From Aurantiochytrium sp. KH105 (lineage: Eukaryota; Sar; Bigyra; Thraustochytrida; Thraustochytriidae): a DNA stretch of 64,000 nt. The stretch covers positions 186,001-250,000 of the forward strand of contig BGKB01000055.1 in NCBI GenBank assembly GCA_003116975.1. The letters run 5' to 3'. The notes beneath the pieces were generated by a model that worked only from the letters and a program-made list of their open reading frames with translations, ran no database searches and was not told where the DNA came from. A program made the position numbers and the translations under genes. Shown here piece by piece: positions 1 to 64,000 of the stretch (the first letter of the stretch is position 1; each line of letters begins with the position of its first letter).

Positions 1-262
1 CGACGCCCGAGGCCGAGCCGCTCTTGTGCGCTTGCGCGCGCGCGAGGAGCGCCTCGCGGACGCGGGTCGCGGCGGTGGCGCGGGCGTGCAGAGCGCGCGC
101 GGGCGGTAGGCTGCGGAGGCTGCGTGCGGCGGGCGCGCGTGCGAGCAGGCGGGCCAATTGGACTTTTGCGTTGGATTAGATATGCCACTTTGGCACCTCC
201 AGGTTGTCGCGCTCTGCTTCCGGCCCCCACTGCGCTCTACTTTCGCTTCACTGCATTGCGAC

Positions 263-325
263 CGCCGTCTTCTCCCCCGTTACAAGCTTCCATCGCCGTC
301 TTCTGCACTGTAACAAGTTTCCATC
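263..325. repeat. 31-bp imperfect tandem duplication
   Basis: Two adjacent units both start CGCCGTCTTCT and run through ACAAGCTTCCAT or ACAAGTTTCCAT, with a period of 31 bases. Only two copies are visible. Confidence 0.6.
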
Positions 326-567
326 GCCGGCAGTGGTGAGAGAGGTCGCGCTACATGGACTAAAACAATTTGCAGACTGTCCTCCACTGGGGACCAAAAA
401 TTCAATTTATCATATTATGAAAGTAACCGGCGCGTCCAGTGGCGAGAGAGGGGAACAGGAAAAAATCAAATTTGCGGTCGCGCGCACGACGCGAGCAGGT
501 GGTGTGTATAAGCCGTATGGGAACGGGAACTTCGCGCATTCTTAAATGGCGAGGGTGGCTTGGAGGA

Positions 568-700
568 CTTGCTCACAGGCAGACTGCTCGAGTTAGAAGC
601 GGGTTGCCTGACTCATGAGCAGACTGTCTGACTCACAAACAGACCGCCTGACTCACAAGCAAACTGCTCGAGTCACTAAGCAACTGCTTGACTCGCTGTG
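568..700. repeat. 20-bp tandem array with TGACTCA cores
   Basis: About six and a half diverged copies of a 20-base unit lie end to end (568, 588, 608, 628, 648, 668, 688). The unit consensus is close to CTGACTCACAAGCAGACTGC. Units 3 to 5 each carry TGACTCA, and unit 6 carries the variant GAGTCA. TGACTCA is the classical AP-1/GCN4-type bZIP half-site pair, so the array could bind such a factor; that role is an inference. Confidence 0.7.
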
Positions 701-881
701 ACGGGAGAGGCTGCGATATTTCAAAGCAATACATCATCTTGCTTGCTCTCTGAAGAAGAAAGGACGCGGACTGGTTAGAAGAAGAAGAAGATGAACATGA
801 TGAGTTGCAAGGACGAAAGGATACTTTTTGGGATTTCGCATATTTTGTTGTTTTTGGCCAGAAGAAACAAAGGCCATTTGC

Positions 882-912
882 TTTGTTTGTTTGTTTGTTT
901 GTTTGTTTGTTT
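882..912. repeat. (TTTG)n microsatellite
   Basis: Roughly seven and a half perfect TTTG units, about 80 bases outside the stop codon of the neighbouring minus-strand gene. Confidence 0.9.
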
Positions 913-992
913 ATTCACCTGGGTTTGTTTTGGTGGGACGCTCCGCGAAACGTATACGACCTCGCGATATTGTACATGAAAGCTCAAGGTTA

Positions 993-3134
993 TCATTTGC
1001 GAGGACCAATCACGTTACTCGCGAGGAAACGAAGACTCGTGGGATTGACAATGACGTCGCGCTTGGGACTCTGCGGGAAAAGACCGTGCGCCGGGCTGGA
1101 GGCAAAACTTCGCGATTTGGGAGAATTGAGCATGATTTGAGTGCGATCGAGAACGCCACCCGTGGCGGACGGTTCGTACGGAGCTGGAACCGCACGTAAT
1201 AAGAGGTCCTTACGAAGACGCTCCGTCTCGCGAAGGAGTTTACCCGGGTGAGCAGGCTCATCTGCCTCAATCTGAAGTCTTCCGAGGCGCTTCTTGCCAT
1301 TGAATCCCTGGGCCCCGGAGGCGCCCCCGGAGGCGCCCCCGGAGGCGCCCCCTGCGTCGCTCGGCGTGCTGTCTTGCGCACTAAAGGGCGCGTGATGGAC
1401 ACCCTGATCGTCAACGTAGCCTTCATCAACGGTACCGTCGCTTGCGAGGTCGTCGTCAAAATCGTCAGTACGTGTCGCATGGTTTCCCGCGAAAGCCGCG
1501 GACAAGTCTTGAAGCTGTAAGTTGAGCGACTCGCCATTTTCAGCAAGTGTGATGGCCTCCATCTCCGCAAGTCGAGTTGCTAGACGCTTCACCTTGCGCA
1601 TGTCTGCTCCAGGAGCACGCGCTTGAATCTCGAGCTCTTTGCGCATGCGCTCGAGCTCTCTCTGTTGTGTGATGCGATTCAATCGCGCCTGCATATCGGC
1701 AATAGCTCTACGCGCCTCAGTAGGTGTCGTCACCACGGCACCCGGTGCGAGAGGATGCTTGGGTGACGGAACCGGTGAGTTTTGGAGAAAGCCAGATAGA
1801 CGCCGCATGGTTTCAAGGTCTTCGTCCGCAGTGACGATCTGCAGACGAGACCCATTACGAGCGAGGCCGCGTTCTTTGGCGCCTCCGGAAAGCACAACTG
1901 CGGGCATGCTCGACTCCTGAAAGACGACGCTGCCAGGGTCTTGAAGCTCGAGCTGAATGTCGCGATTCACCTTTTGCAAGACGTTTTCGAGCATGACGAG
2001 CTCAACAATGCCGTCCAGAACGGTCCAGTCGGTCTGCAAAGCGCGAAATTCTGTTTCGAGACTAGAACGAAGCCTCGGCGAGAGAGCCCCGCCATAGAAG
2101 CCGTCTCGAACGCGAAAGTAAATGGCCTGATAGTCTTGGTCGCTCAAGAGTGGGTGGTCCTTTTCGAACGCCGATCGCTGTCGGGAGATGGCAAGCTGGA
2201 TCTTGCCGCTTGCATCGAGGAGACGAGACAGAACGGTCTCGGCTTCTCGCGAATCATCGCCGAGCAAGGTTGAAGAGGATTTGCAGCCGTTCGCTGCGGC
2301 GCTGGCTGCGTCTGGGGGCAAGTCTCCTTTTAGACGTTCTGCGACAAGGTATTCGACCTTGACACGCTCAAAGACCAGGTTCTCGGAGAGTTCATCAATC
2401 TGTTCGGCCGTGACTGTACCGAGGCTGAGACCATCCATGGCGCGATACAAGGCCAGCACGGCCTCTGCCCACGGCAAAAGCTCGGTGTCGCGCTCGACGA
2501 GGGCCCCTTGTCGGGCGCTCTCAACAAAAGAGGTGGCTAGGGCGACCTGAAGGTCCCATTCCTTCATGTCGAGTTGAGCGCGGAGCACACGCGCCTGTGC
2601 TTCATCGTCTCGGCAAAGACGAGCGTAAGCGAGTTCCATCCAGCGCGCAAAGTTCTCAAAGCTTTGCAGCGAGTCGACGAGATCAAGAAGCTCTTCAATA
2701 TGGGCACGTAGGGTTGGAGTTGTATCAGCGCCGGGCTGGAGTCTCGCCTCAAGCATGGCGACAAGTTCATCCTCGTTGACGCCAAGAGAGGTAATGAAGC
2801 TGGCCAGCATTTTCTCAGCCCATGTTTGAAATGTGAGGAAGAGGCCGTGCTGGTGGTGGCTAAAGTGCAATAGACTTGCTGACTTTTGTTCGCCGCCACG
2901 TGGAGTGTGTGCATTTTCCCAATTGCTCTCGTCCCACCCCTGCGGCGCTCGCGTGAGCTCTTGTGCATGGCTGTTCGACGACGCTCCTGCCGGTCTGGAC
3001 CCAACAAACTTTTTCGCGTGGCTGCTCACAAACACGGATAAGCTTTGCTGCCACTCGGCGCCTTGCAAGAACTCCTTGAGAAGACGCACATAAGGTTCCT
3101 CGTACTCGTCTTCGTCCTGCCTGAGCCGCTGCAT
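993..3134 (-). CDS. CFAP36-like protein with ARL2-binding (BART) domain
   Basis: Predicted 713-residue protein. Residues about 10-150 look like the BART fold of CFAP36/CCDC104 and ARL2-binding proteins: a helix with LLKEFLQGAEWQQSLSVF, then LFLTFQTWAEKMLASF followed by GVNEDELVAML, which resembles the GINEDQF region of CFAP36. That family binds ARL3-type GTPases and works in cilia. An insert of about 50 residues separates the first two helices. The middle is helical without a known domain, and residues about 490-570 form a charged coiled coil. The tail has three GGAS repeats encoded by a 12-bp repeat at about 1315-1355. The start is the first ATG of the frame; the frame extends upstream only through non-ATG codons. 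The protein is about twice the usual CFAP36 length, so strict orthology is uncertain. Confidence 0.6.
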   Translation of the reverse strand: MQRLRQDEDEYEEPYVRLLKEFLQGAEWQQSLSVFVSSHAKKFVGSRPAGASSNSHAQELTRAPQGWDESNWENAHTPRGGEQKSASLLHFSHHQHGLFLTFQTWAEKMLASFITSLGVNEDELVAMLEARLQPGADTTPTLRAHIEELLDLVDSLQSFENFARWMELAYARLCRDDEAQARVLRAQLDMKEWDLQVALATSFVESARQGALVERDTELLPWAEAVLALYRAMDGLSLGTVTAEQIDELSENLVFERVKVEYLVAERLKGDLPPDAASAAANGCKSSSTLLGDDSREAETVLSRLLDASGKIQLAISRQRSAFEKDHPLLSDQDYQAIYFRVRDGFYGGALSPRLRSSLETEFRALQTDWTVLDGIVELVMLENVLQKVNRDIQLELQDPGSVVFQESSMPAVVLSGGAKERGLARNGSRLQIVTADEDLETMRRLSGFLQNSPVPSPKHPLAPGAVVTTPTEARRAIADMQARLNRITQQRELERMRKELEIQARAPGADMRKVKRLATRLAEMEAITLAENGESLNLQLQDLSAAFAGNHATRTDDFDDDLASDGTVDEGYVDDQGVHHAPFSAQDSTPSDAGGASGGASGGASGAQGFNGKKRLGRLQIEADEPAHPGKLLRETERLRKDLLLRAVPAPYEPSATGGVLDRTQIMLNSPKSRSFASSPAHGLFPQSPKRDVIVNPTSLRFLASNVIGPRK

Positions 3135-3611
3135 CCTGTCCCCGCTTCGCGCGGCTCGGACTCCGTCGGCGGCGCGCTCCTGCAGCTTCCTGCCCGCTGT
3201 CAATCGCTGTCTGTCAGTCTGTGTCTTTTGATGACACGGCGCGGAAACCAAAAGTTCGCTTTTTGCGATTTTTATTCTTTGCCCCTATTGCGACACTGAG
3301 AGGGTGTGTACTATTTTCGCGAATCACACAGGAACGTCTTTGGTGCGTGCGAGCGGGGAATCACCCACTGTAACAAGGTGCAAAGGTTTGTCGGACGCAC
3401 AACAGATTGTGGCGGGAGGCCCGCAGCACGGGCAACACAGTGTCTGATAAACAATAAGGGAGACCAGAGCATGAGTTGCGCCTCGTTCAGGTTTTCGCGT
3501 GTTTGCGAAGTCCTTGCGCTGGGCAAATGAGAAATGAATGGATTTCATCCTCGACAGAATCAAAAACATCAAGATTTAACGCTGAGATATCGACATTACT
3601 AAGGGGTATAT
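3135..3611. other. Intergenic region, promoter of the CFAP36-like gene
   Basis: It separates two minus-strand genes transcribed in the same direction. It must hold the 5' flank of the downstream gene and the 3' end of the upstream one. No repeat or RNA gene was seen. Confidence 0.5.
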
Positions 3612-4251
3612 TCATTCTTGCTCACGTGCGCCGTCGCCATAGAGCGTGAAAGGTTTGCGCCTGCGACGTGCCTTTTCGGTAAGTCTATGGTGGGAGGGCT
3701 GGTCGCGCTTGGCAAGTCGTTTAAGTAGCTTCGAAGCTTGTGCATTTGTCTTGAGCGTGAGTTTCTTGCTTGCTGAGTCGAGACGCTTGTTTAGCGTCTC
3801 ATAGTCGCGGGTCTCGGCCGTGACAAAGTCCTCTGTTCGCTCATCGTTGTTAGTCTACCGTGTGTGTTTTATGGGTCAACTTGTCGCCTTTGCAAGCCCT
3901 TGCAAGCCAAGACAAGACAAAACAAAACGTACCGTATTCTTTGGTAAAGGCCTCCTGCGCGAGCTGTCTACGCTGCTTTTTCGAGAGCGTGCGGTCTTTC
4001 TTGGCAAGCTTTTTGGCGCGGTACTCCTTGGTCGCGCGCTCGGTCGCAAAGGCCTCTGCGAGTTCTCGGGCCTCTTCACTCTGCACAGGCCGCCTGCGTT
4101 TCCTCCTCTTGCTCGCAATCTCGTCGCCGCCTGCTTCCCTGGCAGCCTCCCTGGCGTCGCGCTTGCGCTCCTTGCGCTCCTCCCGCGCGAGCTCCGCCTT
4201 GAGCGCCTCCTGCTGCCTCTGCAGGTGCTCGCGCACGAGACTCGCCGACAT
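3612..4251 (-). CDS. Two-exon basic coiled-coil protein, unknown function
   Basis: Exon 1 is 4251-3933 and exon 2 is 3832-3612, joined in frame to give 179 residues. The first exon encodes MSASLVREHLQRQQEALK and then long charged helices rich in Arg, Lys and Glu, including a nuclear-localisation-like cluster SKRRKRRRP near residue 48. The second exon continues with EDFVTAETRDYETLNKRL and ends in basic KARRRRKPF and GDGAREQE. The two exons were joined because the frame continues only through the intron at 3833-3932. It looks like a small nuclear or nucleolar protein, but I recognise no family. It is divergently paired with the eEF3 gene; the two starts are 534 bases apart. Confidence 0.7.
3833..3932 (-). 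other. 100-bp spliceosomal intron
   Basis: On the minus strand it begins GTACGT and ends GAACAG. A perfect CTAAC branch-site motif lies about 20 bases before the acceptor. Removal joins codon phase 1 to phase 1 and restores one reading frame. It is the only intron I could define in the window. Confidence 0.75.
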
Positions 4252-4395
4252 CTTCTCGCACGCCGCGCCTCTCGTGCTCTCCTCTCCTCCACGCTGCTCT
4301 TCGTCCCCGTCCCGTCCCGTCCCTCCCGCCCGCGCAGACCGCCTCGCCACGCAGATCCCGGTTCGAGGTCGCGGCCCTGCTTTGAGTGGCTGCCC

Positions 4396-4513
4396 CGGCG
4401 CGAGGCCGCGGTGTGCACGCGATCTATAGTGCGGAACTAGTTGTGTGCCAGTTGCGGCGCGAGGCCGCGGTGTGCACGCGTTGCATAGTGCGGAACTAGT
4501 TGCGCGCCAGTCG
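4396..4513. repeat. 59-bp tandem duplication in a divergent promoter
   Basis: Two copies (4396-4454 and 4455-4513) begin CGGCGCGAGGCCGCGGTGTG and share ATAGTGCGGAACTAGTTG, with few mismatches. They lie between the starts of the small basic-protein gene (-) and eEF3 (+), so they probably duplicate a promoter or transcription-start segment. Confidence 0.8.
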
Positions 4514-4785
4514 CCGCCGCCCGGCGCCAGTGATTCGCGCCCCGTGCACGACCCGTTGCGCGGCGTCATCGGCGTCGTTGGCACCAAAACCTGCATCAAC
4601 AGACGCAGGCTCGGAGGCGCGAAGCTCGCTCTCGGGGACTCGCCGCTGCTTCGGAGAGCGCGCGCACGGGGAGAGCGCGGCGCGGAGCGTCCGAGAGCGC
4701 GTGCGGGAGCGCAAGCGCGTGCTTCGCGGGCGCGTCGAGGCGGAGGAGCCGCGCGAGGAGCCCGAGGAGAACCTCCCTCGGCAAG

Positions 4786-7700
4786 ATGGGCAAGAAGAAG
4801 GCCGCGGGCAAGGCCGCCGCGGGCGACGCCAAGAACGCCCCGCGGTGCCCCGTGGATGGGTGCAGGACGCGGCTGACCGCGGAGAAGGCCGCCAAGTGCG
4901 AGACCTGCGGCCTGAACGTTTGCACGCTGCACAAGTACCCGACGGACCACACGTGCAAGACGGCGGCGCCCGTGGCGCCCAAGAACGGTGGTGGGCTCAC
5001 GATCGTGTCCAACAAATCGAAGAAGTCCGACAAGCAGTCCGAGGAGGAGAAGCGCAAGGCGGAGGCCCGCGATGAAGCTCTCCTGAGCAAGCTTGTAGAG
5101 ATCAGCAGCGAAGACCTTCTCAAGGAACTGCTGGCCTTTGGCGCCTCCTCCGCGAGGTACGAGTCCTCGGTGGCCGTGCAGGCTCTGTGCTCCGAGGCCA
5201 AGGCCGTGCAAAAGTCCATGTTCGGGGCTGTGGGTCAGGGCGTGATGGAGACGGCCAAGGCCAATGGCGACCTCGACAAGCTCGCCGGAGCGTTGACCAA
5301 GCACCTTAGCGAGGCGGCATCTGCCAAGCGGCTGAGCAGCGATGAGGAGCAACGTGCTGTGGGCGTGGCGACTTTGCTGGGTATGGCTCTCGATGCCGAG
5401 GAGGGCGAGACGCGTGCCAAGTCGGACGAGACGCTCGAGCTGGGCAAGACCCTCGTGCGTGCGCCGTATGAGAAGCTCGCCAAGGCGGGCGCAAGTGAGG
5501 TGCTCAAGCGCGCTGCCAAAGCGCGCTGGTCGAATGGTCGCGCCTTTGAGGAGGAGTGCTGGCCCCTGTTGAGCAGCCTCGTCGATGAGGTGCTCAAGGT
5601 GCCCGAGGAGGACGACAGCCTCCGCAACGGTCTGGCCTACGCAATTGCGGCCGTGGCCGGCGGCTGCGGCGAGATCGCCGCCGGTCAACCGCTTGTGGAC
5701 GGCAAGCTCGCCCCTGTGTTGGACAAGCCCAAGAAGATTGCGCCGATTCTGGCGTGCATGCGTACGATGTTGGTTCTGACCAAGGAATGGGGCACGGCCA
5801 TCATGCCGTACCTGATGCCGGTGGACTTTTTGCAAAAGTCCCTCTTTGACGTGTACGACAACACGGCATCGAACGGTCGCTCGGCGACGAAAAAGGTGAT
5901 TCTGCAGATTGTGGACAAAATGGGCCCGCGCGGTGTGCGTTTGAGCGTGCCCATCTTCATGGACGGCCTGGAGCACGCGTCGTGGCGCGTCAAGGCCATG
6001 TCGCTGCAGTGCCTGGGCGCACTCGGCAAGCAGCGCGCGTCGCAGCTCTTCCGGGACCTGCCTATATTGATTCCGGCCGTCATGGAGTGCGTTCGCGACA
6101 CCAAGAAGCAGGTGAGCGAGGCGGCGAGCGACGCCCTCGATAGCTTGGGCGAGCTCGTGAGCAACGCTGAGACCATCAAGCTGTTGCCGTGGCTGCTCAA
6201 TGCGCTCAAGGACCCTGAACAGGTGGATCCTTGTCTTGACGAGCTGATGGACACGACCTTTGTCAACTCTGTGGATGCGCAAAGTCTTGCATTCATCATC
6301 CCCGTTGTCCTGCGTGGTCTGCGCGAGGGCACGGCAGACGTCAAGCTCAAGGCCTCCATTACGGCCGGTAACGTGTGCTCTCTGGTGGCCGATGTGCACG
6401 ACATGCGTCCCTACTACACGCACCTGTTGCCGGAGCTCAAGAAGCTCACGGATCACTCGCGCCCGCGTGTGCGCGAGATGGCGCTGCGTGCCAAGAACTC
6501 GCTGCAAGAGGACCTGAGCATGACGCGCCGGCGGAGCTCGCAAAACAGTGGCGGAGGGTCCGCGGCGGCCGCCGCGGCTGCCGTTGCGGCGGTGGGTGTG
6601 GGCGGCTCTGGCAACGCTGCTGACGCTGCGAGCGACGCGCAGGCTGGCGAAGTGCTGGAGTCAAAGCTCAAGGCGACGGGTCTTTTTGATCTTTTGGGCG
6701 AGGTTGCCTTTGACTACGTTCTTAGCACGTGCCGCATGCTGATGTTCGATCTGCTCGAGGACGTGGACCAGGAGATGCCCCGCAAGCTTGTGTACAAGCG
6801 CGCCCGTGCGCAGACGGAGGAGGGTGTGCAGCCGTTCGTGGCGCACTGCGACGATGCGGAGCAGACGCGTCTCTTGGACGCTGCGACCTCGGCTGTCGTT
6901 GACGCCTTGTGGGTGGCTCAGGGCAAGCAGGACGACGATGGTGGCGATGGCGAAGACTCGGAGAAGGACTACATTGTTTTCATCCCGAGCATCATTCTTG
7001 CTTTTGCGTCCCGCGTGCTGCTGAAGCGCGCCGGCCTCTTTTTGGAGCGCGGACATCGTTACTCGGTGGTGGGCCTGAACGGTACGGGCAAGTCGACCCT
7101 GCTGACGCGTGTTGCGGCGCGCGATATCGATGGCTTTCCTGATGACATCACTGTGTACTTTGTGCAGCACGAGATTGTGGAGGACGAGCAACAGCTGAAT
7201 GTGATTGACTACATGCAGCATGACGTCAAGTCGCAGGTGCAGTCCAAGGAGAACAAGAAGCGCAAGGGCGGCAAGAAGTTCGAGGACCTGTACGACTTGA
7301 GCATGGAGCACATGCTCGAGGTGTTGCGCGAAGTTGGATTCACGGATACTCTTTTGCAGCAGCAGGTTTCGGCGCTTTCTGGTGGCTGGAAGATGCGCCT
7401 TGCGATTGCGCGCTCGATGCTGTACATGCCGGACCTCTTGCTCCTGGATGAGCCTACCAACCATTTGGACGCCGCCGCGCTGGACTGGCTGCAAAAGTAC
7501 CTTGCCGGTCTCGAGGGCACGACGATTGTGCTGGTTTCGCATGACTACGACTTTGTGGACTACGTTGCGACGGATATCATCCACTTGGCCGACCAGAAGC
7601 TGGCGTATTACCCGTTTGGTTTCACGCGTTTCCAGCAGGAGCGTCCCGAGATTGTGGCGGCGCTGCCAAAGAAGGACGACAACGCCAAGAAGGAAGGCGA

Positions 7701-8781
7701 GGAGGGCGGCAACGCCGGGCTCTCTGCGATCGAGCTCATGGCCAAGGCCGCGACGGATGAGAACGCGGCAGCCCTGACTTCGGGCATCAAGCCGATTCGC
7801 TTTCCGGAGGGCTCCAAGCTTGAGGGCGTTACGCATCGCGGCAAGCCCGTTGCGCAGCTGACCAAGGTGACGTACGGCTACCCGGGCACGGACAAGATCA
7901 TCTTTAACGATGTGACAGTGAAGCTGACTCTGAACAGCCGCGTGGCGATTTTGGGTCCCAACGGTGCCGGCAAGAGTACTCTGTTGAAGCTGCTCGTGGG
8001 TGAGCTGGAGTTGGACGAGAAGCACGGCCATTCGGGCAAGTACTGGAAGCACCACAACCTGCGCACCGCGTACATTAGCCAACACTCTCTGCACCATCTG
8101 GAGAACCACCTTGAGGCGACGCCATGCCAGTACATTCAGGATCGCTTCTTTGAGGGTCGCGATAAGGAGGCCTCGAAGATGATCACGGTCAAGCTGGAGC
8201 CCGAGGACAAGGAGGCCATGGAGCGTTCGGGCGAGATTTGCGAGATCATTTCGCGCGTGGTGCGGTCGAAGAAGCTGTACTATGAGGTGCGCAAGAACGG
8301 CCGCGCCGAAAAGGGCGCGAATCGCGACATGCGTTCGCTCGAGGAGCTCGAGAAGATGTCGGTGGACCACCCGCACGTGATCAAGCTGGTACGTTTGTTT
8401 GACGAGGAGCTCAAGTTTGCGGCATCGGGTGCGGATCTGCGTCCGGTGACGACGCCTGAATTCATCAAGCACCTTGCGGAGTTTGGCATTGATTCAGAGA
8501 TTGCGCAACGCAAGGTCCGCTGGATGTCCGGTGGTCAGCGCGCTCGTCTTGTGCTCGCTGCGGCCATGTGGACATGCCCGCACATGATCATTCTTGATGA
8601 GCCGACCAACTATTTGGATCAGGACACTGTCGCGGCGCTCACGTACGCGCTCAAGACCTTTCGCGGTTCTGTCGTTCTCATTAGCCATCACCAGGGCTTT
8701 GTTGATGCTGTGGCCAACGAGAAGTGGCATCTTGAGAACGGTACGCTTCGCGTCGAGTCTCTCAAGACCGACAAGAAGTAA
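4786..8781 (+). CDS. eEF3: Elongation factor 3 (ABCF ATPase) with N-terminal AN1 zinc finger
   Basis: 1331 residues, against about 1044 in yeast eEF3. Residues about 24-61 form an AN1-type zinc finger: CPVDGC, an 11-residue spacer, CETC, then C, HKYPTDH and a final C. HEAT-like helical repeats span about 100-585, followed by an Ala/Gly-rich linker at about 585-625 and a helical bundle. ABC domain 1 has Walker A GLNGTGKST (about 763), signature LSGGWKMRLA (about 865) and Walker B LLLLDEPTNHLD. ABC domain 2 has GPNGAGKST (about 1057), a chromodomain-like insert, signature MSGGQRARL (about 1246) and IILDEPTNYLD. eEF3 helps release E-site tRNA during elongation and also acts in ribosome recycling. 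All catalytic motifs are intact. The AN1 finger is in frame with no stop between, and the start is the only plausible ATG ahead of it. Confidence 0.95.
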   Translation: MGKKKAAGKAAAGDAKNAPRCPVDGCRTRLTAEKAAKCETCGLNVCTLHKYPTDHTCKTAAPVAPKNGGGLTIVSNKSKKSDKQSEEEKRKAEARDEALLSKLVEISSEDLLKELLAFGASSARYESSVAVQALCSEAKAVQKSMFGAVGQGVMETAKANGDLDKLAGALTKHLSEAASAKRLSSDEEQRAVGVATLLGMALDAEEGETRAKSDETLELGKTLVRAPYEKLAKAGASEVLKRAAKARWSNGRAFEEECWPLLSSLVDEVLKVPEEDDSLRNGLAYAIAAVAGGCGEIAAGQPLVDGKLAPVLDKPKKIAPILACMRTMLVLTKEWGTAIMPYLMPVDFLQKSLFDVYDNTASNGRSATKKVILQIVDKMGPRGVRLSVPIFMDGLEHASWRVKAMSLQCLGALGKQRASQLFRDLPILIPAVMECVRDTKKQVSEAASDALDSLGELVSNAETIKLLPWLLNALKDPEQVDPCLDELMDTTFVNSVDAQSLAFIIPVVLRGLREGTADVKLKASITAGNVCSLVADVHDMRPYYTHLLPELKKLTDHSRPRVREMALRAKNSLQEDLSMTRRRSSQNSGGGSAAAAAAAVAAVGVGGSGNAADAASDAQAGEVLESKLKATGLFDLLGEVAFDYVLSTCRMLMFDLLEDVDQEMPRKLVYKRARAQTEEGVQPFVAHCDDAEQTRLLDAATSAVVDALWVAQGKQDDDGGDGEDSEKDYIVFIPSIILAFASRVLLKRAGLFLERGHRYSVVGLNGTGKSTLLTRVAARDIDGFPDDITVYFVQHEIVEDEQQLNVIDYMQHDVKSQVQSKENKKRKGGKKFEDLYDLSMEHMLEVLREVGFTDTLLQQQVSALSGGWKMRLAIARSMLYMPDLLLLDEPTNHLDAAALDWLQKYLAGLEGTTIVLVSHDYDFVDYVATDIIHLADQKLAYYPFGFTRFQQERPEIVAALPKKDDNAKKEGEEGGNAGLSAIELMAKAATDENAAALTSGIKPIRFPEGSKLEGVTHRGKPVAQLTKVTYGYPGTDKIIFNDVTVKLTLNSRVAILGPNGAGKSTLLKLLVGELELDEKHGHSGKYWKHHNLRTAYISQHSLHHLENHLEATPCQYIQDRFFEGRDKEASKMITVKLEPEDKEAMERSGEICEIISRVVRSKKLYYEVRKNGRAEKGANRDMRSLEELEKMSVDHPHVIKLVRLFDEELKFAASGADLRPVTTPEFIKHLAEFGIDSEIAQRKVRWMSGGQRARLVLAAAMWTCPHMIILDEPTNYLDQDTVAALTYALKTFRGSVVLISHHQGFVDAVANEKWHLENGTLRVESLKTDKK

Positions 8782-9277
8782 ATGTTTGTTTTCTGTGCGA
8801 CTTTTTCCGGCTCGCTCAATTTTTTTCTCTTTCTCTCGCCTCTGTCCCTCAAGGCACTATAGCTTAGCAACTTTTGACTGAATCAACGCATGCATGTCGA
8901 GTCTTTTACCTTTACCTGTTCTTTGGTTTCGTATTGGTTGTGTGAGAGTGACAAGGTTTTTAATTGATTTTGTTCCGTGCGAATGCAAAGACTATCATGC
9001 TGCATGATGTGCACTAGGATTACAGCAGCTTACCTCCTGGCGTCAAGGTGATTTAAATCTCATCGTGGCGGGCATCGCCAATTGTTCTGTCAACCTTTCT
9101 CCTGATCGAAAGGACGAGTCCGAGGTCGTTTCCACGTTCTGAGATCTTCTCTCAAGATAAGTAATGATTGCACTGTCCGTCAAGGGCACTTGCAAGAAGA
9201 GAAGCGAGATGTTTGCATTCGTTGGAAAATGTCTCAAAAATGCTAATCAAAAATGTACACAGGTTGAATCGCGGTGT
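8782..9277. other. Convergent 3' intergenic region
   Basis: It lies between the ends of eEF3 (+) and the Q/N-rich gene (-), is AT-richer than the flanking coding sequence, and probably carries both 3' untranslated regions. I saw no RNA gene or repeat. Confidence 0.5.
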
Positions 9278-9774
9278 CTAGTTGTTGGTGAGGTATGCAC
9301 GAATTGCAGCCTCCATTGCTGCGCTCTGGTGATGATGCTGTTGTTGTTGTTGTGGTTGATGCTGCTGGAAGAAGAAGGCAGGATGCTGGCCATTGAGCTG
9401 CTGCAGGGCCATGAGCTTTTCCACAGAGTTATGGTTGTTGTTGCTGTTGTTTTGTTGTTGCTGTTGCAAGAGCTGCTGCTGGAAAAACTGTTGCTGCTGT
9501 TGTTGTTGCTGCTGCTGCATATTGCCATTATTGTTGAACATTCCGAGAGACTGGAGCTTCATTTGCATTTGAAGCTGCTGGAGCTGCTCTGGAGAGAGAT
9601 GGGCGAACTGTGGCTGCTGCGGCGAAAGGGTCGGCGAGCTTCGGTTGTTGTTGTTGTTGTTGTTATTGTTGTTGTCCTTGCTGTTGGGGTTAGCAATCCC
9701 GGTGTTGGCGGATGACCACTGAGAAGGCTTGGGAGCTTGCTGCTGCTGCTGGTTCTCAAGCTTGATGCCTTCTT

Positions 9775-9818
<44 letters not shown>

Positions 9819-11014
9819 ATGCTGTAGAGCTGCGCGAGCAGAAGATCGCTGGGATTGGATGATTTAAAGCCTGACATGGGGCTCGTGAAATTCGCGTTGC
9901 CAAGCGCGGGCACGGGCGAGGCAGTGGGCGAGGGCGATACAGCCGTAATAGTGGAGGCCACTGACGCGGGGGAAGCAGCCGGGGAGAGGTACTTTTGCAG
10001 CATTGCGTGGAGATTGGCAGCCGTGGAAGCCGCAACCTCTTCTGCAGAAGCGGGGGAGTTTGTGGACGGTGAAAAATTTGCGGAGTTGAGGTTGTTGTTG
10101 TTGTTGTTCATGTTGCCTTGGGCGAGGCCAAGTCCTGCGCCTCCCTTGGCGAGGAACTGGGACGCGACCGAGGTTTGAATTGGAAACGGACGCATGCTTG
10201 CCATGGCCAACTGCGGGGGCATGGGGCCGGAGGGATTGAATCCGGGAAGCTTTGCATTCTTTGCGGCAGCGTTGGACATGGCGCGATTTGCAGTGTCCTG
10301 GGACTCTGCGCCCGAGGCAGAGACAAAAGAGCGGCTGCAGCAGCCACCCTCGGCGCCGAAATAGCGGTCGCAGGACTCTTTGCAGACCGCATTGGTCGTG
10401 TCGATGCCAATGGAGCGCGCGACGCGATTCCTGCTCTGCGAATAGCCCACGTTTTCGAGGGTGATGAGGTCACCAACGTGGAAGATGTGCTCGCGGTAGG
10501 CCTCGGGAGGCTTGTAGAAGCCGCTATCGGCGGGATCGGCCGGGTTGGTAAGGAAGACGGCAAGTTTCTCGCCCCATTTGGCAACACGCGTGACCTTGTA
10601 GGCAACCTGAAGCTTGAGTCGCTTCATGTCCCGGGGCGGGCACTTGCCAACGCTCGAGGTGGATACGTTGTTATTGTTGTTGTAGTTGTTGTTTCCAGCG
10701 GAACTGCTCGAGGGGTCCTTGCGAAGACGCTTGGGCTTGGCGTTGGGGGAGGGAACGTGGGAGATTTTCTTACCACCGGCACTGGGGGCCTCGGTGTCGT
10801 CGGTGCTCTTGCGTTTGCCCGGTGTTGCAGGCGATGCTGGCCTTTCATGTGCCTCGGTCTCTGAGGGCGAGGGCGGGAGCTGCATCCTGCCGGAGAGCAG
10901 AGCTGCTGCCTCTTCCTCGGCGCAGCTGGTGGACCCCATCTTGCTGCTCGTGCTGCTGATGCTGTTGGCGCCGAAGGGTAGGTTCGTGGAGTACGCAAGC
11001 GTGCTGACGCTCAT
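9278..11014 (-). CDS. Q/N-rich low-complexity protein, possible transcription regulator
   Basis: 578 residues from the ATG at 11014; an ATG at 10939 (553 residues) is an alternative. The N-terminal 120 residues are Ser/Pro/Lys-rich with NLS-like stretches (PGKRKS, KPKRLRKD) and an Asn run. Residues about 130-235 are the only ordered-looking part: KRLKLQVAYKVTRVAKWGEK, then a beta-rich segment with IFHVGDLITLENVGY and a cysteine cluster around CKESCDRYFGAEGGCC. I do not recognise this domain. The rest is disordered, with Gln runs from CAG/CAA codons (about 9770-9820 and 9480-9520) and Asn runs near 9640-9670 and 10095-10110. Nuclear regulator or granule component are both possible. Confidence 0.7.
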
Positions 11015-11303
11015 CAACGACAACAACGCCAACAACAGGCGACTAAGAGCTCTTTGGTCTGGTCTGGTTTCGTTTGGGTCTGCGCTCGGAGTTTGCGAAA
11101 CCTCGAATGTACCTGTTCGGGTCGAGTCTTTGTCTGCCTGTCACTCGCCGCCTTCGGCCGACCGACCTTGCCAGCCACTACACGCCGCGGCCTCTAGCTC
11201 CGGACGGACGGACGGTCGCTCGCTCGCTCGAGTCTGCTGCCGCAACTGCTTCCCTCGCCTCGCGCCGCCGGGATGTTCCCGTACCGCAGCCGTGTCTCGC
11301 CTC

Positions 11304-11332
11304 GCTTGCTTGCTTGCTTGCTTGCTTGCTTG
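11304..11332. repeat. (GCTT)n microsatellite
   Basis: About seven perfect units. A shorter run of the same unit lies near 11710-11727. Confidence 0.85.
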
Positions 11333-11636
11333 CCGTGCGCCAATTCGAGATCAGCCAGCCCAGCCTAGCCCAGCCCAGCCAGCCCGACCCGCTCCAGCCT
11401 CGCTCGCTGGCTCGCTGGCTCGCGTGCGTGCGTGCGGTTTTCCTCTCCTCCGCTGCGCCTCGCGTTCGTCGCGCTCGCGTCGCAGAGCGAGGACCGGGTC
11501 CGAGGCCGGGTCCGAGCCGAGACCGCGCGCTCGAGCCTGGAGTTTGCTCCTCGACGGCTTTCCTTTCCTTGCTTTCTTGTTTGCTGTTTGCTCGCCTACT
11601 GCCGCCGCTGCTGCTGCTGCTGCTCTTCTCCGCGCT

Positions 11637-11668
11637 GCGTTGCGTTGCGTTGCGTTGCGTTGCGTCCC
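11637..11668. repeat. (GCGTT)n microsatellite
   Basis: About five pentanucleotide units, GCGTT repeated, following a short CTG run. Confidence 0.75.
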
Positions 11669-11771
11669 GCTGCGGCCGAAGTCTTGACGCGCGAGAAGGT
11701 TGTGTCTGTGCTTGCTTGCTTGCTTGCTGCGAGACCGCTACGAAGGCACGAATCGATCGCACGGTCGAAGG

Positions 11772-11796
11772 AAACAAACAAACAAACAAACAAACA
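11772..11796. repeat. (AAAC)n microsatellite
   Basis: About six AAAC units, the complement of the TTTG repeat found at 882-912. Confidence 0.85.
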
Positions 11797-11990
11797 CGAG
11801 GGAGGCGAGGTGGGTGAGCGGCGAGGAGCGGGTAAGCCCTTTCTTTCCTCTGCGCTGCTTTCCTTCCTTCCTCGCTCGCTCGCTCGCTGACTCTGGCTGG
11901 CCTCGCGTCGCTTTACGCCTGTAGAGGTGGCGGAGCTAAGCTCGCACGAGCGCGCGCTGTCCTAGACGTCTCCTGTCGACCCGCCGTGTC

Positions 11991-12060
11991 TCGTGTCGTG
12001 TCGTGTCGTGTCGTCTCGTGTCGTCTCGTGTCGTCTCGTGTCGTCTCGTGTCGTCTCGTC
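11991..12060. repeat. (TCGTG)n / TCGTGTCGTC higher-order repeat
   Basis: A pentanucleotide array that changes from simple TCGTG units into a 10-bp compound unit TCGTGTCGTC repeated about five times. This suggests expansion after a point change. Confidence 0.85.
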
Positions 12061-12117
12061 CCGCGCGAGAATCGTGTTTGGTGATTGCCGCCGGCGCTGG
12101 AGCCCGTGGCCAAAACT

Positions 12118-12210
12118 TTCTTTTTCCTTCCTTTTTTCTTTTCTTTTATTTCTCTCCCTTTCTTTTCATCTTAAAAAGTTTTCCCTTTTGCATTTCTTTT
12201 TTCCCGCGTC
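12118..12210. repeat. Pyrimidine tract (T/C-rich)
   Basis: About 90 bases almost entirely T and C, made of imperfect CTTT and CCTTT units, broken by a short TCATCTTAAAAAG segment. Confidence 0.8.
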
Positions 12211-13300
12211 TGGCTGCGGGTCAGCTAACCGGCAGCTAGGAATACGCAGGCAGACAGACTGATCTTTTTTTCTTTTTAGTGTTACTACCAATTTCTTTTA
12301 CTTTCCTTTCAAGTTCCTTTCGAATTCTTTTGTTTCCCGCAGTGGCCGGCCCAGGGCAGCTGCTTGCTTTGGCCCCCTCAGCTGCGCGGCCCCCTCCCTC
12401 TTCGCTCCTTGCAGTCGGCGCCACCCGCCATCAGCCCATACGTGATCCCACGCCTGCGCCCCGACCCGCAGCGGCCACAGCCGCCGTGATCGCGTCGCTT
12501 GGCTGCGGGAGGGGCAGCGCGCTCGCCCACCCGTCCGCCCGGCTCCTCCCTTCCTCCCGCGGCCTCCGCATCAACAACCAAGTGCGCTGCGGGCCCGCCC
12601 GCCTCGCACGCGCGGCCCGCCTGCTTCCAGCCCGCGCCGCCTGTCTATCATGCATTCCCCGCAGCCGGACGCAGGCACGAGCCCTCGCGCAGCGCCCGCT
12701 CGCGCGCGACCGCGCGCTGCCTCTTTCCTTTCCCTTTGTTTCGTCGCAGCGCACCTCGGCGCTTCCACGCCACCGCTCGACCCATCGGCCAGGCCTCGCT
12801 CACGGCTGGCGGCCGCTCGTCTTGCGGTAGCGCAAGCGCCAGCCTGCGCCGCAGCCCTGTCTGGCGCAAGCAGCGCAACCTGCCCTCACACACCGTCAAG
12901 CAAGTGCGCGCGCAGTGCCACGCTCCCCGGCGCACAGTGCGCCGCTGGCGATGCTCGATGCCCTGCTCTGCCGTGGCGGCTCTGCTCCGCTCCGTATTGC
13001 TAGCAGCTGCAGCCTGGCGCCGCGGGCGCGAGGGGCTGCTGCTGCTACTGCTGCTGCTGCTGCTGCTGCTGCCAGGGTTGCTGCTACTGCTCCGTTGCGG
13101 CGCGCAGCAGTAGAAGGAGTGGAAAGCTAGAGCCGCTCGGCAATCCTGCTCGCCCGGTCCCTCGCGCCCGGCCTCGGCCTCGCACGCGCGCAGGCACGGA
13201 AGGAGGCAAGGAAGCAAAGCAACTGCAAGCATGCGAGCACGCACGCTGCAACGCACGACTTGTTTCTTTTCGCCCGCCACTTCACATTGATCGATCTACC

Positions 13301-13328
13301 GTTCGTTCGTTCGTTCGTTCATTCATTC
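13301..13328. repeat. (CGTT)n to (CATT)n microsatellite
   Basis: Five GTTC units followed by two ATTC units, with GATCGATC-type palindromes on each side. Confidence 0.8.
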
Positions 13329-13800
13329 TATTGATCGACCGATCATTCGTTCGCCATGGTCGATGAATTCTGATCACTGCTGGCAGCGTAGACGATGCCC
13401 AAGCAAGCAAGCAAGCTCAATTTCTTTTCGACGCTTGTTCAAACCTTCGTTCGTGCGTCGCAGGCCTGGTGCCGGTCCTCCTCCTCTGCTTCGTTTGTCC
13501 GTGCGTACGTGCGCGCGTGCTTGCTCGCCGCCTCCTTTCCTCTCTCTCTCTCTCCCGCGTCGCCGTACTTGCTTGCCCCCCGGCGAGTACTCACTCTCTC
13601 ACTCACGCGCTCACTCACCCCGCACCGCACCGTGACTACTGTCGACACCGCTCGTTCTGGCCGCCGTGAACCCTGGCGCTCCTTCTCCCTACCGAACATC
13701 AACCAGCTGTGCTGCCAGCTGTAGCTATCCTGCGCGCAGGCCTGCGCGGCCGGCCAGGGTGCCGGAGGCGGGTCCCGCGATGCGCGTACGATGGCCGGGT

Positions 13801-13809
13801 TTCTTTCTG

Positions 13810-13893
<84 letters not shown>

Positions 13894-13894
13894 T
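13801..13894. repeat. (TTTC)n microsatellite, about 23 copies
   Basis: A near-perfect 94-base TTTC array with one interruption (TCTG) near its start. It is one of the longest simple repeats in the window. Confidence 0.95.
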
Positions 13895-14764
13895 GACCCG
13901 GCCTGGCTGAGCGCCATGGGTCTTGGATGCGCATCATTTCTTCGTCCAATCATCCACCATTGGTGTCGATTCAAACGGTGCTGCGCCAACCTCGCCTCCG
14001 CGCGCTCCGCCGATCGCCTCGCATGGCGCAGCATCCGGGTTCGCACCTTCGCGGCCTCGCCGTCAATCTCGCGCGACCGACGAACGAATGAACCGAAGCT
14101 TGCGGAACGAATGGACGCGCTCCGCCTGCCTGCCTCCGGCGGGGGTCGACACGGTGCATCTGCCGGTTGCTCTGCTCCGCTCTGCATACAACGCAAGCTC
14201 GCCAGGCCGCAGCACCTGCAGCTCGAACGAGGCCGCCCGGGCCGCGAGGAGGAGCGACTTCCGCAGCTTCGTCGCGGCCCGCAGCCCGGGACCGTGGCGT
14301 CTTTGCCTCCGTTTCCAAGTTCCACGCCTCTGCCAGCGTGACAGACAGACAGAGAGACAGACGAGAGCGCAGGGAGAGCACGGCTTCGCTGCTCCTGATC
14401 GATCCTTGGCCGCAAACAAACGCCTGCTCTGCCGTGCGAGCAGCAGCAGGGCGCAGCGCCAAACAGGGCCAGCGCAGTGCAGCGCGGTCGGCGGCCAGGC
14501 TGAGGCAGGGGCCGAGAGCGAGCGCACTTTGCCCTGCTGTGACTCTCTCGATCTCACTTGGATCGCCATGGCTGGCGACCAACGCTGCGGCCACCACCCA
14601 GGAGAAGAAAACCTACAGCAGCTGCGGCCGCACGGGATCAGCTTTCCTCGCCTGGTCTGCCTGCAGCTGCAGCTTCTGCAGGCATTTATTTGCCTTGCGA
14701 TTCCATCCTGGTCATCGATCTTGTGTTCCGTGCAAGCCCATTTCCGTGGGTGGGTGGGCGGCTT

Positions 14765-14872
14765 TTCATTTTCCTTTTCTTTCTTTCTTTTCCCTTTTTT
14801 TTTTTAAAAAATTAAATTTCTTTTTCTTTCTTTTTCTTTCACTTTTTTTTTCTTCTTTTCCCCCCTTTCGTT
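14765..14872. repeat. Pyrimidine tract with poly-T
   Basis: About 105 bases of TTTC-like units and T runs, interrupted by a short AAAAAATTAAA segment. Confidence 0.8.
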
Positions 14873-15057
14873 CAGCAAGGGTGCTGCGCAGCCTACTTCA
14901 AAGAACGCCGCGCCTGTGTCTTCCACGGCGCGCGAGGTCGAACTGTGGGAAGCGGCTTTCGTAGTCGACCCGAGGGGCACCGCACCGCAGCGAGCAGGGC
15001 TGGCCACTGCTTTCTGCCTGCCACTGCTGCGTGCAGGGCTTGATCGGTTGCAGGGCT

Positions 15058-15181
<124 letters not shown>

Positions 15182-16874
15182 CAGTTGCGTGCGGACTTTT
15201 TTTGGCTGCGTGCAGCCAGGCGTGTTGGCCTTCGGGGACGCCCAGGCCTGCGTGTGGACGCACACACATGCAAGCACGAGCGTTGTAGTATGTGCTAGTC
15301 GTGCACTACGCGAGGAAGGAGACACGGGAGGGCGCGAGGGACGGTCCTGCATGCATTCGCGTACTTCGTATCTTGTCTTGGTGGTTAACACGCGCGAGAT
15401 GCGAGTTGTATCGCTCGATTGGCAAGCCTTCCCATCAGAGCAGCACTCCACTTGCCGTCAAAGCAGCACACCTTTCTCGTAATCAAATGAAAGTGGCGCG
15501 GCGCGGCGCGACGCGATGCGTCGCAACAAAACGGAAGTCGGGAGCAACGCCGCACGGCAGCCTGACGCTAGCAGCCCTCTCTACCAATGTCATGTGCACA
15601 CGTGTAGTGTTGATCGTCAAGCGTTGTTCTTTCCGTTGCGTCTGTGTCTTGGAATCAGCCATGGAGCCTCTCTCTCGGTACGGTCGGTAAGCATTTTGGC
15701 CATTGGAGAACTCATGGTAGTGTTTTTCAGTCTAAAATCTCATTCCGCTGCCACTTGGCAAACCTACTTATCAGCAAAGGTCGATCGGCCATCCATGGTC
15801 AAAGGAAGGGGTTCCGAGATCTTTTTTGTTCCTGACAGTGAGCATCCATCAATGAAAATCAACTGTCAATCAACTGGCCGCCGCTGCCGTTAATTTTTTG
15901 GGGCAAGACAAGTCGAGCCCGTCGCTGTCGCCATCCATGGTCCTAGATTCTCGAGGTGTGGCAGGTTTTCGAAATCGCAATCAACCCATCAAGGCCACAG
16001 AAATAAACGAACGCCTGCGAGGGCGAGCCACTCTCGCTAGCCCTTACCGCACGTTGACCATTGAACCGCGCCCGGGACCAGACCCGGTCCCGTCTCTGCA
16101 TCTGCAGCCCCGCGCGCGCACTTGACAGTTGCAGTTGCTGTTGCCGCCGTCCCCTCTTTTTTTTCCTTCTTTTTCTTTCTTGTCTGCGTGCTTGCATGCT
16201 TGCTTGCTCCTCTGGCTTTCTCTCTCGCGTCAACGTGCGGTCTCACCAACCATTTGAGCGTGTGTGGCGCAGCGGCGAAACACCGTCGGAGCCGGAGCGC
16301 GTCTCTTTGTGCATGCACACACATAACATATCAGTCAGTCCTCAGTCCTTCATCGGCCATGGCAGCTGGATCTGATCATTCGCGACAATAAACAGCTTGC
16401 TCGTTCCGTTTGGTTCTGATCGGGCCTCCCCATCGAGGAGGGTTTTCTATTTCGAGACCCCGTATCGTCAGGTGGGTTGCGGTCGGCCAGAGGCTGCAGC
16501 ATGCGGCAGCGGGCGGGTAAGAGATAGCAGATAGCGATGGCCCCGACGTGGCTTGGAGCCGTCTGTGCGTTGCCGCGCACGTCGGCGCGCGTGGCGACGG
16601 CAGCTTCACTGGACGGGAGAGGGGTGCGCGAGACTCCCTAAAGTTGCATATTTCTGCGTTTCCGCGCGTTGCCTTTGTGAGCAACTGCATCCCCAGCAGC
16701 CGTTTGTATTGGTCATCGTCGCTTCGACCTCCTTTCCACGCTTCGCTATCGTTGTCGTCGCGAAAGCAAGCAAGTGCTTCACCTCTGCGGAGAAGACTAT
16801 CTACGTGCTCGTGCTCGTGCCCTTACCCGCGCGCATTCCACCTCAGCAGGCGACACTACGGGTTGAGCCAGGCC

Positions 16875-17306
16875 NNNNNNNNNNNNNNNNNNNNNNNNNN
16901 NNNNNNNNNNNNNNNNNNNNNNNNNNNNNNNNNNNNNNNNNNNNNNNNNNNNNNNNNNNNNNNNNNNNNNNNNNNNNNNNNNNNNNNNNNNNNNNNNNNN
17001 NNNNNNNNNNNNNNNNNNNNNNNNNNNNNNNNNNNNNNNNNNNNNNNNNNNNNNNNNNNNNNNNNNNNNNNNNNNNNNNNNNNNNNNNNNNNNNNNNNNN
17101 NNNNNNNNNNNNNNNNNNNNNNNNNNNNNNNNNNNNNNNNNNNNNNNNNNNNNNNNNNNNNNNNNNNNNNNNNNNNNNNNNNNNNNNNNNNNNNNNNNNN
17201 NNNNNNNNNNNNNNNNNNNNNNNNNNNNNNNNNNNNNNNNNNNNNNNNNNNNNNNNNNNNNNNNNNNNNNNNNNNNNNNNNNNNNNNNNNNNNNNNNNNN
17301 NNNNNN
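16875..17306. other. Assembly gap (432 N)
   Basis: An unbroken run of N. Its true size and content are unknown, and given the neighbourhood it probably hides another simple repeat. Confidence 0.99.
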
Positions 17307-18409
17307 TACAGATCGTACGAGCATCTCAAGCAGAAGACGCAAGGATGGCGAGAACGCTTTTCAAGACCCGTAAAGGTAGTTCTTATGAGCCGTGCTACCA
17401 CTTCCGAAACTGCTTAAACGAAATCATTTGTGTACAAACGTTTCCTTCTTGCATTTGCAGTGTCTTTGTACGACCCTTCACTACATCAGTTGGACTTTGT
17501 CGAATTTTGGGCTCATTTTCCTCTCCACCCCTTTACTGCAGGGATTGGAGCCATTCTACACTCTTGCCACAGAGGGCGGCCTTCGTCATATTTTTGATGA
17601 TCGACTCATTTTTCACCCTTGCTACAGAGGGTGTACTTGGTCGTTTTTTTCATGCTGTGCCTCGCTGTGCGCCCATTTTTTCCTACCCCCCTCCTCTCCA
17701 TGCTACCCCCCCCGGCAAGCGCACTGGGTCTGTTAAATTTCGCCGCCTCGAAGCCGCGTGGAAAACCTTCCAACGAGAAAAAAAATAAAAATAAAAATGA
17801 CAAGTATTGTCGCGAATTTTGCGCGTCACATGGCAGCTATAGTCTAGGCGTACGATCGAGACAATCAAACGAACGACGGCCAGCCACCGAGGCTAGCAAA
17901 AGAGCTTGCTTGCCAGACGACGTATGCATCGATCGATCGATCGACCAATTGCGGACGTACTAGCGAGCCCTTTTTTTCCCGCTCGCCAGACGGAACCACC
18001 CACTTGGCTGCAGGCCATCCTGACTCTCTCTCACCAAGGCCAGCGGGAAAGTCCACCACCACCAAAGGGAATTTACGCCGAGCAAGCGCTGCTGCTGCCC
18101 GTGAACTTTAGTGTCATGCGGCCTGGCCCATCCTCATCATGGGACGCAATGCAAGGCCGGGGGATGGGATGGACCATCCCTCGGTCTCCGACGCGACCTC
18201 GGCCGTCGCAGCCGCCGTCACACGCGCGGAGCAGGGTTGTCGGCGGCACGACGACGGCTCCAGGCCCGAAGAGGACGGCAAACTCTCGCCCAAACGCTCG
18301 CGCCTTTAGGGTCCGCCACAGCCCGGAGGCAAGGACGCCAGTAGGAAGCAGGGGTTGACAGGGCCCGCAGGCTTTCAGCCCAGTCTGAGGGGCAGGGCGC
18401 AGGGAGAGA

Positions 18410-18522
18410 GCCTCTTTCCTTTCCATTCCTTTTCCTTTTCTTTTTCCTTTTTCCTCTTTCCTTTTTCTTTTATTTCTTTTATTCTATTTTATTTCTTCTT
18501 ACTTTTTATTGCTTTTCTTTCT
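18410..18522. repeat. Pyrimidine tract
   Basis: About 110 bases of imperfect CTTTTC and TTTCC units that become more A/T-rich toward the right end. Confidence 0.8.
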
Positions 18523-19476
18523 TGTTTATGATTGGTGTTTTCATTCGTAGTGTTGCCATGGAGCAAGCTACCTGCTCCGCGGTAGGAAGCGGAGCCACTG
18601 GCCTCGGGCCGTCTCTGCAGGAAGGCAGAGCGCCCGCACAGACACGCCTCGCTTTGCCTCTCGCAACGCAGCCTGCGCTGCAGCCTGTGCTGCTGCAACT
18701 GGCCGTCCAGCCAGACTGCGATGATCTTCGAAGGACGGTCTGATCGCTCGCTCCGCACGTCCCCCGATTGATCGCTGTCGGCCGCATCCAGCCGTCCCAT
18801 GTTATCCCAGCCCACCCATCGATCGCGGCCTCGCAGCCAGCCAGTACGCCGCGGAACGCCCGTCCAATCGCGCGCACCGCTGCCGTGCGTGCGTGCGTGC
18901 GTGCACCCCGCCATGGCGCAAGAACGAAGCGCCGGTCCGCGGTGCGCCGGCGCTCGGGGCGCCTCGAGGTGGCAAAACGCGCGTGGCGGCGGCGCATCGC
19001 GCGAGGCGGGCAGCGCGTGCACCGTGACATGGCGTCACTCGAGTCCGATTCAGCGCCGCTCGTGCCCCGCAGCTGCGCCCGCAGTTCCACAGCGGGACCC
19101 GCCGAGTCAAGCTGCATACAAATCGTTTCTGTCGCGCCTTCAATAGAGTCCGCCTGTGTTTAGTATGTGTGCGCCAACGCTGCTCCGTCTGCTGCTTCTG
19201 CTCGCGTCGCTGCAGAGGCCTTGGCACCGACGGTACCGCCGCCGCGGCGTCGGTTGCTTCTTGGCTCCTTCCCCGGCCGCGCGGGTGCGTCGCAAGCGAG
19301 CGAGCGAGCGAGGCCTGCGGTTTACTGGCGAGACGAGCGGCCACGGGGCAGCCCGGTGCGTCAGTCGGTCACTCGGCTGAGGGTCTTTTTCGGCACACGG
19401 ACGCTTTCGTTAGCAAGCGGCGGCATTCGAGTCGCGATTCGCGAAGTACTTTGAAAGCTAGCAGTCTGCCTAGAAC

Positions 19477-19576
19477 GGAAGAATGAAAGAAATGAAGGAA
19501 AAGGCAAGGCGAAAGAATGAAAGAAAAGAAGAAAGAAAGAAAGAATGAAGGAGGAAAAGAAAGAAAGCAAGAAGAA
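19477..19576. repeat. Purine tract (GAAA/GAAT)
   Basis: About 100 bases of imperfect GAAAGAAT and GAAAGAAA units. Compared with the tracts at 12118, 14765 and 18410, the purine-rich strand has switched. Confidence 0.8.
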
Positions 19577-20211
19577 CGCTCCTTCGTTGCCTGTTTGCCG
19601 AGGTAGGCGGTGCTCAGACCTAAACAATCTTCCCCGTGTCGCTCAGCTCTTCTTGAGCTTCTCTCCGCTCCCATACCAACCCTCCAACCAATCGACCGTC
19701 CAACCGACGCGGTCGCTCGCCCGAGGGCCCAAACCGTCCGGGCCGTCTCCGCCGCTCTTCCGCGGCACTCCACTCCTCGGTGCATACATTCTGCCTCGCC
19801 CAGCAACAGCCAAGCTCCAGCAGCCAGGCAGCAAGCAAGCGAGCACGCCGTGCGGGCTTTCTCTGCTTCCGCAGCCCTGCAGCTTGCTTTCTCCGCTGCG
19901 TGCATGCTCGGTCCCGGGACCTTGCGAAGCCCCCTTGGCCCGATCCCTGCTCGCCTCCCTTTCTCTACGTACAATAGGCCTGCGTCCCTCCCTCGGCTCA
20001 TCTGCTTTCCGCCGTCCAGCAACCAACCAACTGACCTCGCAACTGCGACATTCGGGGCGGCTGTCATACAGCAACAAACCGGCAGCGGCAGACAAACACC
20101 AACAAACATGCGCGAAGGAGCGCGCGCGTGCTGTGCGTAGAGAGGAAGCGCGCGCTGGGTGGCGACTCGGAAAAATGCGCCATCAATCAATCACTCACGC
20201 AATTCACATCA

Positions 20212-20239
20212 ACTCACTCACTCACTCACTCACTCACTC
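20212..20239. repeat. (ACTC)n microsatellite
   Basis: About seven perfect ACTC units. Confidence 0.85.
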
Positions 20240-20445
20240 CGGGTCAGGTCGATCATTCGCGACGCGGAGCAAGGCATTGGCCGCAGCCTGCGAGCGAGGG
20301 AAGGCGGCCAGCGCGATCGGCCTCTCCTCTCCTCTCCTCGGCCTCGAGAAATAAACATCCATCTCCCTGGCTGGTCGCCTCGTCGGTTGCTTGCAGTTGC
20401 TTGCAGTTGCTTGCTTCGTTCGTTTTTTCGACTGTGATCATGCTG

Positions 20446-20475
20446 CGTTCGTTCGTTCGTTCGTTCGTTCGTTCG
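20446..20475. repeat. (GTTC)n microsatellite
   Basis: About seven and a half perfect units, the same motif as at 13301. Confidence 0.85.
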
Positions 20476-22507
20476 TGTCGTGCCTGTGTTTAACACAAGG
20501 CCGGGCGGAGTTCGCAGTGTCTCCCGACGCAGCCAGGGCCACCCATATCTTCGTTTCTCACCGCGGCCCGGCCCGCTTCCCATCCCTCGCTCGCCCCACT
20601 GCACCGGCCAGCGCCCAGCCTGTGAGCGCACGCACGCCGACTCGCAAAGAGCTCGTCGCAAGCAGCCACCTGCAGCAGCAGCTGCAGCTGGCCGGCTTGG
20701 GGGGGCTGGCGAGCGAGACGCAGCGAGATCGGCAGAGGCTTCGTCGCACTCACCTGGGCAACTTGCTTTCTTGCTTTCTTTGCTTTTTCTTTGCTTTTTC
20801 TTGCAACTGCTTCCTTGCATGCTTGTTCGCAGAAACTCAGGTCCAGGGTCAGGTTCCGATCGTATCTTTCCAGAGGGAGACGTCTCTTTTTTTCCCACGC
20901 TTCGAGCCAACTGCCACCGCTCCCGCCGCCATCACGCACGCACGCACGCTCGCTCAAGACTTGCTCTCCCCGAGCAGGCGGACGAGACGAAAGCCGAGAC
21001 GAGACGAGACTAGACTCGAGCTTGCGAACCAAGCCAAGCCAAGTGAAGCCAACACGCAAGCAAGCAAGCAAGCAAGCGAGGTCCGGCCAACTTCGTTTCG
21101 CGCGTACTACGACCAGTCTGGCTCGTCGGCCAGCCAGCCAGCCAAGGTCGAACGCGTTCTTGCTTGCGCTTAAAAAACCTACTCGCTTGTCGATCTGCGC
21201 TATCCCACCGCTGGCCGCTGCTGCTGTGGCGGCTGTGTGCTGCTACTGCTGCTGCTTGCTTTCGAGTCGGTCCCTGCTCCTCCTGCTTCCCTCCAAACCG
21301 CCAAACGAACGCACGCGCTCGAACGAACGAAACCTCGACCCGACCGGGGACCGACCGAACGAACCAACGATCGAGCGACAGCGAGCGAGGGAGCGCGACG
21401 TGTTCGAGCTCCAACTTGGTGAGGTAGGGCGCCCAAGCAGCCGCTTTTCTGCTTTCGCAGACGCGATGCGCCGCAGCTGACCATGGCTGGCTGGCCGCGG
21501 GGGAGGGAGCCAAGCGAGTCGGGTCGAGCCTCGCCCCGCGGGCCTCTCTCTGCAAGCAAGTAAGCAAGCATCCAGGCTCCGAAACGAAGCTGCGCTTGCG
21601 CCTGCGCCGCGCGACCAACCAACCCCCGCCGCACGCATTCGAGACTACTATAATTTGAAACACGCAGCGCGAGGCGGAGCATAGAGCGGGTGCGGATTCC
21701 CCCGCCGCTGCGCGCGCCTTGATCCCTCTGACCTGGTTCTTTCCCCGTCTCGTCTCGGCCTCGTCTCGCAGGCCTCGCTTCGCCTCGCCTCGCCTCGCCG
21801 ACCATCCATCCGCCTCGGCCATCGATACCGCAGCGCAGCGCAGCGCAGCCCGCTCGCTCGGCTTGGCAGCGCCCGTTTTCCGAAGATCGTGTCTGAATGG
21901 CGGGGTACGAAAAAGAAGATTACTCTCGAACGCAGCGCCGACACGACCCGCCTCCTCGCTTTCCGCGCCAACCGACGACGCGCGTCCGCTCCAACGAGCG
22001 CGTTGCGGACCGAGACCTACGAAGCCAACCGCTGCGAGCCAGTCGCGCCAAGCCTCTGGCTGGCTGGCTGGCCGTGCAATTCATTCCAGCTCCTCTGGAT
22101 GGTGGCTAGTATTGCCTTGCTCGCTGGCAGCCTGCAGTGAAACTTTGCAGCAGCCACAGTCAGGCAGACAGTCAGCTGCAGCTGCAGACAGAGAAACAGG
22201 CACAGGAAGCCGGGCTCGCGCCTCTTTCGCCGCAACTCTTGAGATGGGATCCTTCCTTTCCGCTGCCCTCCTGCCGTGTGCGGGCGCAGCACGGCTCGGA
22301 CTCCAGGCTCCGCCAGGATCGGGACGCCGAACGACAGAGAGGGCGAGAGGCCAAAGCGGTTGGTTGGTTGGCTGGTTGCTGTCGCGGCCGGAGCTTTCGC
22401 GATGCCAGCGCGCGCGCGTGCGAGTGGGACGGCGATGGCCGCATCGCTGCTTGGTTGAAAGAAGTGAAGGCTTGCATCGATGCGGGCCAAGTGCGTGCTT
22501 TGGGACC

Positions 22508-22545
22508 CCATGCATGCATGCATGTACGAATGCATGCATGCATGG
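22508..22545. repeat. Perfect inverted repeat of alternating ATGC
   Basis: A 16-base arm CCATGCATGCATGCAT, a 6-base spacer GTACGA, and the exact reverse complement. It is alternating purine-pyrimidine and able to form a cruciform or hairpin. Confidence 0.9.
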
Positions 22546-22682
22546 CCCGAATGCGAGCAAGGAAAGACGGAAGAATGAAGGGCCGCGGGGACTGGCTGCC
22601 TGTTCCGCTCCATGGTACGCCGCTGACGGCCGGGCTGCGCCGCGCTTTTGCTTCTTCTTCTTCTTCTTCGAACTCCGCGAGA

Positions 22683-22832
22683 CTTTCGCTCATTTCCCTT
22701 CCCACTTTCCACCTTCTTTTTCTGTTAGTTCCTCTTTTCAAATTCTTTTTTCGGAAATGTTCTTTTTCTTTTCTTTTCTTTCCTTTTCTTTTCTTTTCTT
22801 TTCTTTTTTCATTTCTTTACTTTTTTTTTCAC
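22683..22832. repeat. Pyrimidine tract
   Basis: About 150 bases dominated by T and C, ending in regular CTTTT units around 22770-22810. Confidence 0.8.
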
Positions 22833-23534
22833 TTGCCTGCTTCCTCCAGCCACTAGCGGTGGCGGCTGCCCGCCATGTCGACATCGTAGCAGCGTCCCCA
22901 CACCTTCCCAACCGCCTCGCGAGCCTGGCTGCTGCCCACTGTTGGCTGCCTCGTTTACCTCGTCTGACTTGGCTTGGCTTGGCTGCAGCCAGCTGGCTGG
23001 CGTGAATGCTGGCATAGGGCCCTGGCTCCGCGTTCCAATCTCGCGCGCCTCCCCTCCAGCCCTCCAGCCATCCAAGCGAGCAGGTTCACGCGCTGTCGGC
23101 GGCACGGTGCGGAGCTCAGGTCCGTGCACCGTGCCACCACAACCCTGCCACGACGCAACGCAGGAGCCCCGTAGTAGATACGGCGCCGCCGCGACTGTGG
23201 GCCAAGTCCCCACAGCCACCATCGCAGCCTGTCGGAGCAGGAAGTCGCCTCTTCCTTCCCCCTGTTTGGGCTCTTTCTCCGGGTCCCTCGCTCCGGCCGC
23301 GCGCTCCTCTTCCTTTCCCCCAGGCCGCTCGCTGCCTCGCGGCGACCGGTCGCCGGCAGCTGGCAGGTGCAGACGGTGCAGGTTGCTCGGTTTACGCTCG
23401 TCGCCGGCTCTGCTCCGCAGCTTCCCATCGCGCTGCAGCACGCACGCACGCACCGGCACCGGAGGCGCGGACGGAGCGCGCACGCGCCCTTGGATTGCAG
23501 CCTCTTCCCGCCTGTCTGGATCGAAATCCTCCAG

Positions 23535-23656
23535 CACCAAAAAGGAAACAAAGAAGAAAAGGGAAAAGAAAGGAAAGGAAAAGAAAAAGGAATAGGTATA
23601 GGCAAAGAAGGAACAGACCAACGAAAGATTTGAAAAAACCAAAGAAATGAAAGAAG
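23535..23656. repeat. Purine tract
   Basis: About 120 bases of imperfect GGAAAA and GAAAA units. It again reverses the strand bias of the previous tract. Confidence 0.75.
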
Positions 23657-23794
23657 CGAGAGACCCAATCGATCGATCAATCGATTCGTCAGAGGCAACA
23701 AGTCTCCAGAGCCGGGCCCCGCTCGAGTCACTCACCAAGCCACCCCGAGCAGACAAAGCGCACCCACTCCCAGCGACCTCGCGCACCCACTCTC

Positions 23795-23811
23795 AGCCAG
23801 CCAGCCAGCCA

Positions 23812-23844
<33 letters not shown>
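23795..23844. repeat. (CAGC)n microsatellite
   Basis: About eleven CAGC units with one interruption. Confidence 0.9.
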
Positions 23845-24365
23845 GCGTTTCTGTTCACGGAGAAAAGCTCGCTCCCGGCTGCCATGGCTGCTGGCCGCGC
23901 ACACCCATCATTCAGGCGCGCACGCGACCACCGGTGCGAGCCACCACTCACCGCCGTGTCAAGATATAAAACGAGGGAGATCGGGACATGTCCACATTGG
24001 CCCCACTGGTGGACCCCGCCGCGCAAACTTCGCACGGCGCTCGGCGCGAGGCCCGGCGCCGTGTCTACCAGCAGCTGCTGCTGCAGCTGCAGGCAGCTCA
24101 GCTCAGCTCAGCTTAGCTCGGCCGGCTGCTGGCCGCCGACGCATCGCGCACGCAGTGCAGCAAGCATCATGCAGCGGTCAGCTGCTCCGGCCGCCCAAGC
24201 AGCCAGCATCCCATTTCAGAGCCGCCCGCTGCCGAACGGGCGAGGTCCAACGCCTTCGTTTCTTTCTTTCCTTCTTTCCTTCTTTCCTTTTCTTTCTTTA
24301 GTTTTCGCTGGCCCCGCCTCCGGAGCCTGCCGCCAACAACAGCCAGCTTGCTAACTGCCGCGACT

Positions 24366-24393
24366 GACGCGGACTGACTGACTGACTGACTGA
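24366..24393. repeat. (GACT)n microsatellite
   Basis: Five or six GACT units preceded by GACGCG. Confidence 0.8.
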
Positions 24394-25690
24394 CCCTGGC
24401 TTCTCCCTCGTTGGCGGCTTGACTTCTTCTTTTCTTCGATCTTCGATCAGCGGCGCCCAAGCTTGCACCAGGACCATCAGCCGGAAGGACACCGGCGATA
24501 TCACGAGGACGAAGGAGCGGCCGGACGACCTAGCTGGAGCGAGCGTCGCGATTGATAGAGAGACGGAGAGGGAAGCAAGCAAGATCCGCGATGGCGCAGC
24601 GATGCGCAGCAATGCGCAGCAGATGCAACAACGAGGAGGATGATGACGGCGATCGAGGCCTCGCTTTGTTTACTGCGAACGATTTGGTCCACCGAGGCCC
24701 GAACCACTCGCAGTCGCATTTAGTTGTTGTCGCGTCAGCATCATCGCGGCGCCAACAGCGACGCTTCGTGCTCTCGAACCTCGTCGCGAGGAAAGGAGAG
24801 CGCGTGCGTCTGAGCTCCGCGTTCTAACGAGAGGGGGTGTGCACCGCCGCAATCGGTGGGTTCACGCGCCGCGGTCGCGCGAGGCGAGCCGAGGCGCGGC
24901 TTCGCTTCGCTTCTCTCCTCGCGCCGCGACGCCGGCAGGGCCCTCGTGCGGAGGCAGGGCCCCGTCTGTGCTGCCGGCGCAGGTCGCCCCGCCGCGCCTG
25001 CGAACGTGGCGGCCGGGCCCCGCCTCTCGCACGTGCGACGGGACGGGACGAGCTGCGACGAGGGGCGAGCGAGGCCGCCACCCATCAGTGACTCGGCGGG
25101 AGCCCAGCCGAGGACCGCGCTTCCTCCGCCCGACCCCGCCGCCGTGGCAGGCAGGCCTTCGCGCAGCGCGAGTCGCAGCCGCGCCTCGTGTCGCGCGCTC
25201 GAACGAGCCGCGGCCGGAGTCGGAGCCATCGCCGGGCCGGGGCCGGAGCCGGAGCCAGAGCCAGGTCTCGTCGCTGCGCAGGCAAGCCTTGCTTGCCTCG
25301 CCTTTTTACTGTTGGTCCTTTTGCCTTGCCTTGCCTTGCCTTACCTTACCTCGCCCTGTGCATGTATACGGAGCGAGAGAGCGAGACGAGACCAGAGTGC
25401 CGTCCAGCCGTGCCAACGCGCGAGGAAGCTGCAGCAGCAACTTGAAGAAGAAGCTAAGCTCGTCCGGGCCGGCCGGCGTGGCCTCGCGAAAGATGCTGCG
25501 TGGAAAAGGCTCGCTGTGTACGACAGCGAGCCAGCCTGCGAGGGCGGGCACTCCAGGCTCGTGCGCGGCGGCGGACCCTCCCTCCCTGCCTCTCCGGAGA
25601 AAAAAAAAATACCAAAGTTTGTTTTTCGACAGGGTGCACACGCGCAGCTACAGCAGTGGTGTGGCAGCTCGCTGGCGCTTTCAAGATCTC

Positions 25691-25741
25691 CTGCAGCCAC
25701 CACTGCCAGCTGGCTGTAGCTGCAGCTGGCTGTGGCTGCAG
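25691..25741. repeat. 51-bp imperfect inverted repeat rich in CAGCTG
   Basis: The outer arms CTGCAGCCAC and GTGGCTGCAG are exact complements. Inside them CCAGCTG pairs with CAGCTGG. The whole could fold as a two-tier hairpin, and the surrounding 25650-26240 stretch has many further CAGCTG and GCAGCTGC words. Confidence 0.7.
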
Positions 25742-26109
25742 TGCCGCGGACGCGGGTGGTAGACCAACACTGAACGGGAAAGGCTTTCCGCGCCGTCTGG
25801 GGCGCGTCATGCACGATCTTGGACAAAGCCTGCATGCAGCTCTGGGAGCTGCCAGCTTGAGCTGCAGCTGGCAGCGACCGTGCGACGACTACCAAAGTTT
25901 TGAAAGAAAAGAAAAAAGAATGTAAAAAAGGGCCCGAGATGGCTTCAAGTTGCTCGACTCACACAGCACAGCTCGAACGAAGGACGCATAAAAGAAAACA
26001 ACTTCTTCTTCTTCTTTCTTCTTCTTTCGGCGATGCTGCTACCCCTTCGTCGCGTCTTGGACGTCGCGTCTTGGAGTGAGCATCACCAACAGCAAATGCA
26101 TGCAACCAA

Positions 26110-26143
26110 CGGACGGACGAACGGACGGACGAACGGACGGACG
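26110..26143. repeat. (GGAC/GAAC)n compound repeat
   Basis: A 12-base unit GGACGGACGAAC repeated almost three times. Confidence 0.8.
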
Positions 26144-26407
26144 GCCGAGTTCGAGGCATCATGGTCATTGCAACTTCTTGACGCGAAGCTGCTGCAGCTG
26201 CAGCTGCTGCTGCCTGCAGCTGCGTACCACGGCCTCCACACGAGCTCCGCTTCGTCCGCCCCGGCAGCTCAGCTCCCAAACCACAGCCAACGCCAAACGC
26301 CGAGAGCTTCGAGGACGAAGAACGCGCGCTTTTTGTTGCTGTGCTGCTGCTGCATGATGGCCTCAAACGCTCGCTCGTCGCGCACCGGCACACACCATGG
26401 GTCGTAA

Positions 26408-29400
26408 ATGTGGTTGCGGGAACGAGAACATCCGAGGGAGCCCTTCGCGCTCCAAGACAGCCTTGGACAGCTGCTGTCGTGGCCAGAAAAGGGTTCGCTG
26501 CGCGCACGCACGCACGCGCGGGCCATGCTGCCCGACGTCCGCTCGACGCGCGCCAACGTGAGCCGCAAGAGGCAGCGCCCGCTTCTCGAAGTCAAAACTC
26601 TCACGTCCAAGCGACGACAACACCCGTCCAGCAACAACATTCACAACTTTGACCCAGCGCTAGCGCGACGCACGGGATGCTCCGTGGCTGTTCTCGAGCG
26701 GACGGGGCACACGCAAGGATGGCTCCTCGTCGACCCAGACAACGCCAATGACTGGTTCCCGGCCTGGGTGAGCTTTGATCCGCACGTGCCTCTGCTTCTC
26801 GTGCAGCTCGGACACCGACACAGAGTTCATGACGGCAGTCTCTTGACGCTCGAAATCGATCGCGCACATGCCCACGTCGTCATGACAAGCTCCAACGCTG
26901 CAACTGCATCTTCCTTTGCAAGTACCGCGCAACAAGGTCTGTCCGCTTTTCGCGTCAAGGTGCGCGAAAACATTATTGTATGCTTTGCCGCAACGCAAGA
27001 GCATGTCGCGCAAATTTGGGTTACAGCACTACGCAATGCAATCGCACAAAGGACCAATCCTCCACCCCAAATTGATTTTGAACCGCCAAGATGGCACGCC
27101 AGACCGCCCACGCCTCTCAAAGATCTCTGCAAGCACTTCTTTTACGAATATATGCAGAACCCTGGTAATGGGTCACAAGCGCGCCAAGACCCCGTCCTCA
27201 CCTCTGCCATGCGAGCATGCGACCTCGCCATCGCCTGGGACAACTCCCTACAAACCTGGTACGCCGCAAATCGACGGGATCCACAGCATGCCGTGCCTCT
27301 CATGCAAGCTTTAGCACGCGGCTTTCTAGCACGCAGACAAGTCTTGCGAATACGCATGCGTCGTGCAGAAATACGTCGCCAACGTCTTATTGCGCGCGCC
27401 CGAGGCCCTCATGACGACTTTCCACACATCAAGCGAGTGCTCACGTTTGCTCCAAGGCACGCGAACAAGGCCGCCACCAAGCTTCAGGCACTTCGTCGCA
27501 GGTACTTGGAAAGGTTTCCTTACCTTGCCTTGCGAAACGGCCTCATTGCATTTCAACAGCGCTGGCGCAACCGCTCCCTTGCGCGTCACACGGCAGCTCT
27601 CAAAATACAGCTCATGCTGCGTCGACAGTGGGCGCGCGAGGTCTTTCTCGCACGAAAGTTTGTTCGTGAGCGCGCAATACATCGCGCAGCCAGCACTCTC
27701 GTCGCCGCCGCTACATCCAGAGCCTTGCATTCCGCAGTTCGACGTTCGCGAGCTGCAAACACCATACAGACGCACTTTCGCCGCATTCACACGCACCGTA
27801 CGTCCTCGCGCATTCAAGCGCGTTGTCGCGGCGTTCTTGTTCGTAGACACATTGCCAGAAAACACACTGCCGCGATACGCATCCAGACCTGCTGGCGCCG
27901 TCACTTTGCGCGCGTTACGTTCCGTCTGCGTCTGGCTCGTTATCGTCTTGCACGAGACCATGCACTCGCATACTTGGCACGCAAGCAATTTCGAAGCAGT
28001 CAAAGGGCCTCGACCATGATCGCCACCCGATTTCGCACCATGCTGGCCGCTCGGGAACACAAACGCAAGCGCTGGGCTGCTTCTCTTCTGCAACGCATCG
28101 TTCGCATATGGATGCACGTACGCAAGTGGCGAGCCCACCTTCGAGCGCTGGCGATTACGCAAAAAATCGCACGCGGATGGCTCGTCAGACATCACCACCG
28201 TCGATCCACGCAAGCTGCCATCGCCCTTCAAGCCTTTGCAAGGTCATTCACGATCGCAAAGCCCGCTCTCCAACGCAAGCGTCGTGCAGCGACAATTTTG
28301 AGCAAACACACGCGCGCTCGTCTTGCGCGTCGCGCCTTGCATCGTCATATTGCAGCCCGAGCCATTCAGACGCGTTGGCGAGCCTGTCATGCACGTCAAC
28401 GATTTAGGTCCATTTGGAATACAGTACGAGCAGGTCTTGTCTCTTTACAAGCCGTGGTTCGCGGGGCGCAAGAACGAACGACTCGCTGTCGCCTTGCTGC
28501 AGACAATCTCGAGGCCACTTCGTTTCGCAGCAAAAGTCTTGAGCCACCCATTACAATGGAAAAGACGCTTGCGCTTCTCAATCTCGGGGCTGCATGCGGT
28601 CGTCTCCATGCCACCCGCTCACTCGAAAAGAGCTCGGTCAAGGCTTCGCACCGTCGCGGTCTCGTCGTTGTCCTTTGCGCACAAGAGACGGCCCGCATGC
28701 ACGAGGCCCTCGCGCACATGCGTTGGCTCCAGCGCGCCATTGCCAACATTCAATGGCGCCTTCCTGCGCATGGGCCTCGCCTCATTGTCGGTGTCGCCGC
28801 GCTACAAGCGCTCGTGGACGCCCAAATGATGCTTGGTGACACCTCGTTGGCCGCCGGACTCACGACGCCCATTCAGCATACACGAGCGTACATCATGTCC
28901 ACTCTTTTGGGCGAATCACAGAGCGACTGCACCTGGCAAACTCATGACAATGACTCTGTGTCTCGCCAGTTTCAAGACATGCAAAGTCCCCACGAAGAAC
29001 TTTTGCCCCGGGTTCAACGCGCGCAGCAGCGACTTGAAGACCTGTACACCAAAACGACTCGAGACATTGCGGAAATGATTGTTGACCTCGATGCGGCCAC
29101 CATTGACGCCGAGCGACATGGCGATCTTCTCGTCGACGACATTGATCGCGCCGAACGAAAAATGGCACATGCCCGCGCTGACGCTCGGCCCGCAAGTCTC
29201 GCAGCCTTTGCGGCGATGCAACGACTCGATCGAGCCGCACGTCACCGGATCCCCTGTGTCGTTGACGATGCGCGAGTCGAATTTGCAAACGCTCGACGCG
29301 ATCGCTGCAGCATTGAGGAAAAGATAGCATCCTTGCCTTTCAAGGCCGCCACGGACTTGCGCGATTTGTTTCAAAGAGTCAAGGCCCGCCTTGAAAAGCG

Positions 29401-30523
29401 ATTTGCCGAGGTCGAGCATCTTCGTGATGCCATGCATGCAGCTTCTGCGTGGATTCCGCTCCTTCTCGAGTTTGCTGTCGTCGAAATGATGACGCCCCTG
29501 CAGCTTTTTACGGCGCACGTGCAGCACCTCGTTGCCGCTCAAGAGCAGGACCAAGTCGCGCGAGAACGGCTCTCTCGCGTTCGTGCAGCAGCCTGTCTCG
29601 TTTGCAAGTGTGCTGGCGACACCTGTCATCACGTGCAAAACTTTCGTGCTCAGTATCACGCAGCGCGTGCTGCACTCGAGCAAGCTTTCGTTGACCTCGC
29701 ATCGGCCGCGCCCTCTTTGACTGGGGTCGACTTTTGCAACTCGATCCTCGACAATCTTGTCAACTACCTGAATCTCGTACGCGAGCCCATGCAAATGTGG
29801 CGCCAAGAGACTGCGAGTCTCTTTACATCGCAGCTCGCGGACCGTCAGCAGATTCGTCAAGCTTTTTCAGATCGCGCTCAGGATCTACGAGAAAAAGCGT
29901 CTCATCTCGTGGCAGTCGAGGAGCGCGCAAAGAGTGCCTTGCATAGCGCAGAGGCCGATCCGCGCAACTTTTGGTGGTCACACGTGCTTGGTCAACGCGT
30001 GATTCCCAGTTTTCTCGCCAAGGAGCGCGCTCGCGTCGCAAGTCTCATCCTTCGCGACGATCCCGACGATGCAAGAGGTGAAATCGACAACAGCAGCTTC
30101 GCCTCTGACAGCTCTTCGGACGAAACGATGTCTACATGTTCTTGCTCGTCATGCGAGCGCGAGCGCGAGCGCGAGCACATCGTGCCGGGCGAAAATGGCT
30201 TGTTCGAGGAGCTTTTGGCAGAGCGTTTGCGAAAAATTGACCAAGCCGAGGTCGAGGCGGCCAAAGCGGCCGCCGCCAGGTTCCAACAGCGGCAAGAGCG
30301 ACGCAGCAGCACTTTTCTTCTTCACGCGGCTCGTGCGACACTCTTTCCTCGTGCGCAGCAGGCCCGAGTGCAGGATCGCGCGGCGGTGACGCTGCAGTGC
30401 GCGCTTCGCACTTGGCTAGCCCGCCGTGAGCACCGCCGGCTTCGCGACGCCATGCTCGAGCGCGCTCGCATCGTGCTTGCCGCCCTTCGCATCCAGCGCA
30501 TGTGCCGCCGCTGGCTCAGCTAG
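26408..30523 (+). CDS. Large IQ-repeat protein with PH-like N-terminus
   Basis: 1371 residues from the first ATG; the ATG at 26525 is an alternative that keeps all domains. Residues about 85-210 look like a pleckstrin-homology fold (GWLLVDP at the first strand, WFPAWVSFD, then FRVKVRENIIVCFAA and a last helix with IWVTALRNAI). Residues about 295-690 hold about 14 IQ-like repeats, such as KIQLMLRRQWARE, RIQARCRGVLVRRH and AIQTRWRACHARQRF, which in known proteins bind calmodulin or related light chains. A long helical region with few prolines follows (about 700-1330), containing a short Cys/Ser patch and a Glu-Arg repeat encoded by GAGCGC units near 30150. Two more IQ motifs end the protein (TLQCALRTWLARRE, RIQRMCRRWLS). 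There is no motor domain. A cytoskeletal, perhaps centrosomal or basal-body scaffold, is my inference. Confidence 0.8.
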   Translation: MWLREREHPREPFALQDSLGQLLSWPEKGSLRARTHARAMLPDVRSTRANVSRKRQRPLLEVKTLTSKRRQHPSSNNIHNFDPALARRTGCSVAVLERTGHTQGWLLVDPDNANDWFPAWVSFDPHVPLLLVQLGHRHRVHDGSLLTLEIDRAHAHVVMTSSNAATASSFASTAQQGLSAFRVKVRENIIVCFAATQEHVAQIWVTALRNAIAQRTNPPPQIDFEPPRWHARPPTPLKDLCKHFFYEYMQNPGNGSQARQDPVLTSAMRACDLAIAWDNSLQTWYAANRRDPQHAVPLMQALARGFLARRQVLRIRMRRAEIRRQRLIARARGPHDDFPHIKRVLTFAPRHANKAATKLQALRRRYLERFPYLALRNGLIAFQQRWRNRSLARHTAALKIQLMLRRQWAREVFLARKFVRERAIHRAASTLVAAATSRALHSAVRRSRAANTIQTHFRRIHTHRTSSRIQARCRGVLVRRHIARKHTAAIRIQTCWRRHFARVTFRLRLARYRLARDHALAYLARKQFRSSQRASTMIATRFRTMLAAREHKRKRWAASLLQRIVRIWMHVRKWRAHLRALAITQKIARGWLVRHHHRRSTQAAIALQAFARSFTIAKPALQRKRRAATILSKHTRARLARRALHRHIAARAIQTRWRACHARQRFRSIWNTVRAGLVSLQAVVRGAQERTTRCRLAADNLEATSFRSKSLEPPITMEKTLALLNLGAACGRLHATRSLEKSSVKASHRRGLVVVLCAQETARMHEALAHMRWLQRAIANIQWRLPAHGPRLIVGVAALQALVDAQMMLGDTSLAAGLTTPIQHTRAYIMSTLLGESQSDCTWQTHDNDSVSRQFQDMQSPHEELLPRVQRAQQRLEDLYTKTTRDIAEMIVDLDAATIDAERHGDLLVDDIDRAERKMAHARADARPASLAAFAAMQRLDRAARHRIPCVVDDARVEFANARRDRCSIEEKIASLPFKAATDLRDLFQRVKARLEKRFAEVEHLRDAMHAASAWIPLLLEFAVVEMMTPLQLFTAHVQHLVAAQEQDQVARERLSRVRAAACLVCKCAGDTCHHVQNFRAQYHAARAALEQAFVDLASAAPSLTGVDFCNSILDNLVNYLNLVREPMQMWRQETASLFTSQLADRQQIRQAFSDRAQDLREKASHLVAVEERAKSALHSAEADPRNFWWSHVLGQRVIPSFLAKERARVASLILRDDPDDARGEIDNSSFASDSSSDETMSTCSCSSCEREREREHIVPGENGLFEELLAERLRKIDQAEVEAAKAAAARFQQRQERRSSTFLLHAARATLFPRAQQARVQDRAAVTLQCALRTWLARREHRRLRDAMLERARIVLAALRIQRMCRRWLS

Positions 30524-30894
30524 AAAGATTAGAAGGAACACAGGTCGCCGCTGTCCGTTCGTACGAGCGTCCGTGCGTGCGTGCGTGCGTGCGAGCGCCA
30601 TGACAAGGCATCGCAAGGCAAGGCAAGACAAGATCGTCGGCTGGCGGTGCTCGTTGCCGCGGGAGTCGCCCACGCGAGCGCATGCACGAACAAGGTGTTT
30701 ATTCTTCTACCTACGCTGCCATCTGGCTGCAAGCAGCAGGCCTCGCCTTGGTTCGCACTTGCAGTTTTCCCCGCGGACCCCGCCTCAATCGCCAGCCAGC
30801 CAGCCACCCACCCATCCAAAGTCGCTCCCCGATGTCGCTCTCGCTCTCGCCCTTGAGCTCGAGCTCGAGCCCGAGCTCGTGCAAGAACCTCGCG

Positions 30895-30958
30895 GCGCGT
30901 GAAACGAGGTGCGCGCGAAGCGAGGTGCGCGTGAAACGAGGTGCGCGTGAAACGAGGT
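30895..30958. repeat. 16-bp tandem repeat, four copies
   Basis: Four adjacent copies of GCGCGTGAAACGAGGT. The second copy differs at two positions; the others are identical. Confidence 0.9.
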
Positions 30959-32097
30959 GCGCGCGGCGCGGTGTGCCGGCCGCGGAAGGGCCTGGCCTAG
31001 CCGTCCCTAGCGCCTTCCTACCCGCCACGCGCGGCCGCGCACTCTGCGCAACGCAAAGCCGGCACGTGCAGGCCCCGGCCGCCAGGGCTCGCCACTCGTT
31101 CGGGCGCGGCCTCACGCTGCGCCGCGGAGCTCTCGCGGCGGCGGCAACGGCGGTCGCGCAAGCGCCGCACTCGCGGGAAGCTGGGGCCGGTACTCGCGGC
31201 GAGGCGCGGGCGCGCGGCAGGCGCGGCGCGCGCAGATTTGGGGGCTGAAGAAATACCGGGGCATCGGTGTCTTTTGGGGTCGTCTCCAGGAGAAGACTCA
31301 AGTCGTCCCGCTCCGCTGCTCTCCGCAAGTCCGAGCGCGCGCGGTGCTCGCTGGCCCGCTTGCACACAAGGAGATGGCGACGGGGACGGCAGGTTGCCTG
31401 CCAGCCTTCGGACGCCTCTCGTTGGGCGCAGTACCATCTGCACAAGGCAGGAGAAGCTAGCCGCTTTCCCGCGCGGCACATTGGAAGCAACCAGCAGCGC
31501 CACCAGCAACCAGCCGCCAGGAAGAAGCCGCGTGCGGCGCCTCGTCGCTCCTTGCCTTCATCCACCATCCACCCATCCACATCCCGCCCTCAAGTTCGCC
31601 AAAATCTTCGCCGCCGGTCTCTCGGTCCACGAGTCGCCGCCCACCGATCCAATCCTGCGCCGCTCGCCCATTCTGCCCGTCGCATCCCACCCCATCCCAT
31701 CCCTCGCCTGCTGCAGCTGCTGCTGCTGCCCGCTGCCGCGCGCACGCTACCTCCTCGTCTCCCTCGCTCGCAGTCGCAGTCGCGCGCTCCCCGCTCCCCA
31801 GCCAGCTCGCCTGCACGCGCTGCGACGCTGGCGCTGCACGTGCTGCTCGCCGTGCACGTGCTGGCCGCGCGAGCGCGACTGCGACCTGCTGCTGCAAGAG
31901 AGAGGCCCACGCCGCCTTCCGGGAGGGCCGGCGCCGCGCCTGCGTGCGCCGGGACGCGCCCAGCAGGCGCAGCGGGCCTGGCTGGCGAGAGCGGGCGGCT
32001 CCGGCTCGCGGCCGCGCGCTCGGTCGCCGCGAGCGCGGGCGCGGGGGAGGCGAGTAAGTAGCCGGGGGCATGCATGGCCGCGAGGGCGGAGGAAGGA

Positions 32098-32165
32098 GGG
32101 AAAAAGAAAGAAAGAAAGAAAAGAAAGAAACAAAGAAAAAAAGAAAAAAAAGAAAGAAAGAAGGA
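32098..32165. repeat. (GAAA)n-like purine tract
   Basis: About 68 bases of AAAG units, roughly 210 bases upstream of the ankyrin gene start. It may lie in the 5' untranslated region. Confidence 0.85.
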
Positions 32166-32376
32166 GGAGACAAGGAGGGAGCAGAGCGAGCAAGGCGACG
32201 CCGCGCGCGGCAGCAAACCGCCTTCACTTACTTCGCTCGCGCGGCGCGGGAGAGGAGGGAGAGGAGCGCGCGGAGAGGAGAGGCGAGGCGAGGCGAGGCG
32301 GGGCGAGGCGCGGGACGCTCGACGCGGGGGAAAGGGCAAGCGGAGGAGGAGCGGGAAGGTCAGACGGGGAGGGGAG

Positions 32377-33546
32377 ATGGTGAGCTTGCGGGACGCAGTG
32401 GCCAATGGCGACGTGGGCGCCGTGCAAAAGGCCGTGCGCAAGAACGGCAGGGCGATCGAGAGCACGGTCACGTCCAACGGCGACACGCCGCTCATGTGGG
32501 CCGTGCAGACCAACGAGGACGCGCAGATGGTCACGTGGTTCATCGGCGCGGGCGCAGCGCTCGACGCCCAGAACAACGAGGGACTCACCGCGCTCATGGT
32601 CGCCTCGCGCTTCGGGAGAACCGAGTGCATGCAGCTCCTCATCGACGCCGGCGCCAACATCGACATCCAGGACAAAGAGGGCCTCACCGCCGTCATGATC
32701 GCTTGCAGGCACGGCAAGCTTGACGCGGCCCGCATCCTCGCCGAGCAGGGCGCCAAAATCGACACCCAAAACGATGACGGCAGAACCGCCCTGGTCTTCG
32801 CATGCGCACTCGATCAACCCCGCATCGCACAAATGCTCATCGAGCACGACGCCGCGCTCGACTTGCAGGACGGAAAGGGATACACCGCCCTCATGTTCGC
32901 AAGTCTCTTTGACCAGACCGAAATCGCACAAATGCTCATCGACCGCGGCGCCAACATCGACCTCCAGAATGCAGAAGGCTGGACCGCGCTCATGCTCGCG
33001 TGCCGCTACGACCAGCCGCAAACGGCGCAGCGCCTCATTCACTGCAACGCCAAGCTCGACCTCGAGAACAACCACGGCTGGAACGCGCTCATGTGCTCCT
33101 GTCTCGCACCCATCCAAGGTTCGCAGACTCGTGAGGGTCTGCTCCAAGCCTTGCAGCTCTGCTGGATCGCAGGCTGCTCCATCGACCACAAGAACCACGA
33201 CGGCCACGACGCTCTCTCCATGGCCCGTCATTTCAAGCGCGACGACGCGGTGCGCTTCATCGAGTTCGTTGCTTCCTCAGAGGTCGCGCAGATTCTCCTC
33301 CACGAACTTTCCATTCCGCGAGATGTTGTCGTCGCCTTTTACAAGGAGGGCTTTCACTCGGCACACGACTGTGCCATGCTTTTCGACAGCGACCTTGAAA
33401 AAATGGGCGTTCTCGACGCAACCAAGCGCCGGAACATCCGCAAGCGCTTCAAAATCGCGCGAACCCTTCCGCGCAAGTCCGTTGGAAAGCGTCTTTCCCT
33501 TTCCATGGCTGGCTATTTGCGCCGCAACTCACACAACTTCGTCTAG
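32377..33546 (+). CDS. Ankyrin-repeat protein with C-terminal SAM-like domain
   Basis: 389 residues from the ATG at 32377 (MVSLRDAVANGDVGAV). The open frame continues upstream only through a Lys/Arg/Glu purine tract that is probably untranslated. Seven or eight ankyrin repeats run from about residue 33 to 290, with typical units such as EGLTALMVASRFGRTECMQ and LIDAGANIDIQ. Residues about 305-365 fit a sterile-alpha-motif fold, with DLEKMGVLDATKRRNI resembling its last helices. A short basic tail follows. Ankyrin-SAM proteins usually act as scaffolds; no enzyme domain is present and no partner can be inferred from the context. Confidence 0.85.
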   Translation: MVSLRDAVANGDVGAVQKAVRKNGRAIESTVTSNGDTPLMWAVQTNEDAQMVTWFIGAGAALDAQNNEGLTALMVASRFGRTECMQLLIDAGANIDIQDKEGLTAVMIACRHGKLDAARILAEQGAKIDTQNDDGRTALVFACALDQPRIAQMLIEHDAALDLQDGKGYTALMFASLFDQTEIAQMLIDRGANIDLQNAEGWTALMLACRYDQPQTAQRLIHCNAKLDLENNHGWNALMCSCLAPIQGSQTREGLLQALQLCWIAGCSIDHKNHDGHDALSMARHFKRDDAVRFIEFVASSEVAQILLHELSIPRDVVVAFYKEGFHSAHDCAMLFDSDLEKMGVLDATKRRNIRKRFKIARTLPRKSVGKRLSLSMAGYLRRNSHNFV

Positions 33547-34101
33547 ACGCGGGGCGAATTTAGCCTTTCATCGCTACTTTTCTCCCATGCGCAGCTTTAC
33601 ATCTTGTGCCATCATGTTTGATTGATCCTTATAATCGCGTTACATATTCCATTTTGTTCCTGTCCACTCTTCCTCTCTTTTCTGCTCTTTTCTTCTCTTC
33701 TCTTCTCTTCTCTTCGCTTCGCTTCGCTTCTTTTCACCCGCGTTTTTTTTTTCGGCAAGGTAGGCCTAATAGGTACATGCTTTCCAAACTTTGGCGAGAA
33801 CCAAACTCTGGAATGTTGTCTCTATGTCTGATCAGACGAAGCAACAAGCACAAGAAACGAAAACGCTTCAAGCAAGATGGAATTCGATCCAATGAAAATG
33901 TTAAAATAATTGAAATGTAAGATTGTGGACCTACACCCACTCCCGGATGCCAACTATTTCGAGTGAAAAGTATCAAGGCATCAACGGCTTTCCATACTTC
34001 TCTTTGCCATGGGTTCTAAGGCAAGTCATGGTGTCTTGTAACGCGTCCACAAATTTCCTCACTTCTTCATTTCATTCTGCCGTTGCTTCTTAATTTTTTA
34101 A
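33547..34101. other. 3' flank of ankyrin gene up to the transposon
   Basis: AT-richer DNA with a CTCTT/CGCTT tract at 33687-33731. The right part (about 33963-34080) resembles sequence on the other side of the transposon. Confidence 0.5.
34041..34073. repeat. Direct repeat flanking the transposon, left copy
   Basis: ACGCGTCCACAAATTTCCTC and the following ACTTCTTCATT match 35917-35949 with about three differences. The similarity extends more weakly to the left (GCCATGGGTTCT against GCCGTTGGTTCT). Confidence 0.75.
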
Positions 34102-34179
34102 GACCGTCTCCACGTAAGACCAGGAGACGATTTCCCATATTGGTGTACGGAGATTTGGCACTCGCGATATTCCGCACTT
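34102..34179 (+). repeat. Left terminal inverted repeat
   Basis: It pairs with the reverse complement of 35738-35804. The best matched blocks are AAGACCGTCT at the end, CAGGAG in the middle, and TACGGAGATTTG and TCCGCACTT inward. Confidence 0.8.
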
Positions 34180-34453
34180 TAGCCAATCGCCTCGCCGGCG
34201 CGCAGGCTCGCTCCGCCGCCGCCTGGCTGCCCAGAACACCCGGCGGCACGGCCGTGCAAGCCTTCGTTGTAAAGTTGTGTCACCCCCCTTTTTCACCTCA
34301 TGCGTCTAATCATCGACGATGGACCAGCGCAGAACTGCGCGAAAGGGCGACTTTGCGCGGGCTTTGCGACCGTGTTCGTGGAGGAGACTGCCGCGCAGCT
34401 GGGCTAGATGGAAGGCACAGACAAGGAAACGCGTGGAGAAGACAAATTCGCTG

Positions 34454-35489
34454 TTAGATATCGTTGTTGGTCGGTTTTGCTTGCATTTTGCGATATTTGG
34501 TCTTCACGTTGACAATCTTTGCCTTGATCTGGGTCTCTGTAGGGAAGCTAGCTGGCTTGGGCCCAGCGTGTTGATCAAGAAAAGTCTTCATGATTTGCTT
34601 GGGGGTCTTGCTTGGGTTCGTGACCGTGAGAAGTTGAATCTCGTTGGCAAATTTGACTTCCATGCCTTTTCGCCCCCTTCCTGATGACCCAGACTGCATT
34701 ACTGCTGCAGCTGCTGCGTCCTTCGGTGCAAGCTCTGCTGCCCTTGCCAGTCTTTCAGCTTGCTCTCGAGCCTTCTGTTGAGTGCTGAGCTGCCCGATGA
34801 GCAACTTGATGCGTTCCTCAGAAGGAAGACACAATCGTCCTGGGAACTCCTTTTCGAGATGCGCGCGCATCGCACCTGGCCCCATCTTGTGCGACGAGTT
34901 CTCGACGCCTAATTCAAAAAGCTCTTCGACTCGCTCCCTGTAAGGGCCCATGTGGTCGCTACCGTAAGTCGAGCCGTGATGAGGCCGCCGCGCCCAACCT
35001 TGAGGTTTCGCTGGAAGAACATTGTGACCGCGAGCGCATACTCTGGCATATCGCTTCCGTCTCGCAGGCTGATCATCGCTTGCGAGTCATTGCTTGCTAT
35101 TTGCGTTGCGTTGTCTACGCCGATCGTCTCGCACGCTTGCTCAATTGTATCCTCGTCATTGTGGGTTTCATCACGCAAGTCATCCCAGCCGAGGTCGTGG
35201 CTTGCATAAGCAAGTCCCCACTCTGGTCCATCGACTCCACCATGCGACGGACTGCGTATGCAGCGACATCTTGCCGCTCGGAATCGACAAAGGATGCCGA
35301 TCGTTGCTGCTGTGCTTGCTGCTGCGACCGATTTTGGTCTGACAAGCTGTTGGAGCATTCGTTTGTTGCACCGCCCTGCGAAGCATGACGCCCACGCCGA
35401 CGAGGACCACGAACTGTGCCACAACGAAACACATATAGCAAGTGTACTCCCCAAAGCGGTCCCTCGAACCAAATGTCATCGCTTACCAC
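34454..35489 (-). pseudogene. Coding remnant inside the TIR transposon
   Basis: Three overlapping minus-strand frames (35489-35115, 35472-34909, 34951-34454) carry protein-like sequence. The longest downstream part is a helical, charged segment with VEELFELGVENSSHKMGPG, LEKEFPGRLCLPSEERIKLL and a basic C-terminus (KAKIVNVKTKYRKMQAK). The upstream part is Gln/Ser-rich (SQQQAQQQRS). Spacing suggests one original protein now split between frames, although small introns cannot be excluded. The region resembles accessory or DNA-binding parts of transposon proteins rather than a catalytic core, and I cannot name a family. Confidence 0.45.
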
Positions 35490-35737
35490 ACCAGGAGCTT
35501 GTTCAGGATGCTGGGAGTTTCAACAGTCATTGGTACCTTATTAGGCGCTTTTGCGTCTACCTTTGCCCTATTACGACTTGGTACTCTCTGCCCATATTAG
35601 CGCCTATTACCACCACCCCACGCGGACCGCAAACGCGATAACTTTTCGTCTACGAAATTTCGTGGCTCGAAAAGACCAGATTCGCGCTCTCCAGGCCGAG
35701 CCGAAGCCAGGCGTCCCCGCCGCGGTCTGCGAAACGC

Positions 35738-35804
35738 AAGTGCGGATTTTCGGGTCTGTCAAATCTCCGTATATTTTTGCTCCTGCTCTTATAAAAAGAC
35801 GGTC
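35738..35804 (-). repeat. Right terminal inverted repeat
   Basis: Reverse complement partner of 34102-34179, with a few short deletions relative to the left copy. A separate small hairpin (TTAGGCGC with GCGCCTA) lies inside the element near 35541-35607. Confidence 0.8.
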
Positions 35805-35916
35805 TTAAAATTAAAACAAGACAAGTGACAAGGATTTACGTGTCAACAGGTTTACGTACTGCTTTTTGCCGTTGGTTCTTGGTGACTTTGGGCGATTTCT
35901 AAGATGAGAAGCATCA

Positions 35917-35949
35917 ACGCGTCGACAAGTTTCCTCACTTCTTCATTGC
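35917..35949. repeat. Direct repeat flanking the transposon, right copy
   Basis: Matches 34041-34073. A weaker third similarity (AGCATCAACAAGTCTCTTTG) follows near 35967, so the transposon sits within a small family of diverged local repeats. Confidence 0.7.
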
Positions 35950-36351
35950 TTGCTCCTGAAAGTAAAAAGCATCAACAAGTCTCTTTGCCTTTTTGCCATC
36001 GATCGTCAAAACAGTGCGCATGGCGCACGGATCTCAGTCGCAAACTAGTAAGGTCGTCACATCGAAACAAGAAACCTAAAATCAATGACCTCAAAATTAC
36101 TACTACAAAGCGTCTGCAAAAAGAATGTTTTTGTAAAGCATCAGAGTAATAAAGCGCATTCCGTTCACCGGCCACCAAAAGCAGCCTCAAACAAGAGGTG
36201 TCAGAATATTGCTAGAAATCATCACATGCTGGGGTTTTCATGTTGAGCTCTCCGTCCAATCCACGCTCACCAAACTCCTTCCACCAGGCTCCAGCGCCAT
36301 TATCCACCCATCCATCACCAGGCGCCATCCCTTCCTAGATGCATGCATATT

Positions 36352-36433
36352 GAATCAGGTGCCATTTAACGTTCGACCTATAATCACCACACTGTTCATA
36401 AGCAGAGCTGGCGAATCAAACGAGGTATCATCA
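36352..36433. repeat. 82-bp direct repeat, copy 1
   Basis: Begins GAATCAGGTGCCA and contains ACGTTCGACCTATAATCACC and AAACGAGGTATCATCA. It is nearly identical to 36536-36618, and the copies start 184 bases apart. Confidence 0.9.
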
Positions 36434-36535
36434 AATTCAATCTTCAACAATCCAAAGCAAACTGTCTCTCTCCACAGTCCGTCACAATCCCTTTCTCCTC
36501 CTCTTTCGAGAACGCGGTAACGCGACTCGCAATTA

Positions 36536-36618
36536 GAATCAGGTGCCAATTTTACGTTCGACCTATAATCACCACACTGTTCATAAGCAGAGCTGGCGAA
36601 TCAAACGAGGTATCATCA
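36536..36618. repeat. 82-bp direct repeat, copy 2
   Basis: Differs from copy 1 only around CCAATTTTACG against CCATTTAACG. The flanking sequences do not match. Confidence 0.9.
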
Positions 36619-39600
36619 TCTTCGATTGGTAAAAAATCCTCTCACCCCCTCCCTCTCCACCACCCCCTTCCTCCCACCCGCATCTGCAGTAACAGACGAA
36701 TACGCAATGCAGAATGTGCCGTCGTAATTAGTGACAAGCATCCACAGAAGAGGACACGTGCCGTGGAAAAACGGTTACAGTTTGTCTGCTGCTGCCGAGC
36801 TGCTGACGCAACCCGGCGTCTGTTGTGCGGCGCATGAGTTGATCTGGAGAGCAAGGGTACAATTAAGTGGCCCTCCAAATCATCAGGTAAAGTGAAACAC
36901 GCCGGGTTTCCACGCATCCCCCCACTCTCTCTCGTTCCTTTTTGACTGTCGGCGTCATGGTTCAGCCCCGTGATTAGAGACACAGAGTGTCTACACAGCG
37001 CTTAAGATGAAACGCGGCAGTGCGAACTTGCCCCTACCGGGTAGAACCAGCCAGGGAGCATCCCCCCGAAAGAGGATGCTCAACCCGGCCGGCTCAATAC
37101 CTTTCAGAACAAGCGCACCTGGACAATTAGTATTGGATCTTTGTCAACACATATACCTCACCAAAAAGAAAGTAGGCGTGCTTAATGACGAGACTGCCGC
37201 ATTCCCCGTGTTAGAAGGCGCCAGCAGTCTTGATCCTTGGGTACATTTCCTCTCTCTCACTCTCCTTGTCTTTTCACTCTCGGCGATGCCGTCACCATCT
37301 CCTCAAAGTCGCGTCCTACGTGCTGTAGAATCAATATTATCAAAAAAGAAACAGTCAGTTCGTCGGCCCTCCTGGAATTCGCAAAAGTAGTTTCACAGCG
37401 CGTCAAGAACAGCAATTGAAATTTGAAGCAGTCATCGGGTCTCCTCAGGCTGACTGCCTTCTCTCTCTCTCACCACTCACCCTCCCCCACTCCCACGCAC
37501 ACACCGAGACTCAACTACTCAAAACAGCGCGAGCGCGCATGCAGCCTCACTCAAAACAGCTTCGGGTCTGATAAGTTGCGTAGAAATCGCTCACGAGCTG
37601 TCAGATCCGAAAGATGGTATGTTCAGCAAAATCTTCATTCCCGCCGCCTCTGCATGCACGCACACCACTCATTCTCCATTCATCTGGAACAAAACCCAAC
37701 CCATGACTCTCCCCCAGAACCCACCCTCCTCAATGCTCGGATCAGTCCATCTAGTAGAGGAATTATATGAAAACCACACGGGGATGAGCACAGACTAAAG
37801 CGCATTCAGAGTAGCTGGTAAGACATCACATCCGTGCACCCCACCCACACCCACACCTGCCCCCACACGCACAATGACTTTGACGATCGACTTCCCACGC
37901 CGGTCGCAAACCTGATCGAAACCTCCTCAGACTTAAAAAGCTCGATTGTGTTCATTCCTCAAATGCCGAGACATATTGAGTGTTGAATTTCAGTTGAGCA
38001 TCATAGGAGAATCAGGTCCTATACCACGCCGCCATCCCAATAAGAAGACCGCCTCCTGCTCTTTCGACCCGACGCTTTCTACATCTTTGGTTCAATTGCT
38101 GTTTCGAGCACAGCCATGTGCGCGAATATCAACGTACCTCATGTCGACCATGCCGACAACCAGTGCGGTCAGTGTAACTATGACTATAAATGGTGCCTCA
38201 ACGCCAACGGCAAGCAATGACTGCATGCCAAAAAAGGCTCGGCGTCATGCTCGAAGACGAGCTGCTTCTTCACCCCGCTCCACGCAAAGCCAAACCTTGT
38301 CGAACTCCCCATCCCAACACCCACACCTCACCCAAATTGAATATACGGGCGCGTAGCGATCCGCAAAGACCAAAGAGCTCAGCCGACCGACTCTAAGAGC
38401 GTATCCAAGCTTGTGGCGCTGTCAAAATTGAATACAAACGGGAGGAGGATCTCCACGACTGTACTATCTCAGCGCAAGACCCTTGACTTGCTGCTTCCCA
38501 CTCACGTAACTCCCCCATATTCCCCACGATATCTGTATCTTTCGAGCCGTCGGTCGTTGTTATAGATCCGCGCTCACAAAGAACAATTGTTGCATCAGAG
38601 AGATTCCCATTTCCGTCCTCTCGGCATCGCACGCTGTCCACTACAGACAAGTGCTAACGATGTCCCTATTTGGAGTACTCTTCATCTGTAAACCAGACAT
38701 GGATAACAATATCCCGCTCTCGTTAGGGAACTTGCTTCGTCACATAATATTGACAAAAGGAATGCTCGTCACAGCGACTCTCTTGCACAGGTTCATTGCA
38801 TGATCGGATCCGCCAATCGTATATGAGCTGAGAACGATATTTCTCTTCAACGGACATAGTCCTCGAAGCGAGCTGGGTTATAAGTAAAACTTATCGTCAT
38901 CTCCGACATGACAGTTCACCCGTGCAAAAAGAGTCCCGTGTGTGCGTGTGCATTCCTGATGAAAAGAGCGAATCCTCCATAGCATATAAAGCACGTACCT
39001 GCATCGAACTTGACCGGTGTAGACAGTCATCCTCTCTCTCCATATACCCTCTTCCCAAACTCTAGACTCTGCTCTCGCTATTTTCCACCCCGTCTCTTGT
39101 ACTTGTCGTCCATGGAGCGATCAGCCAGTGTGAATACGATTCGCAGCACGTATAGGCTCAGAATACAAAAGTGCATCTCCTCGCTTAACCATTGACAGAA
39201 ATACATGAAACAACTTTGTCTCTTCCACTCTCTGCTGCCCCGCCCCAAGCGAGCGATCAGCCGTCATTTTGACTTCACATAGATGTCAGAAAATGTAGAT
39301 AAGTATAGTGTTGAGCATCCTCTCGCACGATACCATCCACCCCGCGCGCAACAATAACAGCATCGACGCTGTCCCCACTCCTGTCTGTAAAGAGACCATA
39401 ACAACAAACATCGTCAGTCGTCACGGATTCTTTCGCGCCATATGCACATCTTCTTCCCATCTCTCTCCTAACTCCCGTGTCTCTTCGCTGCGCATGCACC
39501 TAGGGCTCAGTCGATGGGTGGTGATCCTGAAGGATCTGGTGGTCATCGCAAAAAAGTGGGCTGGTGGACCCGAGCTACCCGTCTGATTAATAAATACATA

Positions 39601-40472
39601 TCATCGCCCCGACGTGCATGCCCAACATCTCTCTCTCACTCTTTCCATTGATCCAGAAACGCATGTACGTCTCGATTCCATCATCATGGGTCAGAAATAA
39701 AATTGGAGTTGTTCCTCACGCAGCAACCCTCAACGGAGCGCCATCGAGAAGGGGAATCCTTGTTCTCCTCATTCCCATGCCCTGTTCGCATAATAATACG
39801 CACACACACATCAACACACTCGCTTTTCACGTACAAAGTCGATTTGCCATCTCAATGATGAGATGCGCAAAGAAAAGAAAGGTTGGTATTGGTACAGTTG
39901 TGAAAACTGTCAAACCAATGCGTCAGAACGTGCGAGCTCTCGATTTTGTCTCTTGTGCCCTGCACAACACACAGACGTGTTTAGCAGGCCGTCTGCCTAC
40001 GCCGGGAAAGCCATCATTGAAACCACAGCATGTTTTATCCACATGGTTGAACGAGGAGCGACCCTCTTTCGGCCGGGTAAACGGTAAATGTGTTGTAATC
40101 ATCGGCTCCTTCTTCCCCGCGTGAGAAACTGACGGTCGGCCTATGCACGCTTGTCGTGTACAGGGCTGTGCGGTGCCACTTACTATACAGTCTGCGCAAG
40201 TCAAACCTTTGTCAGTCGCTCCGGTTCCCTTCCATATCATCTCGGATCTCTTGGTCTCTCCATCTCGTCCCCCCCCCCCCGCATTGGCTCGGTTGGTGGT
40301 GCATGTAAATGTTAACGTCACAGAAAGTGGCGCTCTACAACATGAGAGCACCATCGGTTCGAATTATCAACCCGTGGTTTGGGCCTTCCTCATCGCCAGA
40401 CAGCAAGCACACATCCTCTTGTCCCATGTGCTTGTTCCTCTTCCCCCCTTACTCCTCTAGCCTCACACGTAC

Positions 40473-41780
40473 CTAGGATTTAAAATATTCCTCATAAGTC
40501 CTCCGCAGAACGTAGCCGCTGGAACTTGTGTTTGGCAAATTCAGTCTTCGCCGCACCTTTTGCCAAAGGTGGTTCGCGACAATGTGGTCGTAACCACCCG
40601 TCGCCTTTACAGCATCATACAACTTGGTAGGATGAATAAGTACGCCTTTGAGACCCGTCAGCTTGCTTATGTAGCGCTCGCGATGGCCTGAAAAGACTAC
40701 ACCACGCCCTGTGAGCATCGAAGAGTCAAGGAACTCTTGCGCTGTCATGGTCCCCACGGCGTCATCCGGAATGTGCGCCCTGTCGCCGATCTTGAGATCT
40801 GCGCGAACGCCCACATCCGTGATTCTCCCCAACGCATCGACGCGGATCGAAGCAAGGTTCACGGCAGGAACCTCGACTTCGAACGCATAGGGATAGGTCC
40901 CGACCTGATCGGCAAAGGCAATGGAATAACGAAGTTGAGCCGTATTGGCGCTGTTGGGGCTCCGCTTGCGCTTCTTCCGTTTCCGCTTGCGCCCCGAGGG
41001 CTCATTTGCGATCTCGAGGTCGGCGAGGTCGCCTTCGTCCTCGTCGCCGATAAAGGAGGCATCGTCATCGTACCCATCGCTACCGGCGACCACCCGTTTC
41101 TTGGTCTGTCGGCCGGATCGCGTCGTGTACTCCTCCTCGTCATCGTCGTCGTCGTCGAGGTCGAGGCCGTTGCCGGTGTAGCCGGCGCCGGCCGCATTGG
41201 AGGCGCCGTAGCCGCGGCGCTCGTGCTTGAGGCCGGACTCGCGGACGGCTCTGGCGCCGCGTTTGGTGCGCCGCTGCTGGTGCTGCGCTGCGGCTGCGGC
41301 CTGGGCCTGCGCGTTGGCGGCGGCGGCCTTCTTCTCGCCCGCCGGCACGCCCTTGGGCTTGGCCAGCGCGAGCGGCACGGCGTACACGGGCAGGCACAGG
41401 CTGTTGATATGCTCCGAGAGCTTGAGCTCGCGCAGCTGCTCCGCGTGGAAACCCGCGTACGCGTCGGCGCCGGCCGCGGACCCGGCCGCGGCCAGCTCCG
41501 CCTCGCGCGCCTGCGCGCTGCCGGCCTCGCGCGCCGCGCTCACGGCCGCGAAGGCCGTCAGCAGCGGCGCCATGGCGGGGATCGCGCCGCCCGCTTGCGG
41601 GTCTGCGAGGCCCTCGCCGCCTCGGCCTGCCGCAGGCTGCGCTGCGAGCCGCACGTTTCCCGCGGGCTCCTGCCGCCGCGGATTGGTTGGTTGCGGCGCC
41701 GCTGCGGCCGCCGCGCCTTCCTCCTTCGAGAACGAATGGAGCGATTGATGGATTGATGATCGATCATTGGTCGCGTCCAT
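40473..41780 (-). CDS. ARID-domain chromatin protein
   Basis: 435 residues. The N-terminal half is Ala/Gln/Glu-rich, followed by an acidic Asp/Glu run next to TTRSGRQTKKR and a basic cluster GRKRKRKKRKR near residue 265, which suggests a nuclear protein. Residues about 285-345 are a beta-rich segment (YSIAFADQVGTYPYAFEVEV). The C-terminus (about 370-435) matches an ARID DNA-binding domain: GVLIHPTKLYDAVKATGGYD, then LWQKVRRRLNLP and YVLRRTYEEYF. The stop falls within a few residues of the usual end of the domain and is directly followed by GTACGT, a donor-like sequence. ARID proteins are often subunits of SWI/SNF-type remodelers; membership here is an inference. The gene is divergent from the NUDIX gene. 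Confidence 0.7.
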   Translation of the reverse strand: MDATNDRSSIHQSLHSFSKEEGAAAAAAPQPTNPRRQEPAGNVRLAAQPAAGRGGEGLADPQAGGAIPAMAPLLTAFAAVSAAREAGSAQAREAELAAAGSAAGADAYAGFHAEQLRELKLSEHINSLCLPVYAVPLALAKPKGVPAGEKKAAAANAQAQAAAAAQHQQRRTKRGARAVRESGLKHERRGYGASNAAGAGYTGNGLDLDDDDDDEEEYTTRSGRQTKKRVVAGSDGYDDDASFIGDEDEGDLADLEIANEPSGRKRKRKKRKRSPNSANTAQLRYSIAFADQVGTYPYAFEVEVPAVNLASIRVDALGRITDVGVRADLKIGDRAHIPDDAVGTMTAQEFLDSSMLTGRGVVFSGHRERYISKLTGLKGVLIHPTKLYDAVKATGGYDHIVANHLWQKVRRRLNLPNTSSSGYVLRRTYEEYFKS

Positions 41781-42248
41781 TTCCTCCCTCTATCTATCCA
41801 CGGGCAGCCCGCCACCGCTAAAATCGCTGCGGCCGCCCGCGCAACACGAGTATCCGCCCGCGCCGCACTTGCGCGCCCGCGCCCGCAAGCGCGCGACGAG
41901 CCGATACCGCGCTTACCGGAATTCGTGGACGCAAGAAAAAAGGCCCCAAGCTGTGCGCGGTCGCGGCGCGCCGCCACGCCGATAGGTCTCTTTTGTAAAA
42001 CAAATGCTTCTACCGTTCTGTTCTCTTCGCGTTCCTTCCGCCCAGAGTGTGTATTGGAAGGGAAGACAACAGACTGGAAAAAAGTCGATCGCGACGAGTG
42101 CGAGCGCAGCGACTGCGACGCGGAGACGCGCACGGTGAGCCTCTCTTGGGCCAGACCGTGAGGCTGCGCGCTTTCGAGGGCGAACGAGCAGAGCAGAGCA
42201 GAGCAGAGCAAAGCAGAGCAAAGCAGAGCAGATCGGATTCGAGGTAGA
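41781..42248. promoter_or_regulatory. Shared divergent promoter region (ARID / NUDIX)
   Basis: 468 bases between the two start codons. It contains GATCGATC-like palindromes near the ARID start and an AGCAG pentanucleotide repeat (42186-42232) directly upstream of the NUDIX start, probably in its 5' untranslated region. No TATA element is evident. Confidence 0.5.
42186..42232. repeat. (AGCAG/AGCAA)n pentanucleotide repeat
   Basis: About nine units of AGCAG with two AGCAA variants, ending 16 bases before the NUDIX start codon. Confidence 0.9.
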
Positions 42249-42873
42249 ATGGCGACCAAGAAGGAGAATAGGGCCAGCGCCAAGCTCCTCAAGACCGAAC
42301 CGGTGCAGCCCGAGGGCTTCAAGTGGGTGCAGCTCGCCAAGCTCACGTACGAGGACGCCGAGGGGAAGGAACGACAATGGGAAATGTCCATGCGCAGCAC
42401 GCGCAAGGGTGACGTCGACGGCGTCGCGGTGGTCTGCAGGCTTCTGAAAAAGGGCGAGAAGCCGAAGACGGTCCTCGTGTCGCAGTTCCGACCGCCTGCT
42501 AACGCGTACGTGCTCGAGGTTCCAGCCGGCCTCGTCGACGAGGGCGAGACAGCAGAACAGGCTGCTATCCGCGAGCTCAAGGAGGAAACTGGCTTCACCG
42601 CAACGCGTGTGACGCACGTCTCGCCCATTGTGCTTTCTGATCCCGGCGTATCTGGCGACACAATGCAATACGTCACGGTGGAAGGTCGATCTCGACGCAG
42701 AGGAAAATATCAATCCAAAGGCGAATCCAGAGGAGGGCGAGCATATTGACATCCATATTGTAGAAATTGATAGCCTCCTCAGCGTACTGCAGGATCCAAC
42801 TCAAGTTGTGCAGGATCGTCCCAAGGTTGTCGTCGATGCTCGCCTTTTCGGTCTGGCGCTCTCGATGCTGTAA
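42249..42873 (+). CDS. NUDIX hydrolase, ADP-sugar pyrophosphatase-like, with apparent frameshift
   Basis: The protein resembles NUDT5-type ADP-ribose/ADP-sugar pyrophosphatases. A NUDIX box is present: GLVDEGETAEQAAIRELKEE followed by TGF, preceded by the substrate-shaping VLEVPA and followed by LSDPGVSGDTMQYV. After MQYVTVE the first frame runs into unrelated sequence and stops at 42749. The +1 frame from about 42685 continues the family pattern (VDLDAEENINPKANPEEGEH, then VVVDARLFGLALSML) to a stop at 42873. A single extra G in GAAGGTC at 42681-42687 explains both. This may be a sequencing error, a recent mutation or a polymorphism. The start ATG and the catalytic glutamates are intact. Confidence 0.75.
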
Positions 42874-43247
42874 TGTATAAATAAGTAGAACGAAGCTCAG
42901 AATGCAATAATTGCACCCTGAATTGGCCCCTACGTTCATCATGATCCTTTACTTCACACGCAAGATGATCATCCGCGGCGTGTTTTTGGTGACAGAGATT
43001 TTATGTCCATACATGCCTTTGTTTTTCCCTGCGGTCTGCCGTTCTCGATGCTGTGCAAGATCAACAAAGGCACACGTGGACGTGCTCGTAAGGGACACTC
43101 CCCCGTGTAGTGTAGTAAACTGTCTTTCGTCGTCTTGGAAAAAAATCTACTTTACTACACACTGTCAAAACTATATAGTACGCGACGTGTTGTTGTCCGT
43201 CAGAATCTTGATTCATTCATCCATGATGCAATCACTCACAATTAGGC
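42874..43247. other. Convergent 3' intergenic region
   Basis: It lies between the ends of the NUDIX (+) and kinesin (-) genes, is AT-rich, and holds no repeat or RNA gene that I can see. Confidence 0.5.
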
Positions 43248-46200
43248 CTAGTCGATCATATGCTTCTGACCTGGGACACCATCGCGCTGTACAATCGAGG
43301 GCACCGACTTGGGTCTGGGAATTGGGGTCAAGCGATTCATAGCTCCCATGAACCAGCCTGCGGGAGACGCACTAGAGGACGCACCCTTGCTCGAGGATGA
43401 TGCCGGACCTGCTGCAGGCGGAGGGGTCACAGGTGCCAGACGTGGCGGCGTGTCGAGACTTGCATTTGATGGGGCAATCTTTTCCGCAGCCTCCTTGGTC
43501 GTGCGATGCGCTTGGTCTCGCGTTGGCGCTCCACGGCCGCCTCGCCCACGGACAGGCTTAATGACGCGCGGCTTACTTCCCCCTCCTGCCGCACTCTTCT
43601 CGGATCCAAGCGTTCCCTCAATCTTTTCTTCCCGTCCGTCACGTGCGTCATCTTCCTCCTCGTCATCAGAATGATCGAGAGCGTCGAATGCAAGCTTGTA
43701 CGCAGCGAGTTCGGTCTGCAGCTTGTCCACATGTTCCTGGTAGTCCTCCACGTGCGATTTGAAAGAGGCTTGGTAGTCGTGCAAAGCAGCCTCGAGGAAA
43801 CCGATCTGAGACTCGCGGTTCTGAAGTTTGAGGCGCGCAAGAACTTCGTTCTGCTGCGCAACCTGAAGCTTTGCACTCTGCTTGCGGATCTGCTTGTTCA
43901 GTTCAAGATTGTGCTCTCGCTCCGTGCGCAGCGTGTCGGTAATATCGCTCAGGTCTGCGTTATTTGACGCTGCGAGCAGCTCTTGGGCCTCGAGCATTTC
44001 GAGGCGCAACTGAATGTACTTTTCAGTAATATGCATCAAATCACTCTTGAGCAGGGCCTCTTGGGACGTCATCGATGATTTGATATCGTGCAAGCTCGTC
44101 GAACGTCGGCGCAGCTCCCTGCTGGCCCTCCTGCTCTTGCGGTCCCGTTTCTTGTCGCATTCTGGTGACGACGCCTTGGCTTCCACGCCCTCGCCCTCGT
44201 TTGCTGTCTTTTCGCCTTCTTCGCCGTTGTTCATTTCCCAGGAATGAGCAGGGGCACTCTGCTCATCGAGACTTTCGACATCGTCCAAGAGACTCCGATC
44301 ACCTTGCCCACCCTGAAAGAATGCATCGTCGTCCCCGCCGCCTAAATGCTGCTTGAGGACCTTGTTCTCCGTCTCGAGTCCACGCAAGGTGAGCTGCGTC
44401 TCCTTTTCCTTGAACTCGGCTTGTTGCTGAAAGAGCTCAAGCTTGGCCACGCGTTGCACAAGATCAGCTTGCGCTTTGGCTGACGCTGCCAACTCATCTT
44501 CAAGCTCCCGATTCCGCGCGCGAAGCCCCTCCAGTGCGTCGTTGGCAATATCTGCTTCCGCCTGCGCTTCGTCAGCCTTCATTTGCAGCGAATCGACCTT
44601 TTCCAAAGCCTTGGTTAGCGCTTCCTCTGCGCGTCGGACCAGCTGCGAGTCACCCTCGAAGCCTTCCATCTCGGGTCGCGGGCTACTTTGTTCCAGGGGT
44701 GAAGGTGGGTATCGTGTGTCCTCGGGGCACCCTTCGGCCGGGTGTCCATGGCCCGCCTCATGCGTAGCACGACTCTGCTGCACTTGCCCTTGCTCTTGTT
44801 CTTGCTTTGTCGCATGTTTTCCGGGGCCGTGCGACTGCGAAACGTGGCTCTTTCGCGTTTTCGCAAGAGAATCATCGCTACAAGTTGGAATAGAGTTCAG
44901 TTCAAAAGATTCGCGCTGCAGTACGCTCTCGAGACCCTTGGCGGATATGGTGAAAGCGCTTTGATCACCTTTGACCTCGCGCACTGGGGACTGTGCAACG
45001 TCGATACCAAGACTCGCTTCAAGCGATCGAGCGTACTTGACCATCATGAGCAGCGAGTCGCGCGACCGCGCCACCATCGCCTTGTACTCTGCGACGGAGA
45101 ACTCCTGGTTCACTGTAGGCTTGTTCTTGATTCGTTTTGCACGCGTGCCAAAGCGCAACGTTGACAGAGTTTCCACGGCATTATACTTGAACCCAGAACA
45201 CGTAATAATCAGCGACGTCTTGGAATTGCCTCCCAAAGAATCCTGAAGACATCGCGTCAATTTGCTATCACGGTACGGCACGTGCTTGGCGCCTTCGACG
45301 AGGGCCTTGATCACATTGCCCAGCGCACTCAGCGAACGGTTGATTGTCTTGGCCTCCTCGAGGACGCCACTCGTCGCCCCCGTCTTTTTCACCATCTCGC
45401 TGCCCGCTAAATCAACCAGGAACAGCTTGCCTGTTCTACTCAAGAGCGTGGACTGCGTTTTACGCTGTGAAACAGTAATCATGAACACCGAATGGCTCCG
45501 ACTCGAGTCCTGATTCATACGCGTGGACGCAATGGCGCGACTGGCATTGCCCTTGGCCGCCACCTTGAGCAGTTCCTTTGCTGACGACACATACACCTCC
45601 TCGGCGCCCTCGATAACAACGCCGCGACCTCGCACGTCGCGCACGCGCAGGTTCTGGTTTCGCGCGCCAGGGTTCAAGAGGTCGCGGATGCGCTCCATGT
45701 AAATTTCCACAAAGGACACCTTGATCATGAACTCCGTGTCTGCGTCGGCGCCCGACATGGTGTCGAAAATATCCTCGGCGATGCGCGGCACGACGCCTCG
45801 CAAATCCTCGCCGTCGTTTCCAGGGCCCATCTTGCCCCCGCTCGGCCCCATCATCGTGTGCGTCTTGCCCGACCCCGTCTGGCCGTATGCAAAAATGGTA
45901 CAATTGTAGCCGTCGAGGACATCCTTGACGAGCGGCTTGGCGCAGTAGTCATACACTTCATCCTGCTGCGAGGATTCCTGAAAAACGCGGTCGAAAGTGA
46001 ACGTGGCGTCCTCTTTGGCGATGCCCTCGTGCAGCGTCACGGACGCGGCGTCCTCCCCAAACGAGACCGCGCGCTCCGCGCCTTGCGCCTCTTCCACCTT
46101 GTTGGCCGGCCGGAACCTGCAGCACACGCGCACGTTCGTCGAGGCGTTTCCTCCTCCCCCTCCTCCTGGCGACGCTGCGCCCTCGCTGCCTCTCCGCCGC

Positions 46201-46733
46201 GACCTCGGCGTCGACGCCGCCGTGCTGCTGCGCTCGCGGCGCTCGGCCTCGCCGCTGCCCTCGTCGTCGTGGTCCAGATCCCGGTCCGGGGCCGACTCCG
46301 CCTCCGCCATGACCTCCCCGGCCCTCGCGAACACGTCTTCCTCGGGCTCCTGCTCCGGCCGCGGCGGCGGGTCTCCGCGCGGCGGCGGCGGGCTCTGCAT
46401 GCTCGCTCCGGCGCGCGACGCGAGCTCGCTCGCGCCCTCCCCTGGGTCTGTTCTGCTCTGCCGCCGCGGCGTGCCCTGCTCCTCCTCCTCCTCCTCCTCC
46501 TCCTCCTTCTCCTTCTCCGCAAGCGACGGCGATGTACCGGGACTGCGCTGCGACAACGGGCTCGCTGCCGGTGCTCGGCGGGCTCGGCTTGCTCGGCGGC
46601 TGCTCGGCTTCTGCGTCTGCTGCAAGAGCAGGAGCTCGCGGGCGAGCGCAGCTCGTGTCGAGGCTCGGCAAGGCAGGCCTTGCTCTCGCACGGGGGGCCA
46701 GTTCTTAGGCCGGGTGGGGCGCCACCTCTGCAT
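43248..46733 (-). CDS. Kinesin with N-terminal extension and coiled-coil tail
   Basis: 1161 residues from the first ATG; ATGs at 46400 and 46313 would shorten only the disordered N-terminus. Residues 1-198 are low complexity, with a Glu run encoded by a CTC-rich repeat near 46480-46510. The motor spans about 199-545: VRVCCRFRPA, Walker A GQTGSGKT (284-291), switch I region NQDSSRSHSVF, switch II LVDLAGSE, and HVPYRDSKLTRCLQDSLGG. The conserved order and N-terminal-type motor suggest plus-end movement like kinesin-1. Heptad-rich coiled coils occupy about 715-1060, and a basic, Pro/Gly-rich tail follows. No cargo-binding IAK motif or other tail domain was recognised, so the subfamily is uncertain. 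Confidence 0.9.
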   Translation of the reverse strand: MQRWRPTRPKNWPPVREQGLPCRASTRAALARELLLLQQTQKPSSRRASRARRAPAASPLSQRSPGTSPSLAEKEKEEEEEEEEEQGTPRRQSRTDPGEGASELASRAGASMQSPPPPRGDPPPRPEQEPEEDVFARAGEVMAEAESAPDRDLDHDDEGSGEAERRERSSTAASTPRSRRRGSEGAASPGGGGGGNASTNVRVCCRFRPANKVEEAQGAERAVSFGEDAASVTLHEGIAKEDATFTFDRVFQESSQQDEVYDYCAKPLVKDVLDGYNCTIFAYGQTGSGKTHTMMGPSGGKMGPGNDGEDLRGVVPRIAEDIFDTMSGADADTEFMIKVSFVEIYMERIRDLLNPGARNQNLRVRDVRGRGVVIEGAEEVYVSSAKELLKVAAKGNASRAIASTRMNQDSSRSHSVFMITVSQRKTQSTLLSRTGKLFLVDLAGSEMVKKTGATSGVLEEAKTINRSLSALGNVIKALVEGAKHVPYRDSKLTRCLQDSLGGNSKTSLIITCSGFKYNAVETLSTLRFGTRAKRIKNKPTVNQEFSVAEYKAMVARSRDSLLMMVKYARSLEASLGIDVAQSPVREVKGDQSAFTISAKGLESVLQRESFELNSIPTCSDDSLAKTRKSHVSQSHGPGKHATKQEQEQGQVQQSRATHEAGHGHPAEGCPEDTRYPPSPLEQSSPRPEMEGFEGDSQLVRRAEEALTKALEKVDSLQMKADEAQAEADIANDALEGLRARNRELEDELAASAKAQADLVQRVAKLELFQQQAEFKEKETQLTLRGLETENKVLKQHLGGGDDDAFFQGGQGDRSLLDDVESLDEQSAPAHSWEMNNGEEGEKTANEGEGVEAKASSPECDKKRDRKSRRASRELRRRSTSLHDIKSSMTSQEALLKSDLMHITEKYIQLRLEMLEAQELLAASNNADLSDITDTLRTEREHNLELNKQIRKQSAKLQVAQQNEVLARLKLQNRESQIGFLEAALHDYQASFKSHVEDYQEHVDKLQTELAAYKLAFDALDHSDDEEEDDARDGREEKIEGTLGSEKSAAGGGSKPRVIKPVRGRGGRGAPTRDQAHRTTKEAAEKIAPSNASLDTPPRLAPVTPPPAAGPASSSSKGASSSASPAGWFMGAMNRLTPIPRPKSVPSIVQRDGVPGQKHMID

Positions 46734-47267
46734 CGGGAGAAAACGTGGCTCGCGTACGGCACGAGTGCGGCGATTATGCGGAGCAGGAGAGAACGCGGGG
46801 CGAGAACGGGAGCACGCCGCGCGGGAAAACCGATCAGAGGGGGCCCAACCGGAGGCCGCGTGGGGAGAGGGAGAAGGGGCTGCGGAAGAGGGCCCGGCCG
46901 AACGGAGGTCCTGCTGCAGCTGCAGAGCGAGGCCAGACGCGTGGAGCGGAAGGCGGCGAGGAATAGCAAACGGTCGGATGGATGACGCCCGGCAGAGGGG
47001 ACAAAGGCGGCGACCGCCAGGTCAGTCCAGCGAGTCAGCCAGCCAGCCAGGTGACCGACCGGTTATCGTATCGTGTCAAGGCATGACGATGACTGCGACG
47101 AGCAAGACGACTGGCCGGCCGGCCCGGCCGAATTACCGGATGAGTGAACAAAGATGATTCGAAGAGAGCATGATTCCCGACCTGCTCGTGGGACGGACCA
47201 AGGGACATTTGTACATGGCCGAGATGGTGCAGTTACGATGGTGAACCCTTCATCAAAATCTATCTAT
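46734..47267. other. Intergenic region upstream of the kinesin gene
   Basis: It separates two minus-strand genes. It includes a short CAGC repeat (about 47033-47052) and a GGCCGGCC palindromic cluster near 47110. It presumably holds the kinesin promoter. Confidence 0.5.
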
Positions 47268-48617
47268 TCATTTGGGGACGCGGCGTAAAGCGCCGAGAGC
47301 AGCGTGGGCCGCCTGAGTGGAGAAATTCCGCGGCTTCACCTGACGCACATTGACGTTGATGCGTCCAGCCTCGAGATACGAGGCAACTGCAGGTGGAAGA
47401 CACGGCAACAATCGCGAGGGGAGGGTTCCTTGCATCATGCAGGGAACACCATGAATGTTCATGCGCGAAGGACCGCCTAGAATAACCACGTCGCCGTTCC
47501 GCACAATGAGAGGCACAGGCCCTGGGGGCCGGGCGTCCGTCTGAGAGTCTCCGCCCAAGACGTAGACGCCAGCGTTGCCAAAGGAAATCGACACAACAGG
47601 GGCATCGTCTGTCCACTCGGCGTCATCCTTGTGACCGCCCATTGTCGTTCCTGCGCGGTAATAATTGACAATAGCCGTTTCCGGCTCAATCTGCATGGCA
47701 AAGGGCTCCACGAGCTGTTTCGCAAGTCTACCGAGCGCACGAGGAAATGGACTCTTGCGATCCTCCGTGTACCTTCGGTTGGACCAATCGTAGTGGTATC
47801 CCAAGGTAGCCCAGCGCAGCTTGCTGCTCAACGCAGACTCTTCACCATCCTGTGTGCGATTTCGCTCGCTCACGTCACCGCTCGCGTAGTCGACAGCGAG
47901 TCGCTCGACCCATTTCGCTTCAACGCGAGTTGAGACAAAGGGATTCGGAACAAAAATGAACCCTGGCCTTCCCTCAATGCCGTATGCTTTTGTCACACGA
48001 AATTCTTCTTCCTCCTCCTCTACTTCTTCATTCTCGTTACCGTTGTCGTCTTCTTGCGCGTCCTGATCGTTCTGATGGCCCTTCTCTTTCATGACGGAAG
48101 GGATTTCAATCGTCTTGACAAGGTCAACGAGCTCTTTCGGGGAGTTGTCCAGGTTGCAAAAGTCCAGAAGATCGATTTCTTCGGTGGCGCGCTTGCGTTT
48201 TTGCCCAGAGACAGCGTTTTCGTCCTCGACACGACCACTGTTTGTGTCCATTCGCTTTACGTACGCCGTCACCTCGTGTCTTTTGCGCTTAAAGTGTTTC
48301 CAAACGTTGCGAAAGACTTCTTCCTTGGCTTTGCTTTCTGTCTCTGTCTCCGCCTCCGTCTGCGTCTCGGGTGCTTGCACGCGGCAGCTCTCGTCCCCCT
48401 TGCGCACGCGCTGCGGCGTCTCCATGACCGACGTTTTGCTCGTACCACTCATCTCCGGCGTCAGCTTGTCCGGGCTAGGCCTATCGCTGCCGGAACCAGC
48501 ACGGCTTGCGTCCTCCATGCTCTCGCTCTTGGCCGTGTCGGCAAGCGAGGCCTCGCTCCCTCCGCTCCGCAAGCGGCGCTCCACAAGCAGGCGGGGCCTT
48601 TGCAAATTTGCGGCCAT
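47268..48617 (-). CDS. ALKBH1: AlkB homolog 1, Fe(II)/2-oxoglutarate dioxygenase
   Basis: 449 residues. The N-terminal 200 are acidic and disordered, with a Glu run. The dioxygenase core begins near PGFIFVPNPF and includes LGYHYDWSNRRY, which is typical of the ALKBH1 branch. The iron ligands are visible as HKD in GGHKDDAEW and the distal His in NIHGVP. The 2-oxoglutarate-binding arginine lies in RINVNVRQVK, matching the RxNxxxR pattern of the family. ALKBH1 enzymes demethylate or oxidise bases in tRNA and DNA. The long acidic N-terminus is longer than in animal homologs. The gene is divergent from the tandem-SET gene. Confidence 0.9.
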   Translation of the reverse strand: MAANLQRPRLLVERRLRSGGSEASLADTAKSESMEDASRAGSGSDRPSPDKLTPEMSGTSKTSVMETPQRVRKGDESCRVQAPETQTEAETETESKAKEEVFRNVWKHFKRKRHEVTAYVKRMDTNSGRVEDENAVSGQKRKRATEEIDLLDFCNLDNSPKELVDLVKTIEIPSVMKEKGHQNDQDAQEDDNGNENEEVEEEEEEFRVTKAYGIEGRPGFIFVPNPFVSTRVEAKWVERLAVDYASGDVSERNRTQDGEESALSSKLRWATLGYHYDWSNRRYTEDRKSPFPRALGRLAKQLVEPFAMQIEPETAIVNYYRAGTTMGGHKDDAEWTDDAPVVSISFGNAGVYVLGGDSQTDARPPGPVPLIVRNGDVVILGGPSRMNIHGVPCMMQGTLPSRLLPCLPPAVASYLEAGRINVNVRQVKPRNFSTQAAHAALGALRRVPK

Positions 48618-49261
48618 TCCGGGCCATTCGTAGTAGTGGTGCCAGGGACTGCGGCTCGGTCATTCCCCGGCTCATTCACGCATTTCCTCACCTGTAAAGC
48701 AGGCCTTCCGGCCGCTTGGCAAGTGTAGTACTACGCGCTCAGCTACACCATTGTGGCAAAGCCAGCGGGATGACGAACATCTTGTCGCCAAGAGCATCCA
48801 GATAAGCTGCCTCATTTTCCGGTGGGTTTTGCATTGTGAAAGTGACTCGATCATGGATGAGCACATCCACGATTAGCTCAACGACAATCTCACTCAAACT
48901 TCGTTCTCGCTATACAACGATCTCTCCTCGTTCTGCACGACGCCCTGCCCTTGTTGCACCACTGACCAGAGCATTGACCGAGGCATTGGCCAAGGCATTG
49001 ACCGAGGAAATGCTTGCCTCTGATGAGCTGGAAGTGCCAGTGAGTGAGTGAGTGATTTGGAGGTCTCGCGAATGCGTCCCAATCAATGCGGCAAACAACG
49101 AACAACCAGTTGGGCGATTGACAACGCCGCGTCTCGCAAAGACATAGCAATACGGTCGCTGACTAGAGGGCTGGGTAGCTCGCCGCGCGCAGCCTTCGGC
49201 ACTGAGGTCACCGCGCCGAAGGTCTTTGCGCTATTCTGACGTTGCAAAAGCCACTGGCGTC
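48618..49261. promoter_or_regulatory. Divergent promoter region (ALKBH1 / tandem SET)
   Basis: 644 bases between divergent starts. It contains the palindromic hairpin GTGTAG with CTACAC around 48724-48749, a GGCCTTCCGGCC palindrome at about 48702-48713, and a short internal repeat of GCATTGACCGAGG near 48971-49013. No TATA box is clear. Confidence 0.4.
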
Positions 49262-51898
49262 ATGGCGCAGCCGTTGCCAACGCGACACCTGGTCACCCTT
49301 CTGACGCTGCTGCTGCTACTGCTGCTCGCGGTAACCTTGCACGCAACAGACACTGCTACAGAGGATGGATCGTGTGCTTCAGCCGACGAGCGCGCTTCGA
49401 CAGAATTCTTGGCATGGTTTGAGCAAAACGGAGGCCGCGCCACGCACGTTGACCTTGCTTCCTTTGAAGATTTTGGCCGTGGAGTTCGAGCATCCGACAC
49501 TGTTCTCGAGGGACAAGAGGTGCTTCGAGTCCCACTGAGTTCCGTCATTTGTGCCAAAACTGTACAGCACGCAAGCAAGGGCGGAGCACGCCTCGCGAGC
49601 AGCTTCAGCACAAAGACGGATAAAGTCGTGGCCGCCTTCCTACTCCTCGAAAAGGCCAAGGGCGAAGACTCGCTATGGGCCTCGTACTTGCGCGTCTTGC
49701 CCGAGTTTGTTCCGTCTGCATGGCTCGCGCCTGCAGAAATCCTCAAGGAGCTGCATGACGAGCACCTCGAGGGCCGTCTGCGGAACTTTCGGCGCATCCT
49801 CGACGCCGAGCACAGCCAACTTGTCAAGACTCTCACTCTTGCTCTCAAGGAGGACAACGTCCCCGCCGAGGCGCACACCGACGCCCTTTCCCTCGATGCC
49901 TTTTACTGGGCCACCGCAATCGTCGACTCTCGTGCAATCACCATATCAGGCCAAAAGTACCTCGTTCCCTTTGTTGACATGTTCAACTACAAGGCACACA
50001 TGCGTCCGCGGCAACACGCGAATGGCGACTTCTTTGAAGCCCATCACAAACTCGAGCGCAATGACTTTGTCGTCTTTGCGGATCGCAACGTTCAGGCCAG
50101 TCAACAGGTCTTCATGGACTATGGCGACAACCCGAGCGAGGTCTACTTGACGTATCATGGTTTCGTCCCAGACCACAACCCTTTTGACTGCGCGATTGTT
50201 GCAGCAAGTCTACCTGCGTCTTTGCAGGCCGGCGAAGCTGGCGAGCAGCGGTCGCGCCTGCTCAATACACTTCGCATTGGCACCACGGTCCGAGAATGTC
50301 TGCGCTGGAACACGGTCGACAGAGCCTGGGCCCAGAGTAAGCTCGCCATCCTCGACCGCGTCGCACAATTGTCTGATGAAGCCGTCGCTACCTGCGTGAA
50401 AGACCTTGATGCAGCTTCGGGGCAGAATGAAATATCGCAGATTGCCCGAAAATGCCTTGCTGGAACGCAAGAACGACGCAGCACCCTTGTCGATCATGTG
50501 AAAGCTGCCCAACCTTCCTATCCTCTAGAAGAGGATATCGCCAAGCTCAGCGCGGCCATCGAAGCAGATGATACCTTTGCCGCACTTATCCTCAGTCACC
50601 GCGTTGCGCAACGAACCGCTCTTTCTCACCTGTTGGGCTTCCTCGAGAACAAGGTCATGCCTCCACACCCAATCGTCCCAAGCCTTGAGGAAGCCGCGGC
50701 TAGCCTCAAAGACTACGGGCTACCTCCCGCCGATTATCTCGCAAACGAGCCTCCACTTGAGACTCAAGTTGCTCGTCTAAACTCCTGGGTCAAGGAACAA
50801 GCGTTTCCTGTCGTCAAGGTCGAGGCAGCCACGGTTCCACATTTGCGCGTAGGGACCATTGTCACCGAGGATCTCGCTGCCGAAGATCCGTATCTCATTA
50901 TCCCGCAGGATCTTGTCATGGACGTCCGTACGGCCACGGAGAGCAAAGTGTATCCGTTCATTTTTCATTTGTGTGAAAACCTGGGTATTCCCGACCCTTT
51001 TCATGAGCTTATGATCTTTCTCATGTTTGAGTACTTTGTGGAAGGTCCGCGATCGGTGTGGTGGCCCTATCTCTCACTGCTGCCTCGACCCGATGAGTTC
51101 ATGGCCCCTTCCTTCTTTTCGGAAGAGGACCTTGCCATCCTTGAAGGCCACCAAACGCAGTCTGAAGCGATAAAGAACCGCGACCAGGTGCGCGCACGAT
51201 TTGGACGCGTCAAGCCTTTTCTAGAAAGCGAAGGTGTCCTTACCTTTCTTCCTGCTTCAGTGTTTACCGTGGAAAACTACTTTTGGGCGCATGCCATCCT
51301 CGACTCGCGCGGCATTTGGTGGCAGGGCCAGCGTCACCTCGTCCCGCTGCTTGACATGGTCAACTGTAAAGCAGGGGGAGCGAGGCCGCACGAGACCTTT
51401 GTCAACACGACACTTGCCTCTGCCGTCACACGTGCTCCTCAAATGTACAAGGCTGGTGACCAGCTCTTTGAGGATTACGGCCAGCCCAATCACATTTACT
51501 TTCTCTATCATGGTTTCTCTCTGGAAAACAATGCATACGACTGCTTTCGTGTCACCATCGACCTCAACGAACGCCAGCGGAAAGCTCTGGCCAACTTTGA
51601 GTTTGGTGGAAATATGCGACGCGTGCGAGCAGAAAAGCACCCCTTTTGCGTCCACGCCCCTCTTCGCGGCGCCGCGAACCAGGGACTGACAGCTGCCTTG
51701 GGAACCTCGTCCGCTTCCTTGAGCCCTGTCACAGATCAGGTCAAGGAAGCGCTCTCTGCGATGCCTACGACTCTCGAAGAAGACGAGCGTAAGCTCGCCG
51801 AGGCATCGGCTCACGGACTCTCAGATCGAGCTCAGAGCGCGCTTCTCTTTATTATACGCGAAAAGAGGCTTCTTCACGCACTTCTCGAGGATGCCTGA
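49262..51898 (+). CDS. Secretory-pathway protein with two SET (LSMT/SETD3-type) domains
   Basis: 878 residues. The ATG at 49262 gives a clear signal peptide: PTRHLV followed by a Leu/Thr-rich hydrophobic core and a likely cleavage near LHATDT. Two LSMT-like halves follow. The first (about 35-320) has DFGRGVRASDTVLEGQEVLR, then YLVPFVDMFNYK and VFMDYGDNPSEVYLTYHGF. The second (about 520-800) has LIIPQDLVMDV, WWPYLSLLPRPDEF, HLVPLLDMVNCK and LFEDYGQPNHIYFLYHGF. The conserved DYG and YHGF motifs of the SET fold are present in both. A helical segment between them resembles a Rubisco-substrate-binding-type domain. Known family members methylate Lys or His on cytosolic, plastid or nuclear proteins, so a secretory or organellar location would be unusual. 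Confidence 0.85.
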   Translation: MAQPLPTRHLVTLLTLLLLLLLAVTLHATDTATEDGSCASADERASTEFLAWFEQNGGRATHVDLASFEDFGRGVRASDTVLEGQEVLRVPLSSVICAKTVQHASKGGARLASSFSTKTDKVVAAFLLLEKAKGEDSLWASYLRVLPEFVPSAWLAPAEILKELHDEHLEGRLRNFRRILDAEHSQLVKTLTLALKEDNVPAEAHTDALSLDAFYWATAIVDSRAITISGQKYLVPFVDMFNYKAHMRPRQHANGDFFEAHHKLERNDFVVFADRNVQASQQVFMDYGDNPSEVYLTYHGFVPDHNPFDCAIVAASLPASLQAGEAGEQRSRLLNTLRIGTTVRECLRWNTVDRAWAQSKLAILDRVAQLSDEAVATCVKDLDAASGQNEISQIARKCLAGTQERRSTLVDHVKAAQPSYPLEEDIAKLSAAIEADDTFAALILSHRVAQRTALSHLLGFLENKVMPPHPIVPSLEEAAASLKDYGLPPADYLANEPPLETQVARLNSWVKEQAFPVVKVEAATVPHLRVGTIVTEDLAAEDPYLIIPQDLVMDVRTATESKVYPFIFHLCENLGIPDPFHELMIFLMFEYFVEGPRSVWWPYLSLLPRPDEFMAPSFFSEEDLAILEGHQTQSEAIKNRDQVRARFGRVKPFLESEGVLTFLPASVFTVENYFWAHAILDSRGIWWQGQRHLVPLLDMVNCKAGGARPHETFVNTTLASAVTRAPQMYKAGDQLFEDYGQPNHIYFLYHGFSLENNAYDCFRVTIDLNERQRKALANFEFGGNMRRVRAEKHPFCVHAPLRGAANQGLTAALGTSSASLSPVTDQVKEALSAMPTTLEEDERKLAEASAHGLSDRAQSALLFIIREKRLLHALLEDA

Positions 51899-51905
51899 TT
51901 GCTTT

Positions 51906-51981
51906 CTTCATCGTCAAAGAAGGATAAACGTTTGCGATACGATACGTTCGCAAAGAGAGAAGCTTATCTTCTTTGATGAAG
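51906..51981. terminator. 76-nt hairpin just after the tandem-SET stop
   Basis: The arms CTTCATC, CAAAGAAG and ATAA pair with TTAT, CTTCTTTG and GATGAAG, with only one- or two-base bulges. An inner TTTGCG pairs with CGCAAA. It starts 8 bases after the stop codon. It may be a 3'-end structure or an RNA hairpin gene; the terminator label is tentative. Confidence 0.4.
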
Positions 51982-52202
51982 GAGGAGTTATCACAGCCAC
52001 ACGTATACATGTGGACACTTTCAATCGGCCATTTATCCATCTGTCGATCCCACCTCGTGCTTCGCGATAAGGTTTTTAAGAGCTCCGATTCTTTCCACAT
52101 TGTGGGAAAAAAATGAAATGAAATTGCAAATTCGATTTATCCTCTTGTGCATAATTGTGCACCATCGGTCTAGTGAAGTGCTCGCATCCTGCGTCACCGC
52201 TA

Positions 52203-52297
52203 GGTCGACCAGAAGAATAAATAAGAGTACTGCGGCCAGAGGCGACTAGGCCCTGTAGTCTAGTCTTGTTTTAACCTTAAAATTGTTCTGGTCGACC
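52203..52297. repeat. 12-bp inverted repeat GGTCGACCAGAA / TTCTGGTCGACC
   Basis: Perfect arms separated by 71 bases, upstream of the ZSWIM2-like start. Each arm itself contains the palindrome GGTCGACC. Confidence 0.8.
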
Positions 52298-52430
52298 CAG
52301 CGAAAACTGGGTACCGCAAATTGACCCAAATGAAAACGGCTATTTTTCTGATAAGTTGCAATTTGTGGCTCGCTTTTTCTCCTTGGTGCGCGCAAGTACG
52401 AGCTCGAGCAATCAAACCTGCTGGTGCACA

Positions 52431-54275
52431 ATGCGCAGGGCCAGCGGTGCTGCAGCGGCGGGAGCCGTCGCGACCGTAGCCTGTCCTTGCGATGAAGTGG
52501 CAAGGAATTTGGAGCGTTTACAGAACGGAGAAGCACAACTCTACGTCTTGCAACGAGGCGGACCCACGTCCTACCTCGTGAAAGAGGATGGCGATGATGC
52601 CAAGTTCAAAGTTCTTCTCGGAACGCCCAACATGTGCTCATGTGCGGCGTCGTCTCGCGCTGGTGCTGCCTGCATCCATTTACTATTTGTAATGACCAAA
52701 GTTTTACGTGTCCCTGTCGACAATCCGCTTGCATGGCAGGCGTCTCTCGCTGAGCGTGAAATTAACGAGGTGCTGTCTTTCCGGCCCACATCTACGCAAG
52801 CAGATGCAGGATCTAAGGCGGAAGTCGGTGCAGTCGCCAACGCCGAGTCCAAGAAAAAGACTTTTCTCAAGAAGCGCAGTGGGGAGCGGCGTCTCGAATC
52901 CTTGGCGCGAAACAAGACTTCGTTTCTTGATTTAATGGACGAGGAACTTGATGGCGACGATACGTCCTCGCAGCACGAAGTATCTCAAAAACCCATTGAA
53001 GAAGGAGAGGTTTGCCCCATCTGCCAAGAGGACCTACCCACGGATTCCGAGGACCACGGTTCGCAAGCAAAACACGCAAAGCAAAACCTTACCTACTGCC
53101 GTTTTGGGTGTGGCAACTCAGTGCACATCAAGTGTATGAAAGTTTGGGCCGACCACCGAAGCTCCGTGGGCGAAGATGTGAGCTGTCCGCTATGCAGAGT
53201 GCACTGGGGTACCTTGGAGCTTGCCGAGCTGCGACGGCAAGACTTGTCTCGCCGAGCTGCTGCATCAAGGCCCCGCACGACCCATTATGGGGTACGCTGT
53301 CAGGGTTGCCAGGCGTCTCCCATTGTTGGAGATCGATATCGCTGTCTCATGTGTCGCAAGGGCGTCAACCTCTGTCATCGTTGTTACAATCATCGCGATT
53401 CTTTTCAATGTTTTCGTCAGAGCCATCCCTTTCTTGTCAAGTCCGTCGTTGGCGAAGACTGGCGTTCTGCCGACCCACGGCCACGAATACATGCGAACGA
53501 CGCGGCTCCTGAATGGGCAATGGACCTTCAGTCCCGGGAGCTCACTGCTCAGGACTACGATGCTCTCCTTGCCCTCGATGACCCATTCCGTCGCGCAAAT
53601 GAAGTTCAGGCTCCAACGCTTCACGAGCTTATCGTCAAGCACATGAAGTCAACCTCATTCGCGGCGAGCGGCGATTGTCGTGTATGTGAGCGACCACTTT
53701 CGGCACAACCACATTGGAAGGAGCTTCCGTGCTGCCAGGAGGCAGTTCACGCCGCATGCGCACTGGAGCTTGCCGCGAAATCGGAGTGTTCATTGTGTCA
53801 AGCGGCCTTCTTTCCAGGCCTCGTAAAACCAAACAAGCGAAACGCGCGTGCGCAAGGTGATGAAGTCACAAAGACCAAAGAGGTCAATAAGTTGCCGATG
53901 TCTTCTACGTTTGGTGTTGCGCTCGATAGCGCGCTTTCTGTTACGCGATGCGGCAGTGTGTTGCCCAGCGCCAACTCAGAGCGCTCTGTTCTTGCTCGTG
54001 CTGCGCAGACCACCTTGGTGCCGCGAGGGAGTGCAAGCGTAATACGGGATCGAACACCCCGCATTGAACAGTCGATGGCGAGCCGCAGCAAAAGTAGCAG
54101 TCGCCACTTTCAGAACGACGTCAAGAGCTCATTTCCCGTACAAGCACGAAGCAGACCTGGTAAAATTGTCAATCTTACACGCCGACCTGGTCACCTTCGG
54201 CCACGCCCTCTTCAGCATCGGAACGATAGCTTTCGCGAAGCAAGTGGCTATGGCAGCCATCGTGGAGGTGGTGGC

Positions 54276-54327
<52 letters not shown>

Positions 54328-54407
54328 TCAACAACTATCAGGGCGAAAGGCGTGAGCATGAGATTGGCGACGTTCTCGATTTAGCAATTCAAGGGCTCTC
54401 GCAATAA
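52431..54407 (+). CDS. ZSWIM2: ZSWIM2-like E3 ubiquitin ligase (SWIM, RING, ZZ, RING)
   Basis: 658 residues from the ATG at 52431. The domain order matches animal ZSWIM2/MEX. A SWIM finger (about 65-83) has CSC, a spacer, and CIH, preceded by FKVLLGTPNM. RING 1 (about 194-263) starts CPICQEDL and contains CRFGCGNSVHIKCMKVWAD, almost identical to the vertebrate block. A ZZ finger (about 285-335) has CQGC, CLMC and CHRC. A second RING (about 415-465) has CRVCERPL and CSLCQAAF. The C-terminus is disordered and holds a run of about 17 Asn encoded by an AAC repeat (54275-54326), ending DVLDLAIQGLSQ. ZSWIM2 is a self-ubiquitinating ligase of testis; a flagellar-cell link here is an inference. Its stop is 47 bases from the stop of the convergent gene. 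Confidence 0.9.
54275..54326 (+). repeat. (AAC)n repeat coding poly-Asn
   Basis: About 17 in-frame AAC units within the ZSWIM2-like C-terminus. The length is expected to vary between alleles. Confidence 0.95.
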
Positions 54408-54454
54408 TGAAGGCGACGCCCATTTACACAAGATGAAAAATATATAGTATACAG

Positions 54455-55360
54455 CTAGGAGAGACCGATTAGAATCTGCAATCGAGACTGATCGCGCGCG
54501 TCGAGCTGCGCCCGAGCACGCTTGATGACTTGAGAAGGCGTGGTGCATTCTTTTGCCGCTTCGTGAAGAGCATCCTTCCAGCGCGTCAAAACGTCTGGGT
54601 CGTTGAGACGATCATAGTCTGGGCAACATGACCGCACCAGACTATCAAGTCGCGAGGTTGCCTGTTGATAGTCTTGGTTCCTGCGGTGGGTCTCGGGCTC
54701 CTGATGACGAAGCATTTCGTCCATTTCCTTGGTGGCTGCATTGAGCTCGTCCTGCACGGCCCGGACTGGGTCGCCATGTGCCGGCACTGCATCGACACGG
54801 AGCGACGTCAGTAGTTCGGCCTGGCGTACGAAGGCTTCCTTTGCCGCGGGAGGTGCCGAAGTGTTCGTCGAAGCGGCGCGTAGACCATCACGGACAGCGT
54901 GACTCAATTTTTCGAGTTCAAGTGTACTTTCACGCACAGCGCTTTGGAGCTCATTCTCGGCGTCGCTGGCGGCCTGAATCTCTTCAAGCTTGTCCTGAAC
55001 CTCTTCAAGATCTTGGCGGAGATGCTTGACTTCGCGTTGCTCGCCAATGGTGTCAGACATGGAATTATCGAGGCCTGCGCCCCGCTGTGCGAGCTCGCCT
55101 TCCATGGCAGCAATTTGTTCTCGCAAGGTCTTGAGCAAATCCTGCCTGTACGCGTCAACTGCTTGGCGAACGAGGTTCTCCGCAACAAATTCCTTTTTCG
55201 CGCTCAAGGTCTGCCCTACAGCAGCAGAGCCAGCAGCAGCGCCGTCACTATCGTTGCCATGGTAGACTTGCAATCGGTGTTTCTGCGCGTCGACAAGGGC
55301 GCGCAGCTTTGCGCAGGTTCGCGCAAGGTCGCCAGAGGCCTCCGCAAATGCGGGGTCCAT
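54455..55360 (-). CDS. Coiled-coil protein, unknown function
   Basis: 301 residues from the first ATG (MDPAFAEASGDLARTC). Heptad-rich helices cover most of the protein: an early helix around LRALVDAQKHRLQVYHG, a long coiled coil (about 60-170) with REQIAAMEGELAQRG and LRQDLEEVQDKLEEIQ, and a later helix around VQDELNAATKEMDEMLRHQE. The C-terminal part (RLDSLVRSCCPDYDRLND) looks globular and ends IKRARAQLDARDQSR. No family was recognised; kinetochore, augmin or dynactin-type subunits would have this look, but I cannot choose. It is convergent with ZSWIM2 and divergent from the TTL-like gene. Confidence 0.75.
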   Translation of the reverse strand: MDPAFAEASGDLARTCAKLRALVDAQKHRLQVYHGNDSDGAAAGSAAVGQTLSAKKEFVAENLVRQAVDAYRQDLLKTLREQIAAMEGELAQRGAGLDNSMSDTIGEQREVKHLRQDLEEVQDKLEEIQAASDAENELQSAVRESTLELEKLSHAVRDGLRAASTNTSAPPAAKEAFVRQAELLTSLRVDAVPAHGDPVRAVQDELNAATKEMDEMLRHQEPETHRRNQDYQQATSRLDSLVRSCCPDYDRLNDPDVLTRWKDALHEAAKECTTPSQVIKRARAQLDARDQSRLQILIGLS

Positions 55361-56092
55361 CGCGTTCGCCTTTTCCCCTCCACGGCCGGCTGCAGTCGAG
55401 CAATTAGAACGTGCTCTTTCCGCCGTCGTTGCACACACTGTTGTTCTGGTCACCTTCGCGCGAAGCCGCGACGCAGCGTGAAAGCTCGGCAGCGAAAGGG
55501 GTTCTTTTGCTTGCTCTTCTCGCCCATGGTGGCCTTGTCGGCGGTTGCAACGATTGCGAGTTTGGGTTGCGCAAATTGGGGTTGCGGAGAAAGCCCCGAC
55601 CTAGGATATTCGTCTCAAAGCCGTTGCGCTTCTCTGTATTATCCTGTCCTTTCGAGTGCACGAATTTCTGCAATGACGGAGCATTTTGGCGAGGAAACGC
55701 ACGTTGTGACGCCCGAAACCGTCACGCGCCAAAGAGGGTCGAGTCTGGGAAGTAAGTCTATAGAGACAAGAGAATGAGAAAGGACATGAAAGGAAAGGAA
55801 AGGAAAGGAAAGGGAAGGGAAAAGAAACGAGACCGTTCGGAGGATGGAAGTAGAGCAGTGCCGTGCAGTGCTCACTCATCTCCCAGTATCGATTGCTTGC
55901 TTGCTTGCCTGCTTGCTTGTTGAGAGCACCTTTACAGACTCGCAACGTCCTCAAGCTGTGCAGGGGCCTTTGGAGAGCGTACACGCGCAGAAGCGACCAG
56001 CAGCTTCGGCCTGAAGCTCGTTGGAGGACGGGAACGCACGCTTGGAGAGCAGCAGACGTGCCACATCAAGAAGACAGGCAGCCCAAGCGACA
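55361..56092. promoter_or_regulatory. Divergent promoter region (coiled-coil / TTL-like)
   Basis: 732 bases between divergent starts. It contains an AAAGG repeat (55788-55825) and a short GCTT run (about 55894-55920). The open frames crossing it lack ATG starts joined to protein-like sequence. Confidence 0.5.
55788..55825. repeat. (AAAGG)n microsatellite
   Basis: About six AAAGG units, grading into GGGAA. Confidence 0.85.
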
Positions 56093-57394
56093 ATGTCGGC
56101 CACGAGCGAGCGCCGCGTCAAGAGCAAGATGAAGAAGAGCGACCCGGCGAACTACACGATTCATGACTTTCTGAACGAGTGCAAGACGAGTGACGCTGCC
56201 GATTCGCGCTTCGAAGACGCCGGCGACGCCGAGGCCAGTGGGCCGACCTACTTTGTGACTGGGGTTGCGCCGGCCAAGCTGGGCAACCTCTACACGCGCG
56301 TAGGCGCTCTTGTTGGCGAGCAGGAGGGCTGGAAGCAAAAGAAGGACACGAGCGGACGTTTCCACTTTATCCTGGGCGGAGCGCGCGGCGCAGGTATTCC
56401 TTTCAAGCGCTTTGCGCAGCTCTTCAAGTGGGATTACGGCATTACGCCGCACTGCAACTATTTCCGCGGCCACGTGTGGCTGACGCAAAAAGTGAAGCTT
56501 ATCCAGACCCTTCGCCAGGCCGGTATCGAGCATCTCACCCCGGAGGCGTTTCTCTTTTTCCCGTCGTCTGCGGATGACAATGAGACGGAGCAATTCCGCA
56601 TCGCTTCCGAGAGCGGTAGCAAGCGCGCCGCTGCAGCCGGTAACACCTGGCTCGTCAAGGCGTCTGACGCGACCCGCGGCGAGCGCACCCTCATTTCGAG
56701 TGACTATGACGAGATCATGACGCACATCGAGACCCAGGACAAGACCGGTTCGCCCCTGTGCGTGCAGCGCTACCTTGCGGACCCGCTCCTTCTTCCCGGT
56801 GGTCGCAAGTTTGACTTGCGCTTTTTCGTGCTCGTGGACAAGGATCTCGACAGCTTTGTGAGCTCGCAAGTTCTCGTCAAGACTTGCCAGCATGCGTTCT
56901 CAATGGACGATCTTGCTGATAAGATGGCGCATCTCAGCACCGCAGCCGTGCAGAAGCGTACTGACTCTGCCCCGAGCGACATGCCCGTTGAGCAGCTGGC
57001 CAAGTGGCTCTCCTCGGAGCACGGTGCCAACTTTGAGGCCGATATTGCCGAGCCCGCACGCGAGATCATCGCGCAGGTGCTCGCTGCGGCCCAGGACAAG
57101 CTCGAGAACGTCGGGCATGCCGATTTCACCTCCTTCCAGGTCTTTGCCTTTGACTTTGCCGTCGATGCTGGCCTCAAGCCTTGGTTTGTAGAGGTCAGCG
57201 CACCGATCGACTTTCCGGATGACCTCGTTGATGATCTTGCTCGTGATGTTGTTGACCTTGCCGTTCAGCCCGTCTTTGCTGCCGGCAGCGACGCGCGCGC
57301 CGAGAAACCTTGCGAGGGCCGCATCTTCATGCCTCTGCCCACGCTCTCGCGTACAGCCAGCTCTGCAAGCAACAACAGCGTCAGCAAGAAGTAA
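56093..57394 (+). CDS. Tubulin-tyrosine-ligase family protein
   Basis: 433 residues from the ATG at 56093. The protein follows the TTL fold (ATP-grasp): CNYFRGHVWLTQKVKLIQTL, LTPEAFLFFP, then the nucleotide-binding TWLVKASDATRGERTLISS and the core RKFDLRFFVLV. QRYLADPLLLPGG matches the strand before it. The late segment FTSFQVFAFDFAVDAGLKPW with FVEVSAP fits the last ATP-grasp strands. TTL adds tyrosine to the C-terminus of alpha-tubulin, and TTLL relatives add Glu or Gly. The length and the NYF-G-LT-K pattern are closest to TTL itself, but the activity type is not settled. No signal peptide or membrane segment is present. Confidence 0.85.
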   Translation: MSATSERRVKSKMKKSDPANYTIHDFLNECKTSDAADSRFEDAGDAEASGPTYFVTGVAPAKLGNLYTRVGALVGEQEGWKQKKDTSGRFHFILGGARGAGIPFKRFAQLFKWDYGITPHCNYFRGHVWLTQKVKLIQTLRQAGIEHLTPEAFLFFPSSADDNETEQFRIASESGSKRAAAAGNTWLVKASDATRGERTLISSDYDEIMTHIETQDKTGSPLCVQRYLADPLLLPGGRKFDLRFFVLVDKDLDSFVSSQVLVKTCQHAFSMDDLADKMAHLSTAAVQKRTDSAPSDMPVEQLAKWLSSEHGANFEADIAEPAREIIAQVLAAAQDKLENVGHADFTSFQVFAFDFAVDAGLKPWFVEVSAPIDFPDDLVDDLARDVVDLAVQPVFAAGSDARAEKPCEGRIFMPLPTLSRTASSASNNSVSKK

Positions 57395-57550
57395 TCTTTT
57401 TACTGTTATTCTTGCAATCCTGAACCTTGCAACGATTGCGCACAACCCAGAACCCACGCTGCTAGCTTTCTTAGAACCAAAAATTGCCCATCTGCTTTTT
57501 GATACACGATGTCGTTTCACTATTGCTCATAGCGTCATGTCCTTTCATTC

Positions 57551-58732
57551 TTAGTCGGAAGAAGTAACGACGACCTGCGCGCTCGATATTGTACCGGGAG
57601 GCGCGTCTGACGTTTCGGTGGGGACTGCACTCGATGTTGTGCTGGGAGGCGCGTTTGGCACTTCGGTGGGAAGTGCACTCGATGTTTCGTTGGGGCGTGC
57701 ACTCGGTGTTTCGCTCGAAATTGCATCTGATGTTTCGGTGGGAAGTGTACTCGATGTTTCGCTCGAAAGTGCATTCGATGTTTCGTTGGGGAGTGCACTC
57801 GATGTTTCGCTCGAAATTGCATTCGGTGATTCGCTCGGAAAATCAACCGGTGTCCCGTCAACAACAGTGGAGCTCGTTGATTGCTCGTTATCAATCGGCG
57901 CTGCCGACGGCGTTGGTGCTCCGTTTCCTTGTTCCGTAACGTCAAAAATAGGAAATTCTACAATTTTCTGGCCCGCAAGAGCCTCGCGGAGAAGCTGAGT
58001 TGCGTCCACCTCTACAGGTTCGCCTCCCCAGACGGAAAGTTTGATGGTGTGGGGTTTGCATGCTGGGACTTTGCGATGCAGGGCCTCGAGAACCGTAATG
58101 GCATCCGTCACGCCGCGGTCATGAAGTTCTTCTTGACCTTGGACGCGCCACGTCACGCGCCAAATGATCTCTTTTTTGCGCTGATTATAATGCGAGGTGT
58201 TGGCCTCCCGACGCGTCATTCCGGGGGCCACAATGAGCAGTTCGGTGCCTCTACGCTTGGCGGCATCGACAAGAAATTTGACCTTTTTAGGGAGCGCGGC
58301 TTGCGGAGGCTCGTCCTCGGTGTCCTCGTTTGCCCGAGGGCCGCGGCGTTTCGGTTGCTGGGATGCCTCAGGACCTTCAAGTCTCTGGCGCTTGCGTTGC
58401 GCAGCGCTACGTTCACGACCAAGCGTTTCGAGAAAGCGCAGGTCACTACGGAGGTTTTGGTTCGTGAACTCCTTTATGGCCACATAGGCTGTCTTGTCGC
58501 GCTGGCCTGAGCATGAGGTTTCACGCTTATGCTCCTTGTAGCAAGCCGCGCTACACGTCCGCGTGTCACATCTCGGGCACCTGTATTTGCTTTCCTGCGC
58601 TCCACACGAGGCACACGGAGCAGGCGCACTAGGGTCACGCTCGGCATTCTCTTTATGACTGGTGCTGGTCTTGTCGTCGGCTGATGCGCCGCTCGTCGTC
58701 AGAGCAGCTGCCTCGCGCGTGTCTTTCTGCAT
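57551..58732 (-). CDS. ZNHIT6: Box C/D snoRNP assembly factor BCD1 (HIT zinc finger)
   Basis: 393 residues from the first ATG (MQKDTREAAALTTS). Residues about 38-75 form a HIT zinc finger: CASC, CPRC, CSAAC, then H and C. The family block follows (AYVAIKEFTNQNLRSDLRFL) with a basic nuclear stretch. A BCD1 domain includes VKFLVDAAKRRGTELLIVAP and KEIIWRVTWRV. BCD1 helps assemble box C/D snoRNPs in the nucleus. The last 95 residues are a degenerate 8-residue repeat (ETSSALPT-like), encoded by 24-bp units, which is not a feature of known BCD1 proteins. The neighbouring TTL-like gene converges on it with 156 bases between stops. Confidence 0.85.
   Translation of the reverse strand: MQKDTREAAALTTSGASADDKTSTSHKENAERDPSAPAPCASCGAQESKYRCPRCDTRTCSAACYKEHKRETSCSGQRDKTAYVAIKEFTNQNLRSDLRFLETLGRERSAAQRKRQRLEGPEASQQPKRRGPRANEDTEDEPPQAALPKKVKFLVDAAKRRGTELLIVAPGMTRREANTSHYNQRKKEIIWRVTWRVQGQEELHDRGVTDAITVLEALHRKVPACKPHTIKLSVWGGEPVEVDATQLLREALAGQKIVEFPIFDVTEQGNGAPTPSAAPIDNEQSTSSTVVDGTPVDFPSESPNAISSETSSALPNETSNALSSETSSTLPTETSDAISSETPSARPNETSSALPTEVPNAPPSTTSSAVPTETSDAPPGTISSAQVVVTSSD
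57590..57835 (-). repeat. 24-bp coding tandem repeat (ETSSALPT-like)
   Basis: About ten diverged 24-base units in the 3' end of the BCD1 gene. Individual units differ mostly at the third and sixth to eighth residues. Ser/Thr/Pro-rich content suggests a disordered tail. Confidence 0.8.
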
Positions 58733-59020
58733 GGTCCCACGCAGCCGCACCACTTCGCCTCGCCCGTCTCTGTCCACCGCGTGCGGTTAAGATGCGAGTC
58801 TGGTTTGTTTGCCTGGAATGGGCCAAGACCGAGACCAAGTTGGATGGAACCACTGATTTGTATGAAGGACAAGGATTGGACAAGGACGTAAGAAAGGGAC
58901 CAGGTTCAAGGGTGAAGCGAGGGACAAGAGGCAAGTCTGTGACGCATGCTATGGCTGTGGCGAGAAAGGTAAAGTCAAGCACAAGAAGTTGATTGTGAAA
59001 GCAAAAGGTAAAAATGCGTG

Positions 59021-60187
59021 TCAAGAGGAAGATGTCTGGTTTTCCATAACATACACGGACATGCGGCAGGCATAGTCGGCGCGGATGCTCGTGGTCGACT
59101 GCGTCTCGCGTCTGTACGTGCATCCTGCGGCTACTGAAGTGAGCTGCGTCGGGCATTGGCGGATCTTCTCGAGCGCAGCCTCGTCGGCAAACATGGTAAT
59201 GGCGAAACGCTTGGGACGAAAGGCACGCAACGTCTTGGTCAGAAGATCGGTGTAGTCGGAGATCTCGAGGTTGGTCTCAAAGGAAGCATAGCTATATTCA
59301 GGCTCGGGCGTGACGTGAAGCGTGTAAAAGCTCTCGTCCTGCAGCGCGTTGAGCGAGTAGCCGCAGGGTTCGAACATGCGATCGTCAACGATGGCGTCCG
59401 GACCGCAGAGGTCGTTGATTTTGGCAACCTCATAGGCCGCCCGCTGCGCATCAGCCTCGAGATCGAGCTCGGGTTGGCGGTAGAAACCCTGGCAGACGTC
59501 AATGTCGAGGTCATACATCATGATGTTGACATTGCGCTCCGAGCTCTGGTTCGCGTCACCGCAGTAGTCAGCGACGTAGACGTACCAGTGATCGGCGAGG
59601 AGGTCGCCAAGAATATAGGCACCGCCGTTAAGCGCGCCACCCTGGGGGCCGCGGCACTTTTTCGTGTACTCGATCTCCTGAGCAAACGAGGAGTGCGGAA
59701 ACTCTTGATCGTCGGGGAAGATAAAGTTCTTACGCGTGTACCCGATCCACTGCAGCTCGAGGCCTCGAGATTCGGCAACCTTGAGCAAGAGAGGGAGGCA
59801 CCGGAGCAGCGTCGTCGTTCCACAGGTCTTGATGAAGACCTTGTGGCTGTACACAAAGAGGCTGCTTTCGGACAGCACGTAGGCGTCCAGGAACTCGTTT
59901 GACATCTTGCTCAAGATCTGGCACCTGGCCAGATCGAGAATCGCGTCCCACGTCTCGCGATTCACCTCGCGCAGAGACTTGCCCATATTGGGGTTAAAGT
60001 CAATTTCGAGGATTTTCTCGGGGCCTTCAAAGCCGGCCGGGACGACGGATGCGTCCTTGGCCTCGGACACAATGGCTTCCCCGGCTTTTTGCTGGGTGTG
60101 CTCCAGGACTTGCTGTTGGTCCTGCTGTTGGTCCTGGACCTGCACGTGGTCGGGCTGGATCCCGCCATTCTGCTGTTGGTGCTGCAT
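59021..60187 (-). CDS. AMD1: S-adenosylmethionine decarboxylase proenzyme
   Basis: 388 residues from the ATG at 60187 (MQHQQQNGGIQPDHV). The enzyme makes decarboxylated AdoMet, the aminopropyl donor for spermidine and spermine. Its key sites are visible: FEGPEKILEIDF (the two catalytic Glu of the animal enzyme align here), the self-cleavage site YVLSESSLFVY (Glu-Ser-Ser at about 107-109, giving the pyruvoyl group), and KTCGTTTLL with the catalytic Cys. A Gln-rich extension of about 40 residues precedes the core. The frame is open upstream only through non-ATG codons, so the Met start is chosen. Eukaryotic AdoMetDC is often controlled by an upstream frame; I could not identify one here. Confidence 0.95.
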   Translation of the reverse strand: MQHQQQNGGIQPDHVQVQDQQQDQQQVLEHTQQKAGEAIVSEAKDASVVPAGFEGPEKILEIDFNPNMGKSLREVNRETWDAILDLARCQILSKMSNEFLDAYVLSESSLFVYSHKVFIKTCGTTTLLRCLPLLLKVAESRGLELQWIGYTRKNFIFPDDQEFPHSSFAQEIEYTKKCRGPQGGALNGGAYILGDLLADHWYVYVADYCGDANQSSERNVNIMMYDLDIDVCQGFYRQPELDLEADAQRAAYEVAKINDLCGPDAIVDDRMFEPCGYSLNALQDESFYTLHVTPEPEYSYASFETNLEISDYTDLLTKTLRAFRPKRFAITMFADEAALEKIRQCPTQLTSVAAGCTYRRETQSTTSIRADYACRMSVYVMENQTSSS

Positions 60188-62827
60188 CGTGCTTTGGTCG
60201 CTCCGAAAAGGAATGGGTAAGAAAAGGTGTGATGTAGGTATGTAGGTATTGGATTCGTCGCGCGCTTGGTTTGATTTCTTTGCTTGCGAGCTTGGTTTGG
60301 TTTCTTCTGCGGCTCCCGAAGACAATTGGGGAGGCGAGGCAAAAGAGACACAAAAACACTTCGTGAAAGGAATGCGCCAAGTGGACGACGAGCGGGAAAG
60401 TCTGGTGAAGAGGCGGCCGCTAAAAAGCTGCCGGCGTGGGTGTGTGCCTCGGGCTCTGCAACAAGCCAGGGCCGATTTCTGCCTGTCTCCTGACTAACTA
60501 ACGATGTACTAAATGGACTCCTCGGTCCACCGCCTCTTTCCGCTTGCAACCGCGCCCCGCCGCGCGGCGCGTCTAGCCTCCTGTCAGCTCGTTGTCTCGA
60601 CGAGTTGTTCCGTCGGCCGCGTGGTGGACACGCGTGGTCTTGGTCGCGTGCGGCGAGGGTCCCCGCGCACGAGCGAAGCGACAGCAAGCACGCACGCACG
60701 CACGCACAGCGCTCGGCCGCGGCTCGATATCCCGCCAGAGACTCACGCCCCCGAGCGAGACTGCTCTACTCCTCGCTCGCTCCCAGAGGCCGAGACCTCG
60801 AGGTAGCTCGCCGTCGTCTGCGCGACGTCGATCTCGGCCTTCTCGCCCCGCCCCGCCTCGCCTCGACGCGCACGGTTTTGGCGTCGCCGGCCTGGCTGGT
60901 GGTCGCGAGGTCGAGGCCGTTTGGTGGTGGCTCCGCGAGGGTGGGTCCCTCCCCGCCCCGCCTCCAGCCGGCTCCGGCCGCCGCTGCCGCCGCCGGGGTG
61001 CTCGCGCGCGCCCGCCGCTGCTCGCGTGCCGTGCTCGCGCGCTGCCTGCCTCTCCGCCGCCGCGCCGTGCCTGAGCAGCAGCTACATGCCAAGGGAGTCT
61101 GTCTCGGCCTCCTCGGGCGCCGTAGCCGCACAATCCTCGCCGCGCCCGCGCCGCACGGGACCCGGCGCGGCCGGCCCCGCAGGCACCCGAGACTGGCCCC
61201 GGGTCCGGTGCAAGCCGCCGCCCCCCGGCGGGCCATGATGGAGACCGCGCGCGAGGACGGCGCCGACGAGGACGCCGAGGGCGACGCCGAGAGGGAGCGA
61301 GCGAGAGAGGGCGCGAGGCGGCTGCTGGCAGCCAGCCGTCCGTCCAGCCGTGGCCGGCCGAGCCAGTCTCTCAGAGGGGGGGAGGCGTCGGTGGACCGGG
61401 AGGGCCCGGTCCTCGTCCATATTCACCGTGGAGAGGAAGAAGGCAAGCAAGCCTTCTCCGGACCACCCGCGGCAAGACAAGACAAGACAAGACAAGACAA
61501 GGCAAAAGGCAAGAAACGGAAGCCGTGCGGGGTACCTCCTCCTCCTTCAACTTTGTGGTGCATCGATTGCCATGATCAGATCGAGCGCGAGCGATCGATC
61601 GACACTCTTGGCGGCAGAGCGTCTTGTCTGCGCTGCCGGTTGGCGCTTTCATGTCGTGTCGCTGTTGGTGGCGGAAAAGTGGCAGGGAACTCGGTTGGCT
61701 TATCCGACCTCCAGGAAGGAGTCATCACGACCGCTCGCTCTGCCTCTGGATTGGCAAGCAAGCAAGCAGCAGGCAAGCAGCAAGCAGCAATGACAGCAGC
61801 AGCAGCAGCAGCAGCTAACCCGCCAGCCAACCAGCCAAATTTTTGACATCATCGGTATAGTGCATAGCCGCGTAGTTCCCGGCCGACGGACTTCTCGCGC
61901 TGCAACGTGCGATGAAGAAACGAATGAATGAATGAATGAATGAATGAATGAATGAATGAATGAATGAATGAATGAATGAATGGTGGGTGAGTGAGTGAGC
62001 ATCGACTCAGCCAGAAGAAGAAGGCCTCGCGCACGTCCCGGCTGGCTCGGCCCTGCCACCTGACCAGTATCGACTTCACAGTCCATCCAGCCAGTCGTCA
62101 TGCTGGCTGTGGAAGACGCCTCTCCCTCTTGCTTCCTTGCTCGCTTGCAAGTTGTCTCCTTCCTAGAGGAAGGACTTGACTTGCTGCGTGACTGTGCGCG
62201 GCCTGTCGGCTCGGCAAAGGACGAGAGAGAGGAGACAAGGAAGGAGAAAAGGGAGAAGGGAACTTTAAGGGGGCTCCGCACTTTTGCCGCGACCAGTCAT
62301 TCACGGCGGCGTGTGGGCAAAGCGCGAGCGTCTGCGTGCTGCGTCCACTCCACCCGTCGTGGGTTCGAGCTGGCCATGAAGACGTGGGACGCGGTCTGCG
62401 GCCGTCGATTTGATTGACAGTGAATATTTTTTAACTTTATATGCAGCCAGCCGGCCGGCCAGCTTCAGCTTGTGACTGATGGCGAGTTTGATGACTTGCC
62501 GGCTGTTCAAAGTGGGGTGGTGAAATTTGGGGTTCATCGCAGAAAGGCGAAGGCCGACAGCTTTCCGAGCCGTATAATAACACGCAACGAACGCAAGCAA
62601 GCAAAAGTATGCGACCCTTCGCCAGGCCTCTTTCTCTCGTGCTGGCTGGCTGGCTGGTTGGCTGGCTGGCTGACTCGCTGGTTGGTCGCTCTTTTCTAAA
62701 AAAATCTTGGGACACACACAAAGGAAAAAGCTTTCTTTTACGTGAATTGAATACAGACACCCACAGTCCAGTCCAGCCGTGGCCGCTGCCGAGCTTTCAC
62801 GCTATGATACAAAGAAGGAGGACTAAC
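60188..62827. other. 2.6-kb gene-free, repeat-rich region
   Basis: It separates the AMD1 start from the 3' end of the next minus-strand gene. It holds a CGCA run (about 60690-60710), an AAGAC repeat (about 61480-61501), a GCA run near 61795-61815, an AATG array at 61923-61982 and a CTGG-type repeat (about 62640-62672). Long GC-rich frames (for example 60605-61846) have no protein-like features. Confidence 0.5.
61923..61982. repeat. (AATG)n microsatellite, about 15 copies
   Basis: A perfect 60-base AATG array. Confidence 0.95.
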
Positions 62828-64000
62828 TTAAGATGACGATGACAATATCGAAGGGCCCCGACTGGTGAGGAGCGAGAGTCGCTCAAGATGAAGTTTCACG
62901 TGCAAACGCTGGGCGCGCAACGCGTGAAGCGCGGCGTCCAAGTGCGCTCGCATGAGAGGGTCTGGATCCGTGAACTGCGGCGGCGCACCTGGCTCGCGCG
63001 CGGTACGCGCCCAATGGAGAAATTGCTCCGCCTTTCGGACGTAGCGCGCAGCTGCACAAGGAGTAGCTGCATTCACAATCATGGAAGAGGCATCCTCTGC
63101 GGAAATGATCTCGCATTGCTGAAAGCCCACATCCGAAGAGAGAACCGTGCGATCGTGGAAGACAACCTTGACGCTGTCGTTGGACAGATACGTGAATTGG
63201 CCAATACCTGCGACGTCTTGCACCTCGAGAACACGCAGTACGCCGCCATCTGTTCCCTCTTCCTCCTTGCGCTCCTCCAGCTCACCCCTCGACGTAGAGG
63301 GCGAGTTTGAGATTCTGTACTTGAGCTCTTTTGCGGGCCGCGCCGCAGCGTCAGTGATTTCTTGGAAATGTTGTTCGTTGATGCGCGCAGCGTGGTCTGT
63401 AATGGCTTGCAGTTCGTATGGATCAATTCCTTCACGACAACGCACCACACGCGGCACGCCATCCGGAGCATACCATCGTTCCATCGCGGAGTCAAACACA
63501 TGATGAAAGTACCCGTTGCGGCCGACCGAGAGCATGGATCCATCCGCGGCCACGCTCACTTGAGTTTGTGACTTTTGCTGACTCCAGCGAAATGTGGCCG
63601 TGGGTGACCATTCGAAGCTAATCCGATCAGAAAGAGGCACTGCCTTTGTCGGCGCTGCGCAGAGATCGAGAATCAGGCCATGCACCTCGGACAAGTGGCT
63701 CCAATGCGCCTCATGTGCCTCGCCCGGCGTGCGCGGAAGATCTTCGCTCACATACGAGAGCAACACGCCATCGTCCTTGCCGTGACGAAGCTTGCCTTGC
63801 GTAATCGCCAAAGGGCGACGATATTGTGCTGGAGCATCCTCGATGAAAAACATTTGTCGAATACTTGTATACTGATTTTCCGCGCGCGGCATCGTCACCG
63901 GTGTGAGTGTTTCCACCCAAAAGGTTTCCTCATCCGGGGAAACCGATAGCACGGCTGCCCCTTCGATGGAATGCAGATAGCGCACGGAAGATTCACCTTG
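62828..64000 (-). CDS. C5orf34-like protein, C-terminal part (gene continues past the window)
   Basis: 391 residues are visible; the frame is open to the window edge, and the start lies beyond 64000. Two segments resemble C5orf34 of animals: GIGQFTYLSNDSVKVVFHDR, comparable to the SVGRFLAYSDDKVHAIF block, and WYAPDGVPRVVRCREGIDP with PYELQAITDHAARI, comparable to the FPDGQ and PYERYVTTV region. The order of the segments differs from my memory of the animal protein, so this is a tentative match. Similar beta-rich repeats occur in some flagellar proteins. The C-terminal 80 residues are helical with leucines and end LTSRGPSILSSSS. Confidence 0.45.
   Translation of the reverse strand, partial: QGESSVRYLHSIEGAAVLSVSPDEETFWVETLTPVTMPRAENQYTSIRQMFFIEDAPAQYRRPLAITQGKLRHGKDDGVLLSYVSEDLPRTPGEAHEAHWSHLSEVHGLILDLCAAPTKAVPLSDRISFEWSPTATFRWSQQKSQTQVSVAADGSMLSVGRNGYFHHVFDSAMERWYAPDGVPRVVRCREGIDPYELQAITDHAARINEQHFQEITDAAARPAKELKYRISNSPSTSRGELEERKEEEGTDGGVLRVLEVQDVAGIGQFTYLSNDSVKVVFHDRTVLSSDVGFQQCEIISAEDASSMIVNAATPCAAARYVRKAEQFLHWARTAREPGAPPQFTDPDPLMRAHLDAALHALRAQRLHVKLHLERLSLLTSRGPSILSSSS

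Follow-up and report, generated by a model that had tools for sequence, protein, structure and literature searches.

The genome of Aurantiochytrium sp. KH105 carries an old, divergent paralogue of elongation factor eEF3 whose reading frame begins with an AN1 zinc finger. The gene lies in the window, the whole stretch of 64,000 nucleotides that was analysed (contig BGKB01000055.1, positions 186,001 to 250,000). Tentatively, its product is read here as a specialised, probably low- to mid-abundance ribosome-bound ABCF ATPase of the eEF3 family whose AN1 finger may dock a protein partner, the proteasome being the first candidate. The features of the gene are as follows:

4786..8781, + strand: AN1-eEF3-like gene, a single open frame of 1331 aa plus stop (ORF listing)
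4846..4956, + strand: AN1 zinc finger, residues 21-57, C-x4-C-x11-C-x2-C-x4-C-x2-H-x5-H-x-C (Pfam zf-AN1, phmmer, ligand alignment)
4957..5568, + strand: charged linker and helical region, about residues 58-261, to which the yeast eEF3 alignment shows no counterpart
5632..6504, + strand: eEF3/GCN1-type HEAT repeats, HEAT_EF3_N at residues 283-451 and HEAT_EF3_GNC1 at 486-573 (Pfam)
6535..6648, + strand: Ala/Gly-rich low-complexity linker, residues about 584-621 (yeast alignment)
6973..7665, + strand: ABC1 ATPase domain, with Walker A GLNGTGKS at 763, signature LSGGW at 864 and Walker B DEPTNHLD at 888
7792..8760, + strand: ABC2 ATPase domain, with Walker A GPNGAGKS at 1057, signature MSGGQ at 1247 and Walker B DEPTNYLD at 1271
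8185..8430, + strand: divergent chromodomain insertion inside ABC2, about residues 1134-1215 (alignment with yeast eEF3, New1 and the genome's own eEF3)

The frame at 4786-8781 (+) is open from end to end over 1331 codons, and its initiator ATG stands in the context AAGATGG. Pfam places the AN1 finger, HEAT_EF3_N, HEAT_EF3_GNC1 and two ABC_tran matches along it in that order, all in the same frame. The initial annotation had described a finger in frame ahead of an intact eEF3: the single frame holds, with neither a stop nor a needed intron between the two parts, while the wording should be "an intact eEF3-family protein". A second copy of the gene is found on a diverged contig (C4:185157-189149), and its coding part has no stop or indel. 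Because the gene is present on this contig as well, the fusion cannot be put down to a chimeric assembly of a single contig or to a faulty join.

Comparison of the two copies also bears on whether the N-terminus is translated. Between the copies, 14 substitutions and 6 indels fall in the 230 bases 5′ of the ATG and none in the first 230 coding bases (Fisher p 1e-4 for substitutions). Across codons 1-143, eight codons differ synonymously and none non-synonymously, without indels; by sites alone, the chance of 0/8 non-synonymous differences is 1.2e-5. Up to the next in-frame Met (145), the copies show no indel or amino-acid change. Codons 1-76 are identical in the two copies against a synonymous difference of about 7% elsewhere, but codons 1-77 hold only 57.7 synonymous sites and the identity is not strong by itself. 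Since the indels stop at the ATG and the changes after it spare the protein up to Met145, the finger is, on this comparison, very probably translated as part of the protein, and the unequal divergence of upstream and coding bases, with the synonymous-only differences, leads to the rejection of an untranslated leader. It is extremely unlikely that the AN1 codons lie outside the protein with transcription or translation beginning downstream, at Met145: residues 58-261 match no known family, as such a start would allow, but the reading frame, the AN1 match, the conservation of the ligands and the upstream/coding contrast all stand against it.

The finger itself is well defined. Pfam zf-AN1 (PF01428) matches residues 21-60 at 29.2 bits when the whole protein is searched (cut-off 27.9) and at 34.2 bits with the first 100 residues alone. 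The eight predicted zinc ligands (C21, C26, C38, C41, C46, H49, H55 and C57) are invariant when the window finger is aligned with chain 1x4v, a solved AN1 structure, and with two other AN1 proteins of this genome. Their pattern occurs once in the six-frame translation of the window, and it arose in 0/300,000 shuffles of residues 1-100 and 0/20,000 shuffles of the whole protein. Solved AN1 fingers are among the phmmer matches, the best being 1x4v (ZFAND2-type, E 5.4e-5). The finger was thus rightly called complete, with all eight ligands, although its earlier placement at residues 24-61 was off by a few (21-57). It does depart from other AN1 fingers in one respect: the aromatic residue ahead of the penultimate ligand Cys is missing, Val45 standing where all three other rows of the ligand alignment have Phe and where the AN1 proteins listed in PMC5035049 have Phe or Tyr. 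The window finger (CPVDGCRTRLTAEKAAKCETCGLNVCTLHKYPTDHTC) lacks LDFLP, a motif of the Cuz1/ZFAND1/AIRAP subfamily, and among the best 25 of 44 families in the Pfam scan of the protein there is no ubiquitin module, whether A20, UBL or another. A Lys/Ala-rich tail precedes the finger and a Lys-rich linker follows it. An AlphaFold2 model of residues 1-110, built from the single sequence without an alignment, was poor (mean pLDDT 56.6).

Residues 81-285 have no Pfam match. Beyond them, HEAT_EF3_N (82.9 bits) and HEAT_EF3_GNC1 (75.1 bits) each exceed their own cut-off, ABC_tran is matched twice, and the ATPase motifs (Walker A, signature and Walker B) are intact in both ABC domains. The Ala/Gly linker that had been noted between the HEAT and ABC parts is real, but the yeast alignment places it between the HEAT repeats and the equivalent of the four-helix bundle, which precedes ABC1. 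Residues that contact the ribosome in yeast eEF3 (PMC7957392) are kept unevenly. Among the HEAT contacts, D438, K440, R563 and E564 correspond to yeast D180, K182, R306 and E307, but yeast K141 and E304 are exchanged for S399 and R561. In the chromodomain, most of the published contacts with 5S rRNA and the L1 stalk are lost: V1158, V1159 and S1161 stand for yeast R803, K804 and K806, C1152 for E790 and K1162 for N807, and R802 alone is retained among the aligned yeast positions. At several of these positions neither New1 nor the genome's own eEF3 agrees with yeast eEF3, so the description "degraded" rests on few residues. The basic C-terminal tail, which in conventional eEF3 carries the eEF1A-binding tract, is missing, the protein stopping 10 residues past the part aligned to yeast 970.

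The initial annotation took the finger to be fused to the eEF3 of this organism, which does not hold. Another locus, incompletely assembled, encodes a separate, conventional eEF3 that has a full chromodomain, a basic C-terminal tail and strong codon bias, ruling out the window gene as the sole eEF3. Its codon adaptation is 0.66-0.74 (reference eEF1A, itself 0.79), against 0.34 for the window gene; other genes measured fall at 0.20-0.40, GCN1 (0.30) among them. The two proteins are 36-42% identical in ABC2. In two ABC2 trees of 12 and 8 rows, the window protein joins eEF3 and New1 and not other ABCF proteins (bootstrap/SH-aLRT 100/99 and 98/98), and in these small trees the genome's conventional eEF3 clusters with yeast eEF3 and New1 while the window protein falls outside them. 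Forcing it together with the genome's own eEF3 costs 10.0 log units for ABC2 (p-AU 0.034) and 14.7 for HEAT (p-AU 0.0028), the groups for these topology tests having been named after the first tree had been seen. Judged from these sequences, the window protein is an old, divergent eEF3-family paralogue outside conventional eEF3 and yeast eEF3/New1.

Yeast eEF3 (YEF3; PDB 2iw3, 7b7d) and eEF3L share with it, in like order, the HEAT repeats, a pair of ATPase domains of ABCF type and an insertion in ABC2 at the place of the chromodomain. It differs from them in its AN1 finger and about 200 more residues in front, its divergent chromodomain, its coexistence with a conventional eEF3 and its lack of the C-terminal tail, which is described for eEF3 and commonly for eEF3L (Murina et al., PMC6723617). 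That survey describes eEF3L as a protist group, present in heterokonts among others, and includes three thraustochytrid-type proteomes; its main text mentions neither AN1 nor zinc fingers, and its tables may list the window gene. New1 (yeast; PDB 6s47) is likewise a second eEF3-family factor beside eEF3, with a similar core, but its ABC2 groups with eEF3 and the sequence matched has no AN1 finger. Long regarded as fungus-specific, eEF3 has in the literature examined one non-fungal representative shown to support growth of yeast lacking eEF3, that of Phytophthora infestans (PMC5754060). The literature search found no paper joining AN1 with eEF3, and none on thraustochytrids and elongation factor 3 together.

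How might such a protein work? The sequence predicts a single polypeptide in which an AN1 finger precedes HEAT repeats of the eEF3/GCN1 type and a pair of ABC domains whose catalytic motifs are intact. By homology, the ATP-bound form would sit at the eEF3/GCN1 site, spanning from the 40S head to the central protuberance of the 60S subunit, until ATP hydrolysis released it; binding there is not assured, because several ribosome contact residues are changed. The protein would act on a subset of ribosomes and is probably not a general elongation eEF3, given that its chromodomain is degraded, its tail missing and its codon bias modest, and that the genome has a conventional eEF3 as well. Lastly, and least securely, the finger, on a flexible linker before the HEAT arch, could serve to dock a partner protein. 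AN1 domains had been associated with ubiquitin or Cdc48 partners, which is only partly right in the accounts given by two papers: Cuz1 binds Cdc48 through its Ubl domain and requires its AN1 finger for proteasome binding (PMC5035049), and ZFAND5 binds ubiquitin through its A20 finger, its AN1 finger binding Rpt5 of the proteasome (PMC11799193). Of the AN1 partners in this literature, the proteasome has the best support (PMC11799193, PMC5035049), and by analogy with those fingers it would be the first candidate here, perhaps linking stalled or collided ribosomes with protein disposal. Against docking are the absence of LDFLP, A20 and UBL, the Val in place of the conserved Phe, and the finding that the Cuz1 AN1 finger alone is insufficient for proteasome binding (PMC5035049). 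Like the ZFAND/SAP and Cuz1-type proteins, the window protein has an eight-ligand AN1 finger; unlike them, it has just the one, shows no A20, UBL or LDFLP, and is fused to a ribosome ATPase.

The finger could instead be an extra ribosome- or RNA-binding element extending the grip of the HEAT arch, which is possible but unlikely. Its basic surroundings and lack of LDFLP fit this, and the genome's IGHMBP2/SMUBP-2-type helicase with an R3H domain (L045) is another AN1 protein; IGHMBP2 works with ribosomes. The resemblance is that of a single AN1 finger on a nucleic-acid-related ATPase, IGHMBP2/SMUBP-2 (named ZFAND7 in PMC11799193) being a superfamily-1 helicase with R3H and a C-terminal finger. 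In yeast eEF3, the HEAT repeats, which the window finger precedes, contact the 40S head (PMC7957392), but the AN1 functions described in PMC11799193 and PMC5035049 are protein-protein contacts. That the protein is an ordinary second eEF3, New1- or Hef3-like, which gained the finger with little or no effect on fitness, is quite improbable. Fungi do keep such paralogues, New1 and Hef3 for example (PMC6723617), and the finger is small and has lost the conserved Phe, but all eight ligands are retained and the identity of codons 1-76, though not strong by itself, points the same way.

A further alternative, rather improbable, is a competitor or partner in GCN1/GCN20 stress signalling, in which the HEAT part would vie with GCN1 for collided ribosomes, the finger tuning this competition. 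HEAT residues 331-577 are nearer in score to the genome's own GCN1 (33.5%, 142 bits), the best-scoring of its own proteins against this part, than to its own eEF3 (29.2%, 108 bits), and GCN1 chains outscore eEF3 in a PDB search. GCN1 resembles the window protein in this region but has no ABC domains, the window protein being about 1,300 residues long. In PMC8848926, eEF3 and Gcn1 are described as sharing ES39S, eS19 and uS13 contacts, probably competing, and as acting in opposite ways at collided ribosomes. The ABC2 tree nevertheless says eEF3 family, and the HEAT tree is just what one would see had the protein branched off early from the eEF3 line, GCN1 being the outgroup; a low rate of change in GCN1 would likewise lift its score, and descent from GCN1 is not shown by this unrooted tree of five rows, in which the window row is long. 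Returning to docking, a more elaborate account, in which an ancient lineage distinct from eEF3/New1 would serve as a quality-control adaptor, occupying the eEF3/GCN1 site when ribosomes stall or collide while AN1 recruits the 26S proteasome (or p97), is likewise rather improbable. If the partner were the proteasome or p97, the eEF3/GCN1 site would be linked directly to protein disposal, and the natural fusion offers a handle for fishing out the AN1 partner at the ribosome. That one genome encodes a conventional eEF3 alongside this old paralogue with its AN1 finger suggests a diversification of the family that preceded the eEF3/New1 split of fungi or took place independently of it.

Relatives of the fusion were also sought in other sequence collections. 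In viral contigs, a collection with few or no protist genomes, scans returned 6 and 60 stretches with none confirmed; of further scans there, one gave 1 stretch, its ORFs without eEF3, and another 0 stretches. No record among the 242 matched by tblastn in a phage collection covers 80% of the query. The ABC2 query matched at least 34 loci in viral contigs (23-42%), and the best 80 of 582 loci in a genome-contig scan, again with few or no protist genomes, all bear prokaryotic titles. Among the 20 phage matches listed, all begin at residue 659 or later.

The gene at 4786-8781 (+) of the window runs through 1331 codons of the ORF listing in a single frame without interruption, and the Pfam order within that one ORF bears out the initial annotation, which had placed a complete AN1 finger in frame ahead of the eEF3-type parts:

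zf-AN1: residues 21-60 (+), Pfam, 29.2 bits (cut-off 27.9) with the whole protein
HEAT_EF3_N: residues 283-451 (+), Pfam
HEAT_EF3_GNC1: residues 486-573 (+), Pfam
ABC_tran, two domains (+), Pfam

On residues 1-100 alone zf-AN1 reaches 34.2 bits, and the second-ranked Pfam family, IBR, falls under its cut-off. The eight metal ligands claimed for the finger are all present (C21, C26, C38, C41, C46, H49, H55, C57), with the spacing C-x4-C-x11-C-x2-C-x4-C-x2-H-x5-H-x-C; this pattern occurs once in a six-frame scan of the window and in none of 300,000 and none of 20,000 shuffled-sequence trials. In a phmmer search of residues 1-100 against solved structures, AN1 fingers made up the top seven of nine matches, the nearest being 1x4v (E 5.4e-5); one match had E < 0.001 and the others were weak. 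The ATPase motifs of the protein are also complete. AN1 joined with eEF3 was not found in the literature searched, nor in the main-text passages of PMC6723617 that were covered. The component parts were already known: it is the combination that is unusual, a clean fusion on an old paralogue.

Comparison of two genomic copies indicates whether the finger is translated. In the assembly (76.0 Mb, 367 contigs), the genes sought occur as near-identical pairs on separate contigs, a pattern read here as two haplotypes. The second copy of the window gene lies at C4:185157-189149, and the two differ at 72 of 1332 codons (stop counted), with five amino-acid-changing differences and no indels. The next in-frame ATG downstream of the start is codon 145, and codons 1-143 carry eight synonymous and no non-synonymous differences (chance 1.2e-5, from site numbers alone). 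The 230 bases 5′ of the ATG differ by 14 substitutions and six indels, whereas the first 230 coding bases have neither (Fisher p 1e-4, substitutions only). On these comparisons, translation of the AN1 codons is well supported. Codons 21-60 themselves show neither kind of difference, so the finger's own support is low divergence and an intact frame. Upstream of the ATG, the window copy has a stop in frame at a distance of 255 bases, and the C4 copy a candidate in-frame ATG at 876 bases. In the 5′ flank (about 4398-4517), a unit of ~60 bases is present twice in the window and once fewer in C4.

The claim that the finger is fused to eEF3 holds for an eEF3-type protein in one frame, but the organism's conventional eEF3 is encoded elsewhere. 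Besides the window/C4 pair, a protein search of the genome found eEF3 pieces of about 39% identity on two other contigs, C131 and C20, and a HEAT_EF3_N profile search recovered the same places:

Conventional eEF3, L039 and L040: C131, about 106 and 163 kb
Conventional eEF3, L041 and L042: C20, about 466 and 526 kb
GCN1: C131, about 133-135 kb; C20, about 494-496 kb

All four eEF3 copies are incomplete: two contain one N each, and the other two have N runs of 305 and 993. What can be read is the N-terminus (MVSQELCQ...), the HEAT repeats, ABC2 in full including its chromodomain, and the basic C-terminal tail; most of ABC1 is not readable. The ABC2 piece scores 470.7 bits to New1 and 420.1 to yeast eEF3. 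On each contig the two eEF3 copies face opposite ways, with GCN1 inside the roughly 57-60 kb that separate them; this arrangement is likely an inverted duplication around GCN1, left unresolved in the assembly.

In ABC2, MAFFT alignments give the window protein 41-42% identity to the organism's own eEF3 (36% by BLAST). In ABC2 trees it groups with yeast eEF3, New1 and the own eEF3 (bootstrap/SH-aLRT 100/99; 98/98 in a smaller set) but branches off outside the trio they form (92/94 and 93/93, both unstarred). Across HEAT residues 331-577 it scores higher with the own GCN1 (33.5%, 142 bits) than with the own eEF3 (29.2%, 108 bits). That GCN1 was identified because it scores 237.8 bits with the solved chain bearing the name GCN1 and 107.7 with eEF3; its top solved chain, 8i9x_LR (673.8 bits), matches along its length and is taken to be a GCN1 sequence under the PDB name 'Ribosomal protein L19'. 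An unrooted tree of five HEAT cores separates own and yeast eEF3 from the window protein and two GCN1 rows (100/99), and with GCN1 as outgroup it agrees with the ABC2 tree. Constraining the window protein to the own eEF3 was rejected (p-AU 0.034 for ABC2, 0.0028 for the HEAT core), in small sets of eight and five rows, respectively, with groups named after the first tree was seen and a long window row in HEAT. A recent local duplicate of eEF3 was set aside on these trees and tests, and the best reading is that the window protein represents an old paralogue.

With eEF1A as sole reference gene, and as a rough guide only, the codon adaptation value comes to 0.66 and 0.74 in the two conventional eEF3 pieces, 0.34 for the window gene, 0.30 for GCN1, 0.23-0.40 for four other ABCF genes, 0.20 for an IGHMBP2-type helicase and 0.35 for an A20-AN1 protein. 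Among ribosome contacts of yeast eEF3 (PMC7957392), the window protein keeps D180, K182, R306 and E307 of the HEAT set (yeast numbering), with K141, Q143, E184 and E304 changed; the own eEF3 keeps six of eight (E184 and E307 changed). In the chromodomain only R802 is kept, with Lys in place of N807, and the own eEF3 keeps E790, R802, R803 and K804. Unlike the own eEF3, the window protein is without a basic C-terminal tail. It looks like a protein that retains ATP binding and hydrolysis, with altered L1-stalk and 5S contacts. Ordinary eEF1A is present (720.9 and 720.5 bits), so this genome, like yeast, appears on that basis to depart from the reported tendency of eEF3/eEF3L to accompany EFL (PMC6723617). 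The eEF1A match (L047, L048) contains one TAG and its open frame begins inside the protein, hence likely an intron near the 5′ end.

At least three gene pairs in the genome encode AN1 fingers, a lower bound because the search ignores introns: the window gene, the A20-AN1 protein and the helicase:

L045, 3519-7235 (-): IGHMBP2/SMUBP-2-type helicase, R3H and C-terminal AN1 finger

The two fingers of ZFAND5 have different partners: AN1 touches Rpt5, an ATPase of the proteasome, and A20 binds ubiquitin (PMC11799193). In the window protein's finger the LDFLP motif was not found, and the conserved Phe of AN1 is Val. PMC8848926 describes eEF3 and Gcn1 as having ribosome contacts in common, as probable competitors and as having opposite effects on frameshifting at collided ribosomes. 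Together these points suggest a ribosome-bound factor whose finger might serve as a docking module, with the proteasome as first candidate partner; as a mechanism this is guesswork.

Genes seen in the genome are small, GC-rich and largely intron-poor. Flanking the window gene, the ORF at 9278-11035 (-) is rich in Gln and Asn runs and matched no Pfam family at E up to 0.01, and the ORF at 993-3251 (-) weakly matches the ARL2-binding BART domain (25 bits, cut-off 23), no single stretch passing by itself. The genome also has a gene for a polyunsaturated fatty acid synthase of PfaA type (930.4 bits, below the model cut-off of 1010.1, in a frame of 1253 aa), which together with these gene features suggests a thraustochytrid. 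A SNORD36-like C/D box snoRNA lies at 37922-38009 (-) of the window (34.8 bits, gathering score 30, E 0.081).
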